Positions 1 through 48,871 of a stretch of DNA of 48,871 nucleotides are shown here, in pieces. Origin of the DNA: a virus; the IMG/VR virus record IMGVR_UViG_3300033388_007161, positions 1 to 48,871 of that record; one strand, given 5' to 3'. The first letter of the stretch is position 1. Each line of letters begins with the position of its first letter. A model generated the notes under the pieces. The model searched no databases, had not been told where the DNA came from, and was given only the letters and a program-made list of their open reading frames with translations. Made by a program: the position numbers and the translations under genes.

Positions 1-114
1 GTATCATATCGGAGAGGATTTTTAGCGTTAAATGAACTCACCGAATAAGTCACATTCCATTTCCTTCCAAAAAGTCGCCAACCAACTGGACGCTCCCGAT
101 ATTTTTTGTATTCC
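1..114. repeat. Left copy of exact 114-bp terminal direct repeat
   Basis: Bases 1-114 are identical to bases 48758-48871. The repeat lies inside a coding frame that continues without a stop from one end of the window to the other. It is therefore most simply the overlap left when a circular, or circularly permuted, phage genome was assembled linearly. The unique length is then 48757 bases. It is not obviously a packaging-end repeat, because it sits in mid-gene and far from the terminase genes. Confidence 0.95.
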
Positions 115-776
115 ATGTTTTCATAATTTGAATCATGGACAAGATAAACATCTGGAGTATAGGCCACCTTCCATTTCGAGTCATATTTTACTCTAAGAAA
201 AAAATCTGAATGTTCAAGAGCGGTTTTAAATTGCTCATCCCATTTCACCTTCTCCCAGACTACCCTTTGCATCATGAAGACATTTAAGATTAAGTCACAA
301 AGGAAATAATTTATTCCGTCAACCTGTCGCCATTTCGGATTTTCTATTTTCTCGATATAATGAGTATCTCCTTCAATCCAGGTATTCGCTTCATAATGTT
401 GTTCTTCGCCATCTGGGGTCATAAGAAGTCCGCCGACTATTCCGACATCCGGCTCGGCATCCAGGATTTTCCGCCACCGCTCAAGTTTGGTCTCTTTGGT
501 GAAGATAATATCATCCTCGCAAACAACGATATATTTATAATTTTTAGGAATTAGTTTTAGGCTTTCATTTCGAACGCCAGCAACTCCCAAATCAAAAGGA
601 AGCTCAAAAAGCACGCAGTTGTATTTCTCCGCGAATTTCGTCTTTTTCGCTGATGGCTTCCCATTGTCACCGATGAAAATTGGAATATCTTTGTAATATT
701 TCCGAATGGATTTTATACATCGAAAAAGCAATTCATCTCGAAGAAAAGTAGTAACAAGAATGGCCGTGTCTTTCAT
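1..776 (-). CDS. N-terminal part of 854-aa glycosyltransferase/LicD/cytidylyltransferase fusion (GT2 domain 1)
   Basis: This is the first 259 residues of a protein that continues at 48757 after circularisation. It starts at ATG 776, which overlaps the stop of the upstream small gene (ATGA). The domain is a GT-A, family 2-like glycosyltransferase: an N-terminal strand with TTFLRDE (residues 9-15), a nucleotide-sugar region with GDNG (36-39) and a metal-binding acidic motif CEDD (86-89). A conserved EHSDFF block (188-193) matches EHMDFF in the C-terminal domain of the same protein, so the two ends are paralogous. Family-2 enzymes transfer sugars from nucleotide-sugar donors in the cytoplasm. 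The acceptor is unknown. Being inside the virion assembly operon suggests a phage structural protein or a surface glycan as target. Confidence 0.85.
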   Translation of the reverse strand, partial: MKDTAILVTTFLRDELLFRCIKSIRKYYKDIPIFIGDNGKPSAKKTKFAEKYNCVLFELPFDLGVAGVRNESLKLIPKNYKYIVVCEDDIIFTKETKLERWRKILDAEPDVGIVGGLLMTPDGEEQHYEANTWIEGDTHYIEKIENPKWRQVDGINYFLCDLILNVFMMQRVVWEKVKWDEQFKTALEHSDFFLRVKYDSKWKVAYTPDVYLVHDSNYENMEYKKYRERPVGWRLFGRKWNVTYSVSSFNAKNPLRYD

Positions 777-1003
777 TCGTTCCATCGCAAAATAATATGC
801 CAGCTCCCCTTGACACATCCCTTCTCGAAATGGTCAAGATGAGCCTTTGGATAAAATATCGCCCTGGTAAGATTTACAATATGGCTTCCGTCATCTGGCG
901 TTAGTTCGTAATTATCCTCAAGAGCAAAGACTGCTACCTGCCCGCATTTGGGACAATCACGCCATTGAAAACGCCCTTGTTTGTCAGTCCAATATTCTTT
1001 CAT
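773..1003 (-). CDS. Small zinc-ribbon-like protein, unknown function
   Basis: This is a 76-residue protein with CPKCG at residues 17-21 and a further cysteine near residue 63, suggesting incomplete or shared metal binding. Its TGA overlaps the ATG of the large glycosyltransferase fusion, so the two are probably translationally coupled. No strong ribosome-binding site precedes ATG 1003. The family is not recognised. Its place between two glycosyltransferase genes makes an accessory role in that module possible, but nothing in the sequence shows this. Confidence 0.65.
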   Translation of the reverse strand: MKEYWTDKQGRFQWRDCPKCGQVAVFALEDNYELTPDDGSHIVNLTRAIFYPKAHLDHFEKGCVKGSWHIILRWNE

Positions 1004-1032
1004 TTGACTTTTTCTAAAAAATGTTTTATTCT
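1004..1032 (+). promoter_or_regulatory. Candidate rightward promoter for the lone plus-strand gene
   Basis: TTGACT at 1004-1009 (5/6 of the -35 consensus), a 17-base spacer and TATTCT at 1027-1032 (4/6 of the -10). Transcription would start about 7 bases later, almost exactly at ATG 1040, giving a leaderless messenger. No Shine-Dalgarno site is present upstream of that ATG, which fits. Confidence 0.45.
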
Positions 1033-1039
1033 AAAATAA

Positions 1040-1264
1040 ATGATTTTCTCAAACAAAAAACCAATGCTCAGAGAAACTGATTATTTTTGGTATATTGTTC
1101 TCACTTGCCCTCAATGTGGTTTAGAAATTAATATTCCTATTTTTAATTTTCCCGATGAAATAGTGATTGAACCACTTTTTTATATTTGTCCCCAGTGTCA
1201 TAGAAGACTTCCCTTAAAAAAAGAAATAATCACTTTTCCATTTTTCGTCATTTCGTTATCATAA
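1040..1264 (+). CDS. Small double-CxxC zinc-ribbon protein on the opposite strand (moron-like)
   Basis: This is a 74-residue protein with two CPQC motifs (residues 23-26 and 50-53), a typical four-cysteine zinc ribbon, followed by a basic segment. It is the only rightward gene inside the leftward late operon and fits exactly between the glycosyltransferase ending at 1280 and the small gene starting at 1003. The leftward strand has no convincing gene here. It has its own promoter-like sequence and a probable leaderless start. An independently transcribed extra gene in a late operon is the pattern of a phage moron. The function is unknown, and no terminator was seen after it. Confidence 0.6.
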   Translation: MIFSNKKPMLRETDYFWYIVLTCPQCGLEINIPIFNFPDEIVIEPLFYICPQCHRRLPLKKEIITFPFFVISLS

Positions 1265-1279
1265 AACCTCAAATTTGTG

Positions 1280-2005
1280 TCAGTCCGCTGACAAAATCTC
1301 TTTAACCAGCGGTTGGTCAAAAAGGATCTTCTTCCGCCTTTCGAATTCCGCTCTGGTGAGATTGTCCACTTTTTCTTTCTTCCACATCCGAGCGGAATAC
1401 CAGTTGTGGTAGAGTGTGGGCCTTCCCATGATATAGTAATTATCTCCCCATACATCACCATAAAACTTTTTGCCATCAGGTTCGTAGCCAGATGGAATCC
1501 GAAGCACTTCATAACCTGCAACTAGAAGGTCAAAATAAATTTTCCTGCCCACATCAAATCCTTCTCTAGGAATAAATGATAATCCCATATCTAGGAAAAA
1601 CTCCCGCTCGAAAAACATAAAACAAGGATGAATTGGTTTTCTGTTATCCCCGCCAGCACAAATAAGTTTTCTCTCTTTCTTGGCGATATAAAGCTCGATT
1701 AGGTTAAAATCCCATTCTTTTCTCTGGATATGAGCATCTATATCCAAAACTAAACAAAATCGCCTTTCAGCCTGTTGGAGAGCAAAATCAAGCCCGAGTC
1801 CATGTCCAAGATTTTTATTTAAAATAAAAGCTCGAATATCTTTTAAGTCTTTCTGCTCTTTCAAAATCCATTCCACTGAGCCATCTTCACTACCGTTGTC
1901 AACCAAAACAATTTCATAGGGCAAATGAGTAAATTTCCTCACCGAAGCGACCAGGAGCTTCATAAAATCAAGACAATTGCGGTTGACCGTTAATATTGAA
2001 ATCAT
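1280..2005 (-). CDS. Family 2 glycosyltransferase
   Basis: This 241-residue protein has a GT-A fold start (MISILTVNRN), a VDNGSEDGS nucleotide-binding loop at about 35-43, and a DIDAH metal-binding motif near 88-92. Such enzymes transfer a sugar from a nucleotide-sugar donor to an acceptor. Its ATG overlaps the stop of the gp10-like connector gene (ATGA), so it is translated as part of the virion assembly operon. It is shorter than and distinct from the two GT domains of the adjacent 854-residue protein. Together they form a phage glycan-modification module. Donor and acceptor cannot be told from sequence. Confidence 0.85.
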   Translation of the reverse strand: MISILTVNRNCLDFMKLLVASVRKFTHLPYEIVLVDNGSEDGSVEWILKEQKDLKDIRAFILNKNLGHGLGLDFALQQAERRFCLVLDIDAHIQRKEWDFNLIELYIAKKERKLICAGGDNRKPIHPCFMFFEREFFLDMGLSFIPREGFDVGRKIYFDLLVAGYEVLRIPSGYEPDGKKFYGDVWGDNYYIMGRPTLYHNWYSARMWKKEKVDNLTRAEFERRKKILFDQPLVKEILSAD

Positions 2006-2433
2006 TTCCTCATTATCTCTTTTAATTTCTTTTCCACATCGCCCTCATGAGAAAAAAATGAAGGAAAAAGAAAAGGGCGAGCTCTCATCTTTCTTGTTCC
2101 TAGTTCTTGAAACGGAGCATAAAAAACATTCGTGCCAACTGCTACTTCGAATTTACCTAATTTCGAATCTGGACGGCCTATTCCATCATCTCTTTTTGCG
2201 GGAGATTCAACCGCTCCTTTGTGAGGCCCTCTACTCCAATTTACCGATATAGAGCTGATCAACCGCCCTGTATCAAAAACGCCTTTTTCTCTAGCAGTCA
2301 ACTTTGCATCCCGTTGAATTTTAAAGCCTATTTCCTTCAACACCTTCTTTGATTCTTCTTCTTTCTCTTTTCCCCATTGCTTCAGCTTTTTTTGAACCTG
2401 AGCCACGCCATCAATTTTTATTTTGACTGACAT
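2002..2433 (-). CDS. HK97 gp10-like neck/tail connector protein
   Basis: This 143-residue protein matches the HK97 gp10 family: an N-terminal VKIKIDGVAQVQKKLKQ helix, a central FDTGRLISSI segment, then VGTNVFYAPFQELGTRKM and a proline-rich RPFLFPSF before a C-terminal helix. Family members sit at the head-tail interface in siphoviruses. The gene follows the head-closure gene by one base and overlaps the glycosyltransferase start by ATGA. Family membership is confident. Its exact place in this virion is inferred from gene order. Confidence 0.88.
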   Translation of the reverse strand: MSVKIKIDGVAQVQKKLKQWGKEKEEESKKVLKEIGFKIQRDAKLTAREKGVFDTGRLISSISVNWSRGPHKGAVESPAKRDDGIGRPDSKLGKFEVAVGTNVFYAPFQELGTRKMRARPFLFPSFFSHEGDVEKKLKEIMRK

Positions 2434-2434
2434 C

Positions 2435-2773
2435 TTAATTTCTCCCCAACTCCACTACCGCCAGCTTCATGTATTTTCCAGCCTCACTCCAATTCTCAAC
2501 CAGCTTTATTTCAAATATTCGACCGTCTTTTTCTAAGATGTCGCCTTCTTTTATCCCTGACCGATATTCCATGTAAACATAGTAGTCAGGAAAAACCGCT
2601 TCTTTGTTGTAAGCGATAATCTCAAGTTTTTTCGTCAGCGTCTCAAACCGGCAAGGAACTCGGCGATATAGCACCGTGTAGGTTGTATCTGAATAACCGC
2701 CAATTTCATCAACAGTAGAAATATCCTCACGCTTTATAGTGCAGGTTGAATCCAGAAGCGACCGAAAACTCAT
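2435..2773 (-). CDS. Head-closure / head-tail joining protein
   Basis: This 112-residue protein resembles the phage head-tail joining family (SPP1 gp16-like): an N-terminal LLDSTCTIKRED strand, a TDTTYTV-like segment followed by PCRFE, and a C-terminal IFEIKLVENW barrel. It closes the connector after packaging and binds the tail. Its ATG overlaps the TAA of the preceding 52-residue gene (TAATG). Order connector, small protein, closure, gp10 is standard for siphovirus heads. Confidence 0.8.
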   Translation of the reverse strand: MSFRSLLDSTCTIKREDISTVDEIGGYSDTTYTVLYRRVPCRFETLTKKLEIIAYNKEAVFPDYYVYMEYRSGIKEGDILEKDGRIFEIKLVENWSEAGKYMKLAVVELGRN

Positions 2774-2931
2774 TATTTCTTCTCCCGAAATTCATATATG
2801 GTCACCTGGTATTGCCCTCTTTGCTCCAGCCGAGCATACATTTTTACAAGAAACTGAATCAACTCAAGTATTTCTTCCCGGTTGTCGGTTGAAAGATAAA
2901 TGCTTTCATCTTTTAACTCTATGACTACCAT
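2773..2931 (-). CDS. 52-aa protein of the head-tail connector operon, unknown
   Basis: This short frame fills the gap between the connector gene and the head-closure gene. It starts at ATG 2931 immediately after the connector stop and ends TAATG, overlapping the next start. The product begins MVVIELKDES, has an acidic N-terminal half with EEILELIQFL, and ends in a basic EFREKK. Tight overlap at both ends supports translation. No family was recognised. Confidence 0.7.
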   Translation of the reverse strand: MVVIELKDESIYLSTDNREEILELIQFLVKMYARLEQRGQYQVTIYEFREKK

Positions 2932-4056
2932 TTAAATATCAATCCTTCTAAAAAGCTGAAGTTGTGAAAGAAGTTCATCAGGCAAAGCATTTTTCAAATC
3001 GGCCAGAGTGTAGCTATAAACGCCCCCAATTTTTTCCGACTTCATTCCAGGATCTCGTTTTGATTGGTCATATTTGAATTTCACCAGCTCCAAACAGGCT
3101 TGCTCTAAGGCATAAGGAATGGTTGTATAACCTGCGGTATACCAAACAAAAACATTTTGGTGACCGGCATTGAAACCACCGTAATAATAGAGGATCCCTG
3201 GGTTATAGAACTCATCTGTCCCTTTTTCAAGATGATAATCAGTGATATAATCATCAGGAATTTCAATATAGGCGATATCTGGCGCAAGGCAATACATGGC
3301 TGGCCGAACAAGAATTTCTGAAGCCTGGTAGCTTCTGTAATCTGAATCAACCAGTGAACATTCCCAGCCAGAGTTATTTTCAATGGCAATAATCAAATCA
3401 TTTATCGTTGAATAATCAGAGATTGTAAGCTCAGTCGCTGAGCCATCAGCGGTCAGAATGACTTTAGTATCCGTTACCTCGACAAAAGCCGAGGTGGTGG
3501 CGGTTGTGTTCTTTACCGAAAAAGCATCAGCCCGGCCAATAGCCACCCGGGAAACTTGGGTTACCGGATACTCTCGGAGAATTAGCCTTTCTGTTCCTGT
3601 GCCATCATATACTTCTTTTGTATAGCTCCGACTTTTTAACTTCCGACCACAATAGCGTTCAATTAAATCAGACGCCCGGTCAATTAACCTTTCTATTAAG
3701 TAATTGTCTTTTATTTTGAGTGTTTGCTCATTGGATGAACCCTTGGCATTCAGTTGACCGGTTACCAGAAGGTCAGCCGATGAAGCCGAGGAGTGATAAA
3801 GTAGGCCAGCCACCCAATCGGAGACGCTATTATTGATATAATTGACCAGCTTTCCCAGCGTATCATAATTAGTGTTGGTTAAATCAATCTCGGTAGTGCT
3901 AGAGTCGGTCAAGACAAGTTTGTTTTCCTGAACTTCGACCGTAGCCGTGGTATTTGAGCCATTGTAATATATCCAGAGAGCATCTCGACTTACATCCTCA
4001 CCGATATAAGCCAATGCCTCATCAAGGCTGGTTAATGCATATGTTCCTACCGCCAT
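2932..4056 (-). CDS. Head-tail connector (gp6/gp15-like) with inserted beta-rich segments
   Basis: This 374-residue protein has a core typical of phage head-tail connector proteins: LIDRASDLIERYCGRKL in the middle, and near the C terminus an AYTTIP-like loop followed by ALEQACLELVKFKYDQSKRDPG and a terminal helix. Family members are usually 100-200 residues. The extra length is two related threonine/serine-rich segments, near residues 25-120 and 180-235, each with a TVEV or AFVEV strand, LTDSST/LTADGS and a DTLGKL or TINDLI helix. They look like duplicated insert domains on the outside of the ring. Confidence 0.8.
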   Translation of the reverse strand: MAVGTYALTSLDEALAYIGEDVSRDALWIYYNGSNTTATVEVQENKLVLTDSSTTEIDLTNTNYDTLGKLVNYINNSVSDWVAGLLYHSSASSADLLVTGQLNAKGSSNEQTLKIKDNYLIERLIDRASDLIERYCGRKLKSRSYTKEVYDGTGTERLILREYPVTQVSRVAIGRADAFSVKNTTATTSAFVEVTDTKVILTADGSATELTISDYSTINDLIIAIENNSGWECSLVDSDYRSYQASEILVRPAMYCLAPDIAYIEIPDDYITDYHLEKGTDEFYNPGILYYYGGFNAGHQNVFVWYTAGYTTIPYALEQACLELVKFKYDQSKRDPGMKSEKIGGVYSYTLADLKNALPDELLSQLQLFRRIDI

Positions 4057-4067
4057 TTTTTATTTCC

Positions 4068-4487
4068 TTATGCTTTTTGATATTGCGGACAAGCGATAAT
4101 CTTTGTATAAATTGATTGTTTACATCCCCGCTTACACGCTAAACACCGGGCATTCAGCTTCTCCCACCACATTTCTTCAGCTTCTTTTCTTGAAAAGTCA
4201 CTGACTTTTTGAATTCGCAAATTTTTGTTTTGTAAGTTATTGATTCTATTGAGCTTTTTTACAACCTTTTTGCTATTTTTTCGGGGGGTGCGTGGTAAAC
4301 CCTTCAGATTTCGCCTGTTTTGCTCCTCAATGAAGCGTATAGCATTGATAGTTAAGGGTTTACGCCCGCTTTCCATCGCAGATACATATTGTTGAGAAAC
4401 GCCTAGAATCGTCGCTAAATTCGCCTGGTTGTATTTTGCGATTTTGCGGGCATTGATTAGGTCGAAGCGGTCATAAACCTGTTTCAT
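4068..4487 (-). CDS. Xre-type helix-turn-helix protein with C-terminal cysteine cluster
   Basis: This 139-residue protein has a Cro/CI-like DNA-binding domain at residues about 12-50 (ANLATILGVSQQYVSAMESG), a very basic linker (about 60-90), and a tail with CLACKRGC followed by another cysteine near CPQY, a possible zinc or iron-sulfur site. It overlaps the end of the preceding gene and lies inside the head operon, an unusual place for a regulator. It could tune late gene expression or host genes. That is inference. Confidence 0.75.
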   Translation of the reverse strand: MKQVYDRFDLINARKIAKYNQANLATILGVSQQYVSAMESGRKPLTINAIRFIEEQNRRNLKGLPRTPRKNSKKVVKKLNRINNLQNKNLRIQKVSDFSRKEAEEMWWEKLNARCLACKRGCKQSIYTKIIACPQYQKA

Positions 4488-4776
4488 TATCGCCTGTTTC
4501 CTTTATCTCTTCTGAATACTCTTCCCACAGATCGCTCACTACACCCTGGGGTTCATCGTCTTCTGGAGTAAAATAGATAAACTCATATTCTGAGGTTTCT
4601 TTCTGAGTCTTTGTTTTCCCGGTGGCTTTTCTTGTCTTCTTTTTATCAGTCTCCACCTTTGCCACTCCATATACATTCACAAGATAATGAACCGTAGTTG
4701 GGGAAGTTGTGTAGTGGAGCTGGCCTTTTCTGTAGGGTCCCCAATCTTTCACAAATCTAAGTTTGGTCACTGACAT
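4471..4776 (-). CDS. Small head-operon protein, unknown function
   Basis: The best start is ATG 4776 (MSVTKLRFVK), preceded by a GGGGG ribosome-binding site five bases upstream; an in-frame ATG at 4809 lacks one. The 101-residue product has a beta-rich N-terminal half (WGPYRKGQ), a lysine/threonine linker and an acidic C terminus. The N-terminal part recalls small phage proteins found near capsid genes, but no family can be named. It overlaps the helix-turn-helix gene and follows a strong terminator. Confidence 0.65.
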   Translation of the reverse strand: MSVTKLRFVKDWGPYRKGQLHYTTSPTTVHYLVNVYGVAKVETDKKKTRKATGKTKTQKETSEYEFIYFTPEDDEPQGVVSDLWEEYSEEIKETGDNETGL

Positions 4777-4986
4777 TATGACCCCCTTTTGTTTTCTCTG
4801 GCTCTTCAATCATTTTGTTTCTGGGAGAAAACCCGAAAAACTTAATTTTCTTTTTTTTTCTGAACAGTCTTTTTGGTTTTTTTCTTTTTGCCATTTTTCT
4901 CCAATCCAATCAAGAAAAAGCCGGGTAGGGGAAAGACCGTAATAAGGCCTTCCCCCACTGGCTTAATCTTCTATTTCACAACGGCC
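4777..4986 (-). other. Intergenic space holding terminator
   Basis: These 210 bases separate the decoration-like gene and the 101-residue gene. They hold the hairpin terminator at 4914-4964 and a purine-rich stretch. A tiny lysine/arginine-rich frame (MAKRKKPKRL) with a GGAG site near 4895 is too short to call a gene. Confidence 0.5.
4914..4964 (-). terminator. Rho-independent terminator after capsid/decoration genes
   Basis: On the minus strand AAGCC...GGGGGAAGGCC (4964-4946) pairs with GGTCTTTCCCC...CCGGCTT (4938-4918) with small internal mismatches, followed by a T-run read from 4919-4915. It lies right after the decoration-like gene. It would raise capsid transcripts over the downstream connector and tail genes, or partly attenuate. 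Confidence 0.75.
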
Positions 4987-5409
4987 TTATGGTAAGCTTG
5001 AAGAACCGTAACGTGCTCTACCCTGGAGTAGAACACCAGCGATATATTCTTGTCCATCAGCATCATCGGTGCTTACCCGAAAACCAACATATTGATAACC
5101 AGAACTAAGTTCTTCGGCTCGAACTTCAGCTTGAAGCACATCTTTTTGAGTAGTTCCGGTAGAGGTAAAAGTGTCGGTTTTTCCTGAAATAGCCTGTGCA
5201 TTTGTTCCGCTGGAATCAGTCGCCTCAAGCAATTGCAGAGTGATTTTTTGGCCATTAGCGACATTTGTAGCAATCACATAAGCTACAACCGCATCGTAGT
5301 ATTTCATATCCACAAAAGTAGCGGTTTCTACTTTATCGCCGGTCTCTCCACCAAGAGCAGAGGAAAAAACACCATAGGCCGGTTTGTAGTTTTCTTTGAA
5401 CTTGTGCAT
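4987..5409 (-). CDS. Probable head decoration/structural protein
   Basis: This 140-residue beta-rich protein follows the second capsid gene, with GGAGGG six bases before ATG 5409. It resembles a group of small phage proteins found downstream of major capsid genes (KYYDAVVAYVIATN, ITLQLLEATDSSG, GYQYVGFRV). Such proteins often decorate the capsid surface. It lacks a signal peptide or membrane segment. Assignment rests on position and general sequence character, not on a catalytic motif. Confidence 0.65.
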   Translation of the reverse strand: MHKFKENYKPAYGVFSSALGGETGDKVETATFVDMKYYDAVVAYVIATNVANGQKITLQLLEATDSSGTNAQAISGKTDTFTSTGTTQKDVLQAEVRAEELSSGYQYVGFRVSTDDADGQEYIAGVLLQGRARYGSSSLP

Positions 5410-5427
5410 TTTCTACCCTCCTAGAAT

Positions 5428-6468
5428 TTATGAAGAAGTCGTCAAGCAAACAAACGGTGAAAGTGAGCTTCCTCCTCGTCTCGGAGTGATGGTGGCCTGC
5501 GGAACAGGTTGTCCATCTACCCGAAGAACGATTTTCCAGAATGTTTCATTCTGAAGGAAGCCATAATTTCCACCATAATTCACATGTTTTGACGACGCCA
5601 CAATTATTTCCCTGTCGAATATGACGTATTGTCCGAAATCAGCCAGAATAATGTCTCCCGTTGTTCCCATTGCGGAGCATTTCTCAGTGACGATGATTGG
5701 GCGACCGAAAATCTGCATCTTCGCCAAGTCAATGACTGAAGCAGAATTGGCGGCATTGGCCGTCAGCTCCACCAACTCAGTCAGGACGCTTTGGTTTATG
5801 AGCCAGACCGCAGTCTGCCAGCTTCCCGGGAGCAATCGAGAAGCCATGTTTCCAATATCTGCTACATCGATTTTTGAATTGGCGGTTCTGGTTACCGGAA
5901 CGAGACAATTGGCATGCATAACCCCAACTGGCTGACCCGATCCGGTTCCCCAGATAAAAGCCTCATCTTCATAGAACCGGATAGCCCGGCCAAAAGCCTG
6001 GAGAAAGAACTGCTCGAATTTGTCAACATCTGCTTCAAGATTATTGGAAACAAAAGTTCCGACTACTCCTTCATGAGCCGTGAGTTTCAAATTTCCCAAC
6101 GAAGGCTGAGAAGTAACCGTTGCTTTATCTCCAGCTTCTTCTAACCACTCAATTGTAATTCCTCCAAAAAGGGAAGAACTTCTATCAGAATCAACAAGAA
6201 CACGGATATTCAATGTGTCAGTATTTCCAGAAATCCGAATAGCTCGGCTCCGCACAATGGAGTTTTCCAGAGCGACAGAAAGAATCTGGTCCGCCCATTT
6301 TTCAGGAACGAGGACACCGCCCGCAGAGTCGGTGCCCTCATTCATTGTTTTTCGGAACAATTCGTCTATTCGACTATCCCGTGCCTCCCCATCCAAATAT
6401 TTTCGGGTGGCGATAAGGAACTCACCTAGACTGCGAAACCCACCCGTGCGTTTTTCTTCACTCATCAT
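5428..6468 (-). CDS. Second HK97-fold major capsid protein paralogue
   Basis: This 346-residue protein is clearly homologous along its length to the 407-residue capsid protein immediately upstream. Shared landmarks are NEGTDSAGG versus TEGTDSAGG, SLFGG versus SVFGG, NLKLTAHE versus NCKLTAHQ, and near the end VLRVDGQP...ITPR and LSPFV. Its N-terminal arm is short (about 40 residues), without the charged extension of its neighbour. It begins 9 bases after the first capsid gene with GAGGTGAT before ATGATG. The two may co-assemble, or this one may form pentamers, as vertex proteins do in some phages. Confidence 0.9.
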   Translation of the reverse strand: MMSEEKRTGGFRSLGEFLIATRKYLDGEARDSRIDELFRKTMNEGTDSAGGVLVPEKWADQILSVALENSIVRSRAIRISGNTDTLNIRVLVDSDRSSSLFGGITIEWLEEAGDKATVTSQPSLGNLKLTAHEGVVGTFVSNNLEADVDKFEQFFLQAFGRAIRFYEDEAFIWGTGSGQPVGVMHANCLVPVTRTANSKIDVADIGNMASRLLPGSWQTAVWLINQSVLTELVELTANAANSASVIDLAKMQIFGRPIIVTEKCSAMGTTGDIILADFGQYVIFDREIIVASSKHVNYGGNYGFLQNETFWKIVLRVDGQPVPQATITPRRGGSSLSPFVCLTTSS

Positions 6469-6477
6469 ATCACCTCA

Positions 6478-7701
6478 TTAGCTGGTGCTGGAAAGAATAA
6501 CGAAGGGAGACAGGGTGTTAGAGCCATTCCTCGGAGTGATGGCGCTCTTAAGCCAGGGCTGACCATCGACTCGGAGAACAAACCGCCATGCAGTGCAGTT
6601 GGTAGTAAAGTAAACGTGAGTTGAAGCATCAATGGTCAAAGGTTGGCGGTCACCGATGAGGTAGAAGCCGAAATCAAATACGCCGATGTCACCTTCAGAA
6701 CCAAGAGCACTCATCTTCTCAGTTACAAAGAATGGCCGACCAAAAATGGTGCCAGGAATGGATTGAGCGGCTCCTTGGTCACGGTTGATCCATACGAGGT
6801 TGTGACCGCTGGCCTGGGCAGCATTACCAGCACCCATCTTCATCAGCTCAGGAAGAACCTCATGATTGAGTAGCCAGACTGCCCGCTTCCTGGAAGCGGG
6901 AAGTAATCGGCTCCAGAGGTTTACCAGGTCATTGTAACGAACAATGTTATTGGCCTGGCGAGTTACAGGGATGGTGCAGGATGCATTTAAAACACCTAAA
7001 GGTTCACCTTTTCCGCTTCCACTGATAAAGGCGATATCCTCGTAGTAAGCCCATGCCTCACCGAAAGCTCGACGGAGAAAAGCCTCAAGTCCAACAGCGG
7101 CATCGGCCAGCAAAGCGTTAGAAGCCTTGGTGTAGCCAGCCAACTGGTGGGCAGTGAGCTTGCAATTTCCCCACTTGGGCTCAGAAGCAGTCATGGTGCT
7201 GGTTTCACCTTCCCAGTAGCCAACTACACCACCGAAGACACTTGAAGCATGAGAGGTGTCTTCAACCCGAGGGATATTGATGGTATCAGAGCTCATCGGG
7301 ATGACCATAGCACCATTTTTGCGGACGATAGCATCCTCGAGCCCAATTTCAAGAATTTGGTTTCTATATTCTTCAAAAACCAGGAACCCACCAGCACTAT
7401 CAGTGCCTTCGGTCATAGTTTTTGATTCAGGCGGAGAAGCTATCTTCCCTGAAGAATCAACATAGACCAGCCGTTCATCATGCTGGCCGCCCTGCCGATA
7501 ATTGTAGACTGCAGTCAAGAATTCTCCGAAGCTCTTGAATTTCTTCTCTTTGGCTGCTTTATTGACTTCCTCTTCCTCTTTGCTGGGTTTAAATTTCCCG
7601 AGTGCATCCTGGATTTGTTCTTTCAGCTGGGCAGTAATATATTCATCGGCAGTCTCTTTGACTCTATCTTCAATGTATTTTTCAAGTTCTTCTTTAGTCA
7701 T
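6478..7701 (-). CDS. HK97-fold major capsid protein (first copy)
   Basis: This is a 407-residue phage capsid family protein. Residues 1-75 form a charged, helical N-terminal extension like an HK97 delta domain, probably removed or used as internal scaffold. The capsid core starts near TEGTDSAGGFLV (about 97) and includes SSVFGG, LTAHQLAGYTKAS, a GSGKGEPLGVLN loop and the C-terminal RVDGQP and ITPRNG. AGGAG precedes ATG 7701. The gene follows a long folded leader. Many copies form the icosahedral shell. It is the larger of two tandem paralogues. Confidence 0.93.
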   Translation of the reverse strand: MTKEELEKYIEDRVKETADEYITAQLKEQIQDALGKFKPSKEEEEVNKAAKEKKFKSFGEFLTAVYNYRQGGQHDERLVYVDSSGKIASPPESKTMTEGTDSAGGFLVFEEYRNQILEIGLEDAIVRKNGAMVIPMSSDTINIPRVEDTSHASSVFGGVVGYWEGETSTMTASEPKWGNCKLTAHQLAGYTKASNALLADAAVGLEAFLRRAFGEAWAYYEDIAFISGSGKGEPLGVLNASCTIPVTRQANNIVRYNDLVNLWSRLLPASRKRAVWLLNHEVLPELMKMGAGNAAQASGHNLVWINRDQGAAQSIPGTIFGRPFFVTEKMSALGSEGDIGVFDFGFYLIGDRQPLTIDASTHVYFTTNCTAWRFVLRVDGQPWLKSAITPRNGSNTLSPFVILSSTS

Positions 7702-7992
7702 TTTTCTTTTCTCCTGAAATAGGATTTTCTTTTCTCCGTGGTGGTGTATTTCAGCTTTGGGTGGCCTTGCCTCCTGGTGACCATCTTTGCGATGGTGGGT
7801 CTATATCTCCAGCTCAGACCAATTCACTCCGGCTGATTGCTCTATAGAACAATCTCCACCGGATTGGCCTTGAACCTGATATTCTCCGCTTGGAGAGCAA
7901 CTCCCCCTTTTGCTGATACCAACGGAGATAAATTCTTGTGTTAACCTATGTTAACTGACAGAAGGCCGGTTAACATAAATTAGCACAAGAAG
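7702..7992 (-). ncRNA. Structured 5' leader of the capsid genes
   Basis: This 291-base gene-free stretch folds, on the minus strand, into a row of hairpins. (1) TTCTTGTG 7933-7940 with 7984-7991, enclosing TATGTTAAC 7947-7955 with 7969-7977. (2) TCTCC 7883-7887 with 7892-7896. (3) A nested arm, CCAAT 7819-7823/7863-7867, CCGG 7829-7832/7859-7862 and GATTGCTC 7835-7842/7847-7854. (4) GGTCT 7798-7802 with 7816-7820. (5) ACCATC 7780-7785 with 7791-7796. (6) CTGAAATA 7714-7721 with 7747-7754. Arms 3 and 4 share two bases, so they are partly exclusive. Hairpin 6 overlaps the AGGAG site (7711-7715) of the capsid gene and could gate its translation. No known riboswitch was recognised. Confidence 0.6.
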
Positions 7993-7996
7993 GCAA

Positions 7997-8248
7997 TTAA
8001 AGAATCTGACTTATTTCTTCAATTAATTCACAAAATTTCTTAAATGAACTTGGCTCTTTAATTACTCCCTTTTTAATCAGCCTCTTTAGAATTTGATGGG
8101 CCTTTTCAGTTTTATTTCCTTCATCTAAGGGATAATATCGCCACTTTATCTGGGGATAATGTATTGGAATGAGATGCCAAGGAGATATCCCAGGACCCAC
8201 AGAGGTAGAATCGTTAAGCTCATTTGGATTACCAGTATTAGCTTTCAT
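7997..8248 (-). CDS. 83-aa protein between tRNA and capsid leader, unknown
   Basis: This is an 83-residue protein with a polar N terminus, a tryptophan/proline-rich middle (PWHLIPIHYPQIKWRYYP) and a helical C terminus (HQILKRLIKKG, FKKFCELIEEI). GGAAGG precedes ATG 8248. It lies between the tRNA and the capsid leader, where some phages carry small head genes. No family is recognised. Confidence 0.6.
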   Translation of the reverse strand: MKANTGNPNELNDSTSVGPGISPWHLIPIHYPQIKWRYYPLDEGNKTEKAHQILKRLIKKGVIKEPSSFKKFCELIEEISQIL

Positions 8249-8268
8249 ATCTTCCCTTCCTTCTTAAA

Positions 8269-8340
8269 TGGAGCTGGCCGGAGTCGAACCGGCGTTTTCC
8301 GGTGTGCAAGACCGGAGTCTTCCCTCTAGACCACAGCCCC
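8269..8340 (-). tRNA. tRNA-Ala (anticodon UGC)
   Basis: This 72-base cloverleaf reads 8340 to 8269: acceptor GGGGCTG/CAGCTCC containing the G3.U70 pair that marks alanine tRNAs, D-stem GTCT/AGAC, anticodon stem CCGGT/ACCGG with loop CTTGCAC (anticodon TGC), variable AAAAC, and T-stem GCCGG/CCGGC with loop TTCGACT. The discriminator is A, and CCA is not encoded. It lies in the spacer after the protease-scaffold gene, so it must be excised from the late transcript. Confidence 0.95.
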
Positions 8341-8349
8341 ATATATGAT

Positions 8350-10182
8350 TTATTCGAGTTTTCCTTGAAGTCGTTTAATTTTTTGGTCTATAGCATCATT
8401 GATAACTTTTCCGATGTCAATTGAATCAAACAGCTTTTTTAGTTTTTCCTCAACAATTGCCTCAACATCTTTCTGGTTAGTCTCTTGTTCCACTTTGATA
8501 TCTTCAATATTCACCTCTTTGTCATCATCTTTCCCTTCATCTTCATTTCCTCGTTTGTCGGCCGCCAGTACTTCCTGAAGCGCCGCAATAGCTTTTTTGA
8601 TAATCTCCCGATTCTTTTTACTCAGTACCCGGCCTTCTTTCAGCTCGGCAATTCTCTCGTCTTTCTCAGTGATAATCTTCTCATATTGTTCTCGAATCAT
8701 GTTTATAACTTGTATTAATTTATCAGGAATATCTGAAACTTCACCAAGAACAACTTTCCAATCGTCTATGTCTTCTGTCTTTTCTTTATAGAGCTCTGGA
8801 AACATGGCCTTTAGCTCGGTTTCAGTGTATTCCCTGAATTCTGGCACTTCTTTATCAAATTGCTTGTAATGTTTAGCTAGATGATTGTAAACGCCTTTCC
8901 GGTCAGCATCAGGAATATTCACTCCACCTCTTGCACCAAGAAGTGCGGCCATAGCGGCGGCAACTCCACGCCAGACCGCCTTGTGTCCTTTAGCTTTGTG
9001 ATGAGGAAGTTTGTAGCTCTGTTTGATATCCGGCTTCTCCGAATCATACCAGGCACACATGAGTTTCAGATCTGAAACTTCAGCCTCTCTTACTTCAGCT
9101 GGGCCATTCCAGGGTGTGTCTTCAGGTAATTTTCCTAAATCTTTATAGGGAATAACTCCTTTTTCCTCCAGCTCTAAGTCTTCAATTTCAAATTCATCTT
9201 CCAGCCTTATTTCTTCATCTTGTGTTTCATCTAATTCATCAATATCCAATTCTTGATAAATTTCATCTATTTCAACAATAGTTTTTTCTTCCATTTTTTC
9301 ACTCCTGTTTATTTTTTCCTCATACCGACTGAGAATCCCTTTGTGCTCATCGACCCATCGCCGAGCTTCTTCCATTGTCCATTTGTCTTTGTCGAACAAG
9401 TAAGTGATTATTTTTTTGCAGTCAACACAGTAAAGAGCCTTTATCCCCTTTTTAGCTGAGATGGTAATGGTTCGAATCTTGTGCCCCTTATGCTTGCCAG
9501 GATCATCCACCGGAATACGGTGATAATTTTCGGTTGTCTCTGGCTTGATATCTGCATCAATAATAATCTCCTCTTCCTTATCTTCAATCTCTATCTCCTC
9601 AAGCTCCAGGTCTTTCTTTAGCTGAACTGATTGAATTAAGCCCTTTCGATAGGCTTCTATTACCAGAGCATTCTCATTTGCGGGCACGGGAACTGCGGAA
9701 ATCTCAAGAAGAAGTATTTTTTTGTGAATCTTTTCTTTCTCATCATAATCAAGAGGAATAAAACCAATGGAAAATGCCTTTAAAAACCCTTCCCGGTAGA
9801 GCTGGTAAATTTCATTCGCAAACTGAGATTTCGAAAAAAACTCAAACTTTGCAACAAGACCCTCTTTTTTCCTCTTGACCCACATTGCCCGGCCAATGGG
9901 TGGGTCCATGTAGCGGTGTGCCCACAAGAGAACTGGATTCTTTAGGTATCCATCAAGTTGTATCCCCTTGGGGTCAACTATTTCTCCGTCTCTATCTCGG
10001 TCGGCCGTTGAAACAATAGCTGTAACTGCTCTTTCTTCTTCTGAGACCTCGGTTTTCTCGGCTGTATAGAATTTGCGGATGAATTTTATCTCATCCTTTT
10101 TTATATGCAATCGTTGAGCAAGTTTGCCAGCCTGCTCTGGATTGATGTCTTGAAAATTTATAATCTCGGTTGAAATTTGCAT
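8350..10182 (-). CDS. Prohead protease fused to a C-terminal scaffold-like region
   Basis: This is a 610-residue protein. Residues about 45-175 form an HK97-type (S78) prohead protease, with the histidine in LLWAHRY (H89) and the nucleophile in AFSIGF (S138). Next come a charged linker, a segment with a CVDC pair and WTMEEARRWVDEHKG (about 225-290), and a region ending ADRKGVYNHLAKHY. Last is a coiled-coil part with GRVLSKKNREIIKKAI, a pattern common at the end of phage protease-scaffold fusions. It probably cleaves itself and the capsid arms during head maturation. It is much longer than a stand-alone protease, usually about 200 residues. Confidence 0.88.
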   Translation of the reverse strand: MQISTEIINFQDINPEQAGKLAQRLHIKKDEIKFIRKFYTAEKTEVSEEERAVTAIVSTADRDRDGEIVDPKGIQLDGYLKNPVLLWAHRYMDPPIGRAMWVKRKKEGLVAKFEFFSKSQFANEIYQLYREGFLKAFSIGFIPLDYDEKEKIHKKILLLEISAVPVPANENALVIEAYRKGLIQSVQLKKDLELEEIEIEDKEEEIIIDADIKPETTENYHRIPVDDPGKHKGHKIRTITISAKKGIKALYCVDCKKIITYLFDKDKWTMEEARRWVDEHKGILSRYEEKINRSEKMEEKTIVEIDEIYQELDIDELDETQDEEIRLEDEFEIEDLELEEKGVIPYKDLGKLPEDTPWNGPAEVREAEVSDLKLMCAWYDSEKPDIKQSYKLPHHKAKGHKAVWRGVAAAMAALLGARGGVNIPDADRKGVYNHLAKHYKQFDKEVPEFREYTETELKAMFPELYKEKTEDIDDWKVVLGEVSDIPDKLIQVINMIREQYEKIITEKDERIAELKEGRVLSKKNREIIKKAIAALQEVLAADKRGNEDEGKDDDKEVNIEDIKVEQETNQKDVEAIVEEKLKKLFDSIDIGKVINDAIDQKIKRLQGKLE

Positions 10183-10246
10183 CTATTTCCCCCTTCTTGC
10201 TTTTCTTTGTTTAGTTCCATTTTTTGTTACCAATTTAAGATTTATA

Positions 10247-11191
10247 TTAATCTTCCATCCACGGGCTAATCGCACACCGGCACCCAGGATGCAAGGGCGG
10301 ACTAACCACATCCTCATAATCCAGCTTCATAGTGCGATGATATTGTCGGCCATCTTCTTCCCAATCTATGGAAAATCTATCACCTTGGTTGAAGAAGTTT
10401 TCTTCCACCGCCACAACTTTTCCATCCATTCGTTCACACCAGGGACAGGTTTTATTGTCCCACATGGTTATCCAAATCTTCTTCCTTACCACCCCGCTTT
10501 GAATCATTGCCTCAACATTGGCTCTATTTGTCGCCCGGAGTGCTTCGGTGCGAGCAATCGTTTCGGAGCGGAGTTTGTAAAAATTGTCATAGGTTTTGTT
10601 GATACGTTTTATGAGTTGAGGAATACCTTCGCCAGCTTCAATCCCTTCCTTCAGCTCTTTTCGGAGAAGAACCACGTTTACCTCTTCCAGACTCTCGGAG
10701 AACCGGGGAGTATATTGTTCTATCCATTCCTGGATTCTGGCGGTATCAACATTGAAAACCGCATCGGCCACCAGCTCTTCAATGGCCGTCTGCCCTTCTT
10801 CCGCCAAAATCAAGGCCAATATTTGAGCCATCTCCTCGGACAATTTCGTCTCAAATTCAGCCCGAGGATACATGACCATATCAATCATGCTCTCATCTTT
10901 TCTCTGAGAAAAGTATTTCTTGAGCTTCTTTAGATTGGCCACTAGAATTTTTTCTTCTTCCTTCCATATCCCAATGAGCATCTCTTTTATTTTCGGCTCA
11001 TGCCTGGCTATGCGTTTGAATAATTTCTCAAAATGAGCCTGACGAGAGTCTTCCTCGAGAATTTGCTTTTTAATCTCTTCCGCAATACTCTCTTTGATGG
11101 CCTCACATAAGTGGCCTTTCAGCACATCTGTGGCCAATTCATTGGCCAATTCGTTCAATTGTTTATCAAGAAAACCCAGTCCTTTTTCCAT
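10247..11191 (-). CDS. Minor head protein, Mu gpF / SPP1 gp7 family
   Basis: This 314-residue protein ends in the signature of the Mu F-like domain: ARTEALRATNRA, then a WDNKTCPWCERMDGKV metal-binding-like CxxC, and HPGCRCAISPW at the C terminus. The N-terminal 150 residues are helical. Such proteins sit inside the head next to the portal and help DNA packaging or ejection. It begins directly at the end of the portal gene, in the standard order portal, F-like, protease. Confidence 0.88.
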   Translation of the reverse strand: MEKGLGFLDKQLNELANELATDVLKGHLCEAIKESIAEEIKKQILEEDSRQAHFEKLFKRIARHEPKIKEMLIGIWKEEEKILVANLKKLKKYFSQRKDESMIDMVMYPRAEFETKLSEEMAQILALILAEEGQTAIEELVADAVFNVDTARIQEWIEQYTPRFSESLEEVNVVLLRKELKEGIEAGEGIPQLIKRINKTYDNFYKLRSETIARTEALRATNRANVEAMIQSGVVRKKIWITMWDNKTCPWCERMDGKVVAVEENFFNQGDRFSIDWEEDGRQYHRTMKLDYEDVVSPPLHPGCRCAISPWMED

Positions 11192-12697
11192 TTACGCCAG
11201 CATCTCCCTGAGTTTCTCTTTTACCCGCTTCACCAGCTCCTCAGTGAGGATTTTCTTTGAATCCTCAACCGGAATTAGATTCATCGGAAACCAGGCTGAA
11301 TCTCCCCAGGCTACTGGTTCTTTTCCAAGCTCCTGGCGAACTTCATTGATTTTCAAAATATTTGCCTTTGCATATGTTTCTCGTTCTTTCAGCTGGAATT
11401 CCTTATCTTCCGGCACCGGGTTGTCAAAGGCTACAAACAGCCGTTCATCAAACATGGGAAGCAGGCGTTCATTCAGCTTCTCCTCAATTCGGCGAAGTCT
11501 TGGAAGAATACCGTTTTTCATGTGGCGGTAGTCGGCGGTTTCACTATTAGCGCGATTCACGTTTTCAGAAATCAACGCCCCAATGGGAACATCAAAAGCG
11601 GCGGCGATTTCCTCCCGCATTAGCTTGCGGCCTTCAATGAACGATAGCTCTTCCGGTGTCATGGTGTCTCGATTGAATTTCATCCCATGCGGCAAGATAA
11701 CAGTCTTTCCCGCATTGACAGCACCTGAATATTTTTGCTCCCAGCTCTTTTTAAATCGCTCAAGCGCCGGTTCGGATACCCGCTCAGTCTGCTCAATTAC
11801 TCCACCTACTCGAGCCTTTTTCTCGAACAGAGCTTCTTCAAACTCATACATCTTCATGTTCACATAAACGGCATCAGCTATCCCCTGAACACAGGAGAAT
11901 CCCCGAAATTGGTTTTTGGGATTCGGATAGGTGAAGCGAATAACTTCATCACGGCTTAACTCCACTTCTCGGTTCCCCCGGCGGTAAATATATCCTTTGA
12001 TGAAGTCTTTCAGCGATTCACCGGGAATAGGCTTTATGTACTGGCTGGGGATCGGCCAGATTTGAGTCGGCACTTCCTGCCCGGCAATATTTGTTTTCAC
12101 CAAATACCAATAGGCATCTCCAGTTAGGTCGAGAAAAAGCGAGGTAATCTCCCACAAATCCCGAGCATTGATGAAAGGATTAACGTTGGTCATTAGGTCA
12201 AGGAAAACATGGTCGGTGACTTCTTCAACTTCTTTGGCTTTTCTCAGATATTTGTGGAGACTATTGTTGCTCGAAAGAAATTTGAGTCGAGCATTATCAA
12301 TTTTTTTGGTTTGAATCAACAGGTATTTCCTGCCTCGTTTTTCTTTTGCCACATATAGCCGGAGGGGAATAGAGGCCAGCGTGGTAGCATTCAGCGTTGC
12401 ACAAATATAAACCCAGCTTGTGAAATAACTCAGATACTCTTCTGGTGTTTGGGGTTTTCTGGACTGAAGAAGTCCCTCACCCCAGAGCAAAGGATGCATC
12501 CAAGATGTATCAGTTCCCAGCGGAACATCAACCCCTTTTTGAAAAAATCCCCGGAGTCGTCCGAGGTTATATATAATCTTTTCGATTGCATTCATTCGCA
12601 AAACTCCAGCTCTATTTTTATTTTCAAAAAAACACTCTGAGAGCGCCGTAGAGCGACGAACTTGATGTTCCCGCACTCCGACCCTTAAATTATCCAC
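11192..12697 (-). CDS. Portal protein (HK97 family)
   Basis: This portal protein is up to 501 residues, with typical blocks YFTSWVYICATLNATTLASIPLRLY, FLDLTGDAYWYLV, IEGRKLMREEIAAAFDVP and NSETADYRHM, and a C-terminal KINEVRQELG. The ring forms the DNA entry vertex and binds terminase and connector. There are two possible starts: GTG 12697, which follows an AGGAGAAGG site, and ATG 12595 (MNAIEKIIYN), which follows GGAG and removes 34 residues unlike other portals. Family is certain; start is not. Confidence 0.9.
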   Translation of the reverse strand: MDNLRVGVREHQVRRSTALSECFFENKNRAGVLRMNAIEKIIYNLGRLRGFFQKGVDVPLGTDTSWMHPLLWGEGLLQSRKPQTPEEYLSYFTSWVYICATLNATTLASIPLRLYVAKEKRGRKYLLIQTKKIDNARLKFLSSNNSLHKYLRKAKEVEEVTDHVFLDLMTNVNPFINARDLWEITSLFLDLTGDAYWYLVKTNIAGQEVPTQIWPIPSQYIKPIPGESLKDFIKGYIYRRGNREVELSRDEVIRFTYPNPKNQFRGFSCVQGIADAVYVNMKMYEFEEALFEKKARVGGVIEQTERVSEPALERFKKSWEQKYSGAVNAGKTVILPHGMKFNRDTMTPEELSFIEGRKLMREEIAAAFDVPIGALISENVNRANSETADYRHMKNGILPRLRRIEEKLNERLLPMFDERLFVAFDNPVPEDKEFQLKERETYAKANILKINEVRQELGKEPVAWGDSAWFPMNLIPVEDSKKILTEELVKRVKEKLREMLA

Positions 12698-12838
12698 AAA
12701 ACCTTCTCCTGCGTTGTCTCAGCTAGGAAAACGAAGGGATTCTAGCGCCATCACTGATATTTCGCAATTTGAAATCACAACTCGTGACTTCATGTGTTCA
12801 TCCAAAATGAGCAATCCGTTCATGTTCCGTGAACACCG
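12698..12838 (-). other. Spacer between terL and portal genes
   Basis: About 140 bases (240 if the portal starts at 12595) lie between two genes that are usually adjacent. There is a short inverted repeat GTTCA/TGAAC near 12818-12835 just after the terL stop, and no convincing gene. It could hold a remnant of a lost gene or a processing site. Confidence 0.35.
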
Positions 12839-14011
12839 TCAGGGCAAAACAATCAATTCATCCCTGAGGCCAGCCTTCATTTCCTCAAGCCCCATAACCA
12901 TGTAGCGTAAGCCATCCTGACAATGGTCGTTCAGCTTTACTGGTTTATCTTTTTCCTCTTCCCACCGATAAGTTTCAAATTCATCAATCAGGTTTCGGCA
13001 TCGCCGACAAACTTTTAGCCGACCCGTCTTGATGCGTTCATTGACCTTGTTTATCCCGATATTCACATCGTTATCAGCCGACTGAACATCAAATCCCATT
13101 GCCAGAAGCTCCTCAATTTCCCGTTTCCCGGAAGGGTCGGCAAAATAAGTTATCTCAGGGTCCAGTTTTTTAGCGTGGCCCTGAAGAAGCTCTCTCTCCT
13201 TGTAATGCTCATCATATACAATCAAAACATCATCGGGACTGAGTGCTCCCTTGAGCGCCACAAATGGATTGTTGTAACCAAAATCAATCCCACCAACTTT
13301 TAACCAGTCATCAGGCGGGGTGAAATCGTCTATAATATGTTGCGGGCCAAAGTCGGGATAAATCAGCCCTTCCGCCTTGGTAAATATTCCCTCATACCTC
13401 AGCTTGAATTGAATCTCGGATAGCGTTCGTTTTGCCCTCTCGTATTCTTCTTTCGGAAAATAGGGGTTGTCAACATTTCGAAACTGGATAAATTCATAGT
13501 CAGGATCACCGTCTTTCCAGCGTTTGTAAAGCTCGTGATAAATCCAATTCAGAGCCACCGGAGTAAATGTTAGGAGAATCCTGCCCCTCGTGGCACTTAC
13601 CCGGCCCTGCATAATCAGCCAGGCATTTGGCTTCATCAATGATGCCTCGTCAGCCCAGATGGCTTTGGCCGTGATGCCTTCGATTGACTCGGGTTTCTCC
13701 GCCGACCGCAAAAAGAACATCCGGCCATCTATCGTTTCGAATGTCGAATCGGCCTTATTGTAAATCCCATATCCTTTCGGCACTATTTCAAAAAATTTGG
13801 TCAACGTGCTTTGTTTCAAAATTTTGTAAGTAGGGGAAAGGATAATGTATTCTCCCGGTCCCCGCTCTTGTGCTTCATTCAATATCCAGATAGAACCAAA
13901 AGTAGTCTTTCCTCCCTGGACGCCAGAACAAAAAGCTATAAATCGCTTCTTGCTCTCCCAGGCTCTCACCTGGAATGGATGAAGCCTTATTTCTGATACT
14001 CCTCGAGGCAT
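12839..14011 (-). CDS. terL: Terminase large subunit
   Basis: This 390-residue packaging motor has an ATPase Walker A (SGVQGGKTT, 29-37), a Walker B with catalytic acidic pair (AIWADEAS, D121/E122), and a C-terminal RNase H-like nuclease with D243 (GGIDFGYNNPF), D292 (DPSG) and a late DHCQDGLRY aspartate. It cuts concatemeric DNA and pumps it into the head. The ATG overlaps the terS stop. A circularly permuted assembly fits headful packaging, which this sequence alone does not prove. Confidence 0.95.
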   Translation of the reverse strand: MPRGVSEIRLHPFQVRAWESKKRFIAFCSGVQGGKTTFGSIWILNEAQERGPGEYIILSPTYKILKQSTLTKFFEIVPKGYGIYNKADSTFETIDGRMFFLRSAEKPESIEGITAKAIWADEASLMKPNAWLIMQGRVSATRGRILLTFTPVALNWIYHELYKRWKDGDPDYEFIQFRNVDNPYFPKEEYERAKRTLSEIQFKLRYEGIFTKAEGLIYPDFGPQHIIDDFTPPDDWLKVGGIDFGYNNPFVALKGALSPDDVLIVYDEHYKERELLQGHAKKLDPEITYFADPSGKREIEELLAMGFDVQSADNDVNIGINKVNERIKTGRLKVCRRCRNLIDEFETYRWEEEKDKPVKLNDHCQDGLRYMVMGLEEMKAGLRDELIVLP

Positions 14012-14382
14012 TATTTTCCATTGGCGTCCGTTTCTTTTGAAATAATGACTTTCAGCGGTTTAAACTCGGTAGTCTGCTGGACTTCCTGTTTGTCACTCAT
14101 ACCCAGCCAATTCTTAGCAAGGAAAATTTGAACTGAGGCATTGTGCTTCTTTACCGCATTTTCATACATTGCTTTCATGAGGCTGATTTTTTTGTGTGCC
14201 TGTCCTTCTTTTAATGCTAACAGTAATTCTTCATGCTGTTTCTTCCAATTGGCAAAAGTATTTGGGTGGACTCCAAAATACCAGGCGATATCCTCTTCAT
14301 TTACACCTAGGGTGGCTAGTTTTCTGGTTTCTTCCGGATGTCTTTCCGGGTCATATTTTGATGGTCTGCCTGTCCTGCTCAT
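14011..14382 (-). CDS. terS: Terminase small subunit
   Basis: Start chosen at ATG 14382 (MSRTGRPSKYDPE), since an upstream in-frame start at 14442 would run back into the radical SAM gene. The product is about 123 residues: a basic N terminus, a helix-turn-helix (IAWYFGVHPNTFANWKKQ) for DNA recognition, then a helical oligomerisation region. It binds the packaging site and regulates TerL. The terL ATG overlaps its end. Confidence 0.85.
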   Translation of the reverse strand: MSRTGRPSKYDPERHPEETRKLATLGVNEEDIAWYFGVHPNTFANWKKQHEELLLALKEGQAHKKISLMKAMYENAVKKHNASVQIFLAKNWLGMSDKQEVQQTTEFKPLKVIISKETDANGK

Positions 14383-14386
14383 TTTT

Positions 14387-15643
14387 CTAATTTTCCCATA
14401 TTTCTTCCAGTGAAACAGGAGAATATTTATAGGGAAGTTCAAGTTTAATTTTTAAAAAATTCCCTTTTGCCAATGACATCAACCCCATTTTTTCTACTTC
14501 TTCCCAGAATTCTTCCGTTGTTTTGAACCTCCTTTTTCTCAAGGCCAACACCTTTTCAATTTGATTTTCATCTGACCGTTCGCAAATCGCATCCTTTAAG
14601 GCATTGAAAATTCTAAGGGAATCAGAATGAAATACTACAACCCGACCATTTTTCAGTTTCCATTTATATCTCACTGTATCCAGGTCAACTTCCTTTAGTT
14701 TTGTCAAATCAATTTGTTCCAGCGGTGTATTCAGTTGCGGTGAAAGATAATTCACTATAAACCCCAACCGTGGTCGGAATTCATATATTTCATCGTTTAA
14801 TACTTTTTCTCCAAATTCTTCGAATTCTTCATAGGAATTTAGTCCTGCTATCAAAAAAATATTTGCTCTTTTTCGGCATTTCTTTGTCTGAATAACAAAT
14901 TCTCTTATCTCCTCATCTGTCATCGGTTTTGCCAATTTGTTCCTCAATTTTTCCGAGACAAACTCTACCCCCACTCGTATGTAGCGGATCTTTTCAAATT
15001 TCCTTGGATTTTTCAGGAAATCCCTCAGCAGGGCATTTGTTGTTGTTCTTTTTGTACAAGAGTCGGAAAAATCATTTGTTATCAGATAAAGTTGTTTTGA
15101 TTTTCCAATTGCTTTTCGTATTCTTTCGGGTATCCGTTTCTGTGGATTTATCTGGTATTTGTTAATCCAGGACGTGAGGCAAAACTTACATTTGTATCTA
15201 CAGCCAACGCTCCACCAGTATGAATATGAGTTTTTTTGAATTTGAACAGCCGGGACTATTTTCCAATCTATGTATTGAGAAAATTTCCCATTTTTCTTCT
15301 GGGAATGGATTATATATTCCTTTTCCCAAATATCATCTATACTCCTGCATTCTTTGAAAAACTGAAATCCATGACCAAGATTCACAAAATCAGCCCATCG
15401 TAGCAGGGGAAGCGGGGAGTGTGAAAGATGCCCTCCAACTACAATTTTTTTGGAGGGAAATGTTTCCCTTGTTTTTTTTAGTCCCTTCAACTCCCCCCAA
15501 TGAGTAAGACTTACTCCGATTAGTTCACTTTCTTCTGGACTTGTCAATTCATGCCCATAAAAACTCACCAATTTTTCCAGCAATTTTGTAATATATAAAC
15601 TCTCCCCTTTTCTCTGACCAGGGACTAATATACTAATTTTCAT
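14387..15643 (-). CDS. Radical SAM enzyme with B12-binding-like N-terminal domain
   Basis: This 418-residue protein has a C-R-Y-K-C-K-F-C iron-sulfur motif (C148, C152, C155) that defines radical SAM enzymes. Residues 1-100 look like a Rossmann, cobalamin-binding-type domain (ELIGVSLTHWGELKG, KKIVVGGHLSHS), as in B12-dependent radical SAM methylases, although no clear DxHxxG cobalamin ligand is visible. The TIM-barrel continues to about 300, then a helical tail. It overlaps the ParB-like gene start-to-stop (ATGA-type) and precedes terS. The substrate is unknown: DNA modification is one possibility, protein or small-molecule chemistry another. Confidence 0.85.
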   Translation of the reverse strand: MKISILVPGQRKGESLYITKLLEKLVSFYGHELTSPEESELIGVSLTHWGELKGLKKTRETFPSKKIVVGGHLSHSPLPLLRWADFVNLGHGFQFFKECRSIDDIWEKEYIIHSQKKNGKFSQYIDWKIVPAVQIQKNSYSYWWSVGCRYKCKFCLTSWINKYQINPQKRIPERIRKAIGKSKQLYLITNDFSDSCTKRTTTNALLRDFLKNPRKFEKIRYIRVGVEFVSEKLRNKLAKPMTDEEIREFVIQTKKCRKRANIFLIAGLNSYEEFEEFGEKVLNDEIYEFRPRLGFIVNYLSPQLNTPLEQIDLTKLKEVDLDTVRYKWKLKNGRVVVFHSDSLRIFNALKDAICERSDENQIEKVLALRKRRFKTTEEFWEEVEKMGLMSLAKGNFLKIKLELPYKYSPVSLEEIWEN

Positions 15644-16284
15644 TCCAATTCAAAGGCTTTTTTCAGAATTTCCGTCATTTTTGTGTTTATTTCTTTCTGG
15701 TCTATCTTCTCTCCCAAAAGCTCATCTTCAAGTTTTCGCGCTTCCTTACATACTCGAAGATCTGTCACAAATGCCAATATTTTTCCCAGTCTGAATGGAG
15801 TAGATTTTCCACCATATTGATGACTTACCAAAGATGGTGATAAATTTTCACTTTCTATCAAATCCAAATCAGGCCCAAATGATTCTACAATTCCCTTCAA
15901 ATCTATCGCCTCCCCTAAATCCACCTTAAAGTCCTCAAGGTTAATTTCTTCAATATGTGGATAAACTAATTCTGCCAATGCCTGCTCATCATATTCCCCA
16001 GCCCTATCGTTATCTGAAAGACTATATTTGATTTTCTCTGCCTCAGATTTGGGATAAACGATTGAAATCTCCACCTCTGGAATTCCAAGCTCCCGGAGAG
16101 CTAAAAGACGCATATTCCCACCCAGAGTGATATATTTTCCGTTTTCCTCATAACAAATCAGTGGCTTGTAAACGCCTAGCTCCAATATTTGTTTCTTGAG
16201 TCGTTCAAAGTCTTTTGTTCTAATATTCCTGGGATTTTTCTCCCACGGCTCAACTTGTGAAATAGGAACTTTTTTAATCTCCAT
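15640..16284 (-). CDS. ParB/Srx-like domain protein
   Basis: This 214-residue protein has a ParB-like N-terminal domain: VPISQVEPWEKNPRNI, LKKQILELGVYKPLI, then YITLGGNMRLLALRELG, matching the GxxR core of that fold. The C-terminal half lacks the DNA-binding helices of chromosomal ParB. Phage proteins of this type occur near terminase and DNA-modifying enzymes, and related members act as nucleotidyltransferase, kinase or nuclease domains. It overlaps both neighbours by a few bases. Function here is uncertain, but coupling to the radical SAM gene suggests joint action. Confidence 0.8.
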   Translation of the reverse strand: MEIKKVPISQVEPWEKNPRNIRTKDFERLKKQILELGVYKPLICYEENGKYITLGGNMRLLALRELGIPEVEISIVYPKSEAEKIKYSLSDNDRAGEYDEQALAELVYPHIEEINLEDFKVDLGEAIDLKGIVESFGPDLDLIESENLSPSLVSHQYGGKSTPFRLGKILAFVTDLRVCKEARKLEDELLGEKIDQKEINTKMTEILKKAFELE

Positions 16285-16420
16285 TCTCTTTTTTTAGTTC
16301 AGAACCTAATCTTTTCCATGTTATTGGAATAGATTTTAAATAGGCTGCAATCGCCATCGGGATACATGCAATCGCCCCGATGACCAGATAAAGAACGAAT
16401 GCAAATAGTCTAAAAAACAT
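16274..16420 (-). CDS. 48-aa small membrane protein
   Basis: Product MFFRLFAFVLYLVIGAIACI (first 20 residues) continues with one transmembrane helix to about residue 27 and a basic C-terminal tail. AAGGGGGG lies just before ATG 16420, and the end overlaps the ParB-like gene start. Placed among lysis-type membrane proteins. It could be a holin or antiholin partner, which cannot be shown from sequence. Confidence 0.65.
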   Translation of the reverse strand: MFFRLFAFVLYLVIGAIACIPMAIAAYLKSIPITWKRLGSELKKENGD

Positions 16421-16436
16421 TCAGCCCCCCTTTTTT

Positions 16437-16700
16437 TTAAAACAACAACATCAATAGCTTTGAAGCCATGTCTCTTATATCTGGGTTTGAAATAATCAAT
16501 AAAACTACAATTGCTATCAAGATTTTATATAGCTTCTTGATTCTACTTTCCAAATCCAATTGCCTCTTTTCAAGACAGTGCAAATCGTTCGTCGCCATCA
16601 TAAATACCATTGTGGCTAGAGTTTCGACCTTCTCTTTTATTGTCCTAGCTGACTTGATTTGCTCGATTAGCTCTTTGTATTTGTATTTATCTCCATTCAT
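16437..16700 (-). CDS. Small membrane protein resembling XhlA-type holin partner
   Basis: This 87-residue protein has a helical, charged N-terminal two thirds (about 1-55, likely coiled coil with LEKRQLDLESRIKKL) followed by one strongly hydrophobic helix (ILIAIVVLLIISNP) and a short tail. This resembles the hemolysin XhlA-like family found in lysis cassettes. It neighbours other membrane proteins and is about 2 kb from the endolysin gene. No catalytic role is expected. Confidence 0.6.
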   Translation of the reverse strand: MNGDKYKYKELIEQIKSARTIKEKVETLATMVFMMATNDLHCLEKRQLDLESRIKKLYKILIAIVVLLIISNPDIRDMASKLLMLLF

Positions 16701-16773
16701 CTCGGTTTCCCCCGTGAATACTTGTGTTTACTTTTGCGTTAATTTTTGCGTTAACTGTGGGAATACTATTCTC

Positions 16774-17478
16774 TTAAAATTTCAGATTCAGTCCCACATA
16801 TGGCGAAGACTCTATAAAATTATACCCCCCAACAAGACTGAATCGAAATGAAACTTTCGAGCTGGAGAGCTCCCACCATTTAAATTTTAAGCTCAATCCG
16901 ACTAGGTAATCGGAAATTGATTTTTCCTGTATTCCAACCCCCACTTCAGAACCAAAATAAAACCGCCATATACGGAAATAATCCAGCGAAAGACAATGAT
17001 AAATCCTATTGCTGTAAACCAGTGAATAGCCAAATTTAAAATCAAAGCTGGCAATCGGCGGTTTCCATTCAGTAACAGAAATCTCAGTTTTGTTATCAGC
17101 TATCGCATAAAAATTATCTTTTTTGTCTACCACGAGCGTTGTTTTTATTTCCTGGCCTTCTGGTGTTTCAGTTTTTATTTCAACCGTTCTCTTTACCAGC
17201 TTAGGATGAACAGGCAATTTCTTCTTTTCTACGGGTGGCTTGTCGGGCGTAATCGGAGTCTTGATTACCGGTGGCCTGTAAGTTTTCTTCTCAACTTTTT
17301 GTGCAGTATGACTGCCAATAAGTTCGACTTTTTGTGCATTGTATTGCTCATATGAGCGTTTTTTATTGCACTTCTGAATATTTATAACCATCCATATTAG
17401 AGCTATCACCAGAATCAACAACAATCCTGACCGCAGCACTTTGCTTATGGCAGTCAGGATTTCAGCAAATCTATTCAT
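16774..17478 (-). CDS. Inner-membrane anchored protein with beta-barrel-like C terminus (spanin candidate)
   Basis: This 234-residue protein has a basic N terminus and one transmembrane helix (about 16-34), then a lysine/proline-rich linker (about 60-100) and a C-terminal region of alternating hydrophobic strands (FGYSLVYSNR, FYFGSEVGVGI, SFRFSLVGGY) ending in a terminal phenylalanine, as in outer-membrane proteins. A protein tied to the inner membrane that reaches the outer membrane would suit a spanin in a two-membrane host. The structured RNA lies directly upstream of its start. Confidence 0.6.
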   Translation of the reverse strand: MNRFAEILTAISKVLRSGLLLILVIALIWMVINIQKCNKKRSYEQYNAQKVELIGSHTAQKVEKKTYRPPVIKTPITPDKPPVEKKKLPVHPKLVKRTVEIKTETPEGQEIKTTLVVDKKDNFYAIADNKTEISVTEWKPPIASFDFKFGYSLVYSNRIYHCLSLDYFRIWRFYFGSEVGVGIQEKSISDYLVGLSLKFKWWELSSSKVSFRFSLVGGYNFIESSPYVGLNLKF

Positions 17479-17748
17479 GTTTTAAATCATTTTGCGGAAT
17501 TTAATCATCTGAGTTGAAGAAATCTTTTTGGGTTAAATACGTGGGGCCCAACCTTTACCCGAATGGTGTCTGGCTAGCTCTGAACAGCCACAACAATTGA
17601 ACTAATCAACAATAAGGCTATTCAGCAGTCACCATTCTAAATGATTGAGCCCCAAACCCATGGGTAAATGGTATTCACGATAGCTCCAAAAAGCTAAAGG
17701 TAAGCCACTAGCCATAAATTTCGTCTATTATCTTTTTTATCATATTGA
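17479..17748 (-). ncRNA. Novel structured RNA candidate, minus strand
   Basis: This 270-base gene-free region carries a long nested arm: GGGGCCCAA 17543-17551 with 17645-17653, GAATGGTG 17561-17568 with 17630-17637, and CTGAACAGCC 17580-17589 with 17616-17625. The only two non-Watson-Crick positions are G.U on the minus strand but C.A on the plus, so the RNA is read leftward. Two further 7-bp pairings cross these stems: TTTACCC 17554-17560 with 17662-17668 and TGGCTAG 17571-17577 with 17708-17714, suggesting pseudoknots. A small hairpin TAGCT/AGCTA lies at 17681-17696. No known RNA family, T-run or open frame was recognised. It could be a free RNA or a leader of the membrane protein gene. Confidence 0.65.
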
Positions 17749-18522
17749 TCATGGTTTAATAATACAATAATTTTGCTCCCGGTTGTCTACCCGCCCCGTG
17801 GTGCTTCCCTTGAAATTCACCATGATAAACTCATTCACCGCTGGGGGTTTCGCTTTTTCCTCAGCATAACTATCATGCCATCGGAGTGCTGAACCGGTGA
17901 TATAGTCATATCCAATATGTTCTATAACACCTTTTTTCCCGGTGTCAAACCATTGAACGGGGATCCGGGATGTAATATGAAAATGCCCTGAAAAAATAGC
18001 ATCAGCCGTGGGAACTATTTTTCGCAACTGATTTGCCTTATTTACTTTCCCCCCGGTTGTCCAGCCTCCACCGTAATTGTGATGAAAATAACATTTGAAT
18101 GATTTAGGTCTATGAGAATTGAGAATCAGGTCAGCATAACAGCTATAACCCTTGTAAGGAATCATGAGTCGGCTGGCAATGATTTGCTCGGGAATCAGTC
18201 CAACTACTCGCATTGTCCTCTGCTCATGGTTTCCAGCTATGAGAAAAAGAGCTTTATCTTTTATTGGCTCCAGTAGTTCAACAAGGTCTTCGATTTGTTC
18301 TTCCGGGGGAATGCGTTGGAGATAAACATCTGACTTCGACCCGATTATCGCATTTTCCATCAAATCGCCCATTCCTACCCACCAGCCAATCGGATCATTC
18401 TTAATAATTTTAATCGTTTTTCGAATAAATTCTACATCACATTGGCGGCTTCCATAATGAAAGTCACCAATGGGATAAAGGTTGATTTCTGGAGTTTCGA
18501 AATATTTTCTAAAATATTTCAT
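17749..18522 (-). CDS. Calcineurin-like metallophosphoesterase
   Basis: This 257-residue protein has the complete metal-binding signature: GDFHYG (19-24), GDLMEN (52-57), GNHEQR (97-102), HHNYG (147-151) and GHFH (179-182). Such enzymes hydrolyse phosphodiesters in nucleotides, DNA or proteins. In phages they may process nucleic-acid ends or signalling nucleotides. It lies between the endolysin and the structured RNA, with a hairpin in the short upstream spacer. The substrate cannot be told. Confidence 0.88.
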   Translation of the reverse strand: MKYFRKYFETPEINLYPIGDFHYGSRQCDVEFIRKTIKIIKNDPIGWWVGMGDLMENAIIGSKSDVYLQRIPPEEQIEDLVELLEPIKDKALFLIAGNHEQRTMRVVGLIPEQIIASRLMIPYKGYSCYADLILNSHRPKSFKCYFHHNYGGGWTTGGKVNKANQLRKIVPTADAIFSGHFHITSRIPVQWFDTGKKGVIEHIGYDYITGSALRWHDSYAEEKAKPPAVNEFIMVNFKGSTTGRVDNREQNYCIIKP

Positions 18523-18530
18523 TTGCTTTA

Positions 18531-18572
18531 GTGTTGGCCACCACCCGCCTGTGGCTTATCCTTTCTCAACAC
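18531..18572 (-). other. Two-step hairpin between endolysin and phosphoesterase genes
   Basis: GTGTTG 18531-18536 pairs with CAACAC 18567-18572, and inside it GCCAC 18537-18541 pairs with GTGGC 18551-18555. There is no T-run, so it is not a standard terminator. It may protect or process the messenger in the 66-base spacer. Confidence 0.45.
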
Positions 18573-18588
18573 TATTGACCCGCCTCTT

Positions 18589-18948
18589 TTAATATTCAAA
18601 GTGATAGCAGTCATAAAATTTTGTTTTTCCCTCTTTATACCAATCTCCGCCCCAAGTTCCACCTAACTTTTTCCATAAGTCGCCTAAAATTTCATATTCT
18701 AATATTCCTTCCCAAATCGGATTGTTGTCTTCGTCTATAATTACAATGTCCATCGCCCGCCAAAGCTGATGTTTTGAAATTTTTTTTCGACCATCACAAA
18801 GTGACTTGCCAGCTTTGAATCGCTTTTCTTGTTCCTTTGCAGTTCGATAAAACGATGTGGGGACAAAATGTATTCCATGCATCTCCGCTAAAATAGTAAA
18901 CATGCTAAACTTCAATATGAACTCCCAGCGTCGCCTTGTATTGCTCAT
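18589..18948 (-). CDS. Endolysin, peptidase M15-like (L-Ala-D-Glu or D,D-peptidase)
   Basis: Start chosen at ATG 18948, which overlaps the previous stop (ATGA) and follows a GAGGCG site; an in-frame start at 19044 would extend deep into the upstream gene. The 119-residue product has the zinc site of the M15 family: SKHQLWRAMD with H60 and D67, and YHFEY with H116. The usual glycine of SxHxxGxAxD is tryptophan here. It cuts peptide cross-links of murein at lysis. It has no signal peptide, so release needs a holin. Confidence 0.82.
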   Translation of the reverse strand: MSNTRRRWEFILKFSMFTILAEMHGIHFVPTSFYRTAKEQEKRFKAGKSLCDGRKKISKHQLWRAMDIVIIDEDNNPIWEGILEYEILGDLWKKLGGTWGGDWYKEGKTKFYDCYHFEY

Positions 18949-19133
18949 CTCTTTCGCCTCATCTCCCGAAGTTCCTGCCGTGTAATTTTGGGTGGCCAAT
19001 TCTCCAATGGTTTCCCAAAAAGAACCGCCTGGCAATATCCGCATATAAAAGTATCCTCATCTATTTTGATGGCATGTTCTCTCAGAATCTCGCCTTTGCA
19101 ACGAATGCAAATAACGGTCTTTTGGTTTCCCAT
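18945..19133 (-). CDS. Small double-CxxC zinc-ribbon protein
   Basis: The product from ATG 19133 (MGNQKTVICIRC) is about 62 residues with CIRC and CGYC pairs, a compact zinc ribbon, then a basic arginine-rich tail. Starts further upstream (to 19175) are in frame but overlap the promoter-like -10 element at 19150-19155. It is the first gene after the putative late promoter and may regulate expression or DNA binding. ATGA overlap links it to the endolysin. Confidence 0.65.
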   Translation of the reverse strand: MGNQKTVICIRCKGEILREHAIKIDEDTFICGYCQAVLFGKPLENWPPKITRQELREMRRKR

Positions 19134-19149
19134 CATCAACCCTATGTAT

Positions 19150-19241
19150 ATTATAACACGGGTTTTGATTCTCAAAATTGGGAATATGAAAAATTGAGAT
19201 GAAATTTGTATATATGAAACGAAATTTTGGGTATTTCATAT
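19150..19241 (-). promoter_or_regulatory. Candidate late promoter and operator region
   Basis: The 110-base gap between 19176 and 19285 splits the small-gene cluster from the lysis and packaging genes. The minus strand has TATAAT at 19155-19150 with only a weak -35 about 17 bases upstream. Around it are an inverted repeat TTTTGA/TCAAAA and three copies of ATATGAAA (19184-19191, 19212-19219, and inverted at 19234-19241). Weak -35 plus repeats suggests activator control. Confidence 0.4.
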
Positions 19242-19285
19242 TAAATCGTGGGTATTTTGATGTAGATTTTCTTGACATCCCATTT

Positions 19286-19645
19286 TTACCTGATGATTTT
19301 TTGAAGTTCATCACTAATCCGCTGGTTTGGCTCGTTATAAAATAGCTTGTATCTTTCCTTTGGTTCTCTCGCCCATGGGTTCTGAGAATCCCATACCCAA
19401 ATCTCAATAACACAGGGCGAATCATTTGGAGCCTCATTGAAATACAAAAGACTTTTTAATTCTTCTTCTGTTATGAAATCCCATACAGATTTGATTATTC
19501 GATATATCCCTTTGTCAAATCCATGAGCGGTTGCAATTTTGGCCAACTTTCCCTCCGCCGATCCGCACCAGCAGGATTCTTTATTCAATCTCTTGATTGT
19601 TTTTTCAACCAATGACCGCTCTTTTCTTTTTATCACTTCTTCCAT
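19286..19645 (-). CDS. 119-aa protein, unknown function
   Basis: The product has a basic helical N terminus, a CWCGSAEG segment near residue 25, and a central ITEEELKSLLYFNEAP, ending in a helix. The cysteine pair could bind metal with partners, but there is only one. GGAGGA lies before ATG 19645, which overlaps the previous gene. It is the last gene before the putative late promoter. No family recognised. Confidence 0.65.
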   Translation of the reverse strand: MEEVIKRKERSLVEKTIKRLNKESCWCGSAEGKLAKIATAHGFDKGIYRIIKSVWDFITEEELKSLLYFNEAPNDSPCVIEIWVWDSQNPWAREPKERYKLFYNEPNQRISDELQKIIR

Positions 19646-19911
19646 TTGTCCTCCTTTTCTATTTTTTTGTAAACTAACTCTTTTAATTTTACAAACATCT
19701 CTTTCAGACTGTCGTTTAGATTTTTTTCTAACATATCCCAGGCCAATCCTGACAATGGCTCATGTTTCAAAAAATTTTTTGTCAAAACACCACTTGCTCT
19801 TCCGGTTGGATTGTCTTCATCTTGATAAATTATACGAAATAAAAATTCTTGATCGTCTTCCTCAACTTCAATTGTAATCAGGGCAATTAATTTTTTCTTT
19901 CTATTTTTCAT
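19633..19911 (-). CDS. 92-aa acidic/basic small protein, unknown
   Basis: The N-terminal half has two beta strands (KLIALITIEVEED, FLFRIIYQD), followed by a helical C-terminal half rich in lysine and glutamate. It overlaps both neighbours by a few bases, as expected for a compact phage early operon. No motif is recognised. Confidence 0.6.
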   Translation of the reverse strand: MKNRKKKLIALITIEVEEDDQEFLFRIIYQDEDNPTGRASGVLTKNFLKHEPLSGLAWDMLEKNLNDSLKEMFVKLKELVYKKIEKEDKWKK

Positions 19912-20126
19912 TTCCCCTCTATCTTTCTTTCATCCTTATCCTTTTCATAAATGGTAAAGCTAAATTTTGTTTCGCCATTTTTAATAAATTCCCACCAACC
20001 ATTAACAAAAATATTATCTCCCCCAGTTTTTATCTCAACTTCGATTATCTCATCTGCATTTTTTATTCGCTTTATTATTAGTGGCAAAATTTTGGTCTTT
20101 ATCTCTTTTGTTGTTAATTCATTCAT
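19908..20126 (-). CDS. 72-aa small protein, unknown
   Basis: A helical N terminus (MNELTTKEIKTKILPLIIKR) is followed by beta strands IIEVEIKTGG and WWEFIKNGETKFSFTIYE. Overlap ATGA-style with both neighbours supports it. There is no recognised domain. Confidence 0.6.
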   Translation of the reverse strand: MNELTTKEIKTKILPLIIKRIKNADEIIEVEIKTGGDNIFVNGWWEFIKNGETKFSFTIYEKDKDERKIEGK

Positions 20127-20311
20127 TTCTTTTTCCTCCCCACATAATCAGCACACCAAAAATAAGTGATTCCTGGTGCATTGTATTGTCCCGAACATCC
20201 ATTTCCAAGATACTGACATTTTTTACATTGCTCAAGAAAACCATATTCAAAAAATTTTTCCTCGATTTCCTCATAAACTTTCTTCTTATCCATAGATAAG
20301 ACGAGTCTCAT
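20123..20311 (-). CDS. 62-aa cysteine-rich small protein
   Basis: Contains CKKCQYLGNGC and a further cysteine in YFWCADY, four cysteines likely to bind zinc. AGGAGGG six bases upstream supports ATG 20311. It shares its CxxC...C layout with the next upstream gene, suggesting a small family of phage cysteine proteins. Function unknown. Confidence 0.65.
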   Translation of the reverse strand: MRLVLSMDKKKVYEEIEEKFFEYGFLEQCKKCQYLGNGCSGQYNAPGITYFWCADYVGRKKK

Positions 20312-20312
20312 C

Positions 20313-20657
20313 TTAACCCTCCTGATTATTTTCTTTCTTTTTAGGCAAAAGGCTCTTCAAAAACTCTAATTCTTCTTGAGCAAGTCTTTTGCATTCAGGA
20401 CATTTAATAATATAACCCATTATTTTTGACCCGTAAAAGTGTTCATCTTTTTGATGATTTATCCAATCATCATATGGAGTATCATAACAAGCCGTAATTC
20501 CTGTCTCAAAAAAAACAGGACAACCCCTACAACCTCTTTCCATAAACAACTGGCACAATGCACAATTAGAAGAACCTTGGTCTTCTCCCTTTCCCGCAAC
20601 TATCTTTTCCCATTTTTCGATTGATTTTCTTAAGGCTTCTAGGGTTTTTTTATCCAT
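20313..20657 (-). CDS. Cysteine-rich conserved-type phage protein
   Basis: Start set at ATG 20657, three bases beyond the previous stop; an earlier in-frame ATG at 20696 overlaps that gene. About 114 residues. The core CALCQLFMERGCRGCPVFFE, then TACYDTPYDDW, is a pattern seen in many phage proteins of unknown role. A later CPEC pair completes a probable double metal site. The C terminus is lysine-rich. Confidence 0.7.
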   Translation of the reverse strand: MDKKTLEALRKSIEKWEKIVAGKGEDQGSSNCALCQLFMERGCRGCPVFFETGITACYDTPYDDWINHQKDEHFYGSKIMGYIIKCPECKRLAQEELEFLKSLLPKKKENNQEG

Positions 20658-20659
20658 TT

Positions 20660-20848
20660 TTAACCATACTCCCTTAATATTTTGTATGTTTCCCATAATT
20701 TATTTAATGCCCCTCGTCTTTCATGTTGAATAATATCCAGTTCATGTCTTTCACAGGGATTATGATCAATTTTTTCCCAAGGAGCTATACAACCTCTTTT
20801 TTCATTCCAGTATTGACATCTAATTGGGATATAACATCTAGTGGACAT
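20660..20848 (-). CDS. 62-aa cysteine-containing small protein
   Basis: ATG 20848 is five bases after GGAGG (a second ATG at 20851 is too close). The product has cysteines at TRCYIPIRC, RGCIAPW and NPCERHE, four in 35 residues, and a helical C terminus. Likely a small zinc-stabilised protein. Unknown. Confidence 0.62.
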   Translation of the reverse strand: MSTRCYIPIRCQYWNEKRGCIAPWEKIDHNPCERHELDIIQHERRGALNKLWETYKILREYG

Positions 20849-21038
20849 CATTTCCTCCTTCTTGTTTCTTTACTAAAATTTGAAGAAAATAGGTTCCATC
20901 ACAAACAATACCCACGGGTATAAGCCCTTGTTCTTCAAGCTTCTCAAAAAATTCTTTTAATGGACTATAAATATAATAACATCCATCCGTCTTTTCGCCT
21001 TCCCAACCATCAATCCAAAAAACTTTTTCTTCACCCAT
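20838..21038 (-). CDS. 66-aa small protein, unknown
   Basis: AAAGGAGG lies four bases before ATG 21038. The product is mixed alpha/beta, with WIDGWEGEKTDG, a helix FFEKLEEQGL and a C-terminal strand GTYFLQILVKKQ. Overlaps neighbours by about ten bases. No family recognised. Confidence 0.6.
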   Translation of the reverse strand: MGEEKVFWIDGWEGEKTDGCYYIYSPLKEFFEKLEEQGLIPVGIVCDGTYFLQILVKKQEGGNDVH

Positions 21039-21102
21039 TTTGCCTCCTTTTAATCTTTTTTTTAATTGCTTTTAGCCATTGCCCTTTTTCGTATTTAATC
21101 AT
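21031..21102 (-). CDS. 23-aa basic peptide
   Basis: This short frame reads MIKYEKGQWLKAIKKKIKRR and three more residues. AAGAGG precedes ATG 21102. It overlaps the end of the P-loop gene and the start of the next gene, filling the gap between them. Too short for certainty. It could be a coupling leader peptide. Confidence 0.35.
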   Translation of the reverse strand: MIKYEKGQWLKAIKKKIKRRQNG

Positions 21103-21415
21103 TTTTTTCCTCTTCTTGTATTTTTTTATTTGATGTTAGCGTAATAGCCGCAATAGGAACAGTAGAAATATACTGCACGAGCAAATCTGCATTATCAATA
21201 TATATCTTTTCAACGCCTGTTCCATGGTAAAGTTTTAACAGAAATTCTTCAAAAGTCAATGGAAAGGGGATATTGTATCCAAGCTTTTTTGCCTGTCTAT
21301 GAACTCGGACAGCTTCTTTATAACTATGACATACAATATATCCACCATATTTGGCGCACTCTTGGATAAGCCATGTAGTTTTTCCTGATTGTCTTGGGGC
21401 ACACAAAATTTTCAT
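21095..21415 (-). CDS. Mini P-loop NTPase
   Basis: This 106-residue protein has a Walker A motif APRQSGKTT at residues 6-14 and a Walker B-like VEKIYIDNADLL near 68-79. It resembles the ATPase half of a helicase or terminase cut down to a minimum, a type known in several phages. The lack of further helicase motifs makes motor activity unlikely. A nucleotide-sensing or remodelling role is possible. Confidence 0.72.
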   Translation of the reverse strand: MKILCAPRQSGKTTWLIQECAKYGGYIVCHSYKEAVRVHRQAKKLGYNIPFPLTFEEFLLKLYHGTGVEKIYIDNADLLVQYISTVPIAAITLTSNKKIQEEEKND

Positions 21416-21807
21416 TTCATTTCCTCCTTTTCTATTTTCTCTAAAAATTTTTGTGCTTTTTTATCGTTGTCAGGAGCCTGCCAGCGATCAGAGTAGCACA
21501 ACTCCCGGATTGCTTTTCGACAATCTTCCAGTGCCTTTAAATATCCCCGATGCCAATATAGAGCCTCTCGGCTTCTCAACTTTTTTGCCAACCGGATATT
21601 CTCAATCGTCCAAGTTATTTCTTTCCGCCATTTATCTTTCAGTTTTATAAGTTTTCTACGGACGGCCAGCCATTTGAAAATTCCTCGTCGAAGAAGACTA
21701 TCATAAATCGCTTCTTCCGGTATTCCATATTGGCAGAGGTCTTGAACCACCAATGAAGGTCTATTTTGTTTCTCCTGCCAAAGCATGACTTTGTCTATGC
21801 TTTTCAT
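21412..21807 (-). CDS. 131-aa helical, basic protein, unknown
   Basis: Mostly helical and rich in lysine, arginine and tryptophan. It has a possible winged-helix-like N terminus (LVVQDLCQYGIPEEAIYDSL) and a central REALYWHRGYLKALEDCRKA. GGAGAGAG precedes ATG 21807. It overlaps the P-loop gene by ATGA. No family is recognised. Confidence 0.65.
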   Translation of the reverse strand: MKSIDKVMLWQEKQNRPSLVVQDLCQYGIPEEAIYDSLLRRGIFKWLAVRRKLIKLKDKWRKEITWTIENIRLAKKLRSREALYWHRGYLKALEDCRKAIRELCYSDRWQAPDNDKKAQKFLEKIEKEEMK

Positions 21808-21866
21808 TTTACTCTCTCCATTTTTCTCCTTTTAATTCCCACCCCGATCCCACAAGACCTGAAAAA

Positions 21867-22208
21867 TCATGGTGATTCTTTTTTGAAATCCACTCGGAAT
21901 AAAATACCCATAATCAAAGTTAGTACCGCAATAATGGCTTCCACAGGAAGATTCAGCCCGAATTGTTCATTCAAAGCCCCAATCAAAACCGAAATGAACG
22001 CCAGCCAGAATTTCGGGTCTTTGAACCGCCCCACCTGTGCTACAACTCGCTTGAAGTCCAGCTTCGCCTCAAAAAGCACATAAAGAACTACTACTGAAAG
22101 TCCGGCCATAACTGCTTGAGCATCCAGATTTAGCCCGAATTCTTCAGAGAAAAATGTTAGGATAGCTGTTATCACCCCGATAACAGCCAAAAGTGTTTTG
22201 CGACTCAT
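21867..22208 (-). CDS. Holin candidate with internal duplication
   Basis: This 113-residue protein has three to four hydrophobic helices. The halves repeat each other: EEFGLNLDAQAVMAGLSVVV then LFEAKLDFKR, and NEQFGLNLPVEAIIAVLTLI then LFRVDFKK. The pattern, size and short polar C terminus fit a holin-like membrane pore. GGAGG lies close to its ATG, and the start overlaps the previous membrane gene. Role inferred from topology. Confidence 0.65.
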   Translation of the reverse strand: MSRKTLLAVIGVITAILTFFSEEFGLNLDAQAVMAGLSVVVLYVLFEAKLDFKRVVAQVGRFKDPKFWLAFISVLIGALNEQFGLNLPVEAIIAVLTLIMGILFRVDFKKESP

Positions 22209-22507
22209 GAGTCACCTCCTTTTTTAATTTTTGTTTTTTTCTTTTCAAAGAATGTATTAATAAGGACAAAACTCCCCTCTAATCCCAAAAGAACCAGGCA
22301 GATTCCCGAAGATATTCCAACTATATCTTTTTGATTAATCTTTTCTATTGTTAATTGGACTCCTAATTTTAGGCTTGTGAAAATTCCTGTCAGCATTATT
22401 ACAAGACAAATTGTTAATATTATAGGTCTTTTCATGATTTCTTGAATTATACTATTTACAAATTTATCTTTTGCTTCCTTGATTTCTCTTTGTTTCTCAA
22501 TATTCAT
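22205..22507 (-). CDS. Two-helix membrane protein, unknown
   Basis: This 100-residue protein has transmembrane helices at about 27-47 (PIILTICLVIMLTGIF) and 63-85 (VGISSGICLVLLGLEG), with charged ends. Its first 11 residues MNIEKQREIKE resemble the start of the neighbouring gene (MNIEEQRKIKK), and the upstream DNA is alike too. It may belong to the lysis set with the following holin candidate. Confidence 0.65.
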   Translation of the reverse strand: MNIEKQREIKEAKDKFVNSIIQEIMKRPIILTICLVIMLTGIFTSLKLGVQLTIEKINQKDIVGISSGICLVLLGLEGSFVLINTFFEKKKTKIKKGGDS

Positions 22508-23010
22508 TGCTTTAATCCCCCTTGTTTTTCCTTTACTTCCTTCCTCAACTCAAAAAGTACCTTATCCGCGGTAAAAACAAAGCCTCTATCAAATTTAACT
22601 CGATAACTTTTCTTGAAAATTTTCAGAACCTTTCCCCATCCATAAAGAGGACAGAAGACCCTGGAGCCGATTTGAACCTCTTGATCTAGCTTTTCTCTTT
22701 CTTCTTCTCTTACTCTTTCAGCATCACCCCTAACCTTGCTTCCATAAATCCGAATATTTTCAGCCTTTTCTAATAACCTTTTCGCCTCTTCTCGCAATCT
22801 CAAAACTTTATCATGTTGCCTGATGATTTTAGCTCTCATTGGAATATGTCCCGGTTGAGTATTGAAAGCGATGTCATGAATGACATCTTTTGGCCAGGAG
22901 TCTTCAATCTCTTGTACTTGCTTCAATAATCTTTTAGCTTTTGATTCGAGTCGTCTGGCTTTTCTTTCGGCTTTCTCTTTTTTGATTTTTCTCTGTTCTT
23001 CAATGTTCAT
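22504..23010 (-). CDS. Coiled-coil protein with C-terminal beta domain
   Basis: Start at ATG 23010 (MNIEEQRKIKK), following the stop of the previous gene and a GAGG site; a longer in-frame start at 23067 overlaps that gene. About 168 residues: basic helical coiled coil to about 115, then a small barrel with IGSRVFCPLYGWGKVLKI and YRVKFDRGFVF, similar to a Tudor/SH3-like fold. It could bind nucleic acid. Unknown. Confidence 0.65.
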   Translation of the reverse strand: MNIEEQRKIKKEKAERKARRLESKAKRLLKQVQEIEDSWPKDVIHDIAFNTQPGHIPMRAKIIRQHDKVLRLREEAKRLLEKAENIRIYGSKVRGDAERVREEEREKLDQEVQIGSRVFCPLYGWGKVLKIFKKSYRVKFDRGFVFTADKVLFELRKEVKEKQGGLKQ

Positions 23011-23024
23011 CGCTTCAGTCCTCA

Positions 23025-23408
23025 TTACTTTTCTTCCCTTATAATTTCTTCCAATCTCCTTTCCCACCGCTTGAGTCGCTTAATGGATTGTTTACACCAA
23101 GCAGGGTCTCTTTCTTCTCTCAAATCCAAAACATTTTCTCCACATACTAAACAGGAATCCCCCTCAAAAATAAACCACAGACAGAAATAACATGTCGGAT
23201 ATTTCAACCCATCTTCTACCATGATTTTCAAGTCCTTATCATCAAATCCACAGTTTTCATACAGATATGAATCACACAGTTTTTCTGCTTTCTTACATAA
23301 GGGACACTCATACTTAAACTTATCGTTTTTCCCCTCATAATACTCCCTCAGCTTCCTGACCACAGGAAGCCAAAGCTTTGCGTCTTTAGGCGTTAGTTGG
23401 TAGGTCAT
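23025..23408 (-). CDS. Cysteine-rich protein with several CxxC motifs
   Basis: This 127-residue protein has CPLCKKAEKLC, a CGFDD, CYFC and CLVCGENV, at least eight cysteines, then WCKQSIKRLKRWERRL. It probably binds two zinc ions. The N terminus MTYQLTPKDAKLW is repeated in a short frame at 23899-23819, a sign of local duplication. Function unknown. Confidence 0.68.
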   Translation of the reverse strand: MTYQLTPKDAKLWLPVVRKLREYYEGKNDKFKYECPLCKKAEKLCDSYLYENCGFDDKDLKIMVEDGLKYPTCYFCLWFIFEGDSCLVCGENVLDLREERDPAWCKQSIKRLKRWERRLEEIIREEK

Positions 23409-23411
23409 GAT

Positions 23412-23762
23412 TTACTCCTTACCATGTATTCGTTTGAGATGACGTTTATAATTTTCTATGCTTTTAAAAACTTTATTACACTCTCTACACGTTCTTTCTG
23501 GAAAACATTCCTCACCATAAGGCGGATGACCCAGACCATAAACTCTCTTTTGCAACCCACACCTTTTACATTCCCAAACGTCATAAATTCTTCCACAATT
23601 ATCTTGTTGGCCAAAAAATATTTTATGCCAATTATGAACTTTTTGTGATTTTCCTTTGTCGGCAAGTCTTAGGAATTTTCGCAAAACAGCCTTTTTACCA
23701 TACAACTGAATTTCTCGTTCATTAAATCGCTTTACCATTTTTTTTGATTTGTTCTTCGGCAT
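23412..23762 (-). CDS. Zinc-finger protein with a classical C2H2 finger
   Basis: Up to 116 residues. A basic N terminus is followed by CKRCGLQKR and a C-terminal CRECNKVFKS...H-x4-H finger whose spacing (C-x2-C-x12-H-x4-H) matches the C2H2 pattern common in eukaryotes and archaeal viruses and rare in bacterial phages. An ATG at 23738 is also possible. It probably binds DNA. GGAG-like signals are weak. Confidence 0.7.
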   Translation of the reverse strand: MPKNKSKKMVKRFNEREIQLYGKKAVLRKFLRLADKGKSQKVHNWHKIFFGQQDNCGRIYDVWECKRCGLQKRVYGLGHPPYGEECFPERTCRECNKVFKSIENYKRHLKRIHGKE

Positions 23763-23847
23763 TCTCTAAAGAATCAACTATAGCTTCGTCCAAATAAGGA
23801 GTATCTTCCCTACCAATATCACAAACCCAAAATTTGATTTTTATCAT
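23722..23847 (-). CDS. 41-aa small protein overlapping zinc-finger gene
   Basis: GGAGGG lies six bases before ATG 23847. The product starts MIKIKFWVCDIGREDTPYLD and ends in a basic helix. It overlaps the zinc-finger gene in another frame by 41 bases, or 17 if that gene starts at 23738. Good ribosome-binding site, but no family. Confidence 0.5.
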   Translation of the reverse strand: MIKIKFWVCDIGREDTPYLDEAIVDSLENAEEQIKKNGKAI

Positions 23848-23899
23848 ATGATTCCCTCCACCACGGTTTTGCGTGTTCAGATGTTAGTCGGTAGGTCAT
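23819..23899 (-). CDS. 26-aa truncated paralogue of the cysteine-rich protein N terminus
   Basis: The product MTYRLTSEHAKPWWRE resembles the start of the protein at 23408 (MTYQLTPKDAKLW), and the DNA around the start (ATGACCTACC then ACTAAC) is the same. GGAG precedes it. It overlaps the end of the 70-residue gene. It is likely the remains of a duplicated gene start. Confidence 0.4.
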   Translation of the reverse strand: MTYRLTSEHAKPWWRESYDKNQILGL

Positions 23900-24089
23900 A
23901 ATCATCTCCTTGTATTTCTATATTTATTGAAAATACATAGCGGTCTTCATCTTCGCATTTCGCACAACTGACAGCACAATCAATAAGTTTAAAACCCTCT
24001 TTTTTCTCTAGCTCACCCAATCTTTGGCAAAGAATACCAAGATTATCTATCATTATTTTCACTATATCTTTTTTGACTTTTTTCCTCAT
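23877..24089 (-). CDS. 70-aa small protein with cysteines
   Basis: A basic N-terminal helix (MRKKVKKDIVKIMIDNLG) is followed by CAVSCAKCEDEDRY, a three-cysteine cluster, and a C-terminal beta strand. GCGGAGGAG precedes ATG 24089, overlapping the stop of the tiny upstream gene. Unknown. Confidence 0.6.
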   Translation of the reverse strand: MRKKVKKDIVKIMIDNLGILCQRLGELEKKEGFKLIDCAVSCAKCEDEDRYVFSINIEIQGDDYDLPTNI

Positions 24090-24160
24090 GGCTCCTCCGC
24101 CAGAATCATCATTTCTTTGGTCATTATTACTTTAAAACCAGCCAGTCTATCCCGGCACAT
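24086..24160 (-). CDS. 24-aa peptide with strong ribosome-binding site
   Basis: AGGAGG lies eight bases before ATG 24160, and the TGA overlaps the next ATG (ATGA). Product MCRDRLAGFKVIMTKEMMIL plus four residues. Signals at both ends favour translation, possibly to couple the next gene. No function can be named. Confidence 0.4.
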   Translation of the reverse strand: MCRDRLAGFKVIMTKEMMILAEEP

Positions 24161-24162
24161 GG

Positions 24163-24402
24163 CTAGGCCTCCTCTAAATCTTTCCCACAACGACTACAAT
24201 AATAAACTTGCGGACCGGGTCCATCCCACAATCTCTTCTTGTTACCAATAATCATACAGATAAATCTGTTAAAAGTGTCGCCCAGGACATACCGCCTGGC
24301 AAAACTATCCCCAAATAATCCCCTCTCAAAAAAATTTTCTCTCCCATATTTTTTAAACAAATCAAAGCTTTCCCTTAAAATAAAGCCCTCTTCTTTTTTC
24401 AT
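24163..24402 (-). CDS. 79-aa protein ending in a single CxxC
   Basis: The product has a charged helical N terminus (ESFDLFKKYGRENFFERG) and ends CSRCGKDLEEA, half a zinc ribbon. It may pair as a dimer to complete the metal site. It is in tandem with the membrane-linked 126-residue gene. Unknown family. Confidence 0.6.
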   Translation of the reverse strand: MKKEEGFILRESFDLFKKYGRENFFERGLFGDSFARRYVLGDTFNRFICMIIGNKKRLWDGPGPQVYYCSRCGKDLEEA

Positions 24403-24405
24403 GAT

Positions 24406-24786
24406 TTATTCCCATCTTAAATATTCATATTCTTGTATAAGTTTTTTTTGTGCTTCACTGAGATTATCTTTAAATCTCTTTAATGCTTGTTCTTTTTTCT
24501 TGAAATATTCATCTACTCTTTTGTGGACTTCTTTGTGATATTTTTTATCAGTATCAATCCCTATGCCAAAAATCTTGAATTTAAAAGAAATTAATCGTGG
24601 TTTTTTGTTACGATTAAGATTTATGAAGAATTTTAAAATAGTCCACTTATGAATTTTAAGAATAACCCCAAATATATTCAGATCATAATAAGTTGCAAAA
24701 ACATATAACCAGAGATGAATTTCCCATATCCCTATATGACTATCTATAATTCTGTGCTTATTGAAGAAATTGATTATTTTGTTCAT
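24406..24786 (-). CDS. 126-aa protein with partly hydrophobic N terminus
   Basis: The first 55 residues are aromatic and hydrophobic (IWEIHLWLYVFATYYDLNIF), possibly membrane-associated. Next is a basic beta region, then a C-terminal coiled coil (VHKRVDEYFKKKEQALKRF). It starts three bases after the 35-residue membrane peptide gene. No family recognised. Confidence 0.6.
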   Translation of the reverse strand: MNKIINFFNKHRIIDSHIGIWEIHLWLYVFATYYDLNIFGVILKIHKWTILKFFINLNRNKKPRLISFKFKIFGIGIDTDKKYHKEVHKRVDEYFKKKEQALKRFKDNLSEAQKKLIQEYEYLRWE

Positions 24787-24789
24787 AGT

Positions 24790-24897
24790 TTACCCCTTAA
24801 TCATTATTAAAATCCCAATCACAAGAAACATCATAATCAAAATAACCGAGAGCCAGAAAGCTAACCACGAACCAGAGATTGAGGTTTTCTTAGGCAT
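24790..24897 (-). CDS. 35-aa small transmembrane protein
   Basis: The product starts MPKKTSISGSWLAFWLSVIL, continues with a strongly hydrophobic run (MMFLVIGILIMI) and ends KG. One transmembrane helix. It overlaps the end of the methyltransferase gene and ends just before the next. No ribosome-binding site is obvious, so coupling is likely. Confidence 0.55.
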   Translation of the reverse strand: MPKKTSISGSWLAFWLSVILIMMFLVIGILIMIKG

Positions 24898-25777
24898 GGT
24901 CTCTCCTTTTTTCTTCAATGGTTTTAATATAGGTCATAATAATCATGGCTATCTGTGGCACAATGGCATTTCCCAATGCTTTCAATCTTTCTCTCCTGTG
25001 AGCGGACTTGGAGAGTTTAAATCCGTCCAGTTCTGCGGAAACCCCATCATCCATTCCACAAAGTTGGGTTGCAACTTCAATCCAGGGTATTCCCCAATTT
25101 TTGAATTTAAGTCTATGGTCCACTTCTTCTTTTTCTTTCTTTGGAAATTTCCCGATTCTGTTTGGTCCGGACTTTTGTAATCCCTGACTTGAGGAGTCGG
25201 AAGCATGGTGGGCAATAATCCAGACCCTATCTCTCCTGTGCGGGGCGTTAACGGCACAAGCTGGAATAATAAATGTCGCTGTTTCGTAGCCTTCGCTCTC
25301 CAAGTCAGTAAGCACTTGGTCGAGTGCCAAGTGGACGATTCCAGCAACATTTTCACCAAGAACCCAAGTGGGCTTTGCTTCTGATATAACACGAAACATT
25401 TCTGGCCAGAGGTAACGGTCATCTTCCTTGCCTCTTCGCTTCCCAGCAACTGAAAATGGTTGACAGGGAAATCCCCCAGTAAGGATAGTTGCTCCTCTCC
25501 ACTTTGTTCCATCAAAGTCTCGGATGTCAGGAATGAGTGGAATACCTCTGGATTTGCAAGGGTAAAATTGATTGCTCCTTTCTTTTTCCAGTTTTTGCTT
25601 GTTTTCTTCTGAATATAATCTGATGCTTGAGGAGTTGGCAATAACTGCCCTAAACCTTTTTTGGAGAACTTGTTGGCAAAATTTATCTTTTTCACAAAAT
25701 ACCTCAGTTTTAAATCCTACCCACAAAGCAGCTAATGCAAAGCCACCAATCCCAGAAAATAAGTCTATATGAGTCAT
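24890..25777 (-). CDS. DNA cytosine-5 methyltransferase (orphan)
   Basis: This 295-residue enzyme has all main motifs: DLFSGIGG (I, 5-12), GGFPCQPFS with catalytic C105 (IV), ENVAG (VI), APHRRDRVWIIA (VIII) and a C-terminal GNAIVPQIA (X). It transfers a methyl group from S-adenosylmethionine to C5 of cytosine in a short DNA target. No restriction endonuclease is nearby, so it probably protects phage DNA from host enzymes or primes further modification. Confidence 0.93.
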   Translation of the reverse strand: MTHIDLFSGIGGFALAALWVGFKTEVFCEKDKFCQQVLQKRFRAVIANSSSIRLYSEENKQKLEKERSNQFYPCKSRGIPLIPDIRDFDGTKWRGATILTGGFPCQPFSVAGKRRGKEDDRYLWPEMFRVISEAKPTWVLGENVAGIVHLALDQVLTDLESEGYETATFIIPACAVNAPHRRDRVWIIAHHASDSSSQGLQKSGPNRIGKFPKKEKEEVDHRLKFKNWGIPWIEVATQLCGMDDGVSAELDGFKLSKSAHRRERLKALGNAIVPQIAMIIMTYIKTIEEKRRDHA

Positions 25778-25792
25778 TTGTTTTTACTATTT

Positions 25793-26452
25793 TTAATCCT
25801 CCTCGCTTCCCACAATGAAATCCATCACTTCTTCCCAATTGGTAAACCTAATGGCCCTATCGTCAATATAATATTTAGCAAGTGGTTTCTCTATTGAGAT
25901 TTCATCAAAAGGAATGTTATATTCTTTTAATTTTTGCTCTATTAGTTTTATTATGTCTCTTTGAGTAAAGCTTTTCTTGGTATTAATCTTATTTGCTCTT
26001 GTTGTGTATATGGCAATTTTAAAGCCTAAATTTCTTAATTTTTGTAATGATTCTTTTGCTCCTGGAATTGGTTCCCCGAAGTGATCAATTCCTTTCCATT
26101 TGTCATATTCTAAAATAACACCATCCAAATCAACCGCTATGCCTTTTAAGCCAATTATTTTGCCTGTTTCTTTATCAAAGATTATCCCTCTGTTTTCCAA
26201 TAATTCATCAACTGAATTTTTGTAGTAACAACACCTAAAATTTAGTTGCTCTAAGATTGCCTTTACTTTCCTTATATCTTCTTTGGACAACCAATCTAGC
26301 AATTCATCCGTATCATGGACAATTACCCCTCTTTTAGCTAGCTCCGCCAAACAGTAAGAGCAAATATTTTCTTTTGTTCTGGCATTATAAAAGCCAGCAT
26401 AAGACAACTTACAATCACAAATTGCACAGCAATCATAATCAGCATGAGCCAT
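25793..26452 (-). CDS. Zinc-ribbon plus HAD-family phosphatase
   Basis: Start at ATG 26452, which follows GGAGG and the preceding stop. About 219 residues. Residues 8-34 hold CCAIC and CSYC pairs, a zinc ribbon. From about 105 lies a HAD domain with AVDLDGV (D108, D110), an IYTTRA motif II, a lysine in EKPLAK and YIDDRA. HAD enzymes hydrolyse phosphate esters, and the phage type often acts on nucleotides or polynucleotide ends. The N-terminal fusion is unusual. Confidence 0.8.
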   Translation of the reverse strand: MAHADYDCCAICDCKLSYAGFYNARTKENICSYCLAELAKRGVIVHDTDELLDWLSKEDIRKVKAILEQLNFRCCYYKNSVDELLENRGIIFDKETGKIIGLKGIAVDLDGVILEYDKWKGIDHFGEPIPGAKESLQKLRNLGFKIAIYTTRANKINTKKSFTQRDIIKLIEQKLKEYNIPFDEISIEKPLAKYYIDDRAIRFTNWEEVMDFIVGSEED

Positions 26453-26453
26453 C

Positions 26454-26723
26454 TCAATCCTCCACACTCGGACTTATCCTCAAGTCCTCAATCAGCCGGC
26501 ATAATTCCTTGTCATATTGCTGGAGTCTCTTTAAAAGCACATCCAACTTAGCCTCTTTCAGCCTCACCTGCTGGATAGTTAAGGCGAGTTTTTCTTGTTC
26601 TTTTTTTACTCCCCAGAACCATAGCTGTTTTTGGCTGATTGTGTAACCGACAATTACCCCCACTACAAACAGGATAAGAGTAAAGAAACACATCCAAATA
26701 AAAATTTTGTCGGATTTAATCAT
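26454..26723 (-). CDS. Membrane-anchored coiled-coil protein (i-spanin-like)
   Basis: This 89-residue protein has a transmembrane helix at about 7-29 (FIWMCFFTLILFVVGVIVGY) followed by a long charged coiled coil (LALTIQQVRLKEAKLDVLLK). The topology matches inner-membrane spanins such as Rz, but it lies in the DNA-modification region, not the lysis area. The function is inferred only from topology. Confidence 0.55.
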   Translation of the reverse strand: MIKSDKIFIWMCFFTLILFVVGVIVGYTISQKQLWFWGVKKEQEKLALTIQQVRLKEAKLDVLLKRLQQYDKELCRLIEDLRISPSVED

Positions 26724-26731
26724 GTCTTCTC

Positions 26732-27142
26732 CTAAATTTCATATTTCCCCTCAATGGGATAAAATTTTCTTTTCCTGATTCTCCCCACCTCTTCAGTAAT
26801 TTGTCGAATAGGAAAGTATCGCTTTACAACTACTTCCTGGCCTATCTTCTGGAATATAAACACTTCATCGTTGGGCGCCCAGGGTATAGCTTTTAATTTC
26901 TCTATCTTCCGTCCAACCCCCGAATCAAGAGTTGCCTGTATCCAGAGTGTCCGATAATCTTTTTTAGCTATCAGGTCAATACAATTAAAGATATCCGTCT
27001 TCCGACTAACCCAGATCGCCCTTTTTTTTGTATAAACTGGTTTCGCTGACGGTGTCTCATTATGGACAACCCACCCCCGTTCTTCCAACCATTTCTGAAT
27101 CCAACGCTGGAAGCTCAAACCTTTACCACGCTTTGTGCTCAT
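26732..27142 (-). CDS. PD-(D/E)xK nuclease-like protein, possible Holliday junction resolvase
   Basis: This 136-residue protein starts GKGLSFQRWIQKWLEERGW (an N-terminal alpha helix typical of resolvase-like nucleases), then KTDIFNCIDLIAKKDYRTLWIQAT, fitting the D...(E/Q)xK/T core of the restriction-endonuclease fold. Position among replication genes supports branched-DNA cleavage. The metal-binding residues are atypical (WIQAT), so activity needs testing. Confidence 0.6.
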   Translation of the reverse strand: MSTKRGKGLSFQRWIQKWLEERGWVVHNETPSAKPVYTKKRAIWVSRKTDIFNCIDLIAKKDYRTLWIQATLDSGVGRKIEKLKAIPWAPNDEVFIFQKIGQEVVVKRYFPIRQITEEVGRIRKRKFYPIEGKYEI

Positions 27143-27687
27143 TTAGGCCTCTCCCGGCTATTCATAATTGCGTCTACCAGACCATAATCAACCGCTTCTT
27201 TTGCAGTCATATATCTTAAATACGTTAGGTCTTTCCTAATTTGGTTCAGCTTTTGTCCTGTTGTTTTTACTAATAAAGTTTCCACCTTCTGTTGTAGGCG
27301 CTTAATCTCTTTCGCTTCAATTTCAATTTCTGATGCACTTCCAAAACTAAACGACCATACCTGATGAATCATCACTCTTGAGTTTGGGGTTATAAATCTC
27401 TTCCCCTTTGTTCCAGTCGCTAAGACCATTGCCGCTCCAGACATCGCCTTTCCTATACAGATAGTCTGGACATCACAACTTATAAGATTCATAACATCTA
27501 TAATACTGAAGGTTGAATCCACATATCCCCCATAAGAATCAATATAAAAATAGATGTCTTGAATTGGGCTTTCCCACTCCAAAAGCAAAAGTTTTTCGTT
27601 TATCTCTTTTGCTTTTTTCTCGTCAATTCTTCCGTTGAGAAAAATAATCCGACTCTCTTTTAATTTTCTTTCTTCTTTTTCGCTCAT
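27139..27687 (-). CDS. clpP-like: ClpP-like serine protease
   Basis: This 182-residue protein is similar to ClpP throughout: FYIDSYGGYVDS, CIGKAMSGAAMVLA with nucleophile S83, RVMIHQ with H108, and AKEAVDYGLVDAI. The catalytic aspartate position of Escherichia coli ClpP (D171) aligns with L157 here, while D153 aligns with D167. It may use another acid or be altered. Phage ClpP-like proteins can act in head maturation or host protein turnover. GGAGG precedes ATG 27687. Confidence 0.85.
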   Translation of the reverse strand: MSEKEERKLKESRIIFLNGRIDEKKAKEINEKLLLLEWESPIQDIYFYIDSYGGYVDSTFSIIDVMNLISCDVQTICIGKAMSGAAMVLATGTKGKRFITPNSRVMIHQVWSFSFGSASEIEIEAKEIKRLQQKVETLLVKTTGQKLNQIRKDLTYLRYMTAKEAVDYGLVDAIMNSRERPK

Positions 27688-27699
27688 TCTTTCCTCCTT

Positions 27700-27966
27700 T
27701 CACAAATTCGCCAAAGTTTCCTCAATCCGAGAAATTTTTTGTTTCAGCCATTCACAAAAGAGAAGCCCATCCTCGTTTGGTGGACAAAGGCAACCTGCAC
27801 CTGGATTGTAAAGACATTCATCCTGACTGACCCCCATCTCCAAACATTTACCTTGCTGGCATTTTTCTAATTCTTCTTCTATTCTTCCCAGCTCTTCTAA
27901 AAGCCTTTTTCTTTCTTTCTCCCTTTCATGCTCGATAAATTTTTTTCTCAATTGATTTCCAGTCAT
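27700..27966 (-). CDS. 88-aa helical, cysteine-containing protein
   Basis: Start at ATG 27966 (MTGNQLRKKF), with GGAGAAGGA upstream; extending it upstream would merge it with a real 28-residue gene in another frame. It has a charged coiled coil (about 10-45), then C-x4-C and ECLYNPGAGCLCPPNEDG, CEWLKQ: seven cysteines or so. A likely zinc-binding phage protein. Unknown role near the helicase. Confidence 0.6.
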   Translation of the reverse strand: MTGNQLRKKFIEHEREKERKRLLEELGRIEEELEKCQQGKCLEMGVSQDECLYNPGAGCLCPPNEDGLLFCEWLKQKISRIEETLANL

Positions 27967-27968
27967 TT

Positions 27969-28055
27969 TTAATCCTTCTCCTTTCCAGCCACAAAAAGAC
28001 AAGCTGTCCAAAACCCAAACCAAAACATAAAAAACCCAATAATTATATACCACAT
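27969..28055 (-). CDS. 28-aa single-helix membrane peptide
   Basis: A perfect GGAGGT, overlapping the helicase stop, lies five bases before ATG 28055. The product starts MWYIIIGFFMFWFGFWTACL and ends FVAGKEKD, one transmembrane helix with a charged tail. MWY starts are seen in tiny cytochrome bd-associated peptides such as CydX, but this similarity is slight. The strong signal shows it is really translated. Confidence 0.65.
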   Translation of the reverse strand: MWYIIIGFFMFWFGFWTACLFVAGKEKD

Positions 28056-28058
28056 TTT

Positions 28059-29345
28059 TTACCTCCATGCAAATTTATTTTGTTTTTTCTCTTGATTTCC
28101 CAAAATAGTTCCATCACTTTCTTCAACCTCCATCATCTCGCCGGTATCCGAGAAAAACTTAACTTTTATTCCACCTGTCCGCCCTCGTTTGTTTTTAATC
28201 AATCGGATATAGCGATAATCTCGCCACTCTTCAGGATGGCTCGGATGCTCATATGGATTCGATATACCAATCATAAAATCCGAGTTTTCCTCAATCGCCC
28301 CGGAATCCCGAGCCGAGTCCAATCTCACAGCTTCATATTCAGCCACCGCCCGAGAAAGCTGGACTAAAAGAATCAAAAACACCTCTCTTTCTTTAGCTAG
28401 ATTTTTCAAGTCCAGCATCTTTCGGGTTGTCTTCTCATATAGACTCCCCGGCTGGTCGGTTTTGAGAATATTCAAGTAATCAATCAAAATAATTTTTAAA
28501 TCATCTTCCTTCACAATTTGGTTAATTTCATCTGCTGAATACGGTTTTTCATAAATTTTCAGTCCTTCTGCATATTGATTTACAAATTCATCAGCAATTA
28601 GCTCTCCCTTTATGATTTTATTTCTGATTTCCTGGAAACTCATTCTAAACCATCTTTGCATCATTCGCATTACAAGTGCCTCTTTTGTCATTTCGAGACT
28701 AAAAAATCCGACAGGAACATTTGTATTCCCAGCAAGATGGTAAATTACATGAAGAGCAAAAAAAGTCTTTCCGGTCGTGGGCCGCCCGAGAACAGAAAGA
28801 AGCTCACCAAAATTGTAACTATGGACCCAGCGATCAAGAGAAGGAAATCCAATAGTTATCCCGGCGGTGGCTCTTTGAGAAATCCAATCCAGAAATTTCT
28901 CAAATGCCAGCTTGAAATCTCCTCTCTCCCTCTCTCTTTCAACGACCCTGGCCTTTTCAACGATTGCTGAAATGGCTTCCCAATCTACCGGTTTACCTCT
29001 GGCTATCGCCGATATCTCGCTTATTAATTTCCGATGTGTTTTTTCTTTTTTTATTTCTGCGATTAAATCTAAAAATTCCCTCTCTTGTGAATTCGCGGGA
29101 ATCCCTTTTACCCAATCCGAGGCCACAAATTCAGCCAGCTCCGAGCCTGAGATAAATACTTTGCTTTTTTCATAAAGTTTGAGCAAATCTATTCGTCCCT
29201 CTTTCTCGTAAAGCTCCTTCATTTTCAAAAAAAGAGCTTGGTATCTTTTTCGACTGAATAAATCTTCCGTGTAATTAGCCTTCAAAACGGGAAATAAATA
29301 GGGATAATGGAAAATCATTGAGAAGATTAATTTTTCTTTGTCCAT
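28059..29345 (-). CDS. dnaB-like: Replicative DNA helicase, DnaB family
   Basis: This 428-residue protein has an N-terminal helical domain (about 1-120) and a C-terminal RecA fold with Walker A GRPTTGKT (187-194), PVGFFSLEMTKEAL, Walker B IILIDYLNIL (about 283-292), a VQLSRAV segment and DSARDSGAIEENSD near the C terminus. It unwinds DNA at the phage fork. It directly follows the initiator gene, the usual loader-helicase pair. Confidence 0.93.
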   Translation of the reverse strand: MDKEKLIFSMIFHYPYLFPVLKANYTEDLFSRKRYQALFLKMKELYEKEGRIDLLKLYEKSKVFISGSELAEFVASDWVKGIPANSQEREFLDLIAEIKKEKTHRKLISEISAIARGKPVDWEAISAIVEKARVVERERERGDFKLAFEKFLDWISQRATAGITIGFPSLDRWVHSYNFGELLSVLGRPTTGKTFFALHVIYHLAGNTNVPVGFFSLEMTKEALVMRMMQRWFRMSFQEIRNKIIKGELIADEFVNQYAEGLKIYEKPYSADEINQIVKEDDLKIILIDYLNILKTDQPGSLYEKTTRKMLDLKNLAKEREVFLILLVQLSRAVAEYEAVRLDSARDSGAIEENSDFMIGISNPYEHPSHPEEWRDYRYIRLIKNKRGRTGGIKVKFFSDTGEMMEVEESDGTILGNQEKKQNKFAWR

Positions 29346-29346
29346 A

Positions 29347-30321
29347 TCACTTTCCTATCATGTCTTTTTCGAGTTCAGCCTGTATTTCTTCCCACGGTCG
29401 GACGTCCGATTTGCTTCCCCTTTTCGTTCCACCCCGATCCTGCTGTCGAGATAGCCAATTGATGATAAATCGCTTGTAGTTTTTCTTTCTTTTATCTGGA
29501 TTTGCCAAAAGCCAGGCCCTCATTTTTCTGAGTTCAGCTTTCACATCACAAGCAGGATAAGCATCTTTCCAAACTTGAATATCATCTGAAGTTATATTCT
29601 CCCATTTTTTAGTCTCAAAATTGAAAGTTATTTTAGGCGGTTTTGAGGACGGCTTCGAATCGTTTTTACGATTCGGAGCAATAGTATATTTAACGCCACT
29701 ATCTATATATTTACTATTAATACTAGGTTTAACGCCTAGATCATTGTTACTATTACTATCATAGATGCCACGATCTATATTATTATTAATATTACTAGAT
29801 CTAATGCTAAGATCTCTATTTCTATTTCTAACTGTATGTTGGGAAACAGTTTCTAAACTATTGTCCAACGGTTTTGAAACAGTTTCTAAACTATTGTCCA
29901 ACGGTTTTGAAACAGTTTCTAAACTATTGTCCAACGGTTTCAAATCCTTTGCATAATATTTATTAAACTCTTTCCAAAGGGTTGTCTTAATTATTACTTT
30001 ATCTTTCTCTATTGATTTTTTGAGTAGTTTTGGATTTCCGCCACCATTGAATTTTAAAAATTTATGGACAAAAATAACATTATTTTCTTCATCATATGAA
30101 ACATTATTTGAGAGTTCATCTTTAATGAGTTCAGCAACTCTTTCCTTTGGAATGTCTGTTTCGTTGGCGATTGTTTTATAGGTAATTTTGTAAATACCGG
30201 ATTCATTTATATGTTCATTTGTTATCAGATAAAGAAAGAGCAATTTACCTTCTGTTGAATAATTTTGAAATTTATCGTCACATACCCAAATATTTGTTAA
30301 AACTCGCCTATATCGTGCCAT
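29347..30321 (-). CDS. Replication initiator / helicase-loader protein (O/DnaD-like)
   Basis: This 324-residue protein has an N-terminal winged helix (residues about 1-100, with YSTEGKLLFLYLITNEH and YKITYKTIANET), a linker with three copies of the 11-residue unit PLDNSLETVSK (about 127-160), an asparagine/serine-rich low-complexity middle, and a C-terminal WLLANPDKRKKNYKRFIINW motif seen in phage DnaD/O-type proteins. It should melt the origin and load the helicase. The repeats in its gene are a candidate origin. Confidence 0.8.
   Translation of the reverse strand: MARYRRVLTNIWVCDDKFQNYSTEGKLLFLYLITNEHINESGIYKITYKTIANETDIPKERVAELIKDELSNNVSYDEENNVIFVHKFLKFNGGGNPKLLKKSIEKDKVIIKTTLWKEFNKYYAKDLKPLDNSLETVSKPLDNSLETVSKPLDNSLETVSQHTVRNRNRDLSIRSSNINNNIDRGIYDSNSNNDLGVKPSINSKYIDSGVKYTIAPNRKNDSKPSSKPPKITFNFETKKWENITSDDIQVWKDAYPACDVKAELRKMRAWLLANPDKRKKNYKRFIINWLSRQQDRGGTKRGSKSDVRPWEEIQAELEKDMIGK
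29690..29842. other. Candidate replication origin AT-rich region
   Basis: Bases next to the iterons are strongly AT-rich with many short palindromes such as ACTAGATCT and CTATATATTTACTATTAATA. Together with the iterons it resembles a lambda-type origin: protein-binding repeats beside a DNA unwinding element. It also codes for the low-complexity linker of the initiator. Confidence 0.5.
29843..29941 (-). repeat. Three tandem 33-bp iterons inside the initiator gene
   Basis: Units 29843-29875, 29876-29908 and 29909-29941 are identical except for the last base. Each starts with GAAACAGTTTC, a palindrome around its central base, and keeps the reading frame as PLDNSLETVSK. Iterons inside an initiator gene are the lambda-type origin arrangement. 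Confidence 0.9.
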
Positions 30322-30323
30322 TT

Positions 30324-30536
30324 TTATTTTTCTCTCCTTGATTTGGGATAAAAATTTTTTATCAATTCCTTCATTTCTCTCTCGTCTCCCTCAATATCTT
30401 CAAATCGAAGACAGCAATATATCCCATTAGAATCATATGCATGGACAAAAAATGGACGGATTTTTCCTCGCAAATCCCTGCCAAAATCAATTCGAAAAAT
30501 CTCAATTTCTTCTTTTGATGTTTTGATTCTTAGCAT
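30324..30536 (-). CDS. 70-aa small protein before the initiator gene
   Basis: Start at ATG 30536 (MLRIKTSKEE); a TTG at 30548 is an alternative in frame. The product has beta strands (EEIEIFRIDFGRDLRG, CCLRFEDIEGD) and a basic tail. It lies just after the terminator hairpin at 30546-30601. Unknown. A role in replication is suggested only by position. Confidence 0.55.
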   Translation of the reverse strand: MLRIKTSKEEIEIFRIDFGRDLRGKIRPFFVHAYDSNGIYCCLRFEDIEGDEREMKELIKNFYPKSRREK

Positions 30537-30545
30537 TTTTTCTTG

Positions 30546-30601
30546 CAAAAAAAGACAGGGGAGAGAGGAAAATATCAGAAAACAGATTCCCCTCTCCCCT
30601 G
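30546..30601 (-). terminator. Rho-independent terminator between recombination and replication genes
   Basis: The arm at 30556-30568 pairs with 30589-30601 (CAGGGGAGAG perfect over ten bases, one mismatch, then GG). On the minus strand it is followed by a run of seven T in 30553-30547. The downstream gene starts within the T-run, so read-through or antitermination must occur. Confidence 0.8.
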
Positions 30602-30605
30602 AAAT

Positions 30606-30773
30606 TCATTTGAAAATCCTCTCCTCTCCTTTTACGGCCTGCTGATGGCGGAGCTTTACCCAGATTGGATATTCATCGCCGCAACTAAGACAAACCGCAA
30701 TTTCATCGAAAATAGCATGATCAATCCAGCCCCGACATTTGAAGCAATAAAACTTTCTTGTCTTTCTTTTCAT
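30606..30773 (-). CDS. 55-aa zinc-ribbon protein
   Basis: ATG 30773 overlaps the stop of the nuclease gene (ATGA). The product starts MKRKTRKFYCFKCRGWIDHA and has a second pair CLSC, giving a four-cysteine zinc ribbon, then a basic C terminus. It is the last gene before the terminator. Likely a small nucleic-acid or protein-binding factor. Confidence 0.72.
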   Translation of the reverse strand: MKRKTRKFYCFKCRGWIDHAIFDEIAVCLSCGDEYPIWVKLRHQQAVKGEERIFK

Positions 30774-31735
30774 TTTCCTATCCTTTCTATCTTTACCACA
30801 AAATATGGCTTCTTTTCAACATATTTCTTTTTGATTTCATCAGGAATATTGTAATGGGTCCGCTCGTATTCTTTTGTCTCAATTTTCCAATCACCGATGA
30901 TTGTATTTTTACCTTTCAGTTCTTCTTTTATTTCCTTGTCAAGTTCCTGGAATTCTTTGGCCACAGGTCGCAATTCTTCCCAGCGAGTGAGTTTTGCTTC
31001 GAGTTCTTCATTGCTGAGCAGATCAAAACCTTCGCCAAAATCTTTATCTGGGAAACACGAGGTCCGGGCAAATCCGCATCTTTTACATTCTTCGCAAGGT
31101 TCAACCGGTGGAAGTTCATTTCTGGCCACATAATCATTCACTTTTTCAAGTTTCTGAAGGATAGATTCCGTATATTCCAGATTTTCGTCGGTGAGGCGGA
31201 AATTCTTCTGGCAGAGTTCTCCGGTAGCTTTGTTTTTGAAGATTATAATCCCTTCTTCTTTCCCATCCATGAGCATGTATAGGAGAATCTGAGCGGGATA
31301 TCTTCTCACCCAGATATATTTGGATTTCAGCATTTCTTCAGGAGAAATTTTTTTGATGGCTTGAAATACATTTGGGGAGCAAGATTTAATTTCAAGAGGG
31401 ATAAAAAGTGGTTTCCCATCTTGCTCGATTCGAATTTTAGCGTCTATGTGGCCAGAGAGCTGAAATTTTTTCCATTCAAAAGGTCGCTGTTGTTCAACGA
31501 GGGTATATCCCGCCTCTCGAAGTTTCTGAAGAACTGCTTCTTCATGAAGGTTTCCCTCTTCGAATATCCGCTGAAGTAAAACATCATGGAGTTCTTTCAG
31601 CTCTGGATGAAGTCGAGAGAGGACGAGGAATCGAACACAAGGATGGCCCGCCTCGCTGGCTCGATTCGAAGGATGAGGATATTGCTTTATCTTTCGCCGG
31701 TAGACTTTATCCACCGCTTCGACAATATTTATCAT
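30770..31735 (-). CDS. Cas4/RecB-like exonuclease
   Basis: Start at ATG 31735 after AGAGGAGG; an in-frame start at 31765 overlaps the previous gene. About 321 residues. The N-terminal HPCVRF cysteine (C33), the nuclease core GHID (95-98) and LEIKS (E115-K117), and a C-terminal CEECKRCGFARTSC cluster match the four-cysteine iron-sulfur Cas4-like PD-(D/E)xK nucleases. With the adjacent annealing-type protein it likely forms a recombination pair. Confidence 0.85.
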   Translation of the reverse strand: MINIVEAVDKVYRRKIKQYPHPSNRASEAGHPCVRFLVLSRLHPELKELHDVLLQRIFEEGNLHEEAVLQKLREAGYTLVEQQRPFEWKKFQLSGHIDAKIRIEQDGKPLFIPLEIKSCSPNVFQAIKKISPEEMLKSKYIWVRRYPAQILLYMLMDGKEEGIIIFKNKATGELCQKNFRLTDENLEYTESILQKLEKVNDYVARNELPPVEPCEECKRCGFARTSCFPDKDFGEGFDLLSNEELEAKLTRWEELRPVAKEFQELDKEIKEELKGKNTIIGDWKIETKEYERTHYNIPDEIKKKYVEKKPYFVVKIERIGK

Positions 31736-32178
31736 TCTAATGCCTCCTCTTGAATTCCTAAACAAGCCGGATCAACAATAGCCTCTTTTTTTGTGACTTC
31801 CTTATATTCAATCTTACAACTTTTCGGTTGAAATAATCGAACTTCAATAGGAAGTGTAATTCCATCTTTTTGATAAGTTGCTTCTGTAAGAAGACAAAAG
31901 ACAACATCACCAACAACCCATGGTTTTCTTTTTACATTTTCTTTTCCTAGGATTTTTTCTAAAAAGGAACTGATAACTCGAAACTCTAAATCACCCATTG
32001 ATTTTTCATCATCAAATTTAGAAATCAAATATCCATCCCATTCAAGAACATAACCTGTTTTCCACCCTTCTGGTAATATTTGCTTCAATTTTTCATCAAC
32101 TTGTGCGGCTAGCTCTATTCTTTTTAATGTTTTCTCATGCCTTTCTTTTGCTTCTTTTATGGCTTCTTGTTTATTCAT
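31732..32178 (-). CDS. 148-aa protein of the recombination operon, unknown
   Basis: A helical N terminus (KQEAIKEAKERHEKTLKRIEL) is followed by a beta-rich body with GWKTGYVLEWDGYL and KPWVVGDVVFCLL. It sits between the annealing-type protein and the nuclease with overlapping stops and starts. An accessory recombination or single-strand binding role is possible. No family could be named. Confidence 0.62.
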   Translation of the reverse strand: MNKQEAIKEAKERHEKTLKRIELAAQVDEKLKQILPEGWKTGYVLEWDGYLISKFDDEKSMGDLEFRVISSFLEKILGKENVKRKPWVVGDVVFCLLTEATYQKDGITLPIEVRLFQPKSCKIEYKEVTKKEAIVDPACLGIQEEALE

Positions 32179-33098
32179 TTCTCACTCTCCTCAAAAAGGG
32201 ATTTTTCTTCTTCCTCGGGTTCAATCCCTACTTCTATTTCCCATGCTTTCTTGATTTTTCCATATGTGACTTGAATCCATTTTTCAGATTTCAAATCTTC
32301 AAGCGACTTAGCATAATAGGTTTTTTCTTTTCCGTTTTTAGTGGTAGTAACTTTTGAGTATTCCTCAAGAAGTGCAAGAGCTTGAGCTTCATCTCCAAGA
32401 GCTAAATCCATAAGCATCTTCCAGATTTTCTCTCGAAGTTCAAGAGCTTGAGGACTAAGGGCCCTCTCAGTCTTCTTTTTTGCGGTTTTGTATTCGATTT
32501 TCTGGATTCTGGATGTATTTAGCCCGGCTTTTTTCAGGTCATCGAAAGTAACCGACATGAGCCCAACCAGTCGCTTAATGAGACGATTATGAAGATTCGT
32601 GACCGCCTTCCTTCGAATATTCGCCACATCAACTTCTTCAATTGGAATGAACTTGCCGTCTTTCCGCGCGAAAAGTTTATCTCTCTGTGTGCAAACCCCG
32701 ACATCTTCAACTGTTCGATTCAGCTTCTTTGAATGGGCCCTTCCGGTGGCGATAAAACCAAAATAGCGACCCTTCATATCTTCGTACCATTCCTGTTTCA
32801 CCCGAACATCAGTAATATCCACCCCCCAGGCAATAGCAATGTTTTCAGCTCCTCGATCCATGAGATACGGGTTTCCATCCTGATTAATCCAATCCTCCTC
32901 TTTGGTGAGCTTCAGGGAAACAATTTTGACCCTGTTAAATAGTTCGATATTTTTCTCAAGTTGCTGGATTTCTTCCTCAATCTGTCGGGAGTCGAGTTTT
33001 ACGGCAGGGATGTTTACTATTCCGCCGTTCTGCTCAGCAACTTCAATGATTTCTCCCTGAGCTTCTTCCTTTGTGATTTTTTCCCTGGCATTAGTCAT
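32175..33098 (-). CDS. Putative single-strand annealing recombinase
   Basis: This 307-residue protein has a central region KLTKEEDWINQDGNPYLMDR then AENIAIAWGV, followed by a GFIATGRA strand, AVTNLHNRLIKRL and a charged C-terminal region. Phage proteins with this arrangement, next to an exonuclease, act as Redbeta/RecT/Erf-type annealing proteins. Exact family not certain. AAGGAGG lies five bases before ATG 33098. Confidence 0.6.
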   Translation of the reverse strand: MTNAREKITKEEAQGEIIEVAEQNGGIVNIPAVKLDSRQIEEEIQQLEKNIELFNRVKIVSLKLTKEEDWINQDGNPYLMDRGAENIAIAWGVDITDVRVKQEWYEDMKGRYFGFIATGRAHSKKLNRTVEDVGVCTQRDKLFARKDGKFIPIEEVDVANIRRKAVTNLHNRLIKRLVGLMSVTFDDLKKAGLNTSRIQKIEYKTAKKKTERALSPQALELREKIWKMLMDLALGDEAQALALLEEYSKVTTTKNGKEKTYYAKSLEDLKSEKWIQVTYGKIKKAWEIEVGIEPEEEEKSLFEESEK

Positions 33099-33099
33099 G

Positions 33100-33318
33100 T
33101 TAGACCTCCTTTTCTAAATTTTGAAATACAAACCAGCCTTTTTTGAAATTGTAATGGCTGAGATGTATACAACCAGAAATGAGGAATGTCCCATAGGTGG
33201 TCCCGATATCCAGAGCCTGGATAAATTCTGGATCGGGAGATTCAATATAAAGGACCCTTTTCCCACAGTACGGACACCAATCCTCAGCGTAAAAAACGTC
33301 AATAGATTTTCTTTTTAT
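33100..33318 (-). CDS. Zinc-ribbon small protein with probable AUA start codon
   Basis: The 72-residue frame after the repressor has no ATG, GTG or TTG near its start, but ATA at 33318 lies four bases after a perfect AGGAGG (33323-33328). The product includes AEDWCPYCGKRVLYIES and SGCIHLSHYNF, a zinc-binding layout, and ends in AAGGAGG for the next gene. Coding character and tight spacing argue for translation from the rare codon AUA. Error or real near-cognate start needs checking. Confidence 0.6.
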   Translation of the reverse strand: MKRKSIDVFYAEDWCPYCGKRVLYIESPDPEFIQALDIGTTYGTFLISGCIHLSHYNFKKGWFVFQNLEKEV

Positions 33319-33326
33319 TTTTCCTC

Positions 33327-33548
33327 CTAAAAAAGAAGATTCTCCAGGGGAATGCCTGTTTTCTTGTTAATTTTTCTGGCTATCTTTTTTCCAAAACGAT
33401 ATTTTCCATTTAGAAAGAGAGAAATATAAGATTCAGATATTCCTAGAAAACGAGCTAAATCTCTTTGGGTTTTGAACCTATGAATAGTCATAAATTCCTC
33501 AAGGGTCTTTGGTTGATTGATTTTCTTGAAGACGCCTAAAATTTTCAT
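33327..33548 (-). CDS. Xre/Cro-type repressor
   Basis: This 73-residue protein has a helix-turn-helix at about 25-60 (TQRDLARFLGISESYISLFL). It starts at ATG 33548 only about nine bases after the -10 TATATT, so the messenger is probably leaderless like lambda cI from its maintenance promoter. It faces the rightward operon across the switch region and likely represses one or both promoters. No cleavage domain is present, so induction is by another means. Confidence 0.82.
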   Translation of the reverse strand: MKILGVFKKINQPKTLEEFMTIHRFKTQRDLARFLGISESYISLFLNGKYRFGKKIARKINKKTGIPLENLLF

Positions 33549-33589
33549 TGCAATATTAATATAAGAAAAATCTTGCGGCTTGTCAAGCC
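33546..33589 (-). promoter_or_regulatory. Leftward promoter of repressor and early operon, with operator
   Basis: TTGACA (33586-33581), 17-base spacer, TATATT (33563-33558). Start point falls near 33551. The -35 is inside a 13-base palindrome GGCTTGTCAAGCC (33577-33589), a candidate operator. Confidence 0.75.
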
Positions 33590-33800
33590 CGTTTTTAAAA
33601 AAGAATTTAAAACATTTGAAACTTCATGAGTTAAAAAGAAATCAGGGAATTTAATAGAATATAAAACAAAGAACCCATCAAATAATAAAGAGGATTCTAA
33701 TTTCTGGCGAAAAAACTAATGAAATTGCACATTGTTTGTGCAGAATTTCAAAAAATTTAAAAAAAATTTCAAAAAATTTCAAATTTTTTTAAAAAAATAC
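33590..33800. promoter_or_regulatory. Switch spacer with operator-like repeat and A-tracts
   Basis: About 210 gene-free bases between divergent promoters. An inverted repeat TGCACA/TGTGCA lies at 33726-33742, followed by about 55 bases of phased A- and T-tracts (33744-33799, TTTCAAAAAATTT repeated), a strong sign of bent DNA or a promoter UP element just upstream of the rightward -35. Confidence 0.6.
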
Positions 33801-33829
33801 TTGACAAACGGCATATTTTGGCGTATATT
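33801..33829 (+). promoter_or_regulatory. Rightward promoter
   Basis: A perfect TTGACA at 33801-33806, a 17-base spacer and TATATT at 33824-33829, identical in layout to the leftward promoter. CTTGACAA is shared by both -35 regions, a possible repressor half-site. Start point near 33836, ahead of AAAGGAG and ATG 33869. Confidence 0.8.
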
Positions 33830-33868
33830 ATATATAGAAAGATGAGAGAAAAAAGAAAGGAGAAAAAA

Positions 33869-34297
33869 ATGAGAGAAAAGAAACAAATCATCTTAGGGTC
33901 TTTCTCGGTGGTCCGGGAGACGGAGAAGGCTTACCTTCTTCGTTTCGAGGGGACTTCTCGGGATTCTTGGGGTGGGCTGTTCTACTCCAGGAAAGACGAG
34001 GAGTTCTGGGCCCCCAAATCCGCCATCGAGAAAATTGGTGACGGCTACATCGTCGCTCGGTGGTGGAAGCTCCGAGACGGCGACCCCGCTCTCGACAGCA
34101 CCCGCTGGCCAGGGCGGAAGGCTATCATCTCCATCGACCCTCAGGTTCGAGACTATGAGGGTCTCCTGAGGATGGGCGATTATGAGCTCATTCTTTTTGA
34201 GAGGGCGATGGAGCGAGAGGTAGAACTCCCCGTCGAGGAAACTCGGCAGGGAGTAAAGGTTTTCTTCCCTGCCTCTCTTGTGGAGGAGCTGAGATGA
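33869..34297 (+). CDS. GC-rich first gene of rightward operon, unknown
   Basis: Start at ATG 33869 six bases after AAAGGAG; an upstream frame start would lie inside the promoter. The 142-residue product has strands (IILGSFSVVRETEKAYLLRF), tryptophan-rich parts (FWAPKSAIEK, ARWWKLRDG) and a C-terminal helix. Its base composition is far more GC-rich than its neighbours, suggesting recent acquisition. Unknown role. Position suits an early or host-takeover protein. Confidence 0.68.
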   Translation: MREKKQIILGSFSVVRETEKAYLLRFEGTSRDSWGGLFYSRKDEEFWAPKSAIEKIGDGYIVARWWKLRDGDPALDSTRWPGRKAIISIDPQVRDYEGLLRMGDYELILFERAMEREVELPVEETRQGVKVFFPASLVEELR

Positions 34298-34476
34298 TGA
34301 TCAAAATAAAAAAACAAGGCAAAAATGAATTAGTAAAATTGAATGATGAATATCTGGTTTTAGAATATTTGGGACCCGGAGAATTTGGAAGTCGTTTTTT
34401 AGTACATACTTTCCATTATAGAGAAGACGCTCTTCACTTCTGGTGGCGGTTATTTGGTCGAAATACCCGGTCATAA
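34294..34476 (+). CDS. 60-aa protein of the rightward operon, unknown
   Basis: It overlaps the previous stop. The product has beta strands (KNELVKLNDEYLVLEYLGPG) and ends with aromatic residues (DALHFWWRLFG). It returns to the AT-rich composition of the phage. No family recognised. Confidence 0.6.
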   Translation: MMIKIKKQGKNELVKLNDEYLVLEYLGPGEFGSRFLVHTFHYREDALHFWWRLFGRNTRS

Positions 34477-34552
34477 ATGGCTGGGTATCTCTCCAGGGTG
34501 GCCTCCTGGGGACTGATGAGACAGGCCAAAAAAAATTTAAGGAGGTTTTACA

Positions 34553-34918
34553 ATGATGAGAAAAACCTGGAAACTTCGGAAATTCTTGGCAAGGAAAATT
34601 TTTCCAGAAGTTTTTAGGGGTATGGAGGCAGAAGGCTTAGTTTTTTACGGCGAAGAAAAAGAAAAGCAATGGAGAGAGTATGGACATTACCACGTTATTT
34701 TCTGCTATTGGGAAGATGATCCCCCCAGCGAAACTGAATTAGAAGATTACATTTTTTGGTCAAAAAAAGAGGCCAAGAGAGCGAAAAAGAGGCTCGAAAA
34801 GGAGAAGAAGGATCTGCTGGAAGACAATAAATACTATGTGGAGCTGAGAGAGTGTAATAACGAGAACTGTATTGGCGATAACGAGGAAGGTCCAGGGACT
34901 TACAGCAAGTGGCAATAG
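34553..34918 (+). CDS. 121-aa charged protein of the rightward operon, unknown
   Basis: AAGGAGG lies seven bases before ATG 34553. The product has a basic N terminus, a central HYHVIFCYWEDDPPSETELE, a long charged helix (KKEAKRAKKRLEKEKKD) and a C-terminal ECNNENC pair. It could be a small nucleic-acid-binding or antirepressor-like protein, but no motif proves it. Confidence 0.6.
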   Translation: MMRKTWKLRKFLARKIFPEVFRGMEAEGLVFYGEEKEKQWREYGHYHVIFCYWEDDPPSETELEDYIFWSKKEAKRAKKRLEKEKKDLLEDNKYYVELRECNNENCIGDNEEGPGTYSKWQ

Positions 34919-34926
34919 AGGTTATA

Positions 34927-35403
34927 ATGAGAAGAAGAATATCTCTTGAAACTCTCAGGGAAAACCTCAGGGATGCCATCGGGAACATGGCTCAATCTAC
35001 ATGGCCATTACCGGCTGATCTTTTTGTGGAGTGGCTGGTAAAGTATCCAAACCAATCCTATGAGACATTGGGATTGTTTCGGGATTGGCTCGAAAGGAAC
35101 AACTGGATTGTGAGGGGTGCTGAAGAAGAAGGAAAGGAAAGTTGGCGTTGGGATAGTTATCTCCCTAATGATTTTGTAGATTTCGCCCAAAATTGGGTAG
35201 AGGAGTCAGAAAGGTGGGGTTACTATCTATATTGTTTGAGGTTTTTGAAGGAAAGACTGAATCTCACCTATGAAGAAATGGCGAGAAAGGCGGGTATTTC
35301 GTATAGGACATTATTTCGATGGTTGAAAGAAGAGTCCTCAAAACCCTCCAAAATGGCGATGCGATTGATTGAGGATTACCTGAGACAAATTCGAATTCCC
35401 TAG
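34927..35403 (+). CDS. Rightward helix-turn-helix regulator
   Basis: Start at ATG 34927, preceded by AGAGG; an in-frame upstream ATG at 34909 overlaps the preceding gene. About 158 residues. The first 100 are a tryptophan-rich unknown domain and the last 50 a helix-turn-helix (YEEMARKAGISYRTLFRWLK) with tail. It ends at a terminator. It likely acts opposite to the repressor, Cro-like or as an antirepressor. Confidence 0.72.
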   Translation: MRRRISLETLRENLRDAIGNMAQSTWPLPADLFVEWLVKYPNQSYETLGLFRDWLERNNWIVRGAEEEGKESWRWDSYLPNDFVDFAQNWVEESERWGYYLYCLRFLKERLNLTYEEMARKAGISYRTLFRWLKEESSKPSKMAMRLIEDYLRQIRIP

Positions 35404-35415
35404 CCCTATTTTTTT

Positions 35416-35451
35416 ATCCCCGGGGTCTTTTGATTCCCGGGGATTTTTTTT
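35416..35451 (+). terminator. Rho-independent terminator of rightward operon
   Basis: ATCCCCGGG (35416-35424) pairs perfectly with CCCGGGGAT (35436-35444) around an 11-base loop, followed by a run of T to 35451. The minus strand side is followed by A, so it works only rightward. Confidence 0.92.
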
Positions 35452-36715
35452 ATCCCTCCATTATTTTCTCAACCGCCATTTTGATGGCTTTAAGCTCGGG
35501 TAATTTATTCAATTTATAATCAACTCCAAATTTTCGAGCTTCTTCTCGAGTAATTCCTTCAATAGCACAATGTTTCCAGAAACTCATATTAGGGACATCG
35601 GTTTTCCTTGCCCATGCACCGGCGGACATAATAATCCAGCCACCACCGCCAGCCACATAGTCAGTTATAAGTCCACTCATCATATCCCAGCTAGCTGGCC
35701 TTGAAAAATTGGGATTCCAGGAATATCCGCGCAGGCCCCGGCCGATTAGCCTTTCATCCCAGGTTGAGGCCCCATCTGAATCAGAGATGATCCGCCGTCC
35801 ATAAGGTCCGTAAAAATATTTTTGAAACTCACATCCTTTTTGGTGAAAACGAGTAAATGCCCAGACGGTATTTACCGCATGTCGAGAATACAAAACTTTT
35901 TTCCATCGCTTCAGCCATTTTAACACAATAGAGCTATCAATATGTTCAATCATAATCCGTTTTTGAGGAAGCCGCAGGTCTTTGGTCATAAAATTAATAA
36001 TATCAATTAGCCAGCTATCTAGAATATTGGGATTTACCCCTTGCGGCTCATTAATAACTTCCCAGATAACACGGGGATTATCGAATTCTTTCACTATGGC
36101 TCGGACGTAGTCTTTGAAAATCGTCCGAACAGTTTGACTTGTAAAAAATCGTCTGTAATCATCCGATAAATTCAAATAATTTCGACTCCACATCGTCCAT
36201 TTGTAGCGAGGACTTTTGATTCCAGAGGCCAGGCAAATTATCGTCTTGATATCTCTCTTGTGAAAACAATCGAGGCGGTGGTGCATTTCATCTTTATATT
36301 CTTCATTCAGCTCAAGAATCCCCTGGCTGTTATATTTGAAAATAAATTTTCCCTTGTGTTTGGGTAGAGGGTGAAAAAGGGATACAAAACAGTTTTTGTC
36401 TTCCAAGCAATACGCAAAAAGGCGAATAGCGTTGATGCCGTGCTTTGCCAGAAGTTCAGCCGCATTATCAAAATTTTTGAAATTCCAGCTCGAGCCATCT
36501 TTGAAGGGAATTACAAAACCATGTAAATCCCAGGGCACATACCCAACCATGAAATCTTTGTAAGGGAAAATCGTCTTGGTATATTTCTTTTTTGGTTTTG
36601 GCTTTGGTTTGGGTTTTTCTTCTTTATATGAATCTGTAGAATATTTCTTTTTTAATAATATTTTCCAGATTTGTATAATTTTGTCGAAGATAAATTTTAA
36701 GATTTTTCTAATCAT
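35450..36715 (-). CDS. GH5-like glycoside hydrolase fold protein with membrane-like N terminus
   Basis: This 421-residue protein has a hydrophobic, basic N-terminal helix (about 1-25), a lysine-proline linker (KPKPKPK), and a (beta/alpha)8 domain with DNPRVIWEVINEPQG, the family-5 acid/base signature (E in NEP), about residue 220. At the place where the second catalytic glutamate would be expected lies SDSDGAS, so activity is uncertain. It is last in the tail operon. It may degrade host polysaccharide as part of the tail tip or act at lysis. Confidence 0.72.
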   Translation of the reverse strand: MIRKILKFIFDKIIQIWKILLKKKYSTDSYKEEKPKPKPKPKKKYTKTIFPYKDFMVGYVPWDLHGFVIPFKDGSSWNFKNFDNAAELLAKHGINAIRLFAYCLEDKNCFVSLFHPLPKHKGKFIFKYNSQGILELNEEYKDEMHHRLDCFHKRDIKTIICLASGIKSPRYKWTMWSRNYLNLSDDYRRFFTSQTVRTIFKDYVRAIVKEFDNPRVIWEVINEPQGVNPNILDSWLIDIINFMTKDLRLPQKRIMIEHIDSSIVLKWLKRWKKVLYSRHAVNTVWAFTRFHQKGCEFQKYFYGPYGRRIISDSDGASTWDERLIGRGLRGYSWNPNFSRPASWDMMSGLITDYVAGGGGWIIMSAGAWARKTDVPNMSFWKHCAIEGITREEARKFGVDYKLNKLPELKAIKMAVEKIMEG

Positions 36716-36750
36716 TTTTCTTCCTTTTGGGTGGCTTTTTGTTTTGGGGG

Positions 36751-36960
36751 TTATTCCACCTTCTCAAAATACTCTCCATCTTTCGAGAGTCGCCAAGTCT
36801 CTTTTTCTATGTCAATCCCCAGCTCCAAAGCCACAGTCTCAATCGCCCGCTGAAGCTCCGCCTGCTTTTGCTCAGCCAATCGGACTGCATTTTGTACTAT
36901 TAGCCTTTTCAGCCTCAGAAGCTCTCTCTGGCTCTCCATGAGTTTTATTTTCTGGGTCAT
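36751..36960 (-). CDS. 69-aa coiled-coil protein after fibre gene
   Basis: The first 45 residues form a heptad-rich helix (LMESQRELLRLKRLIVQNAV, QKQAELQRAI), followed by a small C-terminal beta region (WRLSKDGEYFEKVE). Such short proteins follow tail fibre genes and may bind as chaperones. Unknown. Confidence 0.65.
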   Translation of the reverse strand: MTQKIKLMESQRELLRLKRLIVQNAVRLAEQKQAELQRAIETVALELGIDIEKETWRLSKDGEYFEKVE

Positions 36961-36979
36961 TTCATTACTCCTCTACTTG

Positions 36980-38593
36980 CTAAGTTATTAGCCAAGCTGA
37001 CCTAATAACAATATTTTTATTTGTTGCCACTTTATTCTGAATCTGATAAACAATCCTTCCATTATACATATCGGTTGGTAAATTGGTAGAAATTGTAGCC
37101 TCCAAAGAACCATCTATATAAAATTTTATTTCGGTGTCATCGAGGACAAAACTCAGACTATGATGTCTCCACGCATCCGTCCAAGTTACCCCCGTCGAAA
37201 CATTCGTTGAATTTGTTCCGTCTGCCACATGAGCATAGATTGTTCCCCCACTTACCTTAAATCCAATCATTCGAGTGGTATCTGTAATAGTCGAGGATGA
37301 ATTAGATATCCCCAAAAAAAGAATAGCATCCCCCAAGCCAGATGCACCGCTTTGGGCAATCACTGAAAAATACCTATCTGTAATTCCAGAAATAAAACCC
37401 CTTGCAAAACCCCCAGAATATATTCGTGCTATACTATCTGTAGTTGTCCCGGTATGCATATCAATCTTGAACTCAACTGAAACTACCGCAGACCCCGATG
37501 TGGAAATAGTCCATCCATCTGAATTTGGTAAAATAAATGGAATGTAAGTAAGTCCCCTTTTTATAAACCAAGATGGAATAAAATAAAAACCTATATCATT
37601 TTGGATAATATCATCAACACCTGTTAAATTCTGCCCATTCCAATCAAAAGCCGAACTCGCCTTCCCTGAAAGCTGAGCCAGAATCTCGGCATCCGTCCGG
37701 CTTTCTAGCCCCGAAGATGTTGCTCGGACAAGATTGCCCGCAGTAAGCCCCGAGGCTTGGTCAACTTGGAGAATATCATCGTCATCTATGCCAATCTCGT
37801 CTCGCTTGATATAGATATTATTCAATACCTCGGTGCTTGTGGGGATTTCCCAACGACTTCCCGAAATACCCTGGTAGTAAAGTCTCACTGTTGGGTCATT
37901 GCCACTCCCTGTCACCGAGGCATAGAATTTTCCGACTATCCGACTGCCTGTATCGGGAGTATAATCTGAGTCCAAAACCAGAGGCACTATGTGGCTTGTT
38001 TTTACGCCTGTATCCAGCTCGTTGCTTTCCGATGAGGTGGCTATAAGGACTTCTGAAGTATCGGTTTTTCTTTCATAAAGCTCCCAGTAAAGCCGCAAGG
38101 TTTTTGTGCCTGACACTTTTTCAGCAAAGATAAACCAGTCATATATACCCCGAAGTAGTTTCGCTGGTGCCTCTCCGACATCTGAGATCCATGTTCCAAG
38201 AAGCTGGCCATCGGTCACCCCTGATGCCTCGACATATGTTTCTGAGCCAGCCGAGGGAGTAAGAGAGCAAATCTTGTAACCCGTATCGCCATCGGTATCG
38301 TCGGTCATGTAATAGGCCGCTCCAATGGCTGTTACTGCCCAATCTACATAACCTTTGTTGACGAATTGTTTTAAGTCTGAGAAAGCATCATATTCTTGGT
38401 CGAGGAAAGGAATGCCGTTTACGATTGTTTGGGGTGTGGTTTGGTCAAGGATAAGAGCTTCGCCTGCTGTGGAAGAAGTTACCCCTCCACTACCCAAAGC
38501 TAGCATGCGGAGAGACTGGAGGCGTTTTTCAAGTCGCATCGTAAACGATTCAAACTCATCACGCCTTAAAAATATTTTTCCTGTGCCAGCCAT
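36980..38593 (-). CDS. Tail fibre / receptor-binding protein with LamG-like C terminus
   Basis: This 537-residue protein has an N-terminal coiled coil (FESFTMRLEKRLQSL), a beta-rich central body with repeated Y-D-W-A and SG-rich strands (about 60-350), and a C-terminal lectin-like sandwich (about 365-537; SVEFKIDMHTGTTTDSIARI, WRHHSLSFVLDDTEIKFYID). The last part is concanavalin/LamG-like and likely binds host sugars. Gene order and composition support a fibre. Confidence 0.78.
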   Translation of the reverse strand: MAGTGKIFLRRDEFESFTMRLEKRLQSLRMLALGSGGVTSSTAGEALILDQTTPQTIVNGIPFLDQEYDAFSDLKQFVNKGYVDWAVTAIGAAYYMTDDTDGDTGYKICSLTPSAGSETYVEASGVTDGQLLGTWISDVGEAPAKLLRGIYDWFIFAEKVSGTKTLRLYWELYERKTDTSEVLIATSSESNELDTGVKTSHIVPLVLDSDYTPDTGSRIVGKFYASVTGSGNDPTVRLYYQGISGSRWEIPTSTEVLNNIYIKRDEIGIDDDDILQVDQASGLTAGNLVRATSSGLESRTDAEILAQLSGKASSAFDWNGQNLTGVDDIIQNDIGFYFIPSWFIKRGLTYIPFILPNSDGWTISTSGSAVVSVEFKIDMHTGTTTDSIARIYSGGFARGFISGITDRYFSVIAQSGASGLGDAILFLGISNSSSTITDTTRMIGFKVSGGTIYAHVADGTNSTNVSTGVTWTDAWRHHSLSFVLDDTEIKFYIDGSLEATISTNLPTDMYNGRIVYQIQNKVATNKNIVIRSAWLIT

Positions 38594-38607
38594 GTTTTTA
38601 TTCCCCC

Positions 38608-40302
38608 TTAATAGGTTTGAGAGTCTAAAATTGCCCTTACTTCCACCAATCCATTACTCCGTTTCGAAATTTCCCGAATCCTAAAAAGTACCGCAGAGAG
38701 TTGACCATTTGAATATAATGCCCTGTCTCTAGTTAATTTCACCTTTTCAGTCGGGACTTGGTTGTAGCCAATCCCAAAATCTGAAAAATAAACCTCAAGT
38801 CGAGGGGTCTCATACATGGATTTCAAAGAAGATGCCAGATTTTGAGCATCGGTTGAATTTTTCAAATAAGTTTCAACTTCAAGAGTTTCCTCGTTTCGAT
38901 ATAGATATTTCGCCACATCTGAAGTCGTTTCATATACAGAGAAAGTTCTTTTTGCGGGATTCTCATTATATTTGATTTTATAGTTGTATTTTACTGTGTC
39001 AATCCGCTGTGACATTTGAAAATTGACGAAATATTCATCTCTAAGATGAGGTGTTCCAGATGGTTCGCCTGATTCAAAAACGATGGGAGCTAATTTTCCA
39101 TTCAGCGTGGGAATCAGCTTGAACAAACAACTTGCTTCTAATCTTTCCACAAATTCCTGAAAAGATGTTTCAGAATCAAGATATATCGCTAATTCCTGAG
39201 TTCTATCTGTTTTAAGGTTGGAAAATTCAGTTAAATCCAAATTTGAGTCAGAAATATCCAAAACATCATTTAATACCTTTTTCAGGATATCTGAGACATT
39301 GGTCATGAGGCTTGAGTCGGCGTTTTTATAACCTTTTGCTTCAACTAAGATTTCTGATGGTGTGGATCGAAGCGTGAATCTGGCTGATTGTTCTCCGCCA
39401 TCTCCAAATTGTGAAACATCTTTGTTTCCCATTTGCTGGGATTTTGAGCCAACCTGGACTTCAGATGGTGTATATTGTGAAAGGATGGCTATTCTGGCCG
39501 TTCCTGAAGGTGAACCTATTTTTTTAAACCAAAGGACTACCCGTGTTATATAAAAATCATTTCCTGCTGGAGTGACAAAGCTCTGAGCAATTCTGGTTCT
39601 TGTTGTAGTGTCTCGAAAATTATAGTATCCCCAGCTTGGCCGCCATTTTACAAAGCTAACCTTTAATTCTTCAGAACCAGATTCAAGGTCATCCTTACCG
39701 TAGATTTCAAAGTTTAAATCATAACTTTGACCAGTCCAATTTCCAGCCCCATCTATCTCAAAAGCCTGACCATCACCATAACCAACAGTAGTTCCCGCCA
39801 CCTGAAGATAATTCGAGCCATCTATCGCAAAATCAGCTTCAAGGACAAAATAATAGGTAGTAGAAGCTGAAAGTTTTGGTGTTCCCGTAAGAGTAAATTC
39901 ACAATTTACTAAGTCTTCTGTGTAATCAGAGCTAGGAGTTAAAGTTTCTCCATCTGCAGTAATTGATTCAATACTATATAATCCCCCCAAGGATTCATCG
40001 CAAATTTTATATTTGAGTTGCGTGGTGTCAATACAGACAGGAATAATATTTGATTTGTGGCCAAAAAGAAGGGGAATAGGCTGGCCATCTGCATTCGGGT
40101 CGAGATTAGGATAATCGGTAGTATTGTATCGTTTTCTAGGAATGATTACATCTAACACTTCTTTTCCCTCTCCCTTTTCGGGAATGAATCCAATAGCTGG
40201 GATTCTCCCATATTCCATGTCTCCAATCCAGACGAAATATTGGGAGTCGGCATAAGGGATTCTCCCGTATTCCATTGAGCCAATGAATTTTGCACTACCC
40301 AC
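38608..40302 (-). CDS. Tail hub/baseplate protein, C-terminal-type part
   Basis: This 564-residue protein starts with a short duplicated MEYGRIP motif, then RKRYNTTDYPNLDPNADG and QPIPLLFG, which in related hub proteins directly follows an N-terminal domain like the one at 41512-42183. Inserted domains and SPSDYTEDLV-like strands follow. The C-terminal part resembles hub domains (TLNGKLAPIVFE, VKYNYKIKYNENPAK). It appears to be half of a hub split by two genes. It should sit at the tail tip. Confidence 0.68.
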   Translation of the reverse strand: MGSAKFIGSMEYGRIPYADSQYFVWIGDMEYGRIPAIGFIPEKGEGKEVLDVIIPRKRYNTTDYPNLDPNADGQPIPLLFGHKSNIIPVCIDTTQLKYKICDESLGGLYSIESITADGETLTPSSDYTEDLVNCEFTLTGTPKLSASTTYYFVLEADFAIDGSNYLQVAGTTVGYGDGQAFEIDGAGNWTGQSYDLNFEIYGKDDLESGSEELKVSFVKWRPSWGYYNFRDTTTRTRIAQSFVTPAGNDFYITRVVLWFKKIGSPSGTARIAILSQYTPSEVQVGSKSQQMGNKDVSQFGDGGEQSARFTLRSTPSEILVEAKGYKNADSSLMTNVSDILKKVLNDVLDISDSNLDLTEFSNLKTDRTQELAIYLDSETSFQEFVERLEASCLFKLIPTLNGKLAPIVFESGEPSGTPHLRDEYFVNFQMSQRIDTVKYNYKIKYNENPAKRTFSVYETTSDVAKYLYRNEETLEVETYLKNSTDAQNLASSLKSMYETPRLEVYFSDFGIGYNQVPTEKVKLTRDRALYSNGQLSAVLFRIREISKRSNGLVEVRAILDSQTY

Positions 40303-40307
40303 ACCCT

Positions 40308-40724
40308 TTACTCCAGATTATCAAAATAAGCCCGTTTTTCTCCGTTATCATATTGGCAAGGATTTATTAATTGGACTAAATATACCTTTTTTGAAGCGAT
40401 AAAATTTGCCTCAATTTTCTCCCATACTCCACTTCCTGAGGCTGAAGCCTCAGCTTTTATTTCTCTTGTATCAGGGTCAATAATTCTCATATATATCTTT
40501 CCCGCCTCTGGTGGATATACATATACAGAGACAGTCACATCTCCAGCATTGCAGGCATACCAAACTTCGCAAATTCCGCCATGTTTCAACTCAAGTGTAT
40601 ATGAATCGGCATATACTATATCTGATTGAATCCTGAATCTATTTTGTAGAGGCCAGGGATTCACACCATAAAGCAAGTTTTCGGACTCGCTAATTGTGAT
40701 TGAAACCCCGTTATAATCAGCCAT
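40308..40724 (-). CDS. Small beta-rich tail-tip protein
   Basis: This 138-residue protein has a beta-sandwich look (YTLELKHGGICEVWYACNAG, VYVYPPEAGKIYMRIID) and resembles carbohydrate-binding or fibre domains. It lies between the two hub-like genes. Its position suggests a tail-tip addition. No family named. Confidence 0.62.
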   Translation of the reverse strand: MADYNGVSITISESENLLYGVNPWPLQNRFRIQSDIVYADSYTLELKHGGICEVWYACNAGDVTVSVYVYPPEAGKIYMRIIDPDTREIKAEASASGSGVWEKIEANFIASKKVYLVQLINPCQYDNGEKRAYFDNLE

Positions 40725-40727
40725 TTT

Positions 40728-41501
40728 TTAAGCCTTTTTCACAAGAAAACCATAAGTTCCATTATCCACAACCAGCCATTCGTATCCATCTAGACTTACC
40801 GTTTGTCCATTTGTGAGACCAACCTGAGAAGAATGATATCTACATATATTTTCGAGCTGTCCCATAGCTTTTTTTGTTGCATTATTTACTATGATAGTCT
40901 CAAATATAAGGATAGTAGAAGCTATAGTTGTTAGTGTTTGGTGGCCCGAGGTGTATTCTCTCGCATGAATTATATTTCCAACATTTCCATCTTCATCAAA
41001 AAGACATGCCCAGCCAGCAGTTGAGGAAGAATTATAATATCCAATAGGATTACCCCCCGATGAAGAACTAGTAGCAACAATGGCACATGGCATATTTTTT
41101 GAGGTATCAAATCGCTTTAGTTGGCCGATGTAGTATCCTCGGCCATCTGTAAGTTCTATAAAAACAAATCTATGGTTTGAAACAGCAATACCATATCCAC
41201 CACTGGGTTTTTGGATATACATAGAATACGTATTTATTGTTGTTAGACTATTTCCTATTCCAGCGTGAGAGCCTGAGTCCCAACCTTCCCAAAGCTCGAC
41301 AATGGCGTAATCTGTATAGTTGTCATCTACTTTGACATAATAATCCACATTGGCTGAGGCATCGTAGTTTCGATAAACTTTTGCATTTGTTCCTGCTGAA
41401 GCATCATAAACTGACCAATAATCATTTGCTACCAAATATGTATCTAGGACTGTAAGTAAAGCCCCAGCTGTTTGGCTCATTGTTCCTTCATCCCAAGCCA
41501 T
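40728..41501 (-). CDS. Virion tail structural protein
   Basis: This 257-residue protein is serine/tyrosine rich, with an N-terminal TAGALLTVLDTYLVANDYW and strands such as YYVKVDDNYTDYAIVELWEG; a C-terminal DGYEWLVVDNGTYGFLVKKA closes the domain. Similar proteins occur among phage tail-tip genes. It lies within the split hub region. Function unknown. Confidence 0.65.
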   Translation of the reverse strand: MAWDEGTMSQTAGALLTVLDTYLVANDYWSVYDASAGTNAKVYRNYDASANVDYYVKVDDNYTDYAIVELWEGWDSGSHAGIGNSLTTINTYSMYIQKPSGGYGIAVSNHRFVFIELTDGRGYYIGQLKRFDTSKNMPCAIVATSSSSGGNPIGYYNSSSTAGWACLFDEDGNVGNIIHAREYTSGHQTLTTIASTILIFETIIVNNATKKAMGQLENICRYHSSQVGLTNGQTVSLDGYEWLVVDNGTYGFLVKKA

Positions 41502-41511
41502 GTTTCACCCC

Positions 41512-42183
41512 TTACAAGACAAATTTCCTTAAATCTTCAACGGTTATTTCTATATATGTGTCCGACCAAACGATATTTCCCGTCCATCCATTCCAAAGAG
41601 TAATATAGTCGGAATAATCAGCCCCCTTCTTTCCTACCTTAATGAGAATCCTTTTGGCCGTGTAGATATAATCATATAGTTTTTGGTCGAAATAACCATC
41701 AGCATTGATAAGCCTTATTGGTCCAATAGATTTCTGAATTCCCCCTTCTGAAAAATCAGATACCGCAAGGCTTATATCAGGAATGCTGGCATCATCCAAA
41801 ACGGGACGGTAAAATTTTCCATTGAAAACAATCTCATCTGAGCCTTCGTATTGTTTCGAAGTAAAATATTCCCACCAAAAAGAGGCGATGACATAGCCTC
41901 CACCGCCCGGGTCGTCCGAGCCGGAAGTATGGACATAAAGGCGATTGTTAGAACTGTCGAAATACCAGCTTGAGGCATTGGAATCACAATCTGACAAACT
42001 TGCCCTTTCTGTATAATCTGTGCCGTCTTCCTGGACTCTGGATGGTTCACCTTCTGAATGAGAAAGGTAGTAACAATTTGTATATGTCTCGTCTTGTGTC
42101 CAACTCTCGGTATCAAGGCGTCTAGCCGGCTCTATCTCCACAAGGAAAACAAGATTGTCTTTCTGAGTTATAGTTATAGCCAC
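41512..42183 (-). CDS. Tail hub N-terminal-type protein
   Basis: This 223-residue protein has a LVFLVEIEPARR start, a YYLSHSEGEPSR region and a C-terminal ISLAVSDFSEGG, INADGYFDQKLYDYIYTAKR and a final EDLRKFVL. In comparable phage hub proteins this end is followed at once by the RYNTTDYPNLD block now found at the start of the 38608-40302 product. Likely the N-terminal half of a split hub. Confidence 0.68.
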   Translation of the reverse strand: MAITITQKDNLVFLVEIEPARRLDTESWTQDETYTNCYYLSHSEGEPSRVQEDGTDYTERASLSDCDSNASSWYFDSSNNRLYVHTSGSDDPGGGGYVIASFWWEYFTSKQYEGSDEIVFNGKFYRPVLDDASIPDISLAVSDFSEGGIQKSIGPIRLINADGYFDQKLYDYIYTAKRILIKVGKKGADYSDYITLWNGWTGNIVWSDTYIEITVEDLRKFVL

Positions 42184-42932
42184 TATCTTGCCTCCTCAAG
42201 TTCAAGGCGAAATTCATATCTGTCGGAGTCGGGAATATTCGCCACAACCCAAGCCGCAGAGTTTAAGACGTAAAAAGTCGAAGATGACGGAGAAGAAGAA
42301 TCCTCGCAGAAAAAATAAGGGATAGACTGACCCACCGAGTCAAAAATTGTTTCAAGATTAGATTTGTCGGTTGAGATTAATCCTCGGAAAGTATATGAAA
42401 ATCGTTTATATCGTTCTTTTTGGTTACTAGCAACCTGACCATTTGCCGAAAAAACTAAATCAGAAGGGTCAATATATTGGTATTCATAGCCATATGAGTA
42501 TACCTTCGATAGTTCTACATAATCACCTAAAAATACCCGGCCTATTCTCAGGTAACCATCACTGTTTCCGGTATCATCAATATAAATTCTCCACCACCGG
42601 TAACTTTGAGCTGAAGACCAGAATTTTACAATTATATCTGAGGTTATGGTAAGTGTCTCATCTACCGCCGGAGTAGTCCAGCTATCCGAGGAATTGGCTT
42701 GAATTTTCAAGGTAGCTCCGGCTGTAAAGTTGTGGTATTTAATTGTAAGGGCCTTAATATCCTGGGCTGACCCCAAATCCACTTTCAGCCACTCACCGGA
42801 CACCCCGGTTGATTTCCAGTATTTCTTCCACCAATGGTGCTGAGTATTTGAAGCTGGAAAATCTGAATTTTCAGAACTAGCGGTCAATGTGCCTGAATCC
42901 CAAAGATTGTTATACATAAATTTTACAGCCAT
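42183..42932 (-). CDS. Distal tail-type protein with discoidin-like domain
   Basis: This 249-residue protein has an N-terminal F5/8 type C (discoidin)-like sandwich (about 15-140; STGVSGEWLKVDLGSAQDIK), then a distal-tail-like C-terminal half (YVELSKVYSYGYEYQYID, NLETIFDSVGQSIPYFF). It follows the tape measure gene, the usual place of distal tail proteins. The lectin-like domain may bind cell-wall sugar. Confidence 0.72.
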   Translation of the reverse strand: MAVKFMYNNLWDSGTLTASSENSDFPASNTQHHWWKKYWKSTGVSGEWLKVDLGSAQDIKALTIKYHNFTAGATLKIQANSSDSWTTPAVDETLTITSDIIVKFWSSAQSYRWWRIYIDDTGNSDGYLRIGRVFLGDYVELSKVYSYGYEYQYIDPSDLVFSANGQVASNQKERYKRFSYTFRGLISTDKSNLETIFDSVGQSIPYFFCEDSSSPSSSTFYVLNSAAWVVANIPDSDRYEFRLELEEAR

Positions 42933-42935
42933 TTT

Positions 42936-45383
42936 TTACCCCGAAACTGAATTTATAGGCACTCGGAGACGGCCAGAAGCAAGTTGGTTTTGAATCCAAT
43001 CGCTTATTTCCCGTCCACCGCCTCGCTGAATGAAATCCTTGAAAGACTGAGCATCGAGAGCCTGAACGGTCATTTGAAGTGTCACATTTAGGTTGGGAGA
43101 TGAGGTGGGGATTTTACTTGCCCGGTATTCTCGGAGAGGTATGACTATTTCTGGCTCTCTTTCAGCTATGGTTGCAAGCTGAGGCGTCCAGGCAATGCCC
43201 CCCGCCTGAAAACCCTTCACTCTTTTGCCCAATCTATTTATTGCCGAAATAATACCTCGTATTCCTGAGGCTATGGCTGAATTGGAGTTACTTATATCTT
43301 TTGCCAAACCTCTTATCCATCCTAATTTTTCATTCACGTGGTCAATTTTCTTTCCAAATCCACCCCACATCCCAGCTAATTTTTTATTGACATCATCTAA
43401 TTTTTCATTGATAGCCGTTAAATAGACCCAGTTTTGCTCTTCAAGAAGCTTAGCTATATATTCGTTGCCACCTTTTTTTCCTTTGCCCCAAATTTTACTC
43501 ATCCATCCTTGTACCCACTTAAATGATGCGTAAATAGCCAATGCCACAGCTGCTACTGTTAAAATATCCGCAGATGCACCGGCTAAAATTTTTGCTGATT
43601 TAGCAATTGCTTTTGAAAGTGACACTAATGATGCTCCAACACTCTCTCCCACACCTTTGAGTGCAGTTGTCATCGTTGAAATTGATGACCCAAGTGACGA
43701 GGTTATGCTAGAGGCAGCCGAGGTTGCGCCAGAAATGAGATTTTTTATAAAGTTTACACTCCACTCGGCCACCATTTCACCGATAACACGGAAAAATGAT
43801 TTTTTTACATCTTCCCAGAGATCAGAAAGAAATTCTTTAAATGTCTTTGTTCCCTCAAGCCAATTTTGGATTGTATTCGCCCAGCCTGTGGCGATATCAT
43901 TATAAAGACCATCGAAATAATTATTTATTCTCTGTGTGGTCTTTTGTGTTTCATGTGAAAGACTTTCAAGGCTTTCCGGGACTTTTTCAATGACATCTTT
44001 AAAATCTCTTGCTCCAGGAATAGCAGTTTCAAGAAAACCATCTTTCAAGGTAGCTTGAGCTTGTTTAAGAACATCTGTGAGATTAACCACTACCGGGATG
44101 ACTCCTTTATAGCTTACAACCATTGAGCTTGCACTTTGGATATTTGTTTCGATTGTTTTTATAAGAGCTTTAAACCCCTCATTCAAATTATCAGTGGATT
44201 TCTCGGCCTCTTTTTCTTCTTTTTCCATATCTTCAAGTTTTCTATCATATCCGTCAATAACAGCTTGTCCGCCATAAATTTCTGCATGTAATTCCCAGAG
44301 TTTTCTATTTAATTCATCTCCACTATATTTTAATTTCAACCAAGCAGCTTGAGTTTTATACGAGACATCCCGAACTCGTTGAGACCAAAAATTAACCGCC
44401 TTCAATCCTTTGTTTAGCATGGGAATGGCAATTTTAGCAATCTTTTCCATTGCGTCAAACAAATTCATGATTGCAGTAGCTGCACCTTCAGCCCACTCTT
44501 GCAATTTTCCGGTTTTTATTAACTCATCTAATTTTTCATTAAATTTACTCAATCTTTCTTTGAGATAATCAAATACCCCCGCCTTCATCACAGCATCTCT
44601 GAATTGAAACCATTTATCCTGAAGCATCGAGACAGTGCCAGCCCAGGTAGTAGAGAGTTTATCGGCCGCCCCAGCTATTTTACCTTGCGGATCGGTGAAG
44701 GCCTCAAACATAATTCGCCTGAATTCTGGCAGGCTGACTTTCGTAATATCATCAATGCCATATTTCATCCGAGCAAAGTCTTTTATGATTTGCAGGATGC
44801 CACGTTCACGAAAAATATCAGCTGCACCTGCACCACCAGCGAATGCTCGTCCTAATGCCGAGGCCGCCTCAGGAAGTTTCATTCCCATTACAGCCGCCAG
44901 GTCGGTCAAAACAGGAGTCCATTGTTGCAAATCTGCTCCCATTGCGGTGAGAGTAGTTCCTGATTCAATCACCTCTTGAAGGGTAAAGGGAACCTTAGCG
45001 GCAGTTTTTCTAAAAAACTCCATCGCTTTGGTGGCGGCTTCCTGCGAGCCAAGCAAAGTTTCAAGACGAAGTCTATATTGCTCAGTTGAAGAGGCAACCG
45101 ACATAAAAGAACTCGCCAGCTTCCCAATTCCTCGTATTCCAATATATGCTCCAGCCAACCCAAGGATGGATTTCCTTAATGAACTAATTGCAGTCGAGGT
45201 TTTACTGGCGGTGTTTCCCGCATTTTTCAGGGCGGGTGTAAGAGTAGAGTTGGTTGTCTTTCCTACTTGAGAAATTTTTGAGCCAACATTCTTCATTGCT
45301 CTCTCTGCCTCAGATAACCCCCGCTTCAATTTAGAGGTATCCATAGACAGAGAGACAAAAAGTTGACCTATGTTTTTAGCCAT
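42936..45383 (-). CDS. Tape measure protein
   Basis: This 815-residue protein has tape-measure features: long helices, a hydrophobic central part (residues about 600-640), many alanine/serine repeats, and an N-terminal MAKNIGQLFVSLSMDTSKLK. It follows the tail chaperone pair. Its length sets tail length, suggesting a tail of about 120 nm if the usual 0.15 nm per residue rule holds. It may form a channel through the inner membrane at ejection. Confidence 0.88.
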   Translation of the reverse strand: MAKNIGQLFVSLSMDTSKLKRGLSEAERAMKNVGSKISQVGKTTNSTLTPALKNAGNTASKTSTAISSLRKSILGLAGAYIGIRGIGKLASSFMSVASSTEQYRLRLETLLGSQEAATKAMEFFRKTAAKVPFTLQEVIESGTTLTAMGADLQQWTPVLTDLAAVMGMKLPEAASALGRAFAGGAGAADIFRERGILQIIKDFARMKYGIDDITKVSLPEFRRIMFEAFTDPQGKIAGAADKLSTTWAGTVSMLQDKWFQFRDAVMKAGVFDYLKERLSKFNEKLDELIKTGKLQEWAEGAATAIMNLFDAMEKIAKIAIPMLNKGLKAVNFWSQRVRDVSYKTQAAWLKLKYSGDELNRKLWELHAEIYGGQAVIDGYDRKLEDMEKEEKEAEKSTDNLNEGFKALIKTIETNIQSASSMVVSYKGVIPVVVNLTDVLKQAQATLKDGFLETAIPGARDFKDVIEKVPESLESLSHETQKTTQRINNYFDGLYNDIATGWANTIQNWLEGTKTFKEFLSDLWEDVKKSFFRVIGEMVAEWSVNFIKNLISGATSAASSITSSLGSSISTMTTALKGVGESVGASLVSLSKAIAKSAKILAGASADILTVAAVALAIYASFKWVQGWMSKIWGKGKKGGNEYIAKLLEEQNWVYLTAINEKLDDVNKKLAGMWGGFGKKIDHVNEKLGWIRGLAKDISNSNSAIASGIRGIISAINRLGKRVKGFQAGGIAWTPQLATIAEREPEIVIPLREYRASKIPTSSPNLNVTLQMTVQALDAQSFKDFIQRGGGREISDWIQNQLASGRLRVPINSVSG

Positions 45384-45388
45384 TTTTC

Positions 45389-45634
45389 CTATTCCTTGAC
45401 ATAGTCATCTTTAATGAGCCGCCAAAATTTTTTCTTGTGTTCTTTAGCAATTTCTTTCACAATTTTGCGGATTTCTTCTGGAGATTTGATTTTTACCTCA
45501 TCTGAAGGCCATCGAATTAAATCCCGAGGCCGAACTGCCCTTTTTGTCCAGCCTGAATAATTGATAATCCAGCATGCAAGAATAGCGTTTAGCTCTACCT
45601 TTTTTCGAAATCGCCTTTCATACCCCTTCGCCAT
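45389..45634 (-). CDS. Tail assembly chaperone, frameshift extension
   Basis: The frame is open upstream of ATG 45634 to the slippery site, and that part encodes ALGELNLTPDVFWSLTPREL, a block conserved in tail chaperone C-terminal parts. It is therefore normally made as a -1 frameshift product from the 45721-46062 gene. The independent ATG may not be used. The product binds the tape measure. Confidence 0.75.
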   Translation of the reverse strand: MAKGYERRFRKKVELNAILACWIINYSGWTKRAVRPRDLIRWPSDEVKIKSPEEIRKIVKEIAKEHKKKFWRLIKDDYVKE

Positions 45635-45720
45635 ATCCTCGAGTTCCCGAGGAGTAAGAGACCAGAAGACATCTGGCGTGAGATTGAGTTCGCCGAGGGC
45701 GAACCGATATGAATCCTCAA

Positions 45721-46062
45721 TCAGGTTTTTTTCTCCGCTTCGCCCCCGGTCGTCTCTTTTTTTTTCTCGTCACCGCTTCCAAAACTTAGACTTATGGCCT
45801 CTTCAATTTTTGAGGTGATGGTATTGAGCTGGGAGATATCAATCCACTCTCCGACTTCTTCAGGTGTTAGCGATTTGTCTTCATGGAGAAGACCTGCCCA
45901 GAGCAATGCCCGGACATGCTTCAGCGACATTGCACCGCTTAGAATTTGGTCGAAATTTGCAATGGGAATACCAAACTCTTCCTCAAGTGCAATAAGTGAA
46001 TTGAAAGTATAGCGGAGAGAACGGCGTTTTCCCCCAATCTCAATTGATACTGCCTGCTTCAT
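45721..46062 (-). CDS. Tail assembly chaperone, short form
   Basis: This 113-residue protein has the typical chaperone N-terminal fold (VSIEIGGKRRSLRYTFNSLI, LEEEFG, VRALLWAGL, LTPEEVGEWI) and an acidic/lysine-rich tail ending near the slippery A-run. It makes the G-like short form; the frameshift makes the longer form. It guides the tape measure and tail tube assembly. Confidence 0.85.
   Translation of the reverse strand: MKQAVSIEIGGKRRSLRYTFNSLIALEEEFGIPIANFDQILSGAMSLKHVRALLWAGLLHEDKSLTPEEVGEWIDISQLNTITSKIEEAISLSFGSGDEKKKETTGGEAEKKT
45726..45732 (-). promoter_or_regulatory. Programmed -1 ribosomal frameshift site
   Basis: Seven A (minus strand) at 45732-45726, six bases ahead of the chaperone stop 45723-45721. 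A -1 shift gives ...EKK-NLIEDSYRFALGELNLTPD, leading straight into the conserved block. A single slippery homopolymer of A is used in other phages. Confidence 0.8.
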
Positions 46063-46113
46063 GCAGACCTCCCTTTTATTTTTTCACCAGAAGAAACCAC
46101 CATTTAGCTAGAA

Positions 46114-46509
46114 TTAGCTTGAAGATGCGGTGATGCCTCCGGTGATTTGAATCGAGGCAGTGGCTGTGAGAGCATCCTCGTAAGGGCCAGTGAAGACAAG
46201 AGAGGTAAGGATGCCTTCACCTGTATAAGTATTTCCGTCAGGCATGGTCACAACACAGGTGAGTGTAGATGGAGAACCTTCTGTGAAATGAGCTTGAAGA
46301 ACTTTCTTTGCCACATCATCATAGATATAGAGAGCATCTACATCAATGGTCACATCTCTACGACCGGCAAGATATTCTCCGTTCCGACCTGAATCTGCAG
46401 AAGTAGCATCTATTGTTGCCTGACTGAAAGAAATAGTCACTGTTCTTGCCGCCGCAAGAACATCTCCCTCAACAGAGAGAGTCATATTTTCACCGCTTAC
46501 AGCTGCCAT
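46114..46509 (-). CDS. Major tail tube protein
   Basis: This 131-residue protein is a TP901-1-like tail tube: NMTLSVEGDVLAAARTVTIS, TIDATSADSGRNGEYLAGRR, then VTMPDGNTYTGEGILTSLVF and TATASIQITGGI. Many rings stack to make the tube. It has GGAGG before ATG 46509. Lies between tail terminator and chaperones, the usual order. Confidence 0.88.
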   Translation of the reverse strand: MAAVSGENMTLSVEGDVLAAARTVTISFSQATIDATSADSGRNGEYLAGRRDVTIDVDALYIYDDVAKKVLQAHFTEGSPSTLTCVVTMPDGNTYTGEGILTSLVFTGPYEDALTATASIQITGGITASSS

Positions 46510-46541
46510 TTTTTCCTCCTTTTGGAATTTAAATTTAGAAT

Positions 46542-46958
46542 TTACACCATGTGGATTCTAAACCGGACAATACCATGGCGTATCGGATTGGCCGGTTCTG
46601 TATCGTCTATTGTTATATCGGCATAATCAAAAAGACAGATTAGCTCTGTGTATGAGTCAAAACTAAGGTTGGATGAAGTTATCGCCTGAACGATATTGTC
46701 AATCATATCTGAGGCTTCTTTATCCCCTTTGTAGTCGCTCCAGACATGAATAATCAAAACGTTTTCCTCAGCTGGAATATCCTGGGCAGAGAAAGAATCT
46801 GAGCGAGCACCAATTGGAGTTCCCAGGGTAATATACGGAAAAGAAGCATCTCTTGGTGCGTAATTGTATATGCTGTAATTTTTTGTCAGACTATGGGTAG
46901 TAAGACGATTGTAAACCGCCTTCATCAATTCAGTAAATCCAACTTTTCTTGTCACCAT
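46542..46958 (-). CDS. Tail completion/terminator protein (gp17-like)
   Basis: This 138-residue protein matches the gp17-like (DUF3168) family: an N-terminal FTELMKAVYNRLTTH, SFPYITLGTPIGARS, a NVLIIHVWSDYKGDKEA and a DYADITIDDTEP. It caps the tail tube and joins it to the connector. It follows the end of the large glycosyltransferase fusion by ten bases. Confidence 0.85.
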   Translation of the reverse strand: MVTRKVGFTELMKAVYNRLTTHSLTKNYSIYNYAPRDASFPYITLGTPIGARSDSFSAQDIPAEENVLIIHVWSDYKGDKEASDMIDNIVQAITSSNLSFDSYTELICLFDYADITIDDTEPANPIRHGIVRFRIHMV

Positions 46959-46968
46959 TTTTTATCAC

Positions 46969-48871
46969 CTAGAATCTATTTACCACACTTGTAAAATCCC
47001 ATTTCTCCAAAAAATACGAGGGAACAGCGGATCGCCGATATTGTAGATATTCAACATCTAGCTTGCTTTGCATATGGATAGCCTCAGCATCAAGACAAAC
47101 CGCCGCTTTCCAGTCAGCCTTTTTGAGTGTCAAAAAGAAATCCATATGTTCATATTCGACCTTGATTCTATTGTCCCATTTTACATCATCAAAAACTTTC
47201 CGCCGAGCCAAAAAGAAATTTGGGACCTGGTCGGCATAGCGAAACAAAACCCCGTCGGCCTCGTGAATTTCCCCGGGAGAAGGATACCGAAAAAGAATTT
47301 TGTTTTGAGGCTTAAATACAAGACCCTTTACATATTTTTCACTTACATAAAAATCTCCTGAAATCTCGTTTTTTAAAATCCCTGAAACCAGTCCTATCTC
47401 ATCATCGCTTTCCAGGACCTTTTTCATTTTTTCAACAACTGTTCCATCTTTGATGAGAATATCATCGTCCAAAATAAGGATATAATCTTCAGTTACCCGG
47501 CTGACTATTGCATTCCGCCCGACAGATATTCCGGAGTTGAAAGGAAGCCTCAAAATAACATGGCCTTCTCTTTCCAGCCTCTGATATAGATATTCTTTCC
47601 GATGCGATATCCGACCATCATCAGCGATATAAAATTTATAGGGAAGCGAAAAATTTTCCTGTATTCCTTCGATACAGCGGAAAAATGTATCTTCCCTGAG
47701 AAAAGTCTTTATCCCAATAGCAACAATCTCATCTCCAGAAGCTTGTTTCTTTTTTCTTTTTCCAGTTTCTTTTACTCGGATTCTTTCATCTCTTTTTATC
47801 TTTTCTTTTATAAGGCTCGAGCTGATTCCTTCTGTATATGGAAGAAATACCGCCTTCCCACCAAAAAGCCTGACAAAGTCTTCTCCTGGAACATAATCCC
47901 AGTCGTTTCCATGAACAATGTAATCAGGATGAATGCTAAGTCGCTGAAAATCCCGAGCCGGGTTTTTGTCGTTTTGAGTAATTACTTCATCAACAATCTT
48001 CAGGGATTCAATGATTCGTTTTCTCTGCTCAAATGGAATAACCGGCGCTTCTTTGTATTTTTTTGCTGCTCGGTCAGTCAAGACCCCAACAATAAGATAT
48101 CCCCCCAATTCTTTTGCTCGCTCCAGGATGTTTAAATGCCCGATGTGAAACAAATCCCAGACACCGCCAATAAAAACAGTTTTCTTCTTCTTGAAAAAAG
48201 CCTTGTCTATTGCCTGACAATCAATCCAGTATTTGTAATCTTTATCCGGGACTCTCCAATTTTTGCCATACCGACACTCAAGATATTTCTCGGGAGGATT
48301 CGGAACAAAGCATCTCATTCCCCGAAAAAGAACTTCTTCTAGCTCCTCAAAAAGCTCAGCTGGAAAAACATAGGGAAGAAACTGGTCATATTTCCCGGAT
48401 GAGCCGGGCCCGAAAGCTCCATGCCACCAGACATCGCCTTTCTTGAAAAAGAAAAACAAATCAACCTTGATTCCCTTCCATCGAAAACTTAACTCGATTT
48501 TTTTTCTTCCCCATCGCCACTCTTTATAAAGCTCAAATCCAGCCTCCAAAAATCGCTTCTTCAACTTATCCCAGTGTCTCAGATTTCCTGGTGCTATACC
48601 GATGTCTATGTCCGGGTCATGGCTGATGAAATCTTTTTCCCGGATCGCCCCAAGACACGTTCCAGCCTCAAGCCACCATTTGATTTTTTCATCATCCAGA
48701 ATCCTGATGGCTTTTTCCAGTGCTTCATCCTTTTCGTCAAAATCAAATTTTCCCATCGTATCATATCGGAGAGGATTTTTAGCGTTAAATGAACTCACCG
48801 AATAAGTCACATTCCATTTCCTTCCAAAAAGTCGCCAACCAACTGGACGCTCCCGATATTTTTTGTATTCC
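46969..48871 (-). CDS. C-terminal 595 residues of the same fusion: LicD-like, cytidylyltransferase and GT2 domain 2
   Basis: The frame is open through the window end and joins 1-776, giving 854 residues in all (46969-48757 plus 1-776). Residues about 275-430 resemble LicD phosphotransferases, which move phosphocholine-like groups from CDP donors to glycans: GTCLGAIR near 291 and the acidic DPDIDI at 306-311, ending in a YGKNW motif. Residues about 450-590 are a TagD/RfaE-type cytidylyltransferase with HIGH at 463-466 and a late EGISSS motif. Residues about 613-854 are a second family-2 glycosyltransferase with DDD at 699-701. A basic KRKKK linker precedes it. It ends just before the tail terminator gene. 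The substrates are unknown. Making a CDP donor, transferring its phospho-group and adding sugars in one polypeptide is an inference from the domain order. Confidence 0.85.
   Translation of the reverse strand, partial: EYKKYRERPVGWRLFGRKWNVTYSVSSFNAKNPLRYDTMGKFDFDEKDEALEKAIRILDDEKIKWWLEAGTCLGAIREKDFISHDPDIDIGIAPGNLRHWDKLKKRFLEAGFELYKEWRWGRKKIELSFRWKGIKVDLFFFFKKGDVWWHGAFGPGSSGKYDQFLPYVFPAELFEELEEVLFRGMRCFVPNPPEKYLECRYGKNWRVPDKDYKYWIDCQAIDKAFFKKKKTVFIGGVWDLFHIGHLNILERAKELGGYLIVGVLTDRAAKKYKEAPVIPFEQRKRIIESLKIVDEVITQNDKNPARDFQRLSIHPDYIVHGNDWDYVPGEDFVRLFGGKAVFLPYTEGISSSLIKEKIKRDERIRVKETGKRKKKQASGDEIVAIGIKTFLREDTFFRCIEGIQENFSLPYKFYIADDGRISHRKEYLYQRLEREGHVILRLPFNSGISVGRNAIVSRVTEDYILILDDDILIKDGTVVEKMKKVLESDDEIGLVSGILKNEISGDFYVSEKYVKGLVFKPQNKILFRYPSPGEIHEADGVLFRYADQVPNFFLARRKVFDDVKWDNRIKVEYEHMDFFLTLKKADWKAAVCLDAEAIHMQSKLDVEYLQYRRSAVPSYFLEKWDFTSVVNRF
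48758..48871. repeat. Right copy of exact 114-bp terminal direct repeat
   Basis: This is identical base for base to 1-114. Removing one copy and joining 48757 to 1 restores one uninterrupted minus-strand reading frame, with a codon ACG spanning the join. That supports true circular closure rather than a chance duplication. Confidence 0.95.

Follow-up and report, generated by a model that had tools for sequence, protein, structure and literature searches.

What would a tailed phage do with a single polypeptide that joins two glycosyltransferase (GT) domains to a LicD-like phosphotransferase and a cytidylyltransferase (CT), and that is encoded between its neck and tail genes? The locus lies at the two ends of an IMG/VR virus record, analyzed here over its entire length of 48,871 bases (the window), and the initial question is whether the gene is real. 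The first 114 bases of the window (1-114) are exactly identical to the last (48758-48871), and when 48757 is joined to 1 a single minus-strand frame results, 868 codons long when read from the ATG at 818 and 854 when read from the ATG at 776. We prefer the 854-residue start because this ATG overlaps the TGA of an upstream 76-aa ORF (ATGA), an overlap also kept in contig L026, and because the proteins of relatives begin at the same place. The stretch 46969-48871 holds only the C-terminal part of the protein, the N-terminal GT being found at 48-776. An assembly chimera at the join is ruled out by L005, a contig from another IMG/VR metagenome record that is 100% identical over 6175 bases spanning the join, and by the 78% relative L004 and many other relatives in which the whole protein occupies one contiguous frame without any join. 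The join is thus real, or at least reproduced, and the repeat, the identical contig, and the contiguous relatives together bear out the 854-residue fusion that the first-pass annotation had reconstructed across a circular junction. In the window the neck gene is followed by a small GT2, the 76-aa ORF, the fusion, and then the genes for the tail terminator, the major tail protein, a tail protein, and the tape measure; the features around the fusion are as follows.

48758..48871, no strand: second copy of the terminal direct repeat, identical to 1-114, a duplicated assembly end and not extra sequence.
2002..2433, minus strand: neck/tail-completion protein, HK97 gp10-like (phrog_5, 8.8e-24; PF04883).
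1280..2005, minus strand: small stand-alone GT2 upstream of the fusion (PF00535, 1.9e-14); most relatives also carry a related gene in this direction.
773..1003, minus strand: 76-aa ORF whose stop overlaps the start of the fusion (ATGA), with related ORFs in L004 and L026 and, weakly, in L007.
46542..46958, minus strand: tail terminator, immediately following the fusion (phrog_176, 3.2e-20).
46114..46509, minus strand: major tail (tube) protein, a candidate acceptor (phrog_1407, 3.9e-20; PF06199).

The 854-residue protein contains, in order, a GT2 domain (GT_N), a LicD domain, a PF01467 cytidylyltransferase, and a second GT2 domain (GT_C). All four lie above their curated Pfam cut-offs, with PF04991 giving 45.7 bits on the LicD domain (cut-off 22.6), PF01467 giving 72.2 bits on the CT (cut-off 21), and PF00535 giving 34.4 bits on GT_N and 48.2 bits on GT_C (cut-off 23.3), which confirms the domain order first proposed.

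48..776, minus strand: GT_N, residues 1-243 (PF00535, 2.5e-8; Foldseek match B4GALNT1), with start ATG at 776-774, EDD motif at 501-521, and EHSDFF at 198-215.
48214..48757 plus window 1-2 across the join, minus strand: LicD domain, residues 259-440 (PF04991, 1.1e-11; alignment to FKRP, 6kaj), with AGTCLG at 48646-48666, DPDIDIG at 48598-48618, and KVDL at 48451-48468.
47788..48189, minus strand: CT, residues 449-582 (PF01467, 6.1e-20; best solved match Fom1, 5x3d), with HIGH at 48136-48147, VHGNDW at 47899-47916, and YTEGISSS at 47815-47838.
46969..47733, minus strand: GT_C, residues 601-854 plus stop (PF00535, 1.5e-12), a paralogue of GT_N, with DDD motif at 47452-47472 and EHMDFF at 47134-47151.

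The acidic metal-site motifs of the two GTs, EDD in GT_N and DDD in GT_C, are invariant among full-length relatives. In the LicD domain, DPDID and KVD line up with FKRP residues D360, D362, D364, and D416 (D416 assigned by alignment), which are essential in FKRP, their loss abolishing activity (PMC6965139), and these catalytic aspartates are invariant across relatives of the fusion. The CT passes the tests of the PF01467 family in its profile score, in its HxGH and T.GIS(S/T)(S/T) motifs, and in its fold. With one clade's CT as the exception, the catalytic motifs are invariant or nearly so in full-length relatives, and all four known active sites are, as read from these motifs, intact in the window's fusion. 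The AlphaFold2 model of the window's own LicD-CT region has a pLDDT of 91.8 and a pTM of 0.85 (LicD pLDDT 92), and Foldseek matches it to Fom1 (9.9e-12), TagD (1.6e-10), and FKRP (5.2e-9); both the LicD and the cytidylyltransferase fold are therefore present, where a model with neither had been named beforehand as the outcome that would count against the assignment. Among PDB structures, the GT domains match B4GALNT1, the LicD domain matches FKRP, and the CT matches Fom1, ethanolamine-phosphate cytidylyltransferase, TagD, and HldC. Selection has acted on every domain, with dN/dS values against L004 of 0.041 for GT_N, 0.036 for LicD, 0.050 for CT, and 0.061 for GT_C, which with dS near saturation are to be read as strong constraint and not as precise values; because purifying selection reaches every domain, the fusion is far beyond chance.

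The two terminal GT domains had been taken as the products of a duplication, and their mutual match of ~107 bits agrees with this, standing far above the match to any other GT in the phage loci (at most 37 bits) or in the cellular loci examined (at most 27 bits). A pair of GT2 domains in one chain raises the alternative that the GTs act as an alternating polymerase in the style of E. coli K4 chondroitin polymerase (K4CP), with the LicD-CT part adding phosphodiester substituents or links, so that the product is a polymer. The two GT active sites are distinct and conserved, and Foldseek of the full-length L004 model returns K4CP and other double-GT polymerases as well as FKRP, B4GALNT1, and Fom1. 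That model has good domains (pLDDT 82), with a pTM of 0.40 that gives no reliable domain arrangement, and the K4CP-type alignments have an rmsd >20 at about 10% identity and therefore establish nothing beyond two consecutive GT-A folds. Export machinery was not seen, and K4CP, with its tandem GT2 domains, and B4GALNT1, with its GT2 fold, contain neither LicD nor cytidylyltransferase. We consider a polymer product quite improbable.

The closest comparators for the central part of the protein are FKRP and fukutin, which, like the fusion, have the LicD NTase fold, four essential aspartates, and a GT-A-like domain N-terminal to LicD. The GT-A-like part of FKRP is an inactive stem resembling ppGalNAcT-10 (PMC6965139), whereas the phage GT keeps its motifs, has the donor enzyme fused in cis, and is accompanied by a second GT after the LicD-CT part; FKRP depends instead on a separate enzyme, ISPD, which is an unrelated nucleotidyltransferase. 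Bacterial ISPD-LicD fusions (PMC4873967) resemble the phage protein in placing a cytidylyltransferase and LicD on one chain, but their nucleotidyltransferase is of the IspD type and no flanking GT2 pair is described for them in that paper. The same logic of cytidylyl activation followed by LicD-type transfer is found in the PntC and LicC-LicD pathways, in which AEP or choline phosphate is placed on bacterial surface glycans (PMC6697681), though PntC and LicC belong to PF12804 and are encoded by separate cellular genes, while the phage CT belongs to PF01467 and is part of a single chain. The reading of LicD and CT as a donor-making and donor-using pair is supported.

The CT had been described as TagD/RfaE-type; its PF01467 membership holds, but it misses the equivalog cut-offs for TagD (TIGR01518, 72.1 versus 165.4 bits) and for RfaE domain II/HldC (TIGR02199, 93.5 versus 181.5 bits). 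Its closest solved relative is Fom1 (39% over 129 columns; Foldseek TMt 0.85 against 5x3d). In a maximum-likelihood tree with support read from unrooted splits (SH-aLRT/UFBoot), the phage CTs form one group (94.3/95), nine PEP-mutase-fused/Fom1 enzymes form another (99.9/100), and the two are sisters at 92/88, a moderate value from a limited and pattern-biased sample. Fom1 and the PEP-mutase-fused domains also share the VHG.DW motif with the phage CT, its VHG element being found in all 12 phage and all nine fused sequences, in the ethanolamine-phosphate enzyme, and in one of the 30 other cellular rows; the Fom1-type CTs are fused to PEP mutase, and the phage CT is fused to LicD and GT domains. 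In simple pairwise scores, certain non-fused cellular CTs come as near to the phage CT as the fused ones do, or nearer. A PhnW/BhcA-type aminotransferase gene precedes the CTs closest by score in six cellular loci, and since these CTs are preceded by an aminotransferase and not by a heptose kinase, a heptose pathway was rejected. The genome of one such locus also encodes a CT-PEP-mutase fusion, its CT 47% identical, that carries EDKxxxxxNS, the PEP-mutase-specific motif (PMC6697681), and seven further CT-PEP-mutase fusions (L134-L140) come from Bacteroidota and Pseudomonadota. About 24% of PEP mutases are reported to carry a fused PF01467 domain, and phosphonate clusters to have LicD-like transferases nearby (PMC6697681); CT and LicD are adjacent separate genes in Solimonas and in a Saccharibacteria genome. 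The EDK...S motif is absent from the examined flanks of 80 cellular CT loci, bar one spurious 15-residue match. The replacement of R by Y in the RTEGIS motif of TagD was considered as a phosphonate marker and dropped, as it is common to most cellular CTs.

By sequence, then, the CT makes a poor TagD or RfaE and groups, with moderate support, with phosphonate-activating Fom1-type enzymes, which suggests that the donor may be a CMP-phosphonate or CDP-ethanolamine; because of this grouping, choline phosphate and glycerol phosphate are not our leading guesses. The most likely CT substrate would be a two-carbon compound, either 2-hydroxyethyl- or 2-aminoethylphosphonate or ethanolamine phosphate, giving a cytidylyl-activated donor. 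The competing proposal, which concerns the donor only and is compatible with a role on the virion, is that the CT makes a CDP-polyol or CDP-choline from glycerol, ribitol, or choline phosphate. FKRP and Mf1, both relatives of LicD, take CDP-ribitol and CDP-choline as donors, an NCBIfam search returns TagD and Mf1 matches, TagD is close in fold, and the dehydrogenase fusions of some cellular CTs would fit CDP-polyol synthesis; set against this are the missed TagD and RfaE cut-offs and the placement of the phage CTs with the PEP-mutase-fused CTs. We regard such a donor as a realistic prospect that falls somewhat short of an even chance. PEP mutase (PF13714) was found in none of 12 viral records, the window's and 11 related ones, and a phosphonate would therefore need to be supplied by the host. 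A bolder version of the two-carbon proposal, which we hold to be doubtful, is that these phages carry a self-contained phosphonyl-tailoring enzyme that would attach a CTP-activated phosphonate, C-P linked, to a glycan borne by the phage's own tail or head; if true, the particle would acquire a hydrolysis-resistant, diversifying coat.

The position of the gene bears on the acceptor. Sequence beyond the fusion is available in 35 contigs, and in 34 of them the tail terminator is the first recognized gene to follow, usually overlapping the fusion or adjoining it; in the remaining one, L023, a separate LicD gene lies between the two. Upstream, the interval from neck to fusion is a variable cluster of GT2s, DegT aminotransferase, GNAT, methyltransferase, rhamnosyltransferase-like, and sulfotransferase-like genes, so that a GT gene sits among virion assembly genes in the order neck, cluster, fusion, tail terminator, and major tail. 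This agrees with the first-pass placement in a head-tail operon beside another GT, as neck and tail genes flank the fusion and the small GT2 lies upstream. The fusion has no membrane-like segment (maximum 1.32 on the Kyte-Doolittle 19-residue scale, KD19), the cluster proteins have no clear one either, although two reach 1.6-1.7 against controls of 2.0 and 2.7, and no flippase, polymerase, or ligase genes were recognized in the annotated clusters.

These observations are best accommodated by a soluble enzyme with four active sites that makes a phospho- or phosphono-substituted glycan, most likely on a virion protein of the same late operon, a proposal that we judge modestly probable. The chemistry is well supported: the analysis shows the joined gene, the identities of its domains, their catalytic residues and folds, and the selection, synteny, and conservation of the gene, whereas we infer the nucleotide, the donor, the order of steps, and the acceptor. 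The CT would join CTP and a small phosphate or phosphonate into a CMP or CDP conjugate, and the LicD domain would move the phospho or phosphono group from this donor onto a glycan hydroxyl, as FKRP does with ribitol phosphate, with GT_N and GT_C adding sugars before and after the LicD step. Assembly would be cytosolic, the acceptor would most likely be a virion protein (tail tube, neck, or capsid), and the variable upstream cluster would make the details of the glycan differ between phages. A virion acceptor is favored because of the fixed position among assembly genes and because no export gene was recognized in the annotated clusters.

The first-pass annotation had left virion glycosylation and host surface change side by side, and the synteny, the lack of membrane segments, and the lack of recognized flippase-type genes favor the former, with the latter as its main rival. 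In that rival the same chemistry would act on a glycan of the host envelope, and this late surface change would block superinfection or re-adsorption to debris. LicD and GT genes of other phages have been so interpreted (PMC8008677), enzymes of the B4GALNT1, chondroitin polymerase, and LicD types work on surface glycans elsewhere, and late-operon synteny would also fit a late-expressed modifier of the host surface. The absence of a membrane segment in the fusion and the lack of recognized flippase, polymerase, or ligase genes in the annotated clusters argue against it, as does the retention of the gene at precisely the same position among the neck and tail genes of phages that have diverged widely, and we think it unlikely. 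Virion glycosylation by phage-encoded GTs has a precedent in actinobacteriophages, among them Che8 (Freeman 2023, as cited in PMC11256854), whose likeness to the fusion would be that phage GTs act on virion proteins. We know of no LicD/cytidylyltransferase arm reported for these glycosylated phages.

The nearest GT relative (23-29%) from cultured Salinibacter ruber phages is encoded between the genes for the major capsid protein and the neck. In Salinibacter phage 10_1 (L126) an unannotated GT-like gene at 6986-8104 occupies this position and is matched in >180 cultured phage records, offering a tractable system for the study of virion glycosylation.

The fusion had been noted without knowledge of relatives, and a search of viral databases shows that it is not a singleton: two scans of IMG/VR yielded 36 distinct related contigs, of which 19 (several of them near duplicates) carry the complete four-domain architecture in one open frame, making it a conserved, syntenic gene of an uncultured tailed phage group. 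The remaining variation is largely in the middle of the protein. Seven contigs (L016-L021 and L044) have both GTs without LicD-CT, and a tree rooted on the paralogues places LicD-less members as a sister group in GT_N (support 0.91-0.92). In L013, L014, L015, L037, and L038 the CT lacks the HxGH and GIS motifs, making these natural pseudo-cytidylyltransferases with LicD and its aspartates intact; the GT_C domains of the three such members tested form one clade (support 0.99), and no PF01467 gene besides the fusion was found in the contigs of this type searched, which are fragments. Donor synthesis is therefore not always needed, and this clade may capture its donor from the host, whereas LicD-less members may make a plain glycan. 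About 250 more N-terminal residues, likely an extra GT, are present in L024/L036 and L027. In L023 (5989-8432) two GTs in one ORF are followed by a separate overlapping LicD ORF without a cytidylyltransferase, an arrangement that could be real or a frameshift.

The contigs without LicD-CT and the clade that lost its CT motifs might suggest that LicD-CT no longer works as a donor system and serves mainly as a scaffold for the two GTs. The catalytic motifs are, however, invariant in the window and most relatives, with dN/dS about 0.04-0.05, and the LicD aspartates are kept even where the CT is dead, so we hold a mere scaffold to be very improbable indeed. The natural series of GT-GT only, LicD with a dead CT, and full enzyme makes the proposed coupling directly testable.

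Each domain family is known, and LicD-IspD fusions (PMC4873967) and viral LicD-GT proteins are partial precedents. Giant-virus proteins such as those of Indivirus place LicD and GT on one chain, and Flandersviridae encode LicD and IspD as separate genes in a replication module (PMC8008677), in both cases without the four-domain order. That order was not found in reference phages, BFVD structure matches, genome scans, or the literature searched, in keeping with the initial statement that no described protein is known to have it. No reference phage record covers 80% of the fusion's 633-aa part, and LicD matches there are to two Vibrio phages only. In cells, a full-length profile scan of 84,980 species genomes gave no whole architecture among pattern-selected candidates, and a LicD-CT scan gave CT relatives and adjacent LicD and CT genes and no LicD-CT fusion; both scans need short conserved peptides and can therefore miss distant cases. 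A single chain that combines donor synthesis with the transfer of a phospho-group and two sugar additions, and that is encoded at a fixed position between neck and tail genes of divergent phages, thus appears not to have been described in the searched collections and literature. If the proposed role is true, phage virion glycosylation would be chemically richer than plain sugars, the fusion would offer biochemistry a natural LicD-cytidylyltransferase pair relevant to FKRP-type enzymes, and it possibly links phages to phosphonate chemistry.

Several further features were observed in the cellular loci and in the window. In L046, L050, L051, L053, L054, and L063, from several phyla, a class-V aminotransferase (PhnW/BhcA-like) gene directly precedes that of the PF01467 cytidylyltransferase with no PEP-mutase motif nearby, and in L050 a CDP-glycerol glycerophosphotransferase-like gene follows; these pairs possibly represent an undescribed surface-decoration pathway. 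Naming a host for the window from its terminase (<30%) or capsid (best match a Streptomyces phage, 42%) was set aside, as the matches are insufficient. A radical-SAM-like protein (14387-15643; weak Pfam match, below cut-off) is encoded directly upstream of the terminase genes, a protein with the look, by eye, of a ClpP-type protease (27139-27687) is encoded away from the structural genes, and a GH5 cellulase-like protein (35450-36715; PF00150, 5e-7) near the tail genes is perhaps a virion glycan hydrolase. Finally, adjacent HK97-type major capsid genes at 5428-6468 and 6478-7701, paired in L026 too, possibly reflect a two-capsid particle or a duplication.
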